Assembly: GCA_020047755.1 (NCBI GenBank)
Contig: JAIFNL010000043.1
Location: forward strand, 1-46,524
Length of the DNA: 46,524 nucleotides
DNA from: Bacteroidota bacterium
GTDB taxonomy: Bacteria; Bacteroidota; Bacteroidia; Bacteroidales; JAIFNL01
Reading direction: 5' to 3'
Part shown: piece after piece, positions 1 to 46,524 of the stretch
How the letters are laid out: the number at the start of each line of letters is the position of its first letter
Position numbering within the stretch: position 1 is the first letter of the stretch
The notes under the pieces: model-generated
Database searches by the model: none
The model's input: the letters and a program-made list of their open reading frames with translations, nothing else
What the model was told of the DNA's origin: nothing
Position numbers and translations under genes: made by a program

Positions 1-42
1 ATAAAACGAATGCTTGATATTTCGGAAAAATTAGGTTTGTAG
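1..42 (+). CDS. Possible C-terminal tail of an upstream gene (partial)
   Basis: An open frame enters at base 1 and ends at TAG 40-42, encoding only 13 residues ending in SEKLGL. It could be the last residues of a gene outside the window. The tail is too short to assign a family, and a chance frame is possible. Bases 43-114 are AT-rich spacer before the next gene. Confidence 0.25.
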   Translation: MKRMLDISEKLGL

Positions 43-114
43 TTTTAGTTAGGAAAAAAGATTTATTTAAAGTTATAAAATTGATTTTTAGTATTTTAAA
101 GAAAAATAGCAAAA

Positions 115-1074
115 ATGTTAAATACAACATATATAAAATATTTAGATCCGAAAAACGATTTAACTTTTCGTAAAATTTTTGGACAGCACCCTGAAATTAT
201 GAAAAGCTTTTTAAATTCGTTGTTGCCTTTGCACGAAGAGCAATTTATAACTCATTTGGTTTATGAAGATCCGGCTATGTTGCCGGAATTGCCTGAGTTG
301 AAGCACTCTATTGTAGATGTAAAATGCACCGATAATTTTGGAAGGCAATTTATAGTAGAAATGCAAATGTACTGGACAAGCTCTTTTAAAAACAGAATGT
401 TGTTCAATGCAGGCAAAGCTTATGTAAAACAGATAGATAAGGGACATAAATATTCCGAACTTTGTCCTGTTTACGGGCTTAGTTTGGTAAATGATATTTT
501 TTTGACTGACCCAAAGTACGCTACTAATTTTTACCATCATTATCGCTTGGCTCATCACGAAATACCACAAGAAGAAATTAAAGGAATTGAGCTCATTTTT
601 ATAGAGTTACCTAAGTTTGCAGTACAAAATTTTACTCAGAAAAAAATGCGCAATTTATGGCTTCGTTTTTTAACAGAAATTGACGAATCTACCAAAGAAG
701 TTTCGGACGATTTAACATCAATTGAAGCTATAAAATCGGCATTGGAATATCTTCAGGTTTCGGCTTTTACCAAAAATGAGCTTGAGTATTATGAAAAATA
801 CTGGGACAGAGTACGAGTAGAACGTGCTGCTATTGAAGAAGCTGTGAGTAAAATGAAAGAGGCTGAGATCAAAACCAAAGAAGCAGAAAGCAAAGCCCAA
901 GAGGCAGAAGAAAGAGAAAAAATAGAGCGCAACCAAAAGGAAGAGGCTCTGAATAAACTTCAAGCAGCAGTTCGGAAAATGAACGAACGTGGATTTTCTC
1001 TACACGAAATAGCTGAAAATCTAGGTCTTTTACTCGAAGAAATTCAAATTTTTATAGATAAAAAAATTGAATAA
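115..1074 (+). CDS. Rpn family / PD-(D/E)XK nuclease-like putative transposase protein
   Basis: This 319-residue protein resembles the Rpn/PDDEXK_2 family (often annotated 'putative transposase' or TIGR01784), whose studied members are DNA endonucleases that promote recombination. The N-terminus has the family hallmark DPKNDLTFRKIFG (residues 11-23). A restriction-endonuclease-type core follows: D68 in IVDVK, then E82 and Q84 in VEMQM, matching the family D...ExQ active site. Residues about 270-319 form a charged coiled coil followed by a short helix-turn segment (GFSLHEIAENLGL) typical of the C-terminus. No terminal repeats or transposase partner flank it, so it is probably a solitary gene rather than an active element. 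The family assignment is from motif recognition; its biological role here is unknown. Confidence 0.85.
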   Translation: MLNTTYIKYLDPKNDLTFRKIFGQHPEIMKSFLNSLLPLHEEQFITHLVYEDPAMLPELPELKHSIVDVKCTDNFGRQFIVEMQMYWTSSFKNRMLFNAGKAYVKQIDKGHKYSELCPVYGLSLVNDIFLTDPKYATNFYHHYRLAHHEIPQEEIKGIELIFIELPKFAVQNFTQKKMRNLWLRFLTEIDESTKEVSDDLTSIEAIKSALEYLQVSAFTKNELEYYEKYWDRVRVERAAIEEAVSKMKEAEIKTKEAESKAQEAEEREKIERNQKEEALNKLQAAVRKMNERGFSLHEIAENLGLLLEEIQIFIDKKIE

Positions 1075-1086
1075 ATAATTAGATTT

Positions 1087-2667
1087 ATGAAACCATTAAA
1101 AGTTGCTTTTTTTTCACTTGCTTTCTTTTTATTTTTTTGTGAAAATATTTTTTCACAAGAAATTAACCCCAATGGGTATAATCGATTCAATTATCCCAAT
1201 GGAAATATTATGAGCGAAGGCAAAATGAAAGATGGAAACCCCGAAGGATATTGGAAAAATTATTATCCAAACGGTCAGCTTAAATCAGAAGGAAATAGAA
1301 AGTCGAATATGCTCGATAGCTTGTGGGTTTTTTACAATGAAAAGGGCGATACTTTGAAGAAAATCAATTACACTTTAGGGAAAAAAGGTGGCTATTATTT
1401 TGTTTATCAAGAATCTAATGATACTTTAAAAAACTCACTTCTTTCAAAAGAAATGTTTATAAACGACAAACGAGAAGGAGTATCTTATTACTATTATTCG
1501 AATGGAAATTTACATAAAATTATAAATTATAAAGAAAATATGAAACATGGTGAAGCCAAAGAATACAAAGAAGACGGCGTAACCTTGAAAACAATTTTTA
1601 AATATCGTTATGATTTTTTGGCAAGCTCCGATGCGGTGAATCGTTATTCGCAAAGTGGAGAAAAGCAAGGAGTTTGGATAGATTTTCACCCCAATGGAAA
1701 AGTAAAAAGTCAGGTAAACTACAACAATGGCAAAATTACTGGGTTACTTAAAGAATACGATTCAAATGGAAAGCAAATTGTAGCCGAAAAATATCAAGAC
1801 GGACAAAAATTGGCAAAAGATTCTGTTCGTGTTGATGCTAAAGTTCATACCGAAACCTATCCCAATGGCACAGTAAAATCGACAGGAGCTTATCTTGATG
1901 GCAAGCCAATTGGCATTCATCGAACCTTTAAAGAAGATGGAACGTCTTCTATTGCAAATGTTTATACAAATGAAGGCATTTTAATGGCTTCGGGAATGCT
2001 CGATGCCGATGGAAAAAAACAAGGCAAATGGAGTTTCTATTTTGAAAGCGGAAAGCTCAAGAATGAAGGATTGTATTCGAGCAATATGAAAATAGGCGAG
2101 TGGATTTTTTATTTTGAAAGTGGGCAAATAGAGCAAAAAGGAAGCTACAAAGCTGGACTTTTGAGCGGTAAATGGTATTGGTACTACGAAACTGGCGAAC
2201 TTTTGCGCGAAGAAATATATGAAAAAGGCAAGCTAGAAGGCGATTTTGTAGAATATACAAAAGCCAAAGAAATTATAACTCAGGGAAAATACCTTGAAGG
2301 CGAAAAAACAGGAAAATGGTTTTATAATGTTGGCGACCAAACCGAAGAAGGAACTTACAGAACTGATTATAAAACAGGCAAATGGAAGCATTATTATCCT
2401 AATGGGAAATTAAAATACGAATGCAACTATGAGCTTGATAAAGAAAACGGAAAAGCTATTTTGTATTACGAAAATAAAAAAATAGAAGAGGAGAGATACT
2501 ATTCGATGGGTATTCCCGAACGAATTTGGCGCAAATATGACAAGGAAAGTGTTGAAATATTGACACTTGAATACGATAATGGCAAGTTGATAAAAATTGA
2601 CGGCAAAAAAGTAGAGGAAGATTTAAGTGAACCAAAAGAAGAATCCGAAACTCAAGAAAACCTATAA
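1087..2667 (+). CDS. Secreted MORN-repeat (YwqK-like) protein
   Basis: The 526-residue protein starts with a signal peptide (Lys-containing n-region, then a Phe/Leu-rich core to about residue 23), so it is exported. The rest is built of many copies of a motif of the form YPNG.(I/L)K.EG.Y..G...G.W..Y, the MORN/YwqK repeat. Examples begin near residues 35, 55, 200, 258, 310, 335 and 445. The repeats form beta-hairpin arrays. Databases often label such proteins 'toxin-antitoxin system YwqK family antitoxin', but no toxin is adjacent and that label should not be read as function. It begins 12 bases after the Rpn-like gene and 51 bases before ruvB. The C-terminus is acidic. Role unknown; a structural or envelope-associated protein is the likeliest reading. 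Confidence 0.85.
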   Translation: MKPLKVAFFSLAFFLFFCENIFSQEINPNGYNRFNYPNGNIMSEGKMKDGNPEGYWKNYYPNGQLKSEGNRKSNMLDSLWVFYNEKGDTLKKINYTLGKKGGYYFVYQESNDTLKNSLLSKEMFINDKREGVSYYYYSNGNLHKIINYKENMKHGEAKEYKEDGVTLKTIFKYRYDFLASSDAVNRYSQSGEKQGVWIDFHPNGKVKSQVNYNNGKITGLLKEYDSNGKQIVAEKYQDGQKLAKDSVRVDAKVHTETYPNGTVKSTGAYLDGKPIGIHRTFKEDGTSSIANVYTNEGILMASGMLDADGKKQGKWSFYFESGKLKNEGLYSSNMKIGEWIFYFESGQIEQKGSYKAGLLSGKWYWYYETGELLREEIYEKGKLEGDFVEYTKAKEIITQGKYLEGEKTGKWFYNVGDQTEEGTYRTDYKTGKWKHYYPNGKLKYECNYELDKENGKAILYYENKKIEEERYYSMGIPERIWRKYDKESVEILTLEYDNGKLIKIDGKKVEEDLSEPKEESETQENL

Positions 2668-2718
2668 AGAACTTAAAAGCAACATTTTTTATCAGAAAAT
2701 GCCAATTAAAAAAAAACA

Positions 2719-3741
2719 ATGGAAGACAGACGATTTGATACAATAACCGCGGCTGAACAAGAACTAGAAAAAGAGTTAAGACCCAAACGATTTAGCGATT
2801 TTAAAGGGCAAGCAAAAATACTCGAAAACTTAACTATTTTTGTGAAAGCAGCAGTAATGCGTGGCGAAGCATTAGACCATGTGCTTTTGCACGGACCTCC
2901 AGGCTTGGGCAAAACCACTTTGGCGAATATTATAGCTAACGAATTGGGTGTAAATCTGAAACTTACATCGGGACCTGTACTCGACAAACCAGGCGACTTG
3001 GCGGGATTATTAACCAATCTCGATGAAAAAGACGTACTTTTTATTGATGAAATTCATCGCTTAAACCCTATTGTAGAAGAATATTTGTATTCGGCTATGG
3101 AGGATTATAAGATTGATATAATGATAGATAAAGGACCAAGCGCACGTTCCTTGCAGCTTACGCTCAATCCTTTTACTTTGATAGGCGCCACCACGCGTTC
3201 GGGAATGCTTACAAGCCCTTTGCGTGCACGTTTTGGAATTAAATCATTATTAGAATATTACGATATTCAAACTTTGGTAGGAATTGTAAAGCGTTCGGCT
3301 TACATTTTGAATGTGCCCATTGAAGAAAACGCAGCGATTGAAATATCGCGCCGAAGTCGCGGAACACCTCGTATTGCCAATGCTTTGCTTAGACGTGTGC
3401 GCGATTTTGCTCAAGTGAAAGGCAATGGAAAAATTGACCTCGAAATAGCTCGTTATGCCCTCGAAGCTTTGAGCATTGATAGGCACGGACTCGATGAGAT
3501 GGATAATAAAATATTACTTACAATTATTGATAAATTTAGCGGCGGACCTGTTGGTTTATCTACAATTGCAACAGCAGTAGGCGAGGACTCGGGCACAATT
3601 GAAGAAGTGTATGAACCTTTTTTGATAATGCAAGGTTTCATAAACCGAACTCCACGCGGACGCGAAGCTACCGAGCACGCTTATAAGCATTTAGGTAAAA
3701 TTTTTAATGCAAGACAAAAATCGTTATTTGAAAACAGTTAG
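2719..3741 (+). CDS. ruvB: Holliday junction branch migration helicase RuvB
   Basis: RuvB is the hexameric AAA+ motor that, with RuvA, drives branch migration of Holliday junctions in recombinational repair. The 340-residue protein is the usual length. Visible motifs are Walker [10 protein letters not shown] (59-67), Walker B with DEIHR (110-114), sensor 1 around [12 protein letters not shown] (about 153-164), the arginine finger in LRARFG just after it, and the C-terminal winged-helix region ending TPRGREAT. The ATG at 2719 gives the canonical short N-terminus followed by [11 protein letters not shown]. No ruvA or ruvC is in the window, so the gene stands apart from its partners, as is common in this phylum. 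Confidence 0.98.
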
Positions 3742-4091
3742 CATTTAGTTCTAAATTGATTTTTTTTTGAAAGATGTTGCTTTTACAAAAAAAATGTAAC
3801 TATTTATTTTTAAATATCATATTCATTGAAACATAATTATTTGGTATATATTTTGATAGATTTAAAAAATAATTGTATTGATTTTTGTTAAATCTTTTTT
3901 TATCGAAATTAATTTTTGTATCTTAGCTCTATTTCTATGTTTTCGCAAGTTTGAAAAGAGTTTTGATTTTATTTGAATAAGTTATAATATTAATTTCAGT
4001 AAATATTATTTTGAAAAGCCTTATTTAAAATTTAATTATACAATCAACATTGCAGCTTACTATTTTAACGAATATATTAAAATTAGCACTA
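3742..4091. other. AT-rich intergenic spacer with possible promoter
   Basis: This 350-base spacer separates ruvB from the SprB-repeat gene. It holds no convincing gene and no strong hairpin. The only promoter-like piece is TATCTTAG at 3919-3926, one mismatch from the Bacteroidota TAnnTTTG element, but no TTTG sits about 19 bases upstream of it, so the call is weak. Confidence 0.4.
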
Positions 4092-6998
4092 ATGAAACGT
4101 ATTTACATATTATTTTCATTTTTTTTGTTTTCCCTTTTTAGCTTTAGCAGCTTACAAAGTTATGCTCAAAATTTTAACGTAGGCATTAAAGAAGGTGTAG
4201 GAAAGCAAGTTGTTGTTTATTTTGAAGCAACAGGTATGGATTTGAATTATATTTACAAAGATTTTCAGGTTACCGTAAAATGGCCTGTGAATACAGTGAG
4301 TATCACTAATTTGAATGCCAATTATGGTATTTTGAATGATCCACAGCAAACCGACGGCGTTTATAATTATTTAGTATTTAAAACTGCCAATGTAGGTCAA
4401 GTAAATTTTGCAGCCAATGGAACTCAATATCCAGCTTTTTCGCTCGATTATTCATTTTCGGGAACAGCTTGTTCGGGTCAGTTTGAGATTGAAAATTCTA
4501 CTTGGGCTGGCGCAAATAATGGGTTGCTCACATTAATTGGTTTTGACAACAATCCTTGGCCTTATTTAGCCATTAGTAACACTGCAGCCGCTAATTTGAA
4601 TCCAGTAAAATTACTAAACGTTACTAAGCAAGATGTTTTGTGTAAAGATGAAACTTCGGGGTCGATAACGATAGTAGCAAGCTCGCAAACTAGCGCGTTA
4701 GAATATTCTATAAACAACGGGCTTAATTATCAAGCTTCTAATACTTTTTCGGGTTTGGGAGCTAGCACAAGCAACATTCCAGTTGCCAGAAACGCACAAG
4801 GTTGTAAAGTCACAGGTTCGGCAATTTCAATTTTAGAACCTTCCTCTTCGGTTATTATCACTTCGCAAGTAGCTACCGATATTACTTGCAACAACTTGAA
4901 CAATGGTAAAATAGTAATTGCCGCAGGTGGAGGGACAGGTAGTTTGCAATATTCTATCAATGCCGGTTTAGCATATTCAACTGACCCAAATTTTTTAAAT
5001 TTGCCAGCAAGCAACTACAGTATTCGTGTAAAAGATGCCAATAATTGTGTAGCAATAGGTGCTGTTAGAACCATAAACAATCCGCTAGCTATAAATATTC
5101 AAAGTACTGAAAAACATGATATTACTTGTTTTGGTGCAAACAACGGTTACATAACCGTTGTGGCTACAGGTGGTAGTGGAGTTTTAACTTTTTCGGTGAA
5201 CGATGGTGTTAGTTATATAAACAATGGAGGCAACTTTACTAATTTATTACCAAGTACTTATGGCGTAAAAGTAAAAGATGTAAACAATTGTGTTACTTCT
5301 GTGGGAAACTTTACCGTGGTAGAACCAAGCCAAATTAACATTTCCAATGTGGCAATGACCCCAGTTTCGTATTGTTCGGCTTTAGACGGAGAAATTGCAA
5401 TTACTGCGAGCGGAGGTACAGGCACTTTGGTTTATTCGCTAGGAGGTAGCACATATCAGTCAGGAAATACATTTTCTAATTTGACGCGTGCAAACTATTA
5501 TACTTATGTAAAAGATGCTAATGCTTGCACTGCTTACAAGCAAGTGGCTTTAGGCGAAGCAAACCCAATTATTATCGATAGCCTTTCAGTTACCTCTCTT
5601 CAATGCTATGGCGATTTAGATGGCGAAATTGTAGTACATGCTCGAGGTGGATTTACTCCGCTTACTTATTCTTTAGACAATAGCAATTATTCGAGCAATA
5701 GCATGTTTAGCAATTTGCAAGGTGCCAATTACGCTGCTTTTGTGAAAGATTCTAAGGGTTGCTATGTGTACAAACAAACCCAAGTACTTCAGCCAAACCC
5801 TATTCAGTTGAGTGTAGCTGATGTGAAAAACATTACCACTTGCTATGGCGATCCTATCGGAATGCTTCGTTTCTCTGCGGTAGGCGGAACGGGTACTTTA
5901 CTTTATTCAATCAACGAAGTCGATTTTCAATCATCAAGTCAATTTAAAAACATTGTTGGAGGTAATTATATTGCAACCGCAAAAGATGTGCGTGGTTGTT
6001 TTACTTCTATTACAGCTATAATCGACCAGCCACAGCAGCTTGTCTCTAATATGTCAATCACTGATATCACTTGTTTTGACAGAAGCAATGGTGCTGTAAA
6101 AATAGCTCCATCTGGTGGAACACCCAGTTATTCAATTAGTTGGAGTTATACTGATGGCGACAGTGATAATTACAATTTATTGAATTTATCGCCTAATACT
6201 TATACTGTAACTATTATCGATTCCAAAGGCTGTAAAATTATAGATACTGCCGAAATTACTGCTCCTGTCGAAATAAATATTTCGGCAGATGTTGAAAATT
6301 TGAGCTGTTTTGCTGCCAAAGATGGCAAAATAACACTTCATGTTGGTGGTGGTCAAGCTCCTTACCGTTATCGCTGGACTCCTTCTAATCAAATGACAGC
6401 TATAATTGAAAACATGGAAGCAGGTTCGTATAGAGTGGAGGTAACCGATTTTAGACAATGTAAAAAATTCTATACCGCTGAAATTACTCAGCCGGTTCCT
6501 TTGTCATTAACAAGTGAAATTAAAAATACTTCTTATTTTGGTGCTACCGATGGAAGTATCGAGTTAATTGTTTCAGGAGGAACAAAACCCTACAATTATG
6601 AATGGAATACAGGTGCCATAACTGCAACGGTAAATAATTTACCCACAGGCGATTACTGGGTGAAAGTATTCGATGCTAATTATTGTGAAATAGATGAGGA
6701 TTTTAAAATTTCGACAGACCTAACCGATGTTGAAATACCTACCGCTTTTACACCCAATGGTGATGGCAAAAATGATGTTTGGGTTTTGAAAAGTATCATT
6801 AAATATCCCGATGCCGAACTAAAGATTTTTGATTCGAGAGGCTATTTGGTATATAACAAAAAAGGCGATCTTGATGAGTATTGGGACGGAAAAGACAATA
6901 GTGGAAGTCCTTTGCCAGGTTCTTCTTTGTACTATTATGTAATTGATGTTAATAAAAATACTGCACCTTTCAAAGGAACAGTTTACATTATACGCTAA
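4092..6998 (+). CDS. SprB-repeat adhesin with T9SS type B sorting domain (gliding motility-associated C-terminal domain)
   Basis: A large secreted surface protein. I start it at the ATG at 4092, because MKRIYILFSFFLFSLF is a proper signal peptide; the frame opens 14 codons earlier without one. About nine tandem SprB-type repeats follow. Each has a Cys near its start, then xxGxI, GG, an aromatic-Ser strand and YxVxVKDxxxC (for example units starting ITCNNLNNG, ITCFGANNG, LQCYGDLDG, LSCFAAKDG). The last about 90 residues are the CHU_C/type B sorting domain: VEIPTAFTPNGDGKND, an IFDSRG turn, WDGK, and a beta-strand end GTVYIIR. Such domains target proteins for T9SS export and, in known cases, depend on a PorP/SprF partner, encoded immediately downstream. 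Likely roles are adhesion or gliding; the ligand is unknown. Confidence 0.92.
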   Translation: MKRIYILFSFFLFSLFSFSSLQSYAQNFNVGIKEGVGKQVVVYFEATGMDLNYIYKDFQVTVKWPVNTVSITNLNANYGILNDPQQTDGVYNYLVFKTANVGQVNFAANGTQYPAFSLDYSFSGTACSGQFEIENSTWAGANNGLLTLIGFDNNPWPYLAISNTAAANLNPVKLLNVTKQDVLCKDETSGSITIVASSQTSALEYSINNGLNYQASNTFSGLGASTSNIPVARNAQGCKVTGSAISILEPSSSVIITSQVATDITCNNLNNGKIVIAAGGGTGSLQYSINAGLAYSTDPNFLNLPASNYSIRVKDANNCVAIGAVRTINNPLAINIQSTEKHDITCFGANNGYITVVATGGSGVLTFSVNDGVSYINNGGNFTNLLPSTYGVKVKDVNNCVTSVGNFTVVEPSQINISNVAMTPVSYCSALDGEIAITASGGTGTLVYSLGGSTYQSGNTFSNLTRANYYTYVKDANACTAYKQVALGEANPIIIDSLSVTSLQCYGDLDGEIVVHARGGFTPLTYSLDNSNYSSNSMFSNLQGANYAAFVKDSKGCYVYKQTQVLQPNPIQLSVADVKNITTCYGDPIGMLRFSAVGGTGTLLYSINEVDFQSSSQFKNIVGGNYIATAKDVRGCFTSITAIIDQPQQLVSNMSITDITCFDRSNGAVKIAPSGGTPSYSISWSYTDGDSDNYNLLNLSPNTYTVTIIDSKGCKIIDTAEITAPVEINISADVENLSCFAAKDGKITLHVGGGQAPYRYRWTPSNQMTAIIENMEAGSYRVEVTDFRQCKKFYTAEITQPVPLSLTSEIKNTSYFGATDGSIELIVSGGTKPYNYEWNTGAITATVNNLPTGDYWVKVFDANYCEIDEDFKISTDLTDVEIPTAFTPNGDGKNDVWVLKSIIKYPDAELKIFDSRGYLVYNKKGDLDEYWDGKDNSGSPLPGSSLYYYVIDVNKNTAPFKGTVYIIR

Positions 6999-7087
6999 TA
7001 TTTTTTTTTTTGAATAGAAAAACATACAGTCCTTTGCAATAAGATAATAAGCTTGGTGTTAAAAGGTCTTTCTAAAAAAATAAAACA

Positions 7088-8041
7088 ATGAAAAAAATTA
7101 TAACTTTTGCACTCTTATGGATAGCATTTGGTGCTTCAGCTCAAGACAATCCTTTGCTTGATATGTATTTGCAAAATAGGCTATTGATTAATCCAGCTTA
7201 TGGCGGTAGTTTAGAGCAAACTGTGGTGAGAGCAAATTTTAGACGCCAATGGACTAATTTTGAAAATGCACCCGATGTTAATTCATTGAGTTTTCACACA
7301 CGCCTGTTTGACGGAAAGCGGTCAGCAATTTTCAAAAAAGTAGGGCATGGGCTTGGCGGAACTGTTTATAGCGAAACCGAAGGACCCATTAACCTTTTTG
7401 GTATTTCGGGGAGCTATGCTTACCACATGCCTTTCGACAATTTTCAATTAGCTGCTGGTTTGGCACTTTCGGCATCAAATTTTGGCTTGCGTTACTTAGA
7501 CTTGAGTTACGCATTATCAGACGACCCTGCCGCAATAGCCGAAGCCAATCAGAGATTTATACCCGATGCCGATATTGGAATTTACATGTACGATACCGAA
7601 GATAAATTCTTTTTGGGTTTTACAGGTGCGCAACTGGTGCGTTCGGTTGTAAACTTGAATCAATCCGATTCTATTGATGTGCACAACGGAATGGGACGCC
7701 AATTTATTTTTATGGGCGGAATTAGAGCTATCGACAATTTGCGTTTTATACTCGAAACCTCAATGGTAGCTATTTTGAGGCAAGAATATATGAAACAAAA
7801 TGAAATTCATTTGAATGCAAAAGCTAGTGTGGTAAATTATCTAAATCGATACAATAACGAAATTTTGAGTTTTTCCATTTCTTACCGAACAAAACGGGCT
7901 TTTTTAGCACAAGTAGAATTAGGAATGGCTAATTTGTATTTAGCTTATGCCTACGAGCATAGCTTCTCAAAAATACAAGTATATTCGGGAGGAACACACA
8001 ACGTTTCGATAGGAATTAATATAGATAAATACAGGCGTTAA
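7088..8041 (+). CDS. PorP/SprF family type IX secretion outer-membrane protein
   Basis: The 317-residue protein has a signal peptide (MKKIITFALLWIAFGASAQ) and the family opening DNPLLDMYLQNRLLINPAYGG, then RRQW near residue 52 and repeated amphipathic beta strands ending in an outer-membrane-type C-terminus. PorP/SprF proteins are 14-stranded barrel-like outer-membrane proteins. SprF itself is needed to export the adhesin SprB. The gene sits 89 bases downstream of the SprB-repeat gene in the same direction, so it is most likely that protein's dedicated partner. The stop codon TAA overlaps the next gene's ATG by one base, implying coupled translation with the dehydrogenase. Confidence 0.93.
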   Translation: MKKIITFALLWIAFGASAQDNPLLDMYLQNRLLINPAYGGSLEQTVVRANFRRQWTNFENAPDVNSLSFHTRLFDGKRSAIFKKVGHGLGGTVYSETEGPINLFGISGSYAYHMPFDNFQLAAGLALSASNFGLRYLDLSYALSDDPAAIAEANQRFIPDADIGIYMYDTEDKFFLGFTGAQLVRSVVNLNQSDSIDVHNGMGRQFIFMGGIRAIDNLRFILETSMVAILRQEYMKQNEIHLNAKASVVNYLNRYNNEILSFSISYRTKRAFLAQVELGMANLYLAYAYEHSFSKIQVYSGGTHNVSIGINIDKYRR

Positions 8042-8745
8042 TGAATTTTTTTTACATAACGGGCACTAGTCGCGGAATAGGCAAAGCATTAGCAGAAAAA
8101 CTACTCGAAAACGAAGATAACTTTGTGTATGGAATTGCTCGAAACAACTTCCTATTGCACGATAGATACGAACATCTGAGGTTAGATTTGGCTAATATTG
8201 AAGATGTTAAAAAATTTCGTTTTTTTGAGCACAAAAGAGCAGCAAAAATTGTATTGATTAATAATGCAGCAACAATTGGCGAAATTTATCCATTGGGACA
8301 ATGCAATAACGACGATTTGATAAATACTTATAATCTAAATATTATTTCACCAAGTATGTTGATGAATAATTTTATAGGTTACTACTCAAAATGTATTAGT
8401 AAAAAACAGATTCTGAACATTAGCTCTGGCGCAGCAAGGCGACCCATAGCTTCTTGGTCAGGGTATTGTGCCTCAAAGGCAGCTTTAGACATGTTTTCTC
8501 AAGTATTTGAAAAAGAGCTCAAAAGCCGGAATGACTTTCAAATTTGGTCAGTAGCACCCGGAATTGTAGATACTTCGATGCAAACTGAAATCCGCGCATC
8601 GAAACCCGAAAACTTCCTTTTGCATGAGCAATTTGTTGCATATAAAAAAAATAACCAATTAAGCAATCCTCACGAAGTAGCAGAAAAACTGATTAAAATA
8701 CTCGACAATCCAGAAAAATATATCGAAACTTGTACTCAAATTTGA
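8041..8745 (+). CDS. Short-chain dehydrogenase/reductase (SDR), NAD(P)-dependent
   Basis: This 234-residue classical SDR has the Rossmann cofactor motif TGTSRGIG (residues 8-15), the NNAA variant of the NNAG motif (about 76-79), a Ser-containing strand LNISSGAARRP, and the catalytic YxxxK as SGYCASKAALD. It ends PGIVDT plus a short tail. The substrate cannot be read from the sequence; the similarity is closest to sepiapterin-reductase/YueD-like short SDRs (moderate confidence). Its ATG overlaps the last base of the PorP-like gene, so they are probably one transcript, although no functional link is obvious. Confidence 0.9.
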   Translation: MNFFYITGTSRGIGKALAEKLLENEDNFVYGIARNNFLLHDRYEHLRLDLANIEDVKKFRFFEHKRAAKIVLINNAATIGEIYPLGQCNNDDLINTYNLNIISPSMLMNNFIGYYSKCISKKQILNISSGAARRPIASWSGYCASKAALDMFSQVFEKELKSRNDFQIWSVAPGIVDTSMQTEIRASKPENFLLHEQFVAYKKNNQLSNPHEVAEKLIKILDNPEKYIETCTQI

Positions 8746-8762
8746 TTTAAATTATAGTTTTT

Positions 8763-8793
8763 TTTGTAAAATCTATTGATTCAATTATCTTTG
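8763..8793 (+). promoter_or_regulatory. Bacteroidota-type promoter upstream of the Rrf2 gene
   Basis: TTTG (8763-8766) and TATCTTTG (8786-8793) are separated by exactly 19 bases, matching the TTTG-N19-TAnnTTTG consensus of the primary sigma factor in this phylum. It predicts transcription starting near 8800 and a leader of about 200 bases ahead of the Rrf2 gene. Confidence 0.75.
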
Positions 8794-8808
8794 CAAAAAA
8801 AAGATAAA

Positions 8809-8830
8809 AGATATTAATGTTTTAATATCT
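8809..8830 (+). promoter_or_regulatory. 22-bp palindrome, candidate Rrf2 operator
   Basis: AGATATTAA (8809-8817) and TTAATATCT (8822-8830) are perfect inverted arms around TGTT. The palindrome lies 15 bases after the -7 element of the only good promoter before the Rrf2 gene. Rrf2 proteins bind AT-rich palindromes of similar size and often repress themselves, so autoregulation is a reasonable inference. A second, imperfect hairpin follows at about 8831-8850. Confidence 0.5.
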
Positions 8831-9006
8831 AAATTGGATTAATATCCATTTGGTAGTGTAACGACCTAGAGGCTTAAAAAATTTATTATTCATTATTTTC
8901 AAATTTTTCTAAGTTACGTTATCATCAATTTAAAAGCAAAAAGTTTCTAATTTTAAGGCGCTTTGCTTCGATAGAAAGGCTAATTTTTTTCAAATAAAGA
9001 GAAATT

Positions 9007-9447
9007 ATGATATCAAATACATGCAAATATGCTATTCGCGCTGTAACATATCTCGCAATGAACGAGGTTGGTGATAAAAAAATAGGCATCAAAGACATTT
9101 CGAAAGATTTAGAAATACCCTCTCCTTTTTTAGGAAAAATATTACAAGTTTTGGCAAAGCAAAAAATGCTAAAATCCACCAAAGGTCCGCACGGTGGTTT
9201 TAGTTTGGCTCGAAACTCCGAAGAAATTTCCTTGCTCGACATCGTTGAAATAATTGATGGTTTAGATTTTTTTCACGAATGCTTAATTGGCATAAATGTT
9301 TGCGAACGAGCCCCCGAGCAGCGCGAAATTTGCCCATTCCACAGTGTAGCAGATCCATTAAAGGCAGACCTTTACAAGATGTATAGTACCACAAAAATAG
9401 GAAAATTGGCAAAAGAATTTAATCAAAATGGAATATTTTTGATTTAG
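9007..9447 (+). CDS. Rrf2 family transcriptional regulator with three-cysteine cluster motif
   Basis: The 146-residue protein has the Rrf2 winged helix: CKYAIRAVTYLA at the N-terminus, recognition helix around PSPFLGKILQVLAK (39-52), and wing KGPHGGFSLAR (59-69). The cysteines C92, C99 and C109 (in FHECLIGINVCERAP...CPFHSV) fit the position of the [2Fe-2S] or [4Fe-4S] ligands of IscR, NsrR and related sensors, so it probably senses iron-sulfur status, nitric oxide or redox state. Which one cannot be told from sequence. It has its own promoter and an upstream palindrome. Its 3' end overlaps the convergent VanZ-like gene by 29 bases. Confidence 0.93.
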   Translation: MISNTCKYAIRAVTYLAMNEVGDKKIGIKDISKDLEIPSPFLGKILQVLAKQKMLKSTKGPHGGFSLARNSEEISLLDIVEIIDGLDFFHECLIGINVCERAPEQREICPFHSVADPLKADLYKMYSTTKIGKLAKEFNQNGIFLI

Positions 9448-9838
9448 ATTTGAGTAGTAATTTGAAGGTTAAAATGGCTAAAATGCCACCAACTTCATTG
9501 GCTAAAAAGTCGAAAAAATTTGCATTTCTGCCTAAATTAGTTAGGCATTGCAAAAATTCCATAACTGCGCCATAACACGAGCTAAATAAAAAAGTGCCAA
9601 TCATAAGCTTTTCTTTTTCAGTTGTTTTGAAAAAAAAATGAAATAATATTGAAAAACTTAATCCAAAATACATTGCGATGTGAACTATTTTATCTAAATT
9701 TGGAATTATAAATTTCTCATCAATTTGTAAATTATTTTCTGGGGCTAAGCTTAAAATAGTGATAGCCACTAATATAAGATAAGGATTTATAATCAGTGTC
9801 CATTTTTTGATTAATGGATTGTATTTTTCGTTTAACAT
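9419..9838 (-). CDS. VanZ-like integral membrane protein
   Basis: The 139-residue protein has four predicted membrane segments (about 16-33, 51-68, 78-97 and 110-128) and the VanZ-like signature DKIVHIAMYFGLSF near residue 49, with AxEFLQ (about 91-99) and ANEVGG (about 112-117). The family is named from the vancomycin cluster, where VanZ gives low-level teicoplanin resistance, but most members including this one are uncharacterised. It is divergent from hemW with only 39 bases between starts, so the two promoters must be compact. Its 3' end overlaps the Rrf2 gene tail-to-tail. Confidence 0.82.
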   Translation of the reverse strand: MLNEKYNPLIKKWTLIINPYLILVAITILSLAPENNLQIDEKFIIPNLDKIVHIAMYFGLSFSILFHFFFKTTEKEKLMIGTFLFSSCYGAVMEFLQCLTNLGRNANFFDFLANEVGGILAILTFKLLLKSKSKIFHFD

Positions 9839-9877
9839 TCAGTTATTCAGTTAGTTATTTATATTAATTTCATCGAA

Positions 9878-11008
9878 TTGAGCGGAATTTACATACATAT
9901 CCCATATTGCAAGAGCATTTGTAATTATTGCGATTTTTATAAAACTGCCTCACTTAGTTCTGTAGAAAAAACGGTGCTAAATATAGCAAAGGAAATCGAA
10001 TTGCGTAAAGATTATTTAGATAATTCTGTTGTTGATACAATTTATTTTGGTGGCGGAACACCTAGTATCTTAACAATGAATAATTTAAAGATGCTATTGA
10101 GTACAATAAATTCTAGTTTTACAATCTCAAAATCTCCCGAAATAACACTTGAAGCAAATCCAGATGATTTGACGTATGAATATTTGCACGAAATTCGCTC
10201 GGTAGGAGTGAATCGTTTAAGTATTGGAATTCAATCATTTAGTGATTCAGATTTGAAAATGATGAAACGCCGACATACAGCTATTGAAGCTGAGGCTTCA
10301 GTTTTATTAGCCAAGAGTAGTGGTTTTTCAAACATTAGTATCGATCTAATTTATGGCATGGAATTTTCTACCAATGAGCAATTTAATCAAAATATCGACA
10401 AAGCTATTTCCCTTGATGTGCAGCATATTTCGGCTTATCACTTAACTATAGAAGAAAAAACGACTTTTTATTTATATCAAAAGCAAGGAAAAATTAGAGA
10501 AATTGATGAAAATAGAAGCAATGAGCAACTTCTCATTTTGCGTAATAAATTGAAACAAAATGGTTTTGAGCATTATGAAATTTCAAATTTTGCAAAACCT
10601 AATTTTATTTCACAACATAATTCAAACTATTGGAAACAAGTGCCTTACCTTGGCATTGGTCCTTCAGCGCACTCGTATAATGGCGAATCGCGTCAATGGA
10701 ATATTGCAAGTGTGATGAAATACAACAAAGCCTTGGATAACAATATGTTATATTACGACAAAGAGGTTTTGAGCGAAACTGACAAGTTTAATGATTATAT
10801 AATCACTTCATTGCGAACTGCTTTGGGCATAAATATAGGTTATGTCGAAACCAATTTTTCACCTTATTTGGCACAATATTTTATTTTATCTATTGGTAAG
10901 TTTTTGAAAAATAATGATTTGGAATTAGACGAACAGAATTTGAAAGTTTCTACAAAAAGTATTTTTTTGACAGATTATATTTGCAGCGAGCTCATTTACG
11001 TTCAATAA
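9878..11008 (+). CDS. hemW: Radical SAM heme chaperone HemW
   Basis: HemW is a radical-SAM protein related to the oxygen-independent coproporphyrinogen III oxidase HemN; characterised members bind heme and deliver it to respiratory enzymes. The cluster motif is C11-x3-C15-x2-C18 (PYCKSICNYCDFYK). Also visible are YFGGGTPS, EANPDD, RLSIGIQSF and DLIYG, with the HemW C-terminal domain beyond about residue 240. The start is TTG at 9878: it gives the family's standard beginning MSGIYIHIPYC, and there is no ATG that would. Length 376 is normal. Databases may call it 'coproporphyrinogen III oxidase'; the CxxxCxxC motif followed by DF and the length favour HemW. Confidence 0.93.
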   Translation: MSGIYIHIPYCKSICNYCDFYKTASLSSVEKTVLNIAKEIELRKDYLDNSVVDTIYFGGGTPSILTMNNLKMLLSTINSSFTISKSPEITLEANPDDLTYEYLHEIRSVGVNRLSIGIQSFSDSDLKMMKRRHTAIEAEASVLLAKSSGFSNISIDLIYGMEFSTNEQFNQNIDKAISLDVQHISAYHLTIEEKTTFYLYQKQGKIREIDENRSNEQLLILRNKLKQNGFEHYEISNFAKPNFISQHNSNYWKQVPYLGIGPSAHSYNGESRQWNIASVMKYNKALDNNMLYYDKEVLSETDKFNDYIITSLRTALGINIGYVETNFSPYLAQYFILSIGKFLKNNDLELDEQNLKVSTKSIFLTDYICSELIYVQ

Positions 11009-11103
11009 TTTTGTTTGAGAACTTAGTCTTTTTTTTAAATTGAATGGCAATATCATATAAATATTCTATTTTTGCGGAAATACTTTTAAATGAAATAAGA
11101 TGA

Positions 11104-11199
11104 TTTTAAGCACCAATGCTATTATTTTGAGCAAAATCTTTGCTACTTGCTTATTTTTAAGTATTTGGGAAAAAAAATATAATTAATTTTGGTTCGCTA
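11104..11199 (+). repeat. Dispersed intergenic repeat, copy A
   Basis: This copy aligns over roughly its whole length with copies at 13666-13767 (+) and 36252-36347 (-). The conserved order is TTAAGCACYARTGCT, a Gln/Lys-free AT spacer with TTTGCTA, then TTGCTTATTTTTAAG (a small hairpin), and finally AATTAATTTTGGTTC. The 3' end contains TAATTTTG (11184-11191), a perfect TAnnTTTG element, with TTTG at 11164-11167. The GNAT gene starts 3 bases after the repeat. A separate TAnnTTTG match, TATTTTTG at 11067-11074, lies just upstream. Confidence 0.75.
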
Positions 11200-11202
11200 C
11201 TT

Positions 11203-11637
11203 ATGAGCATAACAATTGAAAAATTTTCGACTTGCAACACATTTTTTTTTGAAAGAGCTACTCGAATTAGAACAGAAGTATTTGTAAATGAACAAAATGT
11301 GCCTGCTGAATTAGAATATGATGGCTTAGACAACGAAGCTGTTCATTTTTTGCTTTTCTACGAAGGAATGCCTTGTGTTACTGCACGTTATAGAGCAATT
11401 GATGGTAAATATAAGCTAGAGCGTTTTGCTACACTAAAAGAGTATAGAGGCAAAAATTTGGGAGCAAATTTACTACATCACATTCTTTCCGATTTGACAG
11501 TTAAGCAAAAAAAAATCTATTTGCACTCGCAAGACAGCGCAGTGGGTTTTTATTTGAAATATGGCTTTGTTATTGAGGGCAATGAGTTTTACGAAGCTGA
11601 TATAAAGCATTTTAAAATGTTTTATTTAGAAAAATGA
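11203..11637 (+). CDS. GNAT family N-acetyltransferase
   Basis: This 144-residue GCN5-related acetyltransferase is similar in layout to ElaA/YjdJ-type small GNATs. It has RIRTEVFVNEQNVPAELEYDG (residues about 22-42), a typical substrate-side region, then strand ARYRAIDGKYKLERFATL and the acetyl-CoA pyrophosphate loop EYRGKNLG (about 85-92, matching R/Q-x-x-G-x-G/A), ending with a YLKYGFV beta-bulge region. It transfers an acetyl group from acetyl-CoA to an unknown amine. It lies directly behind repeat copy A and 4 bases before the flippase gene, so the repeat's promoter-like end may drive both. Confidence 0.9.
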   Translation: MSITIEKFSTCNTFFFERATRIRTEVFVNEQNVPAELEYDGLDNEAVHFLLFYEGMPCVTARYRAIDGKYKLERFATLKEYRGKNLGANLLHHILSDLTVKQKKIYLHSQDSAVGFYLKYGFVIEGNEFYEADIKHFKMFYLEK

Positions 11638-11641
11638 TACG

Positions 11642-13114
11642 ATGAGTTTAAAAAAATTAGCAAGCCAAACAGCTATTTATGGTATTAGCAGCATAGTTGG
11701 GCGTATGCTTAATTACATGTTAACGCCTTGGTTTACAAGGCTTTTTACTACTGCTGCTTATGGAGTTATTACCGAACTGTATAGCTATTTAGTTTTTTTG
11801 CTAGTTATATTAACTTATGGCATGGAAACTACTTTTTTTAGGTACTCAAAGCTTGAGAATCCTGAAAAAGTTTATAGTAATGCATTGATTTCTCTTTTTT
11901 TTACCTCTTTTCTTTTTTTATTTCTTGTTTTTTTTCAATTAGATTCTATTGCTTCTTTCTTAGATTACTCGGCTAATCCTGAGTATATTATATGGTTTGC
12001 AATTATTATAGGTTTAGACACTTTCTTAACGATTCCTTTTGCAAAACTACGAAACGAAAATAAAGCATTTAAGTTTGCCGGAATTAAATTATTTAATATA
12101 TTGTTAAACATTGCTTTAAATTTATATTTCTTTTTACTTTGCCCTTTTATTTATAAGCAAAGTCCACAACATTTTATGCTTGAATTTTACAATCCAAATT
12201 TAGGAATAGCCTATGTTTTTATATCAAATTTGATAGCAAGTATTTTTACTTTTTTATTACTTTTAGGCGAACTTACAAAAGTAAAATTGCAATTTGATTT
12301 TAAATTGTACAAGCAGATGATGAAATTTGCAATTCCTTTATTAATAGTGGGTTTAGCTGGAAGTATTAATGAAGTTTTAGATAGAACTTTGCTAAAACAT
12401 TTGTTGCCTGACAAGTCGAGTGCCATGTCGCAGCTTGGAATTTATGGAGCTAATTACAAATTGTCAATTTTAATGACACTTTTTATTCAAACTTTTCGCT
12501 ATGCGGCTGAACCGTTTTTCTTTTCAAGTGCAGGTAAATCAGATTCTAAGAAAATGTATGCCGATGTGTTGAAGTATTTTACTATTTTTGGGTTGTTTAT
12601 TTTTCTGGGCATTATGCTGTATATTGATGTGGTTAAATATTTTATTGCAGTAGAGTATCATTCAGGCTTGAGCATTGTACCCGTATTGCTGTTGGCTAAT
12701 TTATTTTTGGGTATGATTTTTAACCTTTCTATTTGGTATAAATTGACTAATTTAACTAAATTTGGTGCAATTATTTCGGTATTTGGAGCTGTTATAACTC
12801 TGGTTTTGAATATATTATTGATTCCTGTTATGGGTATTGACGGTTCGGCATGGGCTACATTTTTTTGTTATTTGAGTATGATGTTAGTTACTTATTTTTG
12901 GGGTAAAAAGCATTATCCTATTGCTTATGATTTAAAATCTATTTTGAAATATTTTACACTTACTTTCGTTTTATATTTTTTGTCAATTTATATTCCTTAC
13001 AGTTCTGAAGTATTGAAATATTTTATTAATACGGTATTTTTGCTTATATTTATATATTATGTTTTTCGACACGAAAATATAAAGCAACTGCTTTTTAGTA
13101 GAATGAGAAAATAA
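11642..13114 (+). CDS. Polysaccharide/lipid-linked oligosaccharide flippase (Wzx-like, MOP superfamily)
   Basis: The 490-residue protein has about 12-14 hydrophobic helices and the MOP/PST-family N-terminus (LASQTAIYGISSIVGRMLNYMLTP). Such proteins flip undecaprenyl-linked sugar units or related lipids across the inner membrane for capsule, O-antigen or exopolysaccharide synthesis. In Bacteroidota a copy next to dut and the TPR/DUF4292/EnvC-like genes is common, outside any glycosyltransferase cluster, and none is present here, so its substrate is open. It starts 4 bases after the GNAT gene. A TAnnTTTG-like element, TATTTTTG (13150-13157), lies between it and dut. Confidence 0.9.
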   Translation: MSLKKLASQTAIYGISSIVGRMLNYMLTPWFTRLFTTAAYGVITELYSYLVFLLVILTYGMETTFFRYSKLENPEKVYSNALISLFFTSFLFLFLVFFQLDSIASFLDYSANPEYIIWFAIIIGLDTFLTIPFAKLRNENKAFKFAGIKLFNILLNIALNLYFFLLCPFIYKQSPQHFMLEFYNPNLGIAYVFISNLIASIFTFLLLLGELTKVKLQFDFKLYKQMMKFAIPLLIVGLAGSINEVLDRTLLKHLLPDKSSAMSQLGIYGANYKLSILMTLFIQTFRYAAEPFFFSSAGKSDSKKMYADVLKYFTIFGLFIFLGIMLYIDVVKYFIAVEYHSGLSIVPVLLLANLFLGMIFNLSIWYKLTNLTKFGAIISVFGAVITLVLNILLIPVMGIDGSAWATFFCYLSMMLVTYFWGKKHYPIAYDLKSILKYFTLTFVLYFLSIYIPYSSEVLKYFINTVFLLIFIYYVFRHENIKQLLFSRMRK

Positions 13115-13234
13115 AGAATTTTAGTTATATTTTGTTAGGCTGTTTCCGATATTTTTGTAACTAAAGCGATGCAATTTACGTATAAAATTTGTTGCAAATT
13201 AGTGTGATTTAATTAAAAGCGATAGAATAATATT

Positions 13235-13669
13235 ATGAAAATACGAATAATTAATAAATCAAATAATCCATTACCCCAATACGCAACAAATTACTCGGCA
13301 GGAGTTGATTTGCGTGCATTTTTGGTGGAAGATTTGATTTTGAAGCCACTTCAACGTGCGTTAGTTTCTACTGGTTTATTTATTGAATTACCTCATGGTT
13401 ACGAAGCTCAAATTCGCCCAAGAAGCGGCTTGGCTATTAACTATGGGATAACTGTTTTAAACTCACCGGGTACAATTGATTCTGATTATCGAGGCGAGAT
13501 AAAGGTTATTTTGGTCAATCTTTCATCAGAAGATTTTAAAATTAGTAGTGGAGATAGAATTTGCCAAATGGTAATTGCTAGACACGAAACTGTTGGTTTT
13601 GAACAGGTTGAAGAATTATTAGAATCGGCTAGGGGCAAGGGAGGTTTTGGAAGTACAGGTCAAAATTAA
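13235..13669 (+). CDS. dut: Deoxyuridine 5'-triphosphate nucleotidohydrolase (dUTPase)
   Basis: It hydrolyses dUTP to dUMP and pyrophosphate, keeping uracil out of DNA and supplying dUMP for thymidylate. The 144-residue trimeric-type enzyme shows all five motifs: [28 protein letters not shown] with the catalytic Asp, a GDRICQMVI-type segment, and the Gly-rich [10 protein letters not shown] at the C-terminus. The start at 13235 gives the usual short N-terminus. The stop codon lies inside the 5' end of repeat copy B. Confidence 0.98.
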
Positions 13670-13767
13670 GCACTAGTACTATTTTATTTTTTGAGTAAAA
13701 CCTTTTGCTATTGGCTTATTTTTTAAGCACTTCGCAAAATAAAATATACAATTAATTTTGGTTCACT
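13666..13767 (+). repeat. Dispersed intergenic repeat, copy B
   Basis: It starts on the dut stop codon and has the same architecture as copies A and C: AAGCACTAGTACT near the start, TTTTGCTATTGGCTTA with TTTTTTAAGCAC (a GCTTA/TAAGC hairpin), then ATATACAATTAATTTTGGTTCA. TTCG (13731-13734) and TAATTTTG (13753-13760) are 18 bases apart, a near-consensus promoter pointing at the TPR lipoprotein gene, whose ATG is 39 bases further on. Confidence 0.78.
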
Positions 13768-13805
13768 ATTTAATTGTGAGTTTAAATTTTAAAACGTTGA
13801 ATTTT

Positions 13806-15551
13806 ATGTTTCCTTTTTTTAGAAAATTAACTTATTTATTATTTATTTTTTTGTTTTTATTTGCATCGTGCAAAACTCAAAAAGAGGCGAAAACTATAAA
13901 AAAAATTGGAACTTCGGGCAATTTTCAATCAGAAGATGAAGTGAAATTTAACTATTTTTATGTAGAAGGTGCTAAGCAAATGATGCTTAAAAATTTAGAT
14001 GCTGCAAGAGCAATGTTTGAGACATGTTTGACCATAAAGCCTAAAAGTGCAGCCACTTTATATCATTTGTCAAAAGTTTACTGGCATAAAGATGCGCCAG
14101 AGCAAGCTATACTTTTGGCAAAGGCAGCAATTGAAGCAAATACAAAAAATATTTGGTATAAATTGTATTTGGTAGAATTGTACAATGCTACAAAAAAATA
14201 TGAAGATGCTTCAAAAATACTTATAAATTTGATAAAAATTTATCCAGAAAAAGAGAATTTGTATTTTGAACTTTCTGAATTGTATCTTTCTCAAAATCAA
14301 TTTTCTAATGCAATTAACACGCTTCAAGCACTTGAAAATAAATTTCAGGAGAGCAATGAAATATCGGAATATAAAATTCAAATATATTACCAACAACAAG
14401 ATTACAAGTCTATTAGCGAAGAGCTTACACGATTGATACTTCGAAATCCGGAAAGTGTAAAATACCATGGTATGTTGGCTGAGGTTTATGCCAAGCTAGG
14501 TGAACTAAAAAAAGCTGAGGAAATTTATGAAAAACTTGATGTTTTAGCACCTGGGGAAGGGAAATCTCAAATTTCGGCAGCTTTTTTTTATTTGACTATA
14601 CAAAACTACGAAAAGTCAATGTATTTTCAAAAGAAAGCATTTGCAAATAAAAGCGCAGGAATTGATGCTAAAGTTGAATTATTTTTGAAAGTGGTAGAAC
14701 TTGAAAAACAGGTTTATTCGGAGCAATCCATTTTTGATTTATTGAATGTTTTGGTTGAAACTCACCCCGATGATTTGAAAGCTAAAATATTGTATTATAA
14801 TTACTTATATCTAAAAGGTGATTATTCATTGGCTTATGAAGTGTTGTTAGAAATTTTGGAAACTAATAAATCTGATTTTGAACTTTGGGAGCAATTGTTT
14901 CAGATAGAGATTGAATTGGATAAATTTACCGAATTGAAGGCACATACCGATGAGGCTTTGACTTATTTTCCAAACCAGCCACTGATTTATTATTTTTCGG
15001 GTTTTGCTGAGCTTCAGAATCATAAGTACGAACAGGCTGTTGTGCAGCTCGAAAATTCATTGTCTGTTTTGGTGGATAATCAAAAGTTGGAGGAAGAGAT
15101 TTTGGTTTTATTGGCGCAGGCATATTACAAAAATAAACAGGTAGAAAAAGCGTTTAAAACATTTGATAAGGTTTTAGTATTGAACCAATCAAATGCTTTG
15201 ATATTAAATAATTATGCTTATTATTTGAGTTTAGAAAAAACTCAGCTTGGCAAAGCACTCGAAATGTCGAAAAAAGCAAATCAGTTGGTTTTGAATAACG
15301 CAAATTATTTAGATACAGAAGCTTGGATACTTTTTGAGCAGGCAAATTACACTGAATCGCTTGCTATTATGCAGCAAGCTCTTGAGTATGGTGGGCGAAA
15401 TTCTCCCACTATTTTAGAGCATTATGGCGATATTCTTTGGAAATTGAATGATAAAGTAAAAGCTTTGGAACAGTGGAAATTAGCTAAGAAAATAGGTAAT
15501 ACATCGACAAAATTGGAACAAAAAATAATATCTGGTAATTATTTAGAATAA
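13806..15551 (+). CDS. Tetratricopeptide-repeat outer-membrane lipoprotein
   Basis: I place the start at ATG 13806 rather than the upstream in-frame TTG at 13758, because MFPFFRKLTYLLFIF...FASC is a lipoprotein signal with a lipobox Cys (residue 18). The rest of the 581 residues is a run of TPR helices: recognisable W-LG-Y-A-Y-A-P type units occur around KSAATLYHLSKVYW, PESVKYHGMLAEVYAKLG, NALILNNYAYYLS and NSPTILEHYGDILWK. It is a scaffold or assembly protein at the inner face of the outer membrane. In this phylum it precedes the DUF4292 and EnvC-like genes, as here (5-base gap to DUF4292), suggesting a shared envelope role. Exact function unknown. Confidence 0.88.
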   Translation: MFPFFRKLTYLLFIFLFLFASCKTQKEAKTIKKIGTSGNFQSEDEVKFNYFYVEGAKQMMLKNLDAARAMFETCLTIKPKSAATLYHLSKVYWHKDAPEQAILLAKAAIEANTKNIWYKLYLVELYNATKKYEDASKILINLIKIYPEKENLYFELSELYLSQNQFSNAINTLQALENKFQESNEISEYKIQIYYQQQDYKSISEELTRLILRNPESVKYHGMLAEVYAKLGELKKAEEIYEKLDVLAPGEGKSQISAAFFYLTIQNYEKSMYFQKKAFANKSAGIDAKVELFLKVVELEKQVYSEQSIFDLLNVLVETHPDDLKAKILYYNYLYLKGDYSLAYEVLLEILETNKSDFELWEQLFQIEIELDKFTELKAHTDEALTYFPNQPLIYYFSGFAELQNHKYEQAVVQLENSLSVLVDNQKLEEEILVLLAQAYYKNKQVEKAFKTFDKVLVLNQSNALILNNYAYYLSLEKTQLGKALEMSKKANQLVLNNANYLDTEAWILFEQANYTESLAIMQQALEYGGRNSPTILEHYGDILWKLNDKVKALEQWKLAKKIGNTSTKLEQKIISGNYLE

Positions 15552-15556
15552 ACGAA

Positions 15557-16387
15557 ATGATAGTGTATAAATATTTGAGTGTAATTTTTTTTATTGTACT
15601 TTTTGGGGCTTGCAAAACGAAACAAGTTGTTGAAAAAGGAAATAATTCGGTTTCTAAAAATGAAAAATTAGCTGAAAAGTTAGTCGATTCATTAGTAAGT
15701 TCGGCATTGAAGTACAACGATTTGTATCTCAAATTTTCGGCATCGGTTAAAAGCGGAAAGCAAGATTTTTCGTCGGTTGGAACAGCTAGATTATTGAAAG
15801 ATAGTGTGTTGCTTATTTCTGTAACTCCCATGTTGGGCATTGAATTGATGCGTGCACGCATTACAAAGTCAGAAATAATTGTACTAAATCGGCTCAACAA
15901 AACTTATTTTTTGCAAGATATGAAAGAAATAAATAAATTATTTGGTATTAACTTAACATTTTCGCATCTTGAGCGAATTATTACGAATCAAATTTTTACT
16001 TATTCGAGTGAAATATCTGTTCAAAAAGATTATAAATTTTTAGAATCGAATGAAAATGGAAGTTCTTTTTCAAAATTTGTTTTTTATGGAACTATTTCAG
16101 ATACAATGCAATATACTCATTCACTTTGGATACGAAATGCCGAAAAAGTGTATAATTCATTTCAGGTAGATTTGCCAAAAACTAAAAAATCGCTTGTAGT
16201 TAATTATTCTAATTTTCAACAAATTTTTTCGGTCATGTTTCCTTATTTGATTAAAATTGAGACAATTGATAAACAGAATGTAACAAATTTGGAGTTGGAA
16301 ATTCTTAAATTTGAGAAAGATAATAATTCTAATTTTGCATTTAGCATTCCCAAAAATTATAAAAAAATAAAAGCTTTAGGTTTTTAG
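15557..16387 (+). CDS. DUF4292 family lipoprotein (LolA/LolB-like fold suspected)
   Basis: The 276-residue protein has a lipoprotein signal ending in LFGAC (Cys about 19). The body has the DUF4292 pattern: FSASVKSGKQDFSSVGTARLLKDSVLLISVTPMLGIELMRARIT, then LNRLNKTYF and a C-terminal run of alternating hydrophobic strands (SLVVNYSNFQ). Members are predicted to have a half-barrel fold like LolA/LolB, which carry lipoproteins or other lipids across the periplasm; that function is inference. It is 5 bases after the TPR gene and 2 bases before the EnvC-like gene, a tight operon. Confidence 0.87.
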   Translation: MIVYKYLSVIFFIVLFGACKTKQVVEKGNNSVSKNEKLAEKLVDSLVSSALKYNDLYLKFSASVKSGKQDFSSVGTARLLKDSVLLISVTPMLGIELMRARITKSEIIVLNRLNKTYFLQDMKEINKLFGINLTFSHLERIITNQIFTYSSEISVQKDYKFLESNENGSSFSKFVFYGTISDTMQYTHSLWIRNAEKVYNSFQVDLPKTKKSLVVNYSNFQQIFSVMFPYLIKIETIDKQNVTNLELEILKFEKDNNSNFAFSIPKNYKKIKALGF

Positions 16388-16389
16388 CT

Positions 16390-17592
16390 ATGAGATTAAA
16401 AAAAATTCATATTGGCTTATTTTTTATTTTATTGAGCAATTTTTCCTTTTCGCAAAACTCAGATACCTACAGAGCAAAGCGGGAAAAATTGTTTGATAGA
16501 ATTAATTTTGCAGATGAATTATTGTCGGAAGCCGACAATTTTAAGAACAATGCTTTGGTTCGACTTAAAATTATTAAAAATAAAATATCGTATCGTAAGG
16601 CTGTTGTCGAAACTTTTAACAAAGAGATAAGTTACATTGACGGTAGAATAGAATCATTGAAACTAGAACAGTTAGAATTGGCTGATGAGTTGCGCGAAAT
16701 TAAAAAAGAATATGAGCAATTAATTTATTATGCGTATAAAAATAAATCGGCATATCATAAGTTGATGTTCATATTGTCGGCAGAAACGTTTATGCAGGCA
16801 TATAAACGTTTAAAATACCTTGAGCAATATACCAACTATCGGCGAAAGCAAGTTGAATCTATTGTGCTTAAAAATGCGCGTATAGAGAAGAACATTGCGG
16901 AGCTGGAGGAGCAAAAGGTGAAGAAGTTATCTTTGATTGATAATCGGCTTCGCGAGCAAGAATTTTTGGAAGCTGAAGAGCTGAAAGAGGAGCAAGTTAT
17001 GGCATCGGCAGGGCAGGATTATGAAGCTTTAGAGGGGACTTTACTTACGGGGAAAAAATCGAGTAGTTTATTGGATTTCTCTATAAATCAAATTGTTACC
17101 GACTTAAATTCAGATGCAGCAACAGCTTTGGCAACGGCAGAATTGTCAGGTAAAGAAAGTGATAAAATTCTGACACGCAAGTTTAAGGAAAAACAGGGAA
17201 AACTTTCTAGCCCAGTTGAAAAAGGTTTGGTAGTTTATGCTTTTGGAGAGCACGAACATCCAAATTTTCCTAATTTGATAGTTCGCAACGATGGCATCGA
17301 TATTCTTACCGTTAGCGGCTCGATAGTTCGAGCTATTTTTACCGGAAAAGTTATGAAAGTAATTGACATTCCGGGTCTGAATAAATCAGTTTTGGTAAAG
17401 CACGGTGATTATTATAGTTTGTATTCAAATTTGATAAATGTAAATGTTAGTGAAAATGAATTAGTTGGAGAAGGGCAGGAGATAGGCATAATTTTTACCG
17501 ACAGATTCGAAGACAATTCGAGTATTTTAAAATTTCAACTTTGGGAGAAAAAAGAAAAATTAAACCCAGAAGAATGGCTTATTGAATTTTAA
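16390..17592 (+). CDS. EnvC-like murein hydrolase activator with degenerate LytM domain
   Basis: This 400-residue exported protein has a signal peptide to about residue 21, a long coiled coil (about 25-215), a linker, and a C-terminal LytM/M23 domain (about 270-395). EnvC-type proteins activate cell-wall amidases at division rather than cutting peptidoglycan themselves. The LytM metal-binding set is incomplete: the HxxxD His is N300 (NDGID, with D304 kept), H338 in VKHGDYYSLY is present, and the last His is N347 (YSNL). Two of four metal ligands are therefore gone, so no zinc protease activity is expected. The order TPR / DUF4292 / EnvC-like is conserved in Bacteroidota. Confidence 0.92.
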   Translation: MRLKKIHIGLFFILLSNFSFSQNSDTYRAKREKLFDRINFADELLSEADNFKNNALVRLKIIKNKISYRKAVVETFNKEISYIDGRIESLKLEQLELADELREIKKEYEQLIYYAYKNKSAYHKLMFILSAETFMQAYKRLKYLEQYTNYRRKQVESIVLKNARIEKNIAELEEQKVKKLSLIDNRLREQEFLEAEELKEEQVMASAGQDYEALEGTLLTGKKSSSLLDFSINQIVTDLNSDAATALATAELSGKESDKILTRKFKEKQGKLSSPVEKGLVVYAFGEHEHPNFPNLIVRNDGIDILTVSGSIVRAIFTGKVMKVIDIPGLNKSVLVKHGDYYSLYSNLINVNVSENELVGEGQEIGIIFTDRFEDNSSILKFQLWEKKEKLNPEEWLIEF

Positions 17593-17645
17593 TGTTTTTT
17601 TAATTGATTTGAGTTTTTTGTAAACTTGAATTTAATCGTTGAGCT

Positions 17646-20600
17646 ATGAGCGAAAATAATATTATATACAATAAATTGGACAAATTTATATCCGATTATT
17701 ATAAATTACAACTGTTGCGTGGTTTTATATTGACCTTCACATTTGTAGTTTTTCTTTTTTTGTTAGTTGTTTTGGGTGAATTTATTTTTAGTTTTTCATC
17801 AATAACTCGCACTATTTTATTCTATTTTTTGCTGAGTTTTTATTTGGTGTTGTTTTTTTACTTTATCCTTTTGCCCACGTCAAAAGTTTTTAAGTTGAGC
17901 AAGGTATTGTCGTATAAAGAAGCAGCTCAAATAATCTCTGGTAAATTTTTGGGCATCAACGATAAGCTTATTAATTTGTTGGAACTTATAGGCTTAGATG
18001 GCAAAACTCAGTACTCAAAGGCTCTCACACTTGCATCGATAGACCAGAAGACCAGTGAGCTTCAAAATTTTCAATTTACAGAGGCTTTAGACAAGAAAAA
18101 AAACTACGAATTTTTGAAATACCTTGGATTAGTTTTATTTGCATTTTTTATGGTTTTAATTTTTAAGCCACAAATCATAACTCAAAGTACACATCATATT
18201 TTGAATTACAAGCAAGAATTTGTTTATACACCAGAGCTTATTTTTGAAATTCAAAATTCAAATTTGAATATTGAAAAGGGAAAAAACTTTAAACTTGATG
18301 TGAAAGTAAGCGGAGATTTTTTACCTGCAAATTTAAAAATTAATTTTGGTGGAAATAGCTTTTTCATGGAAAAAGTTGAAGCTGATTTGTATTCTTACGA
18401 ATTGAAGAATTTGAACAATTCGTTAGATGTATTTTTTACAACGGGCAAATATAATTCCAAAACATACAAATTGAATGTGTTGCCTACGCCAATTATTAAC
18501 AATTTGAATATTTCCATTTTGCCTCCGAGTTATACTGGCGAAGAACCTAAAATATTCAATAACATTGGCGATTTGACTCTACTTTCGGGTAGTATTGTAA
18601 AATGGGAGATAGAAACAAATAGTGCCGATGCTTTGTTTTTTAATTTCTCTGATTCGTTATTAGTCAAAGCTGCTCATGCCGGCGATATTTTCAGTTACAC
18701 CAAGCGGTTTGTTAAAAGTGCCGATTATTCTATTTCGGTGAAAAATAGTTTTTTTGAAAAATCAAATTTTCTAAAATTTTCGATAAAAGTAATACCGGAT
18801 TTATTTCCTTCTATTTCGTTGGAAAAGCTCAACGATACTACCAATTATTCTATTGTACATTTTCGTGGAAATATTAACGATGACTATGGTTTTTCAGATT
18901 TGAAATTTAATTATGTAATCATAGAAAACGATAAAAAAGGAAAATTGAATTCGATAAAAGTAGATTTTAATAAAAATTTGAAGTCGCAGATGTATTATTT
19001 TTCATTCGATTTTAGTTCTTTAGATTTGAAACCAGAGCAAAATATTGAATTTTACTTTTCTATTTTTGATAATGACAAACCTAATGGATTTAAGGAAAGT
19101 AAAACGGTTTCTGAATTTTTTACAGTGCCTTCAAAGCAAGAATTAGATGCTTTTGAAAATGCAAAGAGCGATGAAATTAAATCGAAAACCGAAAAAAGTG
19201 CTGAATTAATCGACCAATTGCAAAAGGATATTGAAAAATTGAAAAAGAATTTGGTTGATGAAAAAACATCAAATTGGGAAAAAACCAAAATGTTGAACGA
19301 CATTAATAAAAAAAATGAAGAGTTAAAAGATTTATTGAAACAAATTTCGGAAGAAAATAAAGCGAAAAATGAGTTTAAAAATTCATTTTCAGAGTCGCAA
19401 GAGGAGATGCTTCAGAAGCAAGAAGAGATACAAAAATTGCTGGAAGAATTAATGACCGATGAGTTGCGAGAGTTGATGGAGCAAATAAAACAACTCGAAA
19501 ACGAGATGAATGATGACCAGATGAAAGAGCTTACCGAAAAATTGGACATGACTTATAAAGATTTGGAAGATCAATTGGATAGGAATTTGGAGCTTTTGAA
19601 GCGTTTTGAAGTAGAACAAAAAGTGGAAGAAGCTTCGCAAGAATTGGAGAAATTATCGGAAGAACAGAAAGAATTGTCGCAAAAAATGGACGACAAAAAC
19701 ATATCGAAGGAAGAAGCTTTGAAGCAGCAACAAGAAATGAAAGAGGACTTGAAGCGTATTGAAGAGAAATATGACAAGGCAAACGAGCTAAACCAAGATT
19801 TGAAAAAGAGTTTTAAGCTCGATGATTTGAAACAGGATTTTGAAAATATTAAGAATGAGATGCAAAATTCGGAGCAAAATTTAAGCGACGATAAAAAAAG
19901 TAAAGCCGGAAAATCGATGCAAAAGTCGTCGCAAGAAATGGAGCAACTTTCGCAAAAAATGCAGCAAATGATGCAGAGTAATACAATGGAGCAGTCGGGC
20001 GAAGACATGGAAAGCATGCGCTTGATGCTTAAAAATTTGGTTATTTTTTCAAAAGCACAAGAAGATTTGATGCAAAAATTCACAAAAGTTGCAAATCTTG
20101 ACCCTAAATATGCTCAATATGTGAACGAACAGAACAAATTGAAAGATGATTTTGAGATTATAAAAGATTCATTGGTGGCTCTTTCTAAGCGTGTAATTCA
20201 AATAGACAAGGCTGTTTCGACTGAACTGAAAACAATTGATTATGAAATGGCTCAAACAATTTCGGCTTTAGAAGATTCGCGGCGGGCGGGTTATAAGAAA
20301 CGTCAGCAAACAATAATGACGTCAGCAAATAATTTGGCATTGCTTATGTCGGAAATTATAGACTCCATGCAAGAGCAAATGAACAACTCATCGGGTAGTG
20401 GAAGCAGTAAAAATAAGTCGAAAAAACAGAAGCCTACTTTGGGCGAAATGCAAGATATGCAAGAAAGTTTGAAGCAAATGATGCAAAATTATCTTGAAAG
20501 TTTGAAACAAGGAAAAGGCGGAAAAAAACAAACCGAAGGCTTAGGTAAAATGCTAGCAAAGCAAGAAGTTATGAAAAAAATGCTTCAAGATATGAAAAAT

Positions 20601-20951
20601 TCAGGCTCAACCGGAACAAAAACGCAGGAATATTTGAAAGAAATTGAAAAAATGATGAATGAAACTGAGAATGAATTGATAAACCGCAATGTAAATACAA
20701 TGACCATTGAACGTCAGCAAAAAATTATGGATAAACTACTCGAAGCAGAGGAGAGCGAGCGTGAAAAAGATAAAGACAAAGAACGAAAATCGAATGAAGC
20801 GAAAGATCATAAAATTTCAACTCCTGAATATTTTAAGGATAATAAATACAATAAAAATTCCATAAAAGAAGATTTAGAATTAAATAATATTAAATTGTAT
20901 CATTATTACAACGAATTGTATAAAAAATATATCAATACAATAGAAAATTAA
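17646..20951 (+). CDS. DUF4175-like giant membrane-anchored coiled-coil protein
   Basis: The 1101-residue protein has two N-terminal membrane helices (about residues 25-48 and 55-75) and a third near 158-178. A large extracytoplasmic beta-rich region follows (about 190-480), then an extremely charged Glu/Lys/Gln/Met-rich coiled coil (about 500-1000) and a basic/acidic tail. This matches the Bacteroidota DUF4175 family, which in many genomes precedes an RsbW-like ATPase and ybeY, exactly as here. Function is unestablished; an envelope-spanning scaffold is plausible. Codon use and base composition look like those of its neighbours. Confidence 0.85.
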   Translation: MSENNIIYNKLDKFISDYYKLQLLRGFILTFTFVVFLFLLVVLGEFIFSFSSITRTILFYFLLSFYLVLFFYFILLPTSKVFKLSKVLSYKEAAQIISGKFLGINDKLINLLELIGLDGKTQYSKALTLASIDQKTSELQNFQFTEALDKKKNYEFLKYLGLVLFAFFMVLIFKPQIITQSTHHILNYKQEFVYTPELIFEIQNSNLNIEKGKNFKLDVKVSGDFLPANLKINFGGNSFFMEKVEADLYSYELKNLNNSLDVFFTTGKYNSKTYKLNVLPTPIINNLNISILPPSYTGEEPKIFNNIGDLTLLSGSIVKWEIETNSADALFFNFSDSLLVKAAHAGDIFSYTKRFVKSADYSISVKNSFFEKSNFLKFSIKVIPDLFPSISLEKLNDTTNYSIVHFRGNINDDYGFSDLKFNYVIIENDKKGKLNSIKVDFNKNLKSQMYYFSFDFSSLDLKPEQNIEFYFSIFDNDKPNGFKESKTVSEFFTVPSKQELDAFENAKSDEIKSKTEKSAELIDQLQKDIEKLKKNLVDEKTSNWEKTKMLNDINKKNEELKDLLKQISEENKAKNEFKNSFSESQEEMLQKQEEIQKLLEELMTDELRELMEQIKQLENEMNDDQMKELTEKLDMTYKDLEDQLDRNLELLKRFEVEQKVEEASQELEKLSEEQKELSQKMDDKNISKEEALKQQQEMKEDLKRIEEKYDKANELNQDLKKSFKLDDLKQDFENIKNEMQNSEQNLSDDKKSKAGKSMQKSSQEMEQLSQKMQQMMQSNTMEQSGEDMESMRLMLKNLVIFSKAQEDLMQKFTKVANLDPKYAQYVNEQNKLKDDFEIIKDSLVALSKRVIQIDKAVSTELKTIDYEMAQTISALEDSRRAGYKKRQQTIMTSANNLALLMSEIIDSMQEQMNNSSGSGSSKNKSKKQKPTLGEMQDMQESLKQMMQNYLESLKQGKGGKKQTEGLGKMLAKQEVMKKMLQDMKNSGSTGTKTQEYLKEIEKMMNETENELINRNVNTMTIERQQKIMDKLLEAEESEREKDKDKERKSNEAKDHKISTPEYFKDNKYNKNSIKEDLELNNIKLYHYYNELYKKYINTIEN

Positions 20952-20983
20952 GTTTAAGAAATTATATAATAATCATATTTTAT

Positions 20984-21382
20984 ATGAAAAAAGAGATAAT
21001 ATTTTTTTCGGAGCGTTCAAACATAAATATTGTAGAACAATTGGTTGATGAGCTTTCGGAAGAATTGCAAATTAGTCCGGAATTGTACGGAAATATTCTT
21101 GTTTGTGTAGTAGAAGCTGCCAGAAATGCTATAATTCATGGCAATCGGCTCGACCCGCATAAGCAAGTTTATATTGTAGTAGAAAATGATGGAAAGACAA
21201 TCTCTTTTCATTTCCGCGACGAAGGTTCTGGATTTGATTTTGAAAATATTCCCGACCCAACGGCACCCGAAAATTTGGAAAAACCTTTTGGGCGTGGAAT
21301 TTTTTTGATAAGGCATTTGGCTGATGCTACTGAGTTTTATAGAAGTGGAACAGAAATTAAATTCTCATTTCAATTAAATTAG
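20984..21382 (+). CDS. RsbW/SpoIIAB-like ATP-binding protein
   Basis: This 132-residue single-domain protein has a GHKL ATP-binding fold. The N box is VCVVEAARNAIIHGNR (about 42-57), the G1 box is RDEGSGFDF (about 84-92), and the G2-like loop FGRGIFLIRHLAD is at about 105-117. Anti-sigma kinases of this type phosphorylate an antagonist in partner-switching, but no sigma factor or STAS antagonist is encoded nearby. In Bacteroidota this gene almost always sits between DUF4175 and ybeY, which suggests a housekeeping role. The gap to ybeY is 6 bases. Confidence 0.88.
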   Translation: MKKEIIFFSERSNINIVEQLVDELSEELQISPELYGNILVCVVEAARNAIIHGNRLDPHKQVYIVVENDGKTISFHFRDEGSGFDFENIPDPTAPENLEKPFGRGIFLIRHLADATEFYRSGTEIKFSFQLN

Positions 21383-21388
21383 CATATT

Positions 21389-21808
21389 TTGATAGAGTTT
21401 TTTCAAGAAGATACTTCGTTTGTTTTGCCCAACGAAGAAAAAGTTATTGATTGGATAACCGAAATCGTAGAGTTATATGGCAAAGAAGTAGCAGAGATTA
21501 ATTTTTATTTCTGCTCAGATGATTATTTGCTCGCTATTAATCGAAGCGAATTGAATCATGATTATTATACCGATGTAATAACCTTTGATAATTGTATTGA
21601 CAATTTGATTTTTGGCGATATTTATATTAGTATTGATAGGGTAGAGGAAAACGAACGTAATTTTTCTGATGGAAAATATCCTGAAATTTTACGTATTATT
21701 GCGCATGGAGTATTGCATTTGTTAGGGTATAAAGATAAAATGCCTAACGAGAAAGCAATAATGACCGAAAAAGAGAACCTTGCGCTCGGTTTTTTTTCTA
21801 AAATGTAG
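21389..21808 (+). CDS. ybeY: rRNA maturation endoribonuclease YbeY
   Basis: YbeY is a metal-dependent RNase for 16S rRNA 3'-end processing and ribosome quality control. The 139-residue protein carries the signature HGVLHLLGYKD, with H106 and H110. The third position of the usual H-x3-H-x5-H set is D116, a substitution seen in other Bacteroidota members (from memory). TDVITFD, the conserved strand, is at about residues 61-67. The start appears to be TTG at 21389, 6 bases after the ATPase gene stop; no ATG in frame gives the family N-terminus (IEFFQEDTSF). Confidence 0.93.
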   Translation: MIEFFQEDTSFVLPNEEKVIDWITEIVELYGKEVAEINFYFCSDDYLLAINRSELNHDYYTDVITFDNCIDNLIFGDIYISIDRVEENERNFSDGKYPEILRIIAHGVLHLLGYKDKMPNEKAIMTEKENLALGFFSKM

Positions 21809-21822
21809 TTTTTAGTGGCAAG

Positions 21823-21852
21823 AGCAAGCTAAACGGCTTGCTTTAGTTTTTT
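21823..21852 (+). terminator. Rho-independent terminator after ybeY
   Basis: AGCAAGC (21823-21829) pairs with GCTTGCT (21836-21842) around a 6-base loop and is followed by TTAGTTTTTTATT. It would end the dut-to-ybeY run and leave mnmG to its own promoter. Confidence 0.75.
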
Positions 21853-21923
21853 ATTTAGTTGTGTGAGTATATTTGTTTTTCAACTATATTCGAGAACGAG
21901 TTTTATAAAAAGATAAAAGTATC

Positions 21924-23795
21924 ATGCAAGAATATGATGTAATTGTTGTTGGAGGCGGGCATGCCGGCTGTGAGGCTGCCGCCGCTGCTGCTAATTTAGG
22001 TTCAAAAACGTTGTTAATAACTATGGATATGACTAAATTTGCAAGCATGTCCTGCAATCCTGCTATTGGCGGAATTGCCAAGGGGCAAATTGTTAGAGAA
22101 ATAGATGCTTTGGGTGGTTATACCGCTTTGGTTACCGATAAAAGTAGTATTCAGTTTCGTATGCTGAATAAATCGAAAGGACCGGCAATGTGGAGTCCTC
22201 GTTCGCAGTGCGATAGAGCTATTTTTTCGCAAGAATGGCGGCGTATGCTCGAAAATACAAAGAATTTAGACTTTTGGCAAGATACCGTAACTTCGGTATT
22301 TATCGAAAATAATGAAATTAAAGGGGTTAAAACGGCTTTGGGAGTTGGATTTTATTCAAAGGCTGTAGTTTTGACAAACGGAACATTTTTAAACGGACTT
22401 ATGCACGTAGGGCGAAATCAGGTTAAGGGCGGACGAGCTTCTGAGCCTGCTTCTTATGGGCTGTCAGAGCAACTGCTGGAAGCCGGTTTTGTAGTTAAGC
22501 GTATGAAAACAGGGACACCTGTTCGTATTGATGGTCGTTCTATTGATTTTTCTAAAATGCAGGAACAAAAAGGCGACGACGAAATAGAAACATTTTCGTT
22601 TATGTCCGATGCAAGCAAGCATTTGCCTCAAAAAAGTTGCTATATTGTTTATACTTCTAGCAATGTGCATAATCAGTTGCGGTTAGGATTGAAAGATTCA
22701 CCTTTGTTTAGTGGTACTATCAAAGGAGTTGGTCCAAGATATTGTCCAAGTATAGAAGATAAAATTGTAACTTTTGCAAATAAAGATAAGCATCAATTGT
22801 TTTTAGAGCCAGAGGGAGTTGAAACAAATGAGTTTTATTTGAATGGTTTTTCGTCTTCTTTGGCTCTGGATATTCAATTTACTGCTTTGCGTAAGATAGA
22901 AGGATTGGAGAATTGTAAGATTTTCAGACCAGGTTATGCTATCGAATACGATTATTTCGACCCAACGCAATTGCATCATTCTTTAGAAACAAAACAGGTG
23001 GCAAACTTGTTTTTTGCTGGACAAATAAACGGTACTACTGGCTATGAAGAGGCGGCTGCTCAAGGTTTGATGGCAGGAATAAATGCGCATCAAAAAATAA
23101 ACAGAAAAGAGTCTTTTGTTTTACAACGAGATGAAGCGTATATTGGTGTTTTGATTGATGATTTGGTAACAAAAGGAGTAGATGAGCCTTATAGAATGTT
23201 TACTTCGCGTGCGGAGTATCGAATATTGCTGAGGCAAGATAATGCAGATGTAAGACTTACTCCTAAAGGCGTAGAGTTAGGTTTGGTAAAAGCAGATAGA
23301 TTTGCTGTTTTTCAAAAAAAATGGAATTCAATTAATCGCTTAGTAGAATTTGCTAGCGAGTTTAGTATAAAGCCAGAGTTTATAAACGATTATTTGGTGT
23401 CGAAAGAAACATCTGAGTTAAGGCAAACTGTTAAATTGAAAACTATTTTGTTGCGCACGCAAGTTTCTTTTTTTGAATTACTTCAAGTTATTTCTCCTTT
23501 GCAGAAAGTAGTAGAAGAGCTAGAATTGCAAACAAAAGAGGTTTTTGATGCCGCTGATATTTTGATAAAATATGAGAGTTATATAGAAAGGGAGCGTTTG
23601 GTTGCTGATAAAATTAAGCGTTTGGAGCATATTTCTATTCGTGAGGATTTTGATTATACTAAGTTAGGTTCGCTTTCTACCGAAGCTACACAAAAGTTAG
23701 GTAGGATAAAGCCAAAAACAATTGGACAGGCTGCGCGTATTAGTGGCGTTTCGCCTTCTGATATTAATGTGTTATTGGTTTATTTGGGTAGGTAG
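21924..23795 (+). CDS. mnmG: tRNA uridine-5-carboxymethylaminomethyl(34) synthesis enzyme MnmG (GidA)
   Basis: With MnmE, this FAD enzyme makes the cmnm5 modification at U34 of tRNAs reading split codon boxes. The 623-residue protein is full-length. The FAD dinucleotide-binding motif GGGHAGCEAA is at about residues 11-20, followed by CNPAIGGIAKGQ, KGPAMWSPRSQ, GTFLNG, a MKTGTPVR segment and AGQINGTTGYEEAAAQG. The C-terminal helical region ends with PKTIGQAARISGVSP (tRNA- and MnmE-binding). No mnmE is in the window. Immediately downstream are two parS-like palindromes, and mnmG is ancestrally an origin-region gene, so the location may be origin-proximal (inference). Confidence 0.98.
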   Translation: MQEYDVIVVGGGHAGCEAAAAAANLGSKTLLITMDMTKFASMSCNPAIGGIAKGQIVREIDALGGYTALVTDKSSIQFRMLNKSKGPAMWSPRSQCDRAIFSQEWRRMLENTKNLDFWQDTVTSVFIENNEIKGVKTALGVGFYSKAVVLTNGTFLNGLMHVGRNQVKGGRASEPASYGLSEQLLEAGFVVKRMKTGTPVRIDGRSIDFSKMQEQKGDDEIETFSFMSDASKHLPQKSCYIVYTSSNVHNQLRLGLKDSPLFSGTIKGVGPRYCPSIEDKIVTFANKDKHQLFLEPEGVETNEFYLNGFSSSLALDIQFTALRKIEGLENCKIFRPGYAIEYDYFDPTQLHHSLETKQVANLFFAGQINGTTGYEEAAAQGLMAGINAHQKINRKESFVLQRDEAYIGVLIDDLVTKGVDEPYRMFTSRAEYRILLRQDNADVRLTPKGVELGLVKADRFAVFQKKWNSINRLVEFASEFSIKPEFINDYLVSKETSELRQTVKLKTILLRTQVSFFELLQVISPLQKVVEELELQTKEVFDAADILIKYESYIERERLVADKIKRLEHISIREDFDYTKLGSLSTEATQKLGRIKPKTIGQAARISGVSPSDINVLLVYLGR

Positions 23796-23820
23796 TAGGT
23801 GTTGTATAAATAAATATAAG

Positions 23821-23840
23821 TATGTTCCACGTGGAACATA
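23821..23840. promoter_or_regulatory. parS-like centromere site 1
   Basis: TATGTTCCACGTGGAACATA is a perfect 20-bp palindrome whose 16-bp core TGTTCCACGTGGAACA matches the bacterial parS consensus TGTTNCACGTGNAACA bound by ParB. It lies 25 bases after the mnmG stop. Confidence 0.85.
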
Positions 23841-23947
23841 TTTGTGTTTGTTTTGTTTTTGTATCTGTTTGTTTTGGAGGTTGTTATGTTTTTATTTTTA
23901 TCTTTTGTTTTTGTTTGTTTTTATTGAGTGTTAATATTTTATAAGGT

Positions 23948-23963
23948 TGTTCCACGTGGAACA
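23948..23963. promoter_or_regulatory. parS-like centromere site 2
   Basis: A second, identical 16-bp core TGTTCCACGTGGAACA lies 125 bases after the first and 16 bases before the predicted uvrC start. The 107 bases between the two sites are very poor in C on this strand and hold no gene. I noticed no third copy in the window. Confidence 0.85.
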
Positions 23964-23979
23964 TTTGTTTGATTGAGTT

Positions 23980-25773
23980 TTGGAGAGATTTTTTGAAAAT
24001 AAGTTAAGTTCGCTTCCCGATTTGCCTGGGGTGTATTTGTTTTTCGATTCGGATAAACATATTTTGTATGTTGGAAAATCTAAGTCGTTGCGCAAGCGCG
24101 TGTCTTCGTATTTTGCTAAGACTGTTGATAGGAATAAAACGCGTGTACTTGTTAGTAAAATATGCGATTTGGATTTTATTGTGGTGGATACTGAAGAAGA
24201 AGCTCTGTTGTTGGAGAATAATTTAATTAAAGAATATCAGCCTCGTTATAATATTTTACTCAAAGATGATAAGACTTATCCTTGGATAGTTGTAAAAAAT
24301 GAGAATTTCCCGCGTGTTTTTATGACAAGAGAATATGAAGAAGATGGTTCTGTTTATTTTGGACCTTATACTTCTGTTCGTATGGTTCGTACCTTGCTTG
24401 AGTTAGTTCGTAAATTGTATAAATTGAGAACCTGTCGTTTTGATTTGTCATTGAAGAATATAGAACAGTCAAAATTTAAGGTTTGTTTGGATTTTCATAT
24501 AGGTAATTGTAAAGCTCCGTGTGTTGGCAAATATTTGTTGAACGCTTATAATTCGGATATTTCGGATATAAAGAAGATTTTGAAGGGAAATTTGAATGGT
24601 TTGCTCGAAGTTTTGTCTAAATCTATGTATGAACATGCAGCGGTTTTGGAGTTTGAAAAAGCAAATGAAGTAAAGGAGAAAATTGCTTTGTTGCAAACTT
24701 ATCAAAACAAATCAACGGTAGTGAGCCAAACAATAAGCGATGTCGATGTTTTCACAGCAATAGAGGAAGAGGACTTTGTTTATGTGAATTTCATGCACTT
24801 GGTTCAAGGTTCCATCGTGCAGCTTACAAGTATAGAGGTTAAAAAGAAACTTGACGAAACAATGTCAGATGTTTTAGAATTGGTTATTTTGCATTTGCGC
24901 GAAAAATTCAAAAGTACGTCAAAAGAAATAATATTGAGCTTTTTGCCAGAATTTTCAATTCCTTCTGCTTTTTATACTGTACCACAAAGAGGAGATAAGT
25001 TAAAGTTGCTAGGTCTTTCGGAGAAAAATTTGCGTTATTTTATAGTAGAAAAGAAAAAACGAAGAGAAAATTTGAATCCGAAAAAGAATTCCGATAGAAT
25101 TTTGAATACTTTAAAGCTCGATTTGAACTTGCAAGAATTGCCTGTGCGCATCGAATGTTTTGATAACTCGAATATACAAGGAACAAACCCTGTTGCGGCT
25201 TGTGTTGTTTTTGAAGATGCAAAGCCTAAGAAAAGTGAATATCGACATTTTAATATAAAAACAGTGGTAGGCGCAAATGATTTTGCATCGATGAAGGAGG
25301 TCGTTTTTAGAAGATATAAAAGAATGCTCGATGAAAATAAAACCTTGCCACAGCTTATTATTATTGATGGAGGTAAGGGGCAGTTGAGTTTTGCTTATGA
25401 TGCACTTAAAGAATTAGCCTTAGAAGCCAAAATTCCAATTATAGGTATTGCAAAACGGTTGGAGGAGATTTATTTTCCATTTGATAGTGTGCCTTTGTAT
25501 TTAGATAAAAATTCAGAAAGTCTTAAATTGATTCAAAAGTTAAGGAATGAGGCTCATCGTTTTGGGATTACTTTTCATCGAAATAAGCGTTCTGGACAGT
25601 TTCTTACTTCTGAATTGAATACAATAAAAGGAGTGGGAGAGAAGTCTATTCAGAAGTTGCTGCAGGTATTTAAAACTATTGAAAATATAAAAGCTGCCGA
25701 TTTTGAAGCGTTATCGGCGCATGTAAATAAGAAACAAGCCGAAATAATTGTTAATTATTTTAAAGAAAGTTAG
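23980..25773 (+). CDS. uvrC: UvrABC excinuclease subunit C
   Basis: UvrC makes the two incisions around a lesion in nucleotide-excision repair. In order, the 597-residue protein shows the GIY-YIG nuclease domain (LPGVYLFF, then ILYVGKSKSLRKRVSSYF, about 15-50; N-terminal cut), the Cys-rich segment (CLDFHIGNCKAPC), the UVR motif (MYEHAAVLEFEKANEVKEKI, about 210), the RNase-H-like endonuclease domain with RIECFDNSN and IIIDGGKGQLS, and a C-terminal helix-hairpin-helix region (IKGVGEKSIQKLL). The start is TTG at 23980, because an in-frame stop lies two codons upstream and no ATG gives the family N-terminus. The 3' end is 8 bases from the convergent histidine kinase gene. Confidence 0.97.
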   Translation: MERFFENKLSSLPDLPGVYLFFDSDKHILYVGKSKSLRKRVSSYFAKTVDRNKTRVLVSKICDLDFIVVDTEEEALLLENNLIKEYQPRYNILLKDDKTYPWIVVKNENFPRVFMTREYEEDGSVYFGPYTSVRMVRTLLELVRKLYKLRTCRFDLSLKNIEQSKFKVCLDFHIGNCKAPCVGKYLLNAYNSDISDIKKILKGNLNGLLEVLSKSMYEHAAVLEFEKANEVKEKIALLQTYQNKSTVVSQTISDVDVFTAIEEEDFVYVNFMHLVQGSIVQLTSIEVKKKLDETMSDVLELVILHLREKFKSTSKEIILSFLPEFSIPSAFYTVPQRGDKLKLLGLSEKNLRYFIVEKKKRRENLNPKKNSDRILNTLKLDLNLQELPVRIECFDNSNIQGTNPVAACVVFEDAKPKKSEYRHFNIKTVVGANDFASMKEVVFRRYKRMLDENKTLPQLIIIDGGKGQLSFAYDALKELALEAKIPIIGIAKRLEEIYFPFDSVPLYLDKNSESLKLIQKLRNEAHRFGITFHRNKRSGQFLTSELNTIKGVGEKSIQKLLQVFKTIENIKAADFEALSAHVNKKQAEIIVNYFKES

Positions 25774-25781
25774 CTTCTTTA

Positions 25782-27014
25782 TTAACCGTTGAGTTTTTTG
25801 TTTATGTTTTCGTCAGTTTCGTCTATCGGTAGGCTGAAGAAAAACGTAGAGCCTACGTTTTCTTTTGTAACATAATTTAGCTTTGAGTTGTATAAATTTA
25901 GCAACCCTTTTGCTATTGATAATCCTAATCCGCTTCCTTCATTTTCTCTTTTTAAGAAAACACTTCCTTTTGTGAAACTTTTGAATATTTCTTTTTGTGT
26001 TTTTTCTTTAATTCCGCAACCTGTATCTTTTACATAAAACTGAATTTTATTTTCTTCGTGTAGCCTTGCTCCTAAAATGATACTGCCTTTGCTTGTGAAA
26101 TTTATTGCATTCGATACTAATATTGATAATATTTGTTTTATTCTAAATAAATCAGCATTTATTTTTAGCGCTTTTACACAGGTGGGCACAGATAGCGAAA
26201 AAGCTATATTTTTTGTTTTATCTTTAAGTATTTTGTTGTTATTCAATATATAAATTTCGTTGAGTAAATTACTAACCGAAATAAGCTCTGTTTTTATCAC
26301 TATGCTATTTGTTTCGAGCTTAGAAATATCTATTATATCTTCAATTAGAGTTAAGAGTCTTTTTGCATTTTTATTTGCTATCGACGCAAATTTAATTACT
26401 TTCTCTGGTTGTAAATCAGGTATTTGGAGTAAATCAGTAAATCCAATAATCGAATTCATTGGCGTTTTTATTTCATGAGATAAGTTGGCTAGGAAAATAG
26501 TTTTTAGCGTTTCTGTCTCTTTCGTACTTTTTTTGATAATTTTTTTTATTTTTTTATTTGTTTTTGATAGTTTTTTTTTGAGTTTTGAATTTTTGATTTC
26601 TATTTTTTCTTGTTTTAAAATGTGCTCTATATTTTGAATAAAACTCAAATCAGAAATAATTTCGTCATTTTGGTCAAAATTAATACTTGAATTAGAATAG
26701 ATTAGTAATTTTTTATTTTTTGAAAATGGAATAATGAATAAAACTTGAGGAGTTGTATGTACAAATGTTTTAGGAAATTTGATTAATTTAAAACTTTTGG
26801 TATCGGTATCTATCTTATTATGAATTAGAGCATTAATATAACTGTATTTTTCTAAATCTGCTTGGTTTTCTATATATAATTTGTTTTTATTCAGAACAGA
26901 AATAGTGAAATCTTTGTGTTTAAAATTGGCATTTAGTATGTTTTTAATAATTGATAAAGAAACATTACTTACTTCTAAAAATAAATTATTAGATATATTA
27001 ATTTCTTTTTTCAT
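25782..27014 (-). CDS. Soluble sensor histidine kinase
   Basis: The 410-residue protein lacks membrane segments. Residues 1-130 look like a degenerate small sensor domain (alternating short strands and helices, possibly GAF- or PAS-like), then a Lys-rich coiled coil (about 130-175). The HisKA domain has H180 in LANLSHEIKTPMNSIIGF. The HATPase follows, with N box ILVSNAINF, G1 VKDTGCGI, F box and G2 GSGLGLSIAKGL. No receiver domain or response regulator is adjacent, so it is an orphan kinase. A hydrophobic 25-residue frame lies 45 bases upstream on the same strand. It converges on uvrC with an 8-base gap. Confidence 0.93.
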   Translation of the reverse strand: MKKEINISNNLFLEVSNVSLSIIKNILNANFKHKDFTISVLNKNKLYIENQADLEKYSYINALIHNKIDTDTKSFKLIKFPKTFVHTTPQVLFIIPFSKNKKLLIYSNSSINFDQNDEIISDLSFIQNIEHILKQEKIEIKNSKLKKKLSKTNKKIKKIIKKSTKETETLKTIFLANLSHEIKTPMNSIIGFTDLLQIPDLQPEKVIKFASIANKNAKRLLTLIEDIIDISKLETNSIVIKTELISVSNLLNEIYILNNNKILKDKTKNIAFSLSVPTCVKALKINADLFRIKQILSILVSNAINFTSKGSIILGARLHEENKIQFYVKDTGCGIKEKTQKEIFKSFTKGSVFLKRENEGSGLGLSIAKGLLNLYNSKLNYVTKENVGSTFFFSLPIDETDENINKKLNG

Positions 27015-27059
27015 TAAGTGGGTATCTATTAAAAAAACACAAAGATTTCTTTTCTATTT

Positions 27060-27137
27060 CTAGCCGTAGTATGCTAGATATGTGGCGAATAAAGCCATTA
27101 TTACAGCTAATACTTTTAATAAAATTTTAATTTTCAT
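27060..27137 (-). CDS. Possible 25-residue membrane microprotein upstream of the histidine kinase
   Basis: ATG at 27137 to TAG at 27060 encodes 25 residues, starting MKIKILLKVLAVIMALF and ending TYLAYYG, i.e. a short basic head followed by a single hydrophobic helix. It ends 45 bases before the histidine kinase start and is preceded by A-rich sequence with AAAGAAAAA. A 10-bp inverted repeat, TGTGGCGAAT (27081-27090) and ATTCGCCACA (27167-27176), has its left arm inside the frame and its right arm upstream of the start. No family recognised; a chance frame cannot be excluded. Confidence 0.4.
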   Translation of the reverse strand: MKIKILLKVLAVIMALFATYLAYYG

Positions 27138-27349
27138 TTTTTTTCTTTGTTTTATACAGTATAATAATTCGCCACAAATATATGTTTTTTTTTTATAATT
27201 ATGAGCTAATCGTTAATTTTTTTTCGTTTTTTTTGAGAATTCCTTGTTTTTTTCTGTTATAGTTTATTTTAGCTTTTGCTACGAAGTAATATTTTTTGTA
27301 CAAAAGAGTTATCTTTGTTATTATTTCCTTACTTTTGTGCAAAATTTAG

Positions 27350-27366
27350 TTTTCTTTCAGACACTA
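27350..27366 (+). repeat. 17-bp motif upstream of the DUF4271 gene
   Basis: TTTTCTTTCAGACACTA differs by one base from the copy at 28555-28571 and by two from the inverted copy at 28448-28464. It lies 90 bases before the DUF4271 ATG. See the inverted-repeat feature downstream of that gene. Confidence 0.55.
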
Positions 27367-27456
27367 TTTATGTAATTTATTGCTTTTTTTAGTTAAAGGT
27401 ATTTGAAGTAAACTATTCGAAAAGCGTTTAATTTTCTTGTTATTTAATAGTATAGA

Positions 27457-28443
27457 ATGTCGAAAATAATTACAAATATTGAGTTTTTTCCTCAAGATAC
27501 GGTTCCTAAAGTACTGCATCGATCTACTAATATGTATCTTAAAAAGCAAGAATTGCCAATTATAGATACCGTTGATCATAAAAAAATTGATACACTGGGC
27601 TATTTTTTTCACAAACTTGTTGTTGTGAAGCCTTCGCCTGATACCATTTTATTTAATGCCGTTGCTGATGCTCCCGAATTTTATGTAGATAGTGTAATTT
27701 TATCGCAGCGCAAAGAGCTTACTACTCATTACGATGAGTTTAAATATTACATGAAAAATATTAATCACAAGCCAGAAACTCTTTTTTCTGAATCAAAAGA
27801 TTGGATTTCATTGGTTTTGTTTGTTATTGCCATTTTTTTACTAATAATCAAACGCATCAAAAATAATTTTTTAAGCTTACTAACTCAGGTTGCTCTCAAA
27901 TATAGAGAGTTTACTAAGAGCGTTAGTAGTACCAATGTGGCTGATATTAATGTAAGTAATTTGCTTTCACTTGTGTATATATTTTCATTATCACTGCTGA
28001 TATATTTAATTTTCGAGTTCTTTCATTATTATTTTATATTCAAGACTTTTTACTTTTTTTTCTTTTTAGTAGCTTTTATTTTTCTGTTATTATTGTTAAA
28101 GCGAGTATTAATTTATCTAAGTGGCTTCTTTTTATCGCAAAAAGACCTATCTTTTAAGTATAATAAGAACATTCAGTTGTTTAATAACACACTTGGATTA
28201 TTAATTATTCCGTTTATTTTAGCTATACCTTTTGTTGAAGAGATATATGTTAATTTTTTAATAACCAGTTCTATATCTTTGATTGTAGTTTTTTATTTTA
28301 TCCGAATAATTAGGTCATTGAAAATTTTTATTGAATATAATGTTTCAATATTCTATATGATTTTGTATCTTTGCACCCTCGAAATATTACCTAATTTGCT
28401 AATGTATAAAATATTGGCAATAGTTTATAGCAGTTTAGTGTAA
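27457..28443 (+). CDS. DUF4271 family integral membrane protein
   Basis: The 328-residue protein has a soluble N-terminal region (about 1-113) and then about seven to eight membrane helices (starting near residues 114, 168, 190, 210, 245, 265, 280 and 308). The pattern and the neighbour hemD identify the Bacteroidota DUF4271 family. No catalytic motif is obvious, and an enzymatic role is not established. It is flanked on both sides by copies of a 17-bp motif. Confidence 0.85.
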   Translation: MSKIITNIEFFPQDTVPKVLHRSTNMYLKKQELPIIDTVDHKKIDTLGYFFHKLVVVKPSPDTILFNAVADAPEFYVDSVILSQRKELTTHYDEFKYYMKNINHKPETLFSESKDWISLVLFVIAIFLLIIKRIKNNFLSLLTQVALKYREFTKSVSSTNVADINVSNLLSLVYIFSLSLLIYLIFEFFHYYFIFKTFYFFFFLVAFIFLLLLLKRVLIYLSGFFLSQKDLSFKYNKNIQLFNNTLGLLIIPFILAIPFVEEIYVNFLITSSISLIVVFYFIRIIRSLKIFIEYNVSIFYMILYLCTLEILPNLLMYKILAIVYSSLV

Positions 28444-28447
28444 TAGA

Positions 28448-28571
28448 TAGTATTTGAAAGAAAATGCGTCTTTTGTGTTGTTTTGAAATTTTAAAATCCT
28501 TATCTACAACGAAAACAGGGTTTTTGTAAATTTGAAAAGTCATTAAATCTGATGTTTTCTTTCAAACACTA
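28448..28571. repeat. Long-armed inverted repeat between DUF4271 and hemD
   Basis: Arms at 28448-28464 (TAGTATTTGAAAGAAAA) and 28555-28571 (TTTTCTTTCAAACACTA) pair over 17 bases with one mismatch and are separated by 90 bases. The right arm ends 41 bases before the hemD start. Together with 27350-27366 it makes three copies of the same 17-mer. It could be a regulator-binding site pair or a small mobile element; no target-site duplication is obvious. Confidence 0.6.
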
Positions 28572-28612
28572 GATAGATAAAAAAAGTATTCATTAAATTA
28601 AATCTTGGCGGT

Positions 28613-29359
28613 TTGAAAATAAAAAGAATATTAGTTTCGCAGCCTAAGCCAGATACAGATAAGTCGCCTTATTTTGATTTGGCTGAAAAGAATAATGTAA
28701 TTGTCGATTTTAGACCCTTTATTCATGTCGAACCCGTTTCGGCAAAAGAATTTAGGCAACAAAAAATCAATTTACTCGAGCATACTGCTGTAATTTTTAC
28801 CAGCAAAACTGCAATAGATCATTTTTTTAGAATTGCAGAAAGTCTTCGATTAGTAATTCCAACTACGATGAAATACTTTTGTATTTCAGAAGCTGCAGCC
28901 CATTATTTGCAGAAATACATCGTTTACCGAAAACGAAAAATTTTTGTAAGTACTGGAAAATTTGATGATTTAGCCGATGAACTTGCTAAGCACAAAGGTG
29001 AGAATTTCTTTTTGCCTTTATCAGATCCGCACAAGCCGGAAATCCCGCGCAAGCTCAATAAAATGAAAATCAAATATTCGAAGGCTATACTTTACAAAAC
29101 GGTAAGTAGCGACTTGTCCGACTTAAAAGATGTAAATTACGATATTCTCGTTTTTTACAGCCCTTCAGGAATTGCTTCTTTATTTCATAATTTTCCTGAT
29201 TTTAAGCAAAACAATACACGCATTGCAACTTTTGGAAATTCGACACTTAAAGCCGTTAAAGATGCCGGTTTGTCAGTAGATATTAAAGCTCCTGCACCAC
29301 AAGCTCCATCAATGACTATGGCTTTAGAAAATTTCATCAGAAAAGAGAATAAACTTTAA
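28613..29359 (+). CDS. hemD: Uroporphyrinogen-III synthase
   Basis: HemD cyclises hydroxymethylbilane to uroporphyrinogen III, the branch point of heme and corrin synthesis. The 248-residue protein has the two-domain family pattern: ILVSQPKPDTDKSPYFDLAEKNN near the N-terminus, IFTSKTAIDHFFRIAE (about 63-78), ILFYSPSG-like VFYSPSGIASLF (about 180-191), and ATFGNSTLKAVKDAG (about 205-219) with a C-terminal PSMTMALENF. The start is TTG at 28613, giving the conserved lysine-rich MKIKRILVSQ. Overall identity in this family is low, so the assignment rests on motif order and on the DUF4271 neighbour, which commonly precedes hemD in this phylum. Confidence 0.9.
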   Translation: MKIKRILVSQPKPDTDKSPYFDLAEKNNVIVDFRPFIHVEPVSAKEFRQQKINLLEHTAVIFTSKTAIDHFFRIAESLRLVIPTTMKYFCISEAAAHYLQKYIVYRKRKIFVSTGKFDDLADELAKHKGENFFLPLSDPHKPEIPRKLNKMKIKYSKAILYKTVSSDLSDLKDVNYDILVFYSPSGIASLFHNFPDFKQNNTRIATFGNSTLKAVKDAGLSVDIKAPAPQAPSMTMALENFIRKENKL

Positions 29360-29389
29360 TGTTTTTTATTTAGGGGTGCGTTTTATTTG

Positions 29390-29427
29390 AATAAAAGATA
29401 TTGCTTTGATTAGCAATATCTTTTATT
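29390..29427. terminator. Bidirectional-looking terminator after hemD
   Basis: Perfect 16-bp arms, AATAAAAGATATTGCT (29390-29405) and AGCAATATCTTTTATT (29412-29427), enclose a 6-base loop, with T-rich sequence in the right arm. The hairpin separates hemD from rnpA. The remaining spacer to 29689 is AT-rich and contains another weak 7-bp inverted repeat (AACTTGC and GCAAGTT, near 29605 and 29645). Confidence 0.75.
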
Positions 29428-29689
29428 GCATTATATACAATTCTTATTTAGCAAAAATGTTCGATTCTACCCTATTTTTCATACAATACAAGGTATATTA
29501 AATTAATTGATAGTTTTAGCGAGTGCTTTTTTAACTTATTTAAAGCTCGTAATTTTTTTGTTTTTTCGTAATAAAATAGCAAATTGTTATTTTAATTTAG
29601 AAAAACTTGCATGAATTTACTTTTTTCAGAATTTAGGTTACTCGCAAGTTACGTTATCAATTTATTAGCAAAAGAAAATCATCGTTTCA

Positions 29690-30106
29690 ATGAAATCAGG
29701 CTTTGGCATAGACAAACTAGAAAAGCTTAAACTTAAGCGCGAAATAACTTCTATTTTTAAGGAAGGGAAGCATTTGTATGCCGGAAATTTTCGGTTAATT
29801 TGGAATTTTGCTCTTTTTGAAATGCCTTACCCAGTGCGTTTTGGAGTAAGCGTGCCTAAACGAAATATTAAAAGTTCGGTTAAGCGTAACCTAATGAAAC
29901 GCCGAATGCGTGAAGTTTATCGTTTAAATAAACATCTTTTTTTTAGCGAGTTAGAAAATCTAAACCTACAAATCATTGTGATGTTTGTTTTTAAGGGCGA
30001 AGCCCCCATTTCCCTGCCAAAGGTAGAAAGCGATTTTTTACTTGCTTTCCAAAAATTGACAAAGCGCATTAACGAAACTCCTAAACCCAAACTCCAAGTA
30101 AAGTAA
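29690..30106 (+). CDS. rnpA: Ribonuclease P protein component
   Basis: RnpA is the protein subunit of RNase P, which removes 5' leaders from pre-tRNAs. The 138-residue basic protein has the family core: FGIDKLEKLKLKREITSIFKEG, RFGVSVPKRNIKSSVKRNLMKRRMREVYRLN (about 50-82, the RNR signature) and a C-terminal helix-strand end. The ATG at 29690 gives the right N-terminus. It is followed after 33 bases by yidD, the usual order, but rpmH and yidC, its usual neighbours in other phyla, are absent. Confidence 0.95.
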   Translation: MKSGFGIDKLEKLKLKREITSIFKEGKHLYAGNFRLIWNFALFEMPYPVRFGVSVPKRNIKSSVKRNLMKRRMREVYRLNKHLFFSELENLNLQIIVMFVFKGEAPISLPKVESDFLLAFQKLTKRINETPKPKLQVK

Positions 30107-30139
30107 TACCCATTTTACAAACCAGCTAATCCGCAAGTT

Positions 30140-30442
30140 ATGTTTATTTTAAAGTTTTTCTCTAAACTACTGAGTTTTATTTTAATTGCAATCATTCGGT
30201 TTTATCAGGTTGCTATTTCGCCATGGACACCTGCAACTTGCAGATATACACCTACTTGCTCTACTTATAGTATTCAGGCACTTCGTATGCATGGACCTAT
30301 AAAAGGGTTTTATCTGTCGGTAAAGCGAATTCTTTCGTGCAACCCTTGGGGCGGACACGGACACGATCCTGTACCTGTCGAGTTTTCATTTCGCATAATC
30401 GAGCATACACATGAGCATACTCACGAAGATGAGCAGAAGTAA
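30140..30442 (+). CDS. yidD: Membrane protein insertion efficiency factor YidD
   Basis: YidD assists YidC in membrane protein insertion. The 100-residue protein has an N-terminal amphipathic/hydrophobic helix (about 1-22), then [30 protein letters not shown] (about 30-58) and the family end [17 protein letters not shown]. The conserved cysteines are at C36, C42 and C70. The tail (last about 17 residues) is unusually rich in His, Glu and Thr ([12 protein letters not shown]), an extension that could bind metal. It follows rnpA by 33 bases. Confidence 0.94.
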
Positions 30443-30677
30443 GAGTGAAACAGTTTTTTATAAATTTTGCTAAATTTTAGATTCCTTTTATTAACTTTAC
30501 AATGACTATTTTATTTAGAATTTTTCATTTGCAGCCGAAGATTTTTTTCTTTTTTTGCATACCATTTTACAATTATTTGCGTTTTATTTTTAATTGTAAA
30601 CATCTGTAAAATAGTTATTTTATATCAATTAATTAAATTATTACTATCGATAATTCTTTTTTTAACAAACTAAATTT

Positions 30678-32345
30678 ATGATGATGAAATTAGCTAAAAA
30701 ACGTTGGCTTTATTTGAGCTTTATAGTTGCATTTTTATTTTTGAGTCTTTCTGCATTTCATTTTTATGACGATGACGATGATTTTGAAATATCAAAAAAT
30801 CTCGAAATATACTATACACTTATTCGCGAATTGAATATTTATTATGTGGATAAGCCTGATGTGGGAAAACTTATCACCGAAAATATTAATAATCTGCTCA
30901 AAGGGCTTGATCCTTATACTGTTTATATTCCCGAAACTCGAATTGAAGATTACAAAGTAATGTCAACTGGCGAGTACGGAGGAATTGGTGCATTGATAAG
31001 CATTCGTCAAGAAAAAGTGCTTGTTACTGGGTTGTACCAAAATTCGCCAGCTAGCGAAGTTGGTTTGCAAGTTGGCGATGAAATTTTAGAAATTTCGGGC
31101 AAAAAAATGCAAAAAATAACAATGGACGAAATTGGCGATTTGCTCAAAGGTGCAGCCAATACTGCACTTACACTCAAAGTGAGGCGTTTCAAAAATCCTG
31201 AAATTAAAACCTTTACACTGAGCCGCAAAGACATTAAAATTAAAAATGTGCCCTACTTTGATATGCTTGACGACAAGATTGGATATATTAAACTTACAGG
31301 TTTTACTTACGATGCTGCCCAAGAGGTCAATTCTGCTTTTGTAAAGCTTAAAGAGCAAGGAATGAAACATTTAGTTTTCGATTTGCGCGACAATCCGGGA
31401 GGATTACTTATTGAAGCGGTAAAAATTGTTAATTTATTTGTGAAAAAAAACGAGCTAGTTGTTAAAATTTTGGGCAGAGTAGAGCAAGGCAATTATAGTT
31501 TTAAAACAACCGATGAACCCATTGATACACTGATAAATGTGGTTGTATTGGTCAATAGTATGTCTGCTTCGGCTTCTGAAATTGTATCAGGAGCTTTGCA
31601 AGATTTAGATAGAGCCGTTATTTTGGGCGAGAAAACTTTTGGTAAAGGTTTAGTGCAAACTACGCGCCCTTTGATTTATAACGCGCAGCTTAAGCTAACT
31701 ACCGCAAAATATTACATTCCTAGTGGTAGGTGCATTCAGGCGCTCGACTATGCGCATCGCAACCCCGATGGCAGCGTAGGTAATATCCCCGATTCGCTCA
31801 TAAGCACCTTCAAAACCCGCAAGGGCAGGCTTGTGTACGATGGAGGCGGAGTTAGCCCCGATGTAAAAGTGCCTAGCGAAAAGGAAAGCACACTTGTTGA
31901 CCAATTACTAGAGCAGTATGTTTTATTTGACTTTGTAACCGCTTTTGTTTATGACAACAAGCCCACTTACGCTAATGTCGCTTCTATCGAGAATCAAACA
32001 AATTTGTTTGACGAATTTGTTCAATATGCTTTGAAACAAGGATTTAAGTATAAAACTAAGCGCGAGGAGCAATTAAGTAAACTCATAGAAATTGCAAAAG
32101 AAGAAAAGACATACAGCGATATAGAAAACGAAATAATCAGTTTGCAGCGAAAGCTCGAACATAATCTTGATAGAGATTTGCACAAATTTGAAAAAGAAAT
32201 TACCATACTTTTGCAAATCGACTTGGCTTCGCGTTTCTTTTATCAAGAAGGTGAAATCCAACAAATGCTTCGATACGATTCGCAGTTGAGCCAAGCCGTT
32301 GGACTTGTGGTTAATCAGCAGAAAATGAATGAAATACTCAATTAG
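30678..32345 (+). CDS. S41 family C-terminal processing peptidase (CtpA/Tsp-like)
   Basis: The 555-residue protein is a periplasmic serine protease with a membrane anchor/signal (residues 10-27) followed by an acidic DDDDDFE stretch. A PDZ domain occupies about 90-175, with GGIGALI and VGDEILEISG. The catalytic part shows IGYIKLTGF, DLRDNPGGLL and MSASASEIVSGALQDLDRA, with S298 as nucleophile, D309 and K323 (GEKTFGKG) as the dyad partners by analogy with Tsp. The C-terminal about 160 residues are helical. It cleaves C-termini of envelope proteins, and tail-specific substrate selection is typical. The gene ends with a terminator-like hairpin. Confidence 0.93.
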   Translation: MMMKLAKKRWLYLSFIVAFLFLSLSAFHFYDDDDDFEISKNLEIYYTLIRELNIYYVDKPDVGKLITENINNLLKGLDPYTVYIPETRIEDYKVMSTGEYGGIGALISIRQEKVLVTGLYQNSPASEVGLQVGDEILEISGKKMQKITMDEIGDLLKGAANTALTLKVRRFKNPEIKTFTLSRKDIKIKNVPYFDMLDDKIGYIKLTGFTYDAAQEVNSAFVKLKEQGMKHLVFDLRDNPGGLLIEAVKIVNLFVKKNELVVKILGRVEQGNYSFKTTDEPIDTLINVVVLVNSMSASASEIVSGALQDLDRAVILGEKTFGKGLVQTTRPLIYNAQLKLTTAKYYIPSGRCIQALDYAHRNPDGSVGNIPDSLISTFKTRKGRLVYDGGGVSPDVKVPSEKESTLVDQLLEQYVLFDFVTAFVYDNKPTYANVASIENQTNLFDEFVQYALKQGFKYKTKREEQLSKLIEIAKEEKTYSDIENEIISLQRKLEHNLDRDLHKFEKEITILLQIDLASRFFYQEGEIQQMLRYDSQLSQAVGLVVNQQKMNEILN

Positions 32346-32357
32346 TTTTGTTGCAAC

Positions 32358-32410
32358 AGTGGCTGGCGAAAAATATTTAAGATTATTTCGTTAGCCACTT
32401 TCAAACATTT
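32358..32410 (+). terminator. Terminator-like hairpin after the S41 peptidase
   Basis: AGTGGCTGGCGAAA (32358-32371) can pair with TTTCGTTAGCCACT (32386-32399) with two mismatches around a 14-base loop. A TCAAACATTTTTTTTT tract follows immediately. It is consistent with termination of the rnpA/yidD/peptidase transcription unit. Confidence 0.65.
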
Positions 32411-33214
32411 TTTTTTCAATTTTTTTCATCATTTAATTTGTTTTCGAGCATACTTTTTTTTGCCTAATTTTCAGATTACACGCCGCTTAACTTTTACTTT
32501 TCTTTTTTTTAGAAGTTCTACCAACAAATTTAAATTATAGTTTAACGCGCCTTTTTAATCAGAATACCTCCATTTCCGATTTTATGTAGTCGCTTTTTTT
32601 AGCTATTTTTTGTGTCTTTTTCTCTTTATATTAGGACTTGCCAACTTTTTATCAAAAGATTTTTTATTTTTTTTTATACCTATTTACTTTCCATGTTTAA
32701 AAAAAGTGAATTTAATGCCCCCTTTCGCCAAACAAAAATTATCTTAAAGTATAAATTTACTCATTTTCATAAAATATCATTCAAATAGGAAGTTAGGTAT
32801 CTATGCTAATTTTTTTGTGTGAAAAAAGGCAAAATATTAAAAAAATAGTAGAATTTATGAATTTGAGTTAAATTCATAAATAATTTTCGCACTCTATTTT
32901 TTCATTTTTAGAAAATATTTTTACGCTTATTTTGATTTTGAGCAAGCCTAAATGTTTGGAATTTAAAATAATTTTGATAGAATTTATCTCTTTTCCTATT
33001 TTTAATATCCGCATTTTTAATTGAATTTTATTTAATTAAAGTATCATAAATTGTATTAAATCAAAACTTTAAATTTTTTAATAAAGTAATACTTTAAATC
33101 AATAATAAGTATTTCAATAAAAATGGCTATTCCTACTTAAAGTATTTGTTTTTTTAATTTCGTTTTTACTAAATTTGTTTTATAATTAAGATTTAAATAA
33201 TTCAATTTAAATAT
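32411..33214. other. About 800-base gene-free AT-rich region
   Basis: No credible frame, tRNA or RNA gene was seen. What it does contain is four copies of the 9-mer TTAAAGTAT (32744-32752, 33036-33044, inverted at 33089-33097, 33137-33145) and the inverted repeat at 32853-32881. It is the longest gene-free stretch in the window. Confidence 0.7.
32853..32881. repeat. Perfect 12-bp inverted repeat
   Basis: ATTTATGAATTT (32853-32864) and AAATTCATAAAT (32870-32881) are perfect complementary arms around GAGTT. There is no long T-run directly after it on either strand, so it is a weaker terminator candidate; a protein-binding site is equally possible. Confidence 0.6.
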
Positions 33215-34318
33215 ATGAAAAATAGGATATTAATACTAGGTCTTTTGGTTTTAGCTTTGGCTATTGTAAAACTATTTTTTCACAACGTTGAAAAGCCTAT
33301 TGTTAACTATACAGTCAACAACACTTTTCCTGTTGTTTCTGGCGATACGTTAAGCATCGATTTTTATTTTGAGTCGGAACATAACTTAACTTTTTTTTCA
33401 TCGAAGGTTAGTTTAGGCGTGGAGATTTTAAACGAGGTAGTTGAATTTGGGAAAGGAAATAAAGCAGGAAATTTGAATTACTCTTTTGTGATTCCGCAAA
33501 ATTGTAGAAACGAAAATATGATGAACTTGCAATTTGAAATATCGAGCGAATTTGGTTCCGATGATGTTTATATTTCGGTGCCTGTTTACAATCCGCCTTA
33601 CATGGTAAGAATGGAATTAGACCAAGTAGATAATTTTGCCGAGGTTTCTGTTAAATCTTTTTTTAGCAGCAAAAACCTAATTATCGAAAATGATTTACTT
33701 GCCGAGCTTGACGAAACTTCTGGCTTTTCGGAATTTAAAGTTTACGAACTGCAAAATTTTAATTTAAACGATTATTTATACAAAGGTTCTCAAGGTACAA
33801 GTGTTGATAATTTTATTATCTCTAATTTGCTCGAAACTTCAAAAAAATTGGTTCGCGATGAAAAAAACTTAGCCACAGCAAGTCTATTTTCTATTTCGGA
33901 GTTGAATAGCGAAAGCCAAAACACAAAAGATGTTCGCAAGCCGATATTGAATGTTCACAAGAAATCTTCTATATCTAAAATTGCAACAAAAAAGGCAGTT
34001 ACTTCAAATTCTGAAAATTCTAAGGCAAACAATTCGAGCCTAGAAAAAAAGAATACCATTCCTGTTGCAAACATTAACCAGAAGCTTGAGACTACTGATT
34101 CAGACGAAATTGCAGCCAACTTATCGCTTATTGTAGCACACAAGGCGGAATTAATTTTGAGCAACCAGCCTGAAATAGACTCCAATGCAATTATTCATGC
34201 AAATAGGATTGAATTTATTGAAAATAAGCGATTAAATGACATTAAAATCGAGATTCAATTAGGACTTTCTGATATGAAAATGGAAGAGAATTACTTTTTA
34301 GACTCTAAGATAAAATAG
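33215..34318 (+). CDS. Unknown membrane-anchored protein
   Basis: The 367-residue protein has a single N-terminal hydrophobic segment (about 5-22; MKNRILILGLLVLALAIV), a likely membrane anchor with the rest outside the cytoplasm. Residues about 28-150 alternate short hydrophobic strands with SGD and PPYMV-type turns, resembling an immunoglobulin-like beta domain. Residues 170-260 are mixed, and 240-300 are Ser/Asn/Lys-rich and probably disordered; the last about 70 residues look helical. No recognisable family. It is the first gene after the long gene-free stretch and lies 108 bases before the SiaC-like gene in the same direction. Confidence 0.75.
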   Translation: MKNRILILGLLVLALAIVKLFFHNVEKPIVNYTVNNTFPVVSGDTLSIDFYFESEHNLTFFSSKVSLGVEILNEVVEFGKGNKAGNLNYSFVIPQNCRNENMMNLQFEISSEFGSDDVYISVPVYNPPYMVRMELDQVDNFAEVSVKSFFSSKNLIIENDLLAELDETSGFSEFKVYELQNFNLNDYLYKGSQGTSVDNFIISNLLETSKKLVRDEKNLATASLFSISELNSESQNTKDVRKPILNVHKKSSISKIATKKAVTSNSENSKANNSSLEKKNTIPVANINQKLETTDSDEIAANLSLIVAHKAELILSNQPEIDSNAIIHANRIEFIENKRLNDIKIEIQLGLSDMKMEENYFLDSKIK

Positions 34319-34426
34319 ATTTTGTTGTAATCAATATATTAATAAGTGTTTTTTTCTACAAAAAAATTAAAAAAACATACTCCAATGATAAAAGTAGGTA
34401 ATCATATAATTTATCAATTTAATGTT

Positions 34427-34810
34427 ATGAAACTTCTAAACTTGAAAGGAACAGCCGATACTCCTTCTGTGATTCTCGACCCGCAAAAGCATGAATTGAA
34501 ATTTTTAGGCAGATCGCTGCCTGAAGATTCGGCGGCGTTTTACAACCCCATTTTGGAGTGGCTAGATAGTTATGCTATTGACAATGAAGAAGATACTGTG
34601 GCTGTTTTTAAGCTCGATTATTTTAGTACTTCTAGTTCTAAAATGTTACTTTCTATTTTGTATAAACTCGAATCGATGAGTTTTTCAGGTACAAATGTGA
34701 AGGTACGTTGGTATTATCCTGAAGAAGATGATGATATTGAAGAGGCTGGCGCTGTTTATTCTGAATTGGTGGAGCTGCCTTTTGAACATTTAAGTTATTC
34801 ATTAGATTAA
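34427..34810 (+). CDS. SiaC family regulatory phosphoprotein (DUF1987)
   Basis: I start it at ATG 34427 (127 residues) because MKLLNLKGTADTPSVILD fits the family; two in-frame starts (GTG 34346, ATG 34385) would add 14 to 27 residues. The motifs PSVILDPQ, GRSLPEDSAAFYNPILEWLDSY (about 30-51) and the phospho-acceptor segment FKLDYFSTSSSKMLL (about 65-79) are hallmarks. In Pseudomonas, SiaC is phosphorylated by SiaB and dephosphorylated by SiaA, and unphosphorylated SiaC activates the diguanylate cyclase SiaD. No SiaA, SiaB or SiaD is present in this window, so its partners must be elsewhere or different. Confidence 0.85.
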   Translation: MKLLNLKGTADTPSVILDPQKHELKFLGRSLPEDSAAFYNPILEWLDSYAIDNEEDTVAVFKLDYFSTSSSKMLLSILYKLESMSFSGTNVKVRWYYPEEDDDIEEAGAVYSELVELPFEHLSYSLD

Positions 34811-34876
34811 TTATTTAATTAACATATTTTAAATATCTTATTTTAAAGGTAATATAAAATTTAATAATCTCTAAAA

Positions 34877-35239
34877 ATGGAAAAAAATATGACAAATAAC
34901 CTGTTTGCTATAACTTTTTTGGCACAAGAATCCAGTAATAACAATCAAAATATAGAAGCTATGAGATACGTAGAAAATTTAAGTATTGAGAAAAAAAATA
35001 CGCTATTTGAATTGATGCGCACTAGTAAAAGTTACAAAGTTCGCAAAAGAGCGCATGCCATATTATTAAGTTCTAAAAAATATAAAATCGACCAGTTGGC
35101 AAGTATTTTCGATGTAGATCGTGATACAATAGCCGATTGGCTTGGGAGGTGGGAAAAAGATGGAGTACTTGGCTTACAAGATGCTACACGTCCTGGCAGA
35201 CCGGCTTCCAAAGATGTGAGAGTAGAAGATTTTGATTAA
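34877..35239 (+). CDS. IS630-type helix-turn-helix DNA-binding-domain protein, paralog 1
   Basis: The 120-residue protein is only the N-terminal DNA-binding region of IS630-family transposases: an LMRTSKSYKVRKRAHAILL helix (about 46-64), QLASIFDVDRDTIADWLGRW (recognition helix, about 74-93) and the linker GLQDATRPGRP. No DDE catalytic domain follows; after GRP there are about 12 residues, mostly charged. The ATG at 34961 (92 residues) would start exactly like the paralog (MRYV versus MKYV) and is a strong alternative start. It probably acts as a regulator or DNA-binding protein rather than a transposase. Confidence 0.82.
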   Translation: MEKNMTNNLFAITFLAQESSNNNQNIEAMRYVENLSIEKKNTLFELMRTSKSYKVRKRAHAILLSSKKYKIDQLASIFDVDRDTIADWLGRWEKDGVLGLQDATRPGRPASKDVRVEDFD

Positions 35240-35336
35240 TTTTTTATTTTTTTATTTTATTTAATCAAGTTTTTTTTTATGTTTGCACTTTGATATTTTT
35301 CAGAAGAGTCGAATTTAAAAAAAAATGTTATAGACT

Positions 35337-35618
35337 ATGAAATATGTAAAATTATTAAAAGTTGCTGACCGTGAAGCATTGGATAACTTAATGCGCACAA
35401 GTAGTAATTTTAAAGTGAGATGTAGGGCACATTGTATTATTTTGAGCGCTAAAAAATACAGAATTGAAGACCTAGCTAATATCTTTGATGTTGATAGAGA
35501 CACAGTTAGCGGTTGGGTTACAAAATGGGAAGAGCTTGGAGTTGGTGGCTTACATGACGCAGCTCGTACAGGCAGACCTCGAAAAGCGAAGACTGACGAC
35601 GAAGCAAGTGATGAATAG
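35337..35618 (+). CDS. IS630-type helix-turn-helix DNA-binding-domain protein, paralog 2
   Basis: This 93-residue paralog of the preceding gene has the same layout: MRTSSNFKVRCRAHCIIL, DLANIFDVDRDTVSGWVTKW and GLHDAARTGRPRK, then an acidic tail TDDEASDE. It again lacks a catalytic domain. The two share the region from MRTS to GRP, and the recognition helices differ only slightly (IADW versus VSGW), suggesting related or identical target DNA. The gap from paralog 1 is 97 bases, and a strong terminator follows. Confidence 0.83.
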   Translation: MKYVKLLKVADREALDNLMRTSSNFKVRCRAHCIILSAKKYRIEDLANIFDVDRDTVSGWVTKWEELGVGGLHDAARTGRPRKAKTDDEASDE

Positions 35619-35631
35619 ATTTTCGTCATAC

Positions 35632-35680
35632 AATGGACAGTTGAGCTCAAAAAAAGAAGCTTAATTGTCCATTTTTTTTT
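35632..35680 (+). terminator. Strong terminator after the second HTH gene
   Basis: AATGGACA (35632-35639) pairs with TGTCCATT (35666-35673). The inner GTTGAGCT and AGCTTAAT extend the stem with two G-T pairs, and a T-run follows. It closes the plus-strand transcription unit before the convergent moaE gene. Confidence 0.8.
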
Positions 35681-35764
35681 ATTTATCTTATTGATTTTTA
35701 GAGTATTCTTTTGAAAAAATACTTCAAAAATTGAAGTTTTTGTGTGCCTTAAAGTTTAAGAGTA

Positions 35765-36193
35765 TTATTCTGTCCAAAAATAACTTCCATCGTCTAAAAG
35801 TTCTTTTTTCCAAATAGGAATTCGAGCTTTTATTAGATTTACACTTTCTTCGAGAGCTTTGAAGGCTTCGACTCTGTGCCCTGCACTAACTAGCACAAAA
35901 AGAGAGTTTTCGCCTGCTTTTACAACTCCTACGCTGTGTTTTATGCTTATTTTTTGAACATCTTTGTACTTTTCATAAATTTCCGAAATTATGCTTTTCA
36001 TTTCATTTTCTACCATTTCTGGATAAGCCGAGTAGTTAATTTCTACCACTTTTTTGTCGTTTACCACATCGTTGCGTACTGCGCCCAAAAAAAATGCGTG
36101 CCCACCTGTTGTTTTATTTTCGGAATGTATCGAAGTTATTGCATTAACAAGTTCGTTTCCTATTGCGCCTTGGCACAAAAAAATATTTTCCAT
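35765..36193 (-). CDS. moaE: Molybdopterin synthase catalytic subunit MoaE
   Basis: MoaE with MoaD converts precursor Z (cPMP) to molybdopterin by adding two sulfurs. The 142-residue protein has GGHAFFLGAVRND (about 31-43), the central YPEMVENEM region, and IKHSVGVVKAGENSLFVLVSAGHR (about 83-106), and ends with RIPIWKKELLDDGSYFW, with the conserved IWKKE containing active-site Lys. Upstream on the same strand are repeat copy C and then moaD and mobA. MoaA, MoaC and MoeA are not in the window. Confidence 0.96.
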   Translation of the reverse strand: MENIFLCQGAIGNELVNAITSIHSENKTTGGHAFFLGAVRNDVVNDKKVVEINYSAYPEMVENEMKSIISEIYEKYKDVQKISIKHSVGVVKAGENSLFVLVSAGHRVEAFKALEESVNLIKARIPIWKKELLDDGSYFWTE

Positions 36194-36251
36194 TTATCTA
36201 TTTTTTTTTGTTTATTATTTTAAAAAAAAGGTTTTTCTCTGATTTAAGGAA

Positions 36252-36347
36252 TGAACCAAAATTAATTGTATATTTAATTTGCAAAGTGCTTAAAAATAAG
36301 CAAATAGCAAAGCATTTGTTCAAAAATTTAATAGCACTAGTGCTTAA
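36252..36347 (-). repeat. Dispersed intergenic repeat, copy C
   Basis: Read on the minus strand it runs TTAAGCACTAGTGCTATT (with a perfect 12-bp palindrome AGCACTAGTGCT), TTTGCTATTTGCTTATTTTTAAGCA (hairpin TGCTTA/TAAGCA), then TTTGCAAATTAAATATACAA and TTAATTTTGGTTCA. TTTG and TAATTTTG are 17 bases apart, close to the phylum promoter consensus. It points at moaE, whose start is 58 bases further, and so separates moaE from moaD. Confidence 0.78.
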
Positions 36348-36365
36348 TTTATTTCTAAAAAAGAA

Positions 36366-36599
36366 TCAACCGCCTGCAAAAGGAGGCAAAAGTGCTATTT
36401 CGTCTTTATGTTGAAATAAAAAATCGCCTTTTTCAATCTTTTTATTTACCGAAATTTGAAAATTGTGAGTGGCTAGTTTTGGAAATTGGGCAAATAATTT
36501 TTGTTTCAATTCCCAAATAGAGTAAATATTTTCCATTTCCATTGCATCGGTTTCAACTGCATCAGTCAAAATTCCGAAAAAAAGTATTTTTATTTTCAT
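36366..36599 (-). CDS. moaD: Molybdopterin synthase sulfur carrier subunit MoaD (ThiS/MoaD family)
   Basis: The 77-residue ubiquitin-fold protein ends in the required Gly-Gly (PPFAGG), which is activated and thiocarboxylated to donate sulfur to MoaE. The N-terminal strand (KIKILFFGILTDAV) and the EIALLPPFAGG end are typical. Its start overlaps the mobA stop by 4 bases, so translation is coupled. It is separated from moaE by repeat copy C. Confidence 0.92.
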   Translation of the reverse strand: MKIKILFFGILTDAVETDAMEMENIYSIWELKQKLFAQFPKLATHNFQISVNKKIEKGDFLFQHKDEIALLPPFAGG

Positions 36600-37207
36600 C
36601 TATTTATTGTTGGATTATTGTTATTTTGTTTGAAAAAACGCTCTGCACTTTGCAAATCGCTTATTGTATTTATGTTCGTAAATAGTTTTTCGTTGTAAAT
36701 TTTTTGATTTTCAGTTATCTCCACAAATGTTTGCCCTATTGTTTTTTCTACTTTGGGTGGCGAAAATAAATTATTTTTAATCGCATTTTCAAAATCTTGT
36801 GCCGTTTCTTTGCGAAACATTCCTATTATTGGTTCACTAATTCCCAAATGAGTGGGCGTTACAATTTTTTGATTTTCAGCATTTTCGAGCAAATAAAGAA
36901 ACATTGCTTGGCTCACAAAAGGCGTATCGCAACTGGTTATGAAGTTTATTTCGTTGCTTGATGCTTGCAAGCCAGCTTGAATTCCTGCAATAGGTCCAAT
37001 ATGCAAATAGTTGTCTTTCTGCTTTTTAGCATTTAAAAATGAATATGCTTCCGGCTCATTGGTACTGATAATGATTTCGTTGCAAAATTCCGAAAACATT
37101 TCAAATACATAGTCAATCACACGCTTGCCGTTCAATAGCAGAAGTGCTTTATTTTGCCCCATTCTGCTACTGTTGCCGCCCGCAAGTATAATTCCGGTAT
37201 AATTCAT
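36596..37207 (-). CDS. mobA: Molybdenum cofactor guanylyltransferase MobA
   Basis: MobA transfers GMP to Mo-molybdopterin, forming the MGD cofactor of DMSO-reductase-type enzymes. The 203-residue protein has the nucleotide-binding signature GIILAGGNSSRMGQNKALLLLNGK (residues 5-28) and SCDTPF (about 112-117) with the metal-binding Asp. It is the first gene of the mobA-moaD unit. The start at 37207 gives MNYTGIILAGG. A relative in the same fold (MobA-like in other pathways) is less likely given moaD and moaE neighbours. Confidence 0.94.
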   Translation of the reverse strand: MNYTGIILAGGNSSRMGQNKALLLLNGKRVIDYVFEMFSEFCNEIIISTNEPEAYSFLNAKKQKDNYLHIGPIAGIQAGLQASSNEINFITSCDTPFVSQAMFLYLLENAENQKIVTPTHLGISEPIIGMFRKETAQDFENAIKNNLFSPPKVEKTIGQTFVEITENQKIYNEKLFTNINTISDLQSAERFFKQNNNNPTINR

Positions 37208-37278
37208 TTCTTTATGAATTGTTAAATAGTTAAATAGTTTTTTTATAAAAAAATATACTAATTATTTATTTTTCATTT

Positions 37279-37304
37279 TTAATTCTTAATTCTTAATTCT
37301 TAAT
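37279..37304. repeat. Short tandem repeat at the polA stop codon
   Basis: TTAATTC occurs three times head to tail (37279-37299) followed by a partial copy (TTAAT) that includes the polA stop codon on the minus strand. Confidence 0.7.
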
Positions 37305-40071
37305 GTGCTTCTAACCAGTTGTTTCCTGTTCCTAAATCGATAGTGAGAGGCACCGAAATTTGCACCGCATTTTCCATCTCGTGCTTTACAATTTCTTTTA
37401 CCGTTTCCAATTCTGTTTTAAGAACATCAAAAACCAATTCGTCATGCACTTGCAAAATTAGTTTTGAGGCTAAATTGAGCTGTTCAAATTTTTGTTGAAT
37501 CTGAATCATTGCCATTTTGATAATGTCGGCAGCCGAGCCTTGAATGGGCGCATTAATGGCATTTCGCTCGGCAAGCCCTCGCACAATGTGGTTGCGCGAA
37601 TTTATGTCGCTCAAATAGCGTCTTCTGCCCGAAATGGTTTCCACAAATTCTTTTTCGCGGGCAAGCGCAATTTGTTTGTCCATGTAGTTTTTAATTTCGG
37701 GGTAAGTAGCCATGTAGTTGTCGATAATTTCTTTGGCTAGCCCGCGCTTGATGCCCAAATTTTCGGAAAGACCGAATGATGAAATACCATAAATAATTCC
37801 AAAGTTAGCCGATTTTGCTTGCGAGCGCATTTCTTTGCTTACTTCGCTTAAGGGGACATTGAATATTTTTGACGCTGTATCTTTGTGAATATCTGCATTT
37901 TCCGAAAAAGCTTTTATCATATTTTCCTCTTTGCTAATGTGTGCAATAATTCGCAATTCTATTTGCGAATAGTCGGCTGCAAGTAAAATATGGTCGCTGC
38001 TTCCGGCAACAAAAGCCTTGCGTATTTGTCTGCCTTTTTGGGTACGAATGGGTATATTTTGCAAATTTGGATTGGTCGAACTCAATCGCCCTGTTGCTAC
38101 ACTCGCTTGGTTGAAATGCGTGTGAAGTTTTCCCGTTTGCGGGTGAATTAATTTTGGCAAACTTTCCAAATACGTGCTTTTCAATTTTGCAAGCGACCTG
38201 TATTCAAGTATATAGCTTATAATTTCGTGTTTGTCTATTAATTTTGACAAATCTTTTTCGCTAGTGGAATATTGCTCTGTTTTTGTTTTTTTTGCATCGC
38301 TCGAAATTTGCATTTTGTCGAATAGAATTTCGCCTAACTGCTTGGGCGATGCAATGTTAAACTCTTGTCCTGCAAGTTCAAATATTTTGGTTTCAATGCC
38401 TTTTAGTTCCAAGCTTAGCTCTTCGTTTTGTTTTTCCAAAACGAGTGTGTCTAGTTTCACTCCATTTAATTCCATTTTTGCAAGTACCTTTATTAGAGGC
38501 ATTTCAATGTTCTTAGCTAAAGGAATCATTTGAACTTTTTCTAGTTCTGTGAGCAACAATTCTTTGAGTTGTAGCGAAAAATCGACTAATTCGCACGAAA
38601 AATCTTTGAGCTGTTCAGTGGCAATTTGTCGCATGTCGCCAAGTTCTGCCGCTTTTTTCCCTACCAAGTTTTCGAGCGAAAAAGCTTCGTAGCTTAAATA
38701 ATTGCGTGTTAAATTTTCAAAATTGTGATTTTGGTCTGGATATAAAACGTAGTGAGCCAGTTCGTTATCAAAAACTTCGCCTTTTAGTTCGATGTTGTAA
38801 TTGGCTAGAATTTTGATTTGGTTTTTTAAGCCATGTCCCACTTTTCCAATGTTTTGATTTTCAAAAAATGGTTTTAGTTGAGTTAAAAATACTTCTTGTT
38901 CTTGAATATTTTCACTTAAAGGGATAAAGTACGCAACACTTTTGCTAACTGCAAACGAAATGCCAGCGAGTTTTGCATTTACAAAATCGCAGCTACTCGC
39001 AATTAGCTGAAATGCAAATTCTGAATTTACTTCGAGTGTTTTTAATAATTGCTTTAATTGAATTGAGTTAGTAATCGAAATATAAGAATGTTCGCTTATT
39101 TTTATATTTTTGAACGAGCTAACAAAATCTGATTCTGATTTTAGTTCTAAACTTGTTTGTTGGTCAAATAAATTTCCTTGACTTTGTTTATTTTTCTCAA
39201 TCGAGCTGAAAATTCTTTTCGAGAGCGAATTAAATTCCAACTCTTCAAATAATTTTTCCAAAGCTGTTTTGTTGGGCTCTGTATATCTAAGTTCTTCTTC
39301 GTCGAATTGTAAAGGCACATCTATTACTATTGTAGCTAGCTTTTTAGAGAGCATTACTTGTTCTTTAAATTTAAGTAAATTTTCTTTTTGCTTGCCTTTT
39401 AGTTTTCCAATATTTTGATAAATACCTTCAATGCTTTTGTATTGAGCAATAAGCTGCTGCGATGTTTTTTCGCCAATGCCAGGCGCACCCGGAATGTTGT
39501 CGCTGGCATCACCCCAAAGCCCAAGAATATCAATGACTTGCATTGGATTTTCTATGCCAAATTTTTCTTTCACTTCTGCTACTCCCATAATATCAATGTC
39601 GTTGCCTTTGTGGCGTGGCTTGTACAGAAAAATGCCTTCTTCCACTAGTTGGCAATAATCTTTGTCGGGAGTCATCATGTAGCTTACAAAGCCTTGCGAT
39701 TTTGCAATTTTTGCAAGCGTTCCTATCACATCATCGGCTTCGTATTTGTCTATTTCATAGCGTTTTATATTAAAACCGTCGATGATATTTTTAATCAATG
39801 GAATCGACAATTTTATATCTTCTGGCGTTGGAGGTCGCTGCGCTTTGTATTGAGGAAAAATATCGTTTCTAAATGTTAAATCTTTGGGGTCGAAGGCAAT
39901 AGCTATGTGAGTCGGTTTCTCTTTCACCAAAATTTCGTGCAGCGTGTTGGTAAAGCCAAAAATTGCCGAAGTATTTAAGCCTTTCGAGTTGATGCGTGGA
40001 TTGTTTATGAAAGCGTAATACGACCTATAAATCAGCGCGTAAGCATCAAGTAGAAACAATTTTTTTTCCAT
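37300..40071 (-). CDS. polA: DNA polymerase I
   Basis: This 923-residue three-part protein has a 5'-nuclease domain (about 1-290; LDAYALIYRSYYAF, AFDPKDLTFR, YEADDVIG, TPDKDYCQL, GDASDNIPGAPGIGEKT), a middle DEDD exonuclease-type domain (about 330-510), and the polymerase domain with motif A LLAADYSQIELRI, motif B RSQAKSANFGIIYG and motif C QVHDELVFDV. It processes Okazaki fragments and fills repair gaps. In the exonuclease domain the catalytic carboxylates appear lost: FDTE is FQLI (Q355, I357), KYD is KNQ (Q418), and the third-motif Asp is L495. It should therefore lack proofreading. Confidence 0.98.
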   Translation of the reverse strand: MEKKLFLLDAYALIYRSYYAFINNPRINSKGLNTSAIFGFTNTLHEILVKEKPTHIAIAFDPKDLTFRNDIFPQYKAQRPPTPEDIKLSIPLIKNIIDGFNIKRYEIDKYEADDVIGTLAKIAKSQGFVSYMMTPDKDYCQLVEEGIFLYKPRHKGNDIDIMGVAEVKEKFGIENPMQVIDILGLWGDASDNIPGAPGIGEKTSQQLIAQYKSIEGIYQNIGKLKGKQKENLLKFKEQVMLSKKLATIVIDVPLQFDEEELRYTEPNKTALEKLFEELEFNSLSKRIFSSIEKNKQSQGNLFDQQTSLELKSESDFVSSFKNIKISEHSYISITNSIQLKQLLKTLEVNSEFAFQLIASSCDFVNAKLAGISFAVSKSVAYFIPLSENIQEQEVFLTQLKPFFENQNIGKVGHGLKNQIKILANYNIELKGEVFDNELAHYVLYPDQNHNFENLTRNYLSYEAFSLENLVGKKAAELGDMRQIATEQLKDFSCELVDFSLQLKELLLTELEKVQMIPLAKNIEMPLIKVLAKMELNGVKLDTLVLEKQNEELSLELKGIETKIFELAGQEFNIASPKQLGEILFDKMQISSDAKKTKTEQYSTSEKDLSKLIDKHEIISYILEYRSLAKLKSTYLESLPKLIHPQTGKLHTHFNQASVATGRLSSTNPNLQNIPIRTQKGRQIRKAFVAGSSDHILLAADYSQIELRIIAHISKEENMIKAFSENADIHKDTASKIFNVPLSEVSKEMRSQAKSANFGIIYGISSFGLSENLGIKRGLAKEIIDNYMATYPEIKNYMDKQIALAREKEFVETISGRRRYLSDINSRNHIVRGLAERNAINAPIQGSAADIIKMAMIQIQQKFEQLNLASKLILQVHDELVFDVLKTELETVKEIVKHEMENAVQISVPLTIDLGTGNNWLEAH

Positions 40072-40177
40072 AGTATTCTAAATTTTGTATTTGTATTTTA
40101 TTGAAAAGCATTGTTTTTTTGAGTGAACTCTATAAATTTTTTTCGATTTTTTTTTAAAATTATAGAATCCACTTGAT

Positions 40178-40627
40178 TTATTCGTTGTCTTGGGCAAACC
40201 ATTCGGCATACGAAGTGGCAGTTTCGTGCAATTTTATGCTTACTAAATTTATATTTTTAGGAAGTTGCTTTTTTATTTTCTCAGCAAAATCGGCAACCAT
40301 ATTTTCGCAAGTTGGTTGATAGTCGCAGATGATATGTCGGTCGAAAAGCGAGTTCAAATTTTTAAGTTTTTCAATATTTTCTGCCGAGTTGACAACATAA
40401 GCGTGGTCGAAAACATCGACAATTTGGCTTTTTACTATTTTTTTTAAGTCGCCAAAATCCATTACCATTCCATTTTTTGGATTTTGCGTATCGTTAATAG
40501 GCTCACCACGAACGGTTACGAAAAGTTTGTACGAGTGCCCGTGTATGTTTTTGCACAACCCATCGTAGCCAAGGAGCGAGTGCGCGGTTTCAAAGCCAAA
40601 TTCTTTAGTTAATCTAATTTTCGCCAT
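40178..40627 (-). CDS. queD: 6-carboxytetrahydropterin synthase QueD (6-pyruvoyl-tetrahydropterin synthase family)
   Basis: QueD makes 6-carboxy-5,6,7,8-tetrahydropterin from dihydroneopterin triphosphate on the route to preQ0/queuosine. In the 149-residue protein zinc ligands are H16 (FETAHS), H29 and H31 (CKNIHGHSY), with the catalytic Cys at C25, giving the QueD-type CxxxHGH. MVMDFGDLKK, DHAYV and LHETATSYAEW complete the family pattern. It could conceivably act as a PTPS-like enzyme, but CxxxHGH favours QueD. No other que gene is in the window. Confidence 0.95.
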   Translation of the reverse strand: MAKIRLTKEFGFETAHSLLGYDGLCKNIHGHSYKLFVTVRGEPINDTQNPKNGMVMDFGDLKKIVKSQIVDVFDHAYVVNSAENIEKLKNLNSLFDRHIICDYQPTCENMVADFAEKIKKQLPKNINLVSIKLHETATSYAEWFAQDNE

Positions 40628-40700
40628 TTTATTTTAGTCTTTTTCTTTTCTGTTTAAACAATTAAACAAAAATAGAATATTTTTTTTGAATCTAAAAAAA

Positions 40701-40735
40701 AAAGCCAACGACAGAAATGTCATTGGCTTTTTGTG
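40701..40735 (-). terminator. Terminator after the ArsR gene
   Basis: AAAGCCAACGACA (40701-40713) and TGTCATTGGCTTT (40718-40730) form a 13-bp stem with one mismatch around a GAAA tetraloop. Read on the minus strand it is followed by a long U-run, so it should end the arsR transcript; read on the plus strand it is weaker. Confidence 0.8.
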
Positions 40736-40785
40736 GCTATTAATTATGCTAATTATATTAATTTTGCCCAGAAGCTAACGTGTTA

Positions 40786-41103
40786 TTAGTTGCAGTCTGT
40801 ACATTTTGATAAGCACTCTACAATATTTTGAAGGTTTTGGCTTTTTAGCGAATAGAACGTGTTTTTGCCTTCCCTTTTTGAGCAAAGCACACCTTTATCT
40901 TTTAGTATTCCTAAATGATGCGAAGTTGTTGATTGTTCTATATTTAGTAATTCGTGAATTTCTGTAACCGAAAGTTTCTTGCCGTCTTCGAGCAAGCCCA
41001 AAATAGCCATGCGCATTGGGTGTGCTATTGCTTTCAACATGTTGGCAGCAAGTTCTAACTGCTCTGTTTGTAACTCAGTTATTTTCATTTTCTCTTGTAT
41101 CAT
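40786..41103 (-). CDS. ArsR-family winged-helix regulator
   Basis: I choose ATG 41103 (105 residues); a GTG at 41145 and an ATG at 41088 are in frame. The DNA-binding core is KAIAHPMRMAILGLLEDG, TEIHELLNIEQSTTSHHLGILKDKGVL (helix-turn-helix) and the wing KREGKNTFYSLK. Metal-sensing Cys motifs of classical ArsR (ELCVCDL) are missing, but a Cys-rich tail ends VECLSKCTDCN and another Cys sits in GVLCSKREGK, so metal or thiol sensing is possible. No obvious target operon is adjacent; it is terminated by its own hairpin. Confidence 0.9.
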   Translation of the reverse strand: MIQEKMKITELQTEQLELAANMLKAIAHPMRMAILGLLEDGKKLSVTEIHELLNIEQSTTSHHLGILKDKGVLCSKREGKNTFYSLKSQNLQNIVECLSKCTDCN

Positions 41104-41145
41104 GTTAAGTATTTTAATAATTTTTACAAATGTAGATATATTCAC

Positions 41146-41528
41146 AATTTAATTCAATGATTTTTATCATATAAATTCAAATTTCTATATGTTTCGATAT
41201 GTTTATAGTATTTTTAATTTTTTTTATGAAAAAAAATGTTAATTGCTGATATTACTTGTTTTAAAAGTTTCAATAAAAAGTTTTTTTCAAAAAAATGTTG
41301 GGCTCTTTTTATTTCGATAAATAATGTATCTTTGATAAATTATTTGCTGAAAAAATAACCATTTGTTCTTTTTGAATATTTATTTTAGAGAAATTATATT
41401 TTTTGTTATTTTTGAAGAAATTTTTACTTTAGAATGAATAATTTTATTTTAACTAAATTGTAGTTGATATTTTCTATTTATTTGATTTTTAATTGAAAAA
41501 GAAGTTTATATTTTGAATTTGAAATTTC
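41146..41528. other. Divergent intergenic region between arsR and the polyprenyl synthase gene
   Basis: This spacer of about 380 bases is AT-rich and holds no gene that I can support. A perfect -7 type element TATCTTTG lies at 41327-41334, but no TTTG is found at the right distance upstream. It may serve the synthase gene with a long leader. Confidence 0.4.
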
Positions 41529-42503
41529 ATGTCGCTATTAGATAAAATACAAAAACCAATTGAATCGGAAATGAAAAGTTTTGTTCCTTATTTTAAGGAA
41601 TCGATGAAGAGTAAAGTTCCGCTTTTGAGTATAATAACTAATTATATATTAAGAGGTAAAGGAAAACAAATGCGTCCTATGTTTGTTTTTCTTTCGGCTA
41701 AATTGTGTGGAGAAATTACAAAATCGACTTATAATGCCGCAGTGATGATTGAAATGCTTCATACCGCAACACTTATTCACGACGATGTGGTTGATAATTC
41801 TGACGAAAGGCGTGGATTTTTCTCAGTCAAAGCACTTTGGCGTTCTAAAATAGCCGTTTTGGTTGGTGATTATATGCTCGGAAAAGGAATGCTTTTGGCT
41901 GTTGAAAATGAGGAGTATAGCTTGCTGAAAATTATTTCAAATGCAGTGCGCGAAATGAGCGAAGGCGAACTTTTGCAAATAGAAAAGGCAAGGCGTTTGG
42001 ATATCGACGAATCGATTTATTTTGAAATCATTAGAAAAAAAACGGCTGTTTTGATTGCTTCATGTACCGAAATTGGAGCAAAATCGGTAAATGCTAGTAA
42101 TGAGCAGGTTGAGAAAATGCGTCTTTTTGGCGAATACGTAGGCATTGCTTTTCAAATTAGAGACGATATTTTTGATTATCAAAAAACTAACGTGATAGGA
42201 AAGCCAACCGGAAATGATATTCAGGAGAAAAAAATGACTTTACCTATTATTTATGCCATAAACAATGCACCTTTGTCAGAAAAGAGGCAAGTTTTGAGAG
42301 CTATAAATAATTATAAAAAAGATTCCAAAACGGTTGAAAATATCATTAAATTTGTAGTAGAAAAAGGTGGAATTGATTATGCTCAAAAAGTGATGCTTGC
42401 TTATCATGCAAAAGCGATGGATATTTTAGCTACTTTTGCCGATTCGCAAGCAAAAACATCATTGGTCGAATTGCTAAATTATACGGTAAGCCGCAAAAAA
42501 TAA
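41529..42503 (+). CDS. Polyprenyl (octaprenyl-type) diphosphate synthase
   Basis: This trans-prenyltransferase of 324 residues adds isopentenyl units to an allylic diphosphate to form the side chain of menaquinone or ubiquinone; the phylum uses menaquinones. First Asp-rich motif: LIHDDVVDNSDERRG (DDxxD with DNSDERR typical of polyprenyl synthases). Second motif: FQIRDDIFDY. KGKQMRPMFVFLSAKL provides the IPP-binding region. Product length cannot be read directly. Its 3' end is 5 bases from the convergent STAND-like gene. Confidence 0.93.
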   Translation: MSLLDKIQKPIESEMKSFVPYFKESMKSKVPLLSIITNYILRGKGKQMRPMFVFLSAKLCGEITKSTYNAAVMIEMLHTATLIHDDVVDNSDERRGFFSVKALWRSKIAVLVGDYMLGKGMLLAVENEEYSLLKIISNAVREMSEGELLQIEKARRLDIDESIYFEIIRKKTAVLIASCTEIGAKSVNASNEQVEKMRLFGEYVGIAFQIRDDIFDYQKTNVIGKPTGNDIQEKKMTLPIIYAINNAPLSEKRQVLRAINNYKKDSKTVENIIKFVVEKGGIDYAQKVMLAYHAKAMDILATFADSQAKTSLVELLNYTVSRKK

Positions 42504-42508
42504 GATAG

Positions 42509-44974
42509 TTAACTTATATTTTTGTACGATTGTTTTTTCTTTGCACATAGTTCTAGGCAATGTGCATAGTGTAGCGTGTCAGCTATTTTTTCTGTTTCGC
42601 CAATCATTTTGAGGGCAGCCTCTAGTTTTCCTTTTTTCTCTAAATATTCTATTGACGCGCCGTTGAACTTTATTTTCCAAAATAATTTATGACCTTCCAA
42701 AAATTTAGTTGAATCGATATTGTCCAATAATTCAAAGGCTTCATCTATTTTATTGCGATTCAAATACAATTTAGCCTTGTAAATATTCATAAAATTATTA
42801 AGGTATTTGTTTTTTTTGAAGAAGCTTGCATCGTTTAGTTTTTCTTGTTCAAAAAATTCTTGCATTAAATCGAAATTTTGAGTAGTTTCGAGTACTTCTA
42901 AAAACATAAAATAAGTAAAATTACGCTCAAATTTGGTCGAAAAATTATCAAAACTATTGAAAGCCGTGTACATTTTTATTATCGAGTCCAAATCGGCATG
43001 TTGCTTGGCTTTGGAGGTGTAAAGGTTTAAGCATGCAAGATAAATAATTTGGTAAATTTTATTTTCGCTTTCATTTTGTCTATTTTCGAGTATTTTAAGC
43101 AGTTCGATTGTTTCTTCCAAGGTATTTGACAGGTAGTGTTTCCAGAAAATGAGCACTTTGCTGAAAAAAATGTCGTTTTTGTTCACGTCTGTTTTCAAAA
43201 AAAAGTCGAGCGCATCTGCAAAATAGATAACAATGTAGTCAAAATCGATAAAATTTCGGAAATATAGGTCGCTTGCATACGGGTCGTTGGCATAAAATTC
43301 AATCAATTGTTGCCTTAATTGGATATTTTTTCTCAGTTCGATGCCTACAGTGTTAATTAAATTCTGAATTTTTTTGTCCTCCAGCTTTCGAGGGTCGCCC
43401 TTTATGAAATGCTCGTTTATTAGTGGGTAAATGTTTTTGAATATTTCAGTGTGATTTTTTTTCGATGCTATTTTTATGAGCCAAATGAGCAGGCTTATTT
43501 TCATAACTTCATTTTCGTGGTAAAAATTCAATACAATTTCCAACGTTTCGATTGTTAAACCGTATTTTCTGAGCCACGAATTGACAATAACAAATCTATA
43601 AATTATTGTATTTGAGAAATTTACTTGCGTCGATACTTCAAAATAATCGGTTACCGAAATTTGTTCGTTTATAAAATCCAAATCCAGCAGTTTATTGTAA
43701 GCTTGTTCTTCTTTTATCGAAAGCGTCAATTTTTTTTTGTTTACGTTGGTTTTTATTTTACCAAATTGAGTGGCTTCTAATATTTTTTCGATAATTGAAA
43801 GTTTTTCTTGTGCATTTATACCGCTAAAAATTTCTTGTGTTATGTAATAATTTAGTAAGTCGAGTTCGTCGAAAATTTTATTGTTTTGCGATACATAATT
43901 CAGATAAATGTTCAAAAAATATGGTATCGAAATAATTTCAAGTAATTTGCTATTACTCAGTATATAACTGTAATTTATCTTTTTATTTTCGGTTCGTATG
44001 AAGTTGATAATTTCGTTGCGCGACAGTACCGGAATATTTATTTTAGGATTTTCGCTAGGGCTGAAATCAAAATCGAACCATTTGTTTTTAATATAATCGG
44101 ATTGGCTAAATTCTCTTTCAAAAATATTCCAACTGCTCGATTTGCAGGTAACAATAATTTTTATGTTAATTTCGGAAAGTTTCCCTATCAAAATGCTGTA
44201 AATACTGCGTAGTATTCGGGGGAAAATTTTTTCATTTTTGTAAATTCGACAGATACGGTCGAAAAAAATAACTAGGCGTTTGCCTTTCATTAGCTCTATG
44301 AACCTATTTTCTATTTCAACTTTCGATTCTTCTTCTAATATAGGACCTAGCAATTTGTAAATATCGTAGTTTACATCTTCGACCATGTTTACTGTCGAAA
44401 AATTGATAAAAAGCAGTAAATCGTCAGGATACAGCGCATTTTCTGCTATAAAAAAATGCTCTGCCAGGCTGATTAAAATTTCCGTTTTTCCGTGCCCGTC
44501 GTGTGCAATAAAACTGGTTATTTTTTTATCGCTGTTGAGAAAATTTTGGGTTTTGTTTAGTGCAAATTCTCTTTTTGATATTTTTAGGAAGAATGAAGGA
44601 GTTTGTTTTTTCAAAAAAAGAATGTTCGCTTTTGATATATTTCTAAATTTTTCGTGTATTTTTTTAAAAACATCGTTGGTATTTCTATTTTCTTTGTTTT
44701 TGCAGAAATCGTCCCAATCGGTGTAGCCGCAAAGTGCCGAAAGAGTATCAAGTGTGTAAGTTGATGGATTAAATTTTCGATTTATTATACCCCAAAAACG
44801 TTTTAATGTGCTAGAACTGACTGTATTACTTGTTTTTTCGAAAATATATTCTGATAGGCTATCACAGTTTTTTGCATACTTAATTTTATAGCCGACAAGC
44901 TCTTCGACTACATTTTTTAATTCATTTATATTGTCTATTTCCACCGCTTTCACTGTTGTGCTATCTTTTTGCAA
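42509..44974 (-). CDS. Large P-loop ATPase (STAND/NACHT-like) with N-terminal HTH-like and C-terminal helical repeats
   Basis: This 821-residue protein was recognised only by architecture. Residues about 15-92 look like a compact HTH-like domain seen in several Bacteroidota proteins (STLKRFWG...SALCGYTDWDDFC). Residues about 145-390 form a P-loop ATPase with a Walker A-like A157-x4-GKT (AHDGHGKT) and Walker B LVIFFD (234-239). The remainder is helical, with TPR-like hairpins near 720-815 (for example NKIDEAFELLDNI, KKGKLEAALKMIGE). The arrangement effector/adaptor + NTPase + repeats is that of STAND proteins, used in signalling and phage defence. A defence role is inference only; no adjacent effector genes were seen. 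Confidence 0.75.
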   Translation of the reverse strand: MQKDSTTVKAVEIDNINELKNVVEELVGYKIKYAKNCDSLSEYIFEKTSNTVSSSTLKRFWGIINRKFNPSTYTLDTLSALCGYTDWDDFCKNKENRNTNDVFKKIHEKFRNISKANILFLKKQTPSFFLKISKREFALNKTQNFLNSDKKITSFIAHDGHGKTEILISLAEHFFIAENALYPDDLLLFINFSTVNMVEDVNYDIYKLLGPILEEESKVEIENRFIELMKGKRLVIFFDRICRIYKNEKIFPRILRSIYSILIGKLSEINIKIIVTCKSSSWNIFEREFSQSDYIKNKWFDFDFSPSENPKINIPVLSRNEIINFIRTENKKINYSYILSNSKLLEIISIPYFLNIYLNYVSQNNKIFDELDLLNYYITQEIFSGINAQEKLSIIEKILEATQFGKIKTNVNKKKLTLSIKEEQAYNKLLDLDFINEQISVTDYFEVSTQVNFSNTIIYRFVIVNSWLRKYGLTIETLEIVLNFYHENEVMKISLLIWLIKIASKKNHTEIFKNIYPLINEHFIKGDPRKLEDKKIQNLINTVGIELRKNIQLRQQLIEFYANDPYASDLYFRNFIDFDYIVIYFADALDFFLKTDVNKNDIFFSKVLIFWKHYLSNTLEETIELLKILENRQNESENKIYQIIYLACLNLYTSKAKQHADLDSIIKMYTAFNSFDNFSTKFERNFTYFMFLEVLETTQNFDLMQEFFEQEKLNDASFFKKNKYLNNFMNIYKAKLYLNRNKIDEAFELLDNIDSTKFLEGHKLFWKIKFNGASIEYLEKKGKLEAALKMIGETEKIADTLHYAHCLELCAKKKQSYKNIS

Positions 44975-45333
44975 AATAAAATAGTACTTGTTTGCTTAAA
45001 TTATTGCATTGCTACAATAAGTTGGAATTCAATTGGTTTAAAAAAACTTTTACTCTTTAGAAACGAATACTGGCATCTACACTTTTACTACAATTTTATA
45101 AATATATCAATTATTAAATCAGTTTTTAAATTTACCAAATATACATATAAAACTTAAATTAATAACTAAGTTTTCGAAAAAAACATTTTTTTTCTTTTCT
45201 TTTTTTCTCCTTGCATCTAATTTTTTTTTTTTCGTGCTAGTATATTTTGTTTTTGCTCTGATTTTGTGGATTTTACGCAACAGCTAATTACTTTTTGCTT
45301 TACAAAATTGTCTCGTTTTTTATACAAAAAAAG

Positions 45334-45355
45334 TTTGTTCACTCAAATGAACAAA
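45334..45355. promoter_or_regulatory. Inverted repeat upstream of the 60-residue gene
   Basis: TTTGTTCA (45334-45341) and TGAACAAA (45348-45355) are perfect arms around CTCAAA, 8 bases before a second palindrome. This looks like an operator or a binding-site pair rather than a terminator; no T-run follows on the plus strand. Confidence 0.55.
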
Positions 45356-45363
45356 ATGAACAT

Positions 45364-45377
45364 TGCAAACGTTTGCA
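45364..45377. promoter_or_regulatory. LacI/GalR-type operator-like palindrome
   Basis: TGCAAACGTTTGCA is a perfect 14-bp palindrome with the central CG typical of LacI/GalR operators (compare the PurR site core GCAAACGTTTGC). It lies just upstream of TAATTTTG (45386-45393), a perfect -7 element, placing it where a repressor would block transcription of the small gene at 45437. Confidence 0.65.
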
Positions 45378-45385
45378 CAAAGAAC

Positions 45386-45393
45386 TAATTTTG
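45386..45393 (+). promoter_or_regulatory. -7 type promoter element
   Basis: TAATTTTG matches TAnnTTTG exactly. The nearest TTTG (45372-45375) is inside the palindrome and only 10 bases away, so no -33 element at normal spacing is seen. A transcript would begin near 45400, about 35 bases before the next start codon. Confidence 0.45.
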
Positions 45394-45436
45394 TATCAAA
45401 AGTAATTGTTAGTATAAATATTAAAATTTATCGACT

Positions 45437-45619
45437 ATGAAAACTCGAACTTCATTTCAAGATTTGCAAGATAGAATTAATCAAATAGTAGGTGATATTA
45501 ACCAAACAGGATTTGATTATACCAATGTTGTATTTAATGAGGAAGAATCTGAAATTCTTGCTTTTGAAAAGAATGGAAGAACTTCTAATAATTATGTAAC
45601 CGATTGGGAATTGGATTAA
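45437..45619 (+). CDS. Small acidic protein of unknown function
   Basis: The 60-residue protein starts MKTRTSFQDLQDRINQIVGD and ends NNYVTDWELD; it is acidic and has no membrane segment. The N-terminal half looks helical. Support for it being a gene comes from the flanks: a promoter-like and palindrome-rich region upstream and a terminator hairpin that begins in the last codons. No family recognised. Confidence 0.65.
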   Translation: MKTRTSFQDLQDRINQIVGDINQTGFDYTNVVFNEEESEILAFEKNGRTSNNYVTDWELD

Positions 45620-45635
45620 ATAATCGGTTTTTTTA
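45598..45635 (+). terminator. Terminator overlapping the end of the small gene
   Basis: AACCGATT (45598-45605) pairs with AATCGGTT (45622-45629), followed by TTTTTATTT. The left arm lies inside the last coding codons of the 60-residue gene and the loop contains its stop codon. Confidence 0.7.
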
Positions 45636-45852
45636 TTTATAATAGGCTAATTTAAAATTCACCTGTTTTTTTTTATGAAATAGTTGGATTTATTTCTCTG
45701 TTGAAATAAAATTTAGAGCTAATTTTAGGACGGTAGTTTTGAAATATAAATTATAGAGTTTGCTTTGGATTTTTATGGAATAAGTAGGTGATTTGTTTGG
45801 CGAACGATGTGTTGGTAAAAAAAAATAGCAGGTTAAACTAAAAATTGCAAAA

Positions 45853-46326
45853 ATGGAAAATATGAAAGTTAGCATGTCGCGTGTTTTAGATACCGAATAC
45901 TCATTGAAGCGCAAGCTTGTGAGTCGAAATAGCAAAAATTGCTACATTTCTACAAGTCTGTCTTCTTGCAATGTAAGTAGAAAAGACGGTTTGTTTGTTT
46001 GTAAATCTTCTTCTTTGACCGAATCGTATCAGGTTTTACTTTCTCATATCGACGAAGTTATTATGAATAATGCTTGTTTTTACGAACTAGGTTTTCATAA
46101 ATATCCCGATAATTTTCACCCTAAAGGTTTAAAGTATATTCTTGATATAGAGCAAGAACCACACATTGCCTTCACTTATGCGATAGGAAATATTGTGCTG
46201 AAGAAAGAACTTATTCTTGTGCCCGACAAAGCTGAATTGCAATGTAAATATACCCTGTTGGAAAGTTGTAGTGAAATTGATTTGGTATTAAAGCCTTTTA
46301 TGGCTTTCCAAAAGAGTTTAAAGTAG
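45853..46326 (+). CDS. Glycogen debranching enzyme (amylo-alpha-1,6-glucosidase), N-terminal part before a frame break
   Basis: The 157 residues match the N-terminal domain of bacterial glycogen debranching enzymes: LVSRNSKNCYISTSLSSCN (about 22-40), LLSHIDEVI (about 62-70), ELGFHKYPDNFHPKGLKYI (about 78-96), FTYAIGNIVLKKELILVP (about 106-123) and KYTLLESC...LVLKPFMAF (about 130-152). The frame then stops at TAG 46324-46326, far short of the normal length (about 640 residues). The matching continuation is in another frame from about 46305. Such enzymes remove alpha-1,6 branches of glycogen. The start at 45853 fits, with an alternative Met three codons later. Confidence 0.8.
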   Translation: MENMKVSMSRVLDTEYSLKRKLVSRNSKNCYISTSLSSCNVSRKDGLFVCKSSSLTESYQVLLSHIDEVIMNNACFYELGFHKYPDNFHPKGLKYILDIEQEPHIAFTYAIGNIVLKKELILVPDKAELQCKYTLLESCSEIDLVLKPFMAFQKSLK

Positions 46327-46524
46327 AATACCACAATAATAGTTTAAGGATATTAGAATCAAAAGATTATCCTGAATTGTTTTTTAATTTCTCAAAGAAA
46401 ATTATTTTTACCGAAGCAAGCGATTGGTATTACAATTTTGAATATATCGACGACAAGGAAAAAGGAACAGAGTATAAAGAGGATTTGTTTTTGCCTGGAC
46501 AAATTATTGTAAACTTAAAAGAAA
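46305..46524 (+). pseudogene. Shifted-frame continuation of the glycogen debranching gene (partial)
   Basis: From about 46305 a frame two bases later than the first part reads FKVEYHNNSLRILES, YPELFFNFSKK, ASDWYYNFEYIDD and YKEDLFLPGQ to the window end. This order (YPxLxxxFSKK, DWYYNxEY, YxEDLFxPG) is what follows LKPFLAF in debranching enzymes. Relative to remembered family members, roughly ten residues also seem missing at the junction, so more than a single-base slip is suggested. A real deletion, a sequencing or assembly error and a programmed frameshift are all possible; the gene continues beyond 46524. Confidence 0.65.

Follow-up and report, generated by a model that had tools for sequence, protein, structure and literature searches.

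In SETMAR/Hsmar1 and in the Pax proteins, a transposase-type DNA-binding domain has been kept for a host role. Both share this type of domain with the small proteins described here and match our model of their HTH structurally; they are eukaryotic, whereas our proteins are bacterial, consist of a single domain of ~90 aa, occur in multiple copies per genome and have a shared promoter design. TldR proteins, RNA-guided transcription factors of bacteria (PMC13418256), are likewise transposon-related. They are related to TnpB and thus to RNA-guided nucleases, whereas the solo HTH proteins carry a transposase HTH. In eukaryotes, transposase DNA-binding domains are known to have been reused as regulators (e.g. 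PMC10027918). In the open-access PMC papers searched, no case of a bacterial regulator made from a solo IS630 domain was found; the review PMC8987985 discusses factors of the Xre and RHH types, and IS630 is not mentioned in its main text.

The N-terminal domain of the IS630/Tc1-mariner transposases (ISY100 Tnp1-77; Tc3 and Mos1) shares with our proteins the first HTH and an AT-hook-like basic tail, and model comparison points to a matching region of the fold. In contrast to these transposases, the proteins of our locus contain neither a second HTH nor a DDE domain, and no convincing terminal repeats, of the one TIR type tried, were seen around their genes. Tnp1-77 of ISY100, a member of the IS630 family, comprises only the first HTH and the AT hook and binds the inverted repeat with a Kd of ~160 nM, its end binding being ~16 times weaker than that of a piece with the second HTH (PMC2170065).

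The gene that precedes the HTH genes in our locus belongs to the family of SiaC, the partner-switch protein of Pseudomonas, whose T68 is the phosphorylated residue in P. aeruginosa (PMC7647112). The SiaABCD partner switch of P. aeruginosa (PMC7647112, PMC8457831) and our locus share the SiaC family and the T68 phosphosite; the siaC gene studied here differs in that no SiaA, SiaB or SiaD neighbour was seen.

Organization of the siaC-HTH locus

The DNA analysed (the window) is a stretch of 46,524 nucleotides from a Bacteroidota bacterium and represents contig C160 of a draft genome of 4.64 Mb (G000), which is 98% complete. It was compared with two further genomes of the same genus, G001 and G002. 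The features of the locus, all on the plus strand, are the following.

33063..33177, plus: candidate promoter and control region for hyp367, siaC and HTH1 as one unit; conserved for the most part among the three genus genomes
33063-33074, plus: AAAACTTTAAAT, in the control region of the hyp367-siaC-HTH1 unit
33088-33099, plus: AATACTTTAAAT, in the same control region
33135-33148, plus: ACTTAAAGTATTTG, containing a -33-like TTTG 25 nt before the box
33170-33177, plus: TAAATTTG, putative -7 box of the hyp367-siaC-HTH1 unit
33215..34318, plus: hyp367, fast-evolving hypothetical protein of 367 aa whose N-terminus reads as hydrophobic
34427..34810, plus: siaC paralogue, SiaC family phosphoprotein of 127 aa, T68 conserved (PF09345, E 2.4e-36)
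34961..35239, plus: HTH1, solo IS630-type HTH and GRP protein of 92 aa (profile matches, alignment and conservation)
35278..35285, plus: TATGTTTG, which may be the -7 box of a promoter specific to HTH2 (alignment reading)
35337..35618, plus: HTH2, solo IS630-type HTH and GRP protein of 93 aa (profile matches and AlphaFold model)
35632..35681, plus: intrinsic terminator, hairpin at 35632-35673 followed by a T run (folding energy)

An earlier note on this DNA had described a siaC gene followed by two IS630-HTH-only paralogues and a strong terminator. This layout is confirmed by the profile matches (PF09345, HTH_29 and NF033545) and by the folding energy of the hairpin, which lies directly 3' of HTH2 (-21.1 kcal/mol, z -5.6). 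An Rfam search of positions 32300-36300 gave no match.

The promoter-like block upstream of hyp367 contains the repeats AATACTTTAAAT and ACTTAAAGTATT, followed by the putative promoter TTTG-N21-TAAATTTG; the boxes were called with the promoter consensus TTTG / TAnnTTTG taken from PMC7366714. Conserved inverted and direct repeats are seen at the putative hyp367-siaC promoter (33063-33177). Each of the three genus genomes has hyp367 in front of siaC; its product is 66% identical to that of G000 in G002 and 39% in G001, and at E 0.1 it matches nothing in Pfam or NCBIfam. Alignment of the genus genomes reveals that the gap between siaC and HTH1 is unconserved, which fits co-transcription of the two genes. 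The conserved promoter at ~33135-33177 probably drives hyp367, siaC and HTH1 as one transcript; HTH2 would be expressed by read-through or from a weak promoter in front of it. The possible box TATGTTTG before HTH2 is conserved in G002 and was not seen in G001.

Start codon, domain content and fold of HTH1 and HTH2

HTH1 and HTH2 are paralogues with 52% identity. The ATG frame of HTH1 opens at 34877 (120 aa), and in G001 the corresponding frame opens merely 12 codons before MRYIENL. Since the first 28 codons of the frame from 34877 are unconserved in G002 and without counterpart in G001, position 34961 is likely to be the start of HTH1. The comparison with G001 and G002 therefore supports the start that the earlier note had proposed, which gives HTH1 92 aa.

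An IS630-type N-terminal HTH is present in both proteins, as seen from the matches to HTH_29 (E 2.5e-11 for HTH1 and 2.5e-10 for HTH2). The NCBIfam IS630 profile NF033545, which spans 299 positions, is matched merely at 2-62 and 1-55 by the two proteins (E 7.5e-11 and 9.5e-11), each with a score of 42 bits against a cut-off of 100, that is, below the family threshold. When three full IS630 transposases were used as tblastn queries, the window was matched at HTH1 and HTH2 only, by transposase residues 1-85, and no DDE remnant was found in the window. A TIR profile built from 26 arms, the sole TIR type tried, reached its best score between 33.0 and 35.8 kb inside hyp367 (13.0, against a background maximum of 21.2).

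The AlphaFold model of HTH2 (mean pLDDT 81.7) consists of four helices, the last two of which form the HTH (residues 43-49 and 54-72). The model matches the DNA-binding domains of TnsB, Pax, Mos1 and SETMAR/Hsmar1 at Z 5.3-6.8, a level also reached by sigma region 4 and other HTH chains. A Foldseek search with the HTH model gave no match at E <= 0.001, and a sequence search of solved structures with the HTH gave nothing convincing (best E 0.021). RNA structure in the coding region of HTH1 is not striking (z -1.86).

Occurrence of solo HTH genes

A search of G000 with HTH2 returned HTH2, HTH1, an intact third gene (HTH3, C65:20243), a short degenerate copy on contig C68 and two further weak ones, at E 0.57 and 0.60. 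The C68 copy (L028:7642-7863; 73 aa, 50 bits) is a degenerate solo gene without the GRP tail. One of the two weak matches, on contig C142 (L029:245-1325), is by reading a split IS630-like gene with frames of 183 and 163 aa and a different HTH. Full-length IS630 elements carrying the HTH of the window proteins, which had been named in the earlier note as evidence against domestication, were found neither in the 98%-complete G000 draft nor in G001 and G002. HTH3 is flanked by response-regulator-like and sigma-factor-like genes (by reading) in all three genus genomes. The fourth solo gene, HTH4, adjoins a lysA-like gene in G001 and G002; the G000 contig ends within this lysA-like gene.

Among 99 relatives (G000 included), five have a match at E <= 1e-6, namely the three genus genomes, G036 and G017. 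The G017 match is weak, and one G017 match extends into a full transposase. G036 belongs to another family than the window's genus, and its genome is 92% complete. An order-wide family profile matched nine of 393 genomes at 1e-10. Matches of at least 89 bits occur in four of the 393, the three genus genomes and G036, while the best match in the other five is 62.5 bits; of these five, G017 was examined and G565, G673, G680 and G748 are known by score alone. G036 also carries an outlying solo copy (C50:6014, 58 bits) and, on C199, a transposase-like N-terminal gene of 131 aa (65 bits). At a threshold of 1e-12, four genomes of the phylum sample (395) have a match. Besides G000 these are G380, where the match is followed by DDE-like sequence in a different frame, and G240 and G317, known by score alone; the three score 61-82 bits. 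No relative was found among viral contigs (query A2) or phages (query HTH3), and plasmids (query HTH3) gave 49 records, all with less than 60% identity; of the 15 plasmid records listed, seven are annotated as IS630. A family tree of 91 columns did not resolve the origin of the solo genes or the place of G001 HTH2. The family appears to be transposase-derived and, among the genomes sampled, high-scoring in one genus and one further genome.

Conservation and selection

G001 and G002 keep the order S41 protease - hyp367 - siaC - HTH1 - second HTH - mobA - polA, and siaC-HTH1 is syntenic with its flanking genes in all three genus genomes. In G001 and G002, HTH1 has 92-98% identity; the G000-G002 pair has 98% amino acid identity with pN 0.011 and pS 0.152. 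Selection on the HTH codons, which the earlier note had suggested measuring, gave a dN/dS of 0.06-0.09 for HTH1. HTH2 has 92% amino acid identity between G000 and G002 (pN 0.040, pS 0.494, dN/dS 0.05) and 57% between G000 and G001 (dN/dS 0.15), and in G001 it ends before the GRP tail. Because HTH2 of G001 is diverged and shortened, the twin arrangement is fully conserved in just two of the three genus genomes. The proposed conservation of the twin genes in relatives thus holds for HTH1 in both other genus genomes and for HTH2 in G002, and fails for HTH2 in G001. HTH3 is 100% identical in amino acid sequence between G000 and G002 (pN 0.000, pS 0.168), with a dN/dS of 0.00-0.03, and HTH4 has a dN/dS of 0.10. 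Purifying selection acts on the retained HTH domain. Synteny, dN/dS and the lack of a parental IS630 in the genus genomes support the earlier suggestion that these are functional, domesticated genes rather than decaying transposons.

For the G000-G002 pair, pS is 0.40-0.68 in the neighbouring genes compared and 0.094, 0.221 and 0.349 in the reference genes rpsL, rpsG and part of fusA, respectively. HTH1 (34961-35239) combines a low synonymous divergence (pS 0.152) with a codon usage that is not ribosomal-like: the ribosomal-type codon index of HTH1 in G000 is below that of ~90% of background genes. The same index is high in four of five HTH3/HTH4 genes, and it separates ribosomal from background genes weakly (means 0.726 vs 0.693). 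High expression as the cause of the synonymous conservation could fit HTH3 and HTH4 and was rejected for HTH1 on the basis of its codon index.

Conserved sites upstream of the solo genes

The solo genes of G036 read as short stand-alone units, and seven of the nine have TTGSGTR exactly 39 nt before a TAnnTTYG box. Across the 92%-complete G036 genome, TTGSGTR-N32-TAnnTTYG has seven matches, all of them before solo genes, and the reversed control has none. The motif and the box (TTYG for TTTG) were defined on the upstreams first counted, with genome-wide counts and shuffles as the only safeguards: the 8-mer TTGGGTGT, found de novo, is common to five of seven G036 upstreams, which was reached in 0 of 1000 shuffles. 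Four of the seven promoters contain extra upstream sites, 21-24 nt apart, with the looser sequence [TC]TGSGTR. Gene f has no TTGSGTR site upstream, and the ninth solo gene, a tandem twin 63 nt behind gene h, has no site of its own. A second tandem solo-HTH pair, on G036 C50:5657-6256 (L055), has a promoter site before the first gene only. The string WTTGGGTGTT occurs at 18 places in G036 against 16 in the reversed control, and five of the 18 lie before solo genes; a box at 39 nt is present at four of the 18, all four before solo genes. In none of the seven G036 promoters is a TTTG present 22-28 nt before the box, whereas in the hyp367 promoter of the window it is located at 25 nt. TTGSGTR is absent from all 11 upstreams (211-300 nt) of transposase-type genes with a homologous domain.

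In the window's genus, ACTTGCGTAAAATTACTG-like sites are present upstream of HTH3 (one site) and HTH4 (two to three sites), at a fixed distance in all five HTH3/HTH4 promoters, which represent two sets of orthologues. In all five, CAGTA lies exactly 38 nt and TTGCGT 94-95 nt before the TAnnTTTG -7 box. Allowing at most one mismatch, a genus-site 15-mer is found before HTH3/HTH4 at its only place in G000, at three of three in G001 and at three of five in G002, against one match each in G001 and G002 for the reversed control; the two further G002 matches lie in coding sequence, inside recA-like and sulfatase-like genes. At up to two mismatches, the genus motif has 26 matches in G000 vs 12 in the reversed control, and the sole match with fewer than two mismatches is that before HTH3. 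This roughly two-fold excess in G000 is not taken as a sign of a wider regulon. Operator-like sites are thus conserved at the promoters of HTH3, HTH4 and seven of the nine G036 genes.

No TTGSGTR site is present at 32300-35800 of the window, nor in the 250 nt before HTH1 and HTH2 in G000, G001 or G002. The case for self-control therefore does not extend to HTH1 and HTH2 themselves. In the AT-rich genomes G000-G002, the TTGSGTR + 39 design has 12 scattered matches vs three in the reversed control, and none of the 12 is on a contig with a known solo gene.

The SiaC gene and its paralogues

SiaC of the window scores 124.5 bits against PF09345 (cut-off 24.5) and 72 bits against the SiaC equivalog profile, below its cut-off of 150. 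In the alignment with PDB 6kko/6k4f, T68 is kept and lies in an FSTSSSK segment. G000 contains 13 SiaC matches above the family cut-off, one of which is a fragment at a contig end. SiaC paralogues are thus expanded in G000; among 99 relatives (G000 included), 46 have the family, with up to 21 matches. The translations of those window ORFs that reach 80 aa or more were read by eye and showed no SiaA, SiaB or SiaD. Their absence, stated in the earlier note, thus holds for the window as read and does not extend to the genome, in which SiaA-like and SiaB-family genes adjoin other SiaC copies on C209 and C259 and a SiaB-family gene is located beside SiaC on C65. On C29 (L024:8533-10041), a protein of 502 aa carries a SiaC domain behind two SiaB-family (DUF6272) domains, forming a kinase-kinase-substrate chain.

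The link between SiaC and a solo HTH gene was seen in the window's genus only. No SiaC turned up when the surroundings of G036 solo genes (eight stretches, 77 kb) were searched in six frames, so that the SiaC-HTH neighbourhood, for which a survey had been suggested, is borne out by all three genus genomes and by none of these stretches. The window SiaC is an ordinary orphan paralogue. A functional link of HTH1 and HTH2 to SiaC phosphorylation may exist.

Proposed role and alternative explanations

From the comparisons above, we consider it quite probable that the solo HTH genes form a domesticated, auto- and cross-regulated family of small DNA-binding regulators. The solo proteins would bind DNA in a sequence-specific manner and would control the promoters of their own family. 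In G036, only a few bases would separate the putative site from the -33 region that follows it, in a single fixed phase. This fixed phase, together with the lack of TTTG at -33, favours positive control over plain occlusion. The missing TTTG is weak evidence for activation, since the -33 motif is not found in all Bacteroidetes; a -33 element could not be identified in Flavobacterium johnsoniae (PMC7366714). Tandem sites spaced by two helical turns would help a solo domain that binds single sites weakly. VDRDT, at the start of the recognition helix, is identical in HTH1 to HTH4, suggesting that HTH1 and HTH2 may act on the HTH3/HTH4 sites, and cross-control of HTH3 and HTH4 by the window twins is conceivable. 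Because TTGSGTR-39-TAnnTTYG was found in G036 only at the family's own promoters, we propose, as a tentative extension on which we would not yet rely, a bacterial family of transposase-derived mini-regulators acting in a closed circuit, with the twins as a branch recruited into a SiaC transcription unit. Such a circuit may hold with or without targets outside the family.

The synonymous conservation of HTH1 and HTH3, which is near that of ribosomal protein genes, and the high codon index of most HTH3/HTH4 genes would also fit an abundant nucleoid-associated protein, with HTH1 and HTH3 coating DNA at low specificity. We regard this as unlikely: the codon index discriminates weakly and places HTH1 of G000 below ~90% of background genes, and the upstream sites of the family look sequence-specific. 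It is also improbable that the solo domains are transposition repressors, which would block invading IS630 elements by occupying their ends or promoters, much as a truncated transposase acts as a competitor. The genus site does resemble the ends of IS630 elements that share the HTH domain, both in register and in orientation; the consensus TAAGTACTTAAGCAAAATTAATTA of these ends rests on 13 elements (26 arms), some of which come from the same genome. Scored against the TAAGTACTTAAGCAAAATTAATTA profile, the five genus sites beginning ACTTGCGTAAAATTA are equalled by 35 to 195 of 426,198 positions of their own genomes, but the other three of the eight sites by 244 to 3,034 of 426,198, and once the registers tried are taken into account the likeness is suggestive only. 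Moreover, the genus genomes yielded no full IS630 whose domain is cognate, and all 11 transposase-type gene upstreams looked at lack the TTGSGT core. The idea that the operators are mere relic IS630 ends was rejected, the likeness being suggestive only and the TTGSGT core being absent before transposase genes.

A switch in which SiaC binds and controls HTH1 depending on T68 phosphorylation would make sense of the adjacency of siaC and HTH1 in all three genus genomes and of the retained T68 and STSSSK segment, and SiaC acts in a partner switch in Pseudomonas (PMC7647112). Against such coupling, to which we give little probability, stand the lack of SiaC in the G036 stretches searched around solo genes, the distance of ~13 kb between HTH3 and the SiaC gene on its contig, and the location of the 12 other G000 SiaC matches away from HTH1. 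That the window genes are decaying IS630 fragments, or the first ORFs of two-ORF elements, is very improbable. Related elements are split into two frames, and HTH2 of G001 and the C68 copy are shortened; however, dN/dS is low, the neighbourhood is conserved, tblastn with three transposases found no DDE remnant in the window and HTH2 is followed by its own terminator. For HTH1, the decay reading is already contradicted.

With a family of small regulators as the preferred reading, the main interest of the locus is the solo HTH family rather than SiaC. With site and promoter at a fixed spacing, both the binding site and the mode of control can be tested directly, and the work on ISY100 supplies an assay. 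A short 'transposase' ORF in a metagenome bin need not be debris and can be a stable gene.
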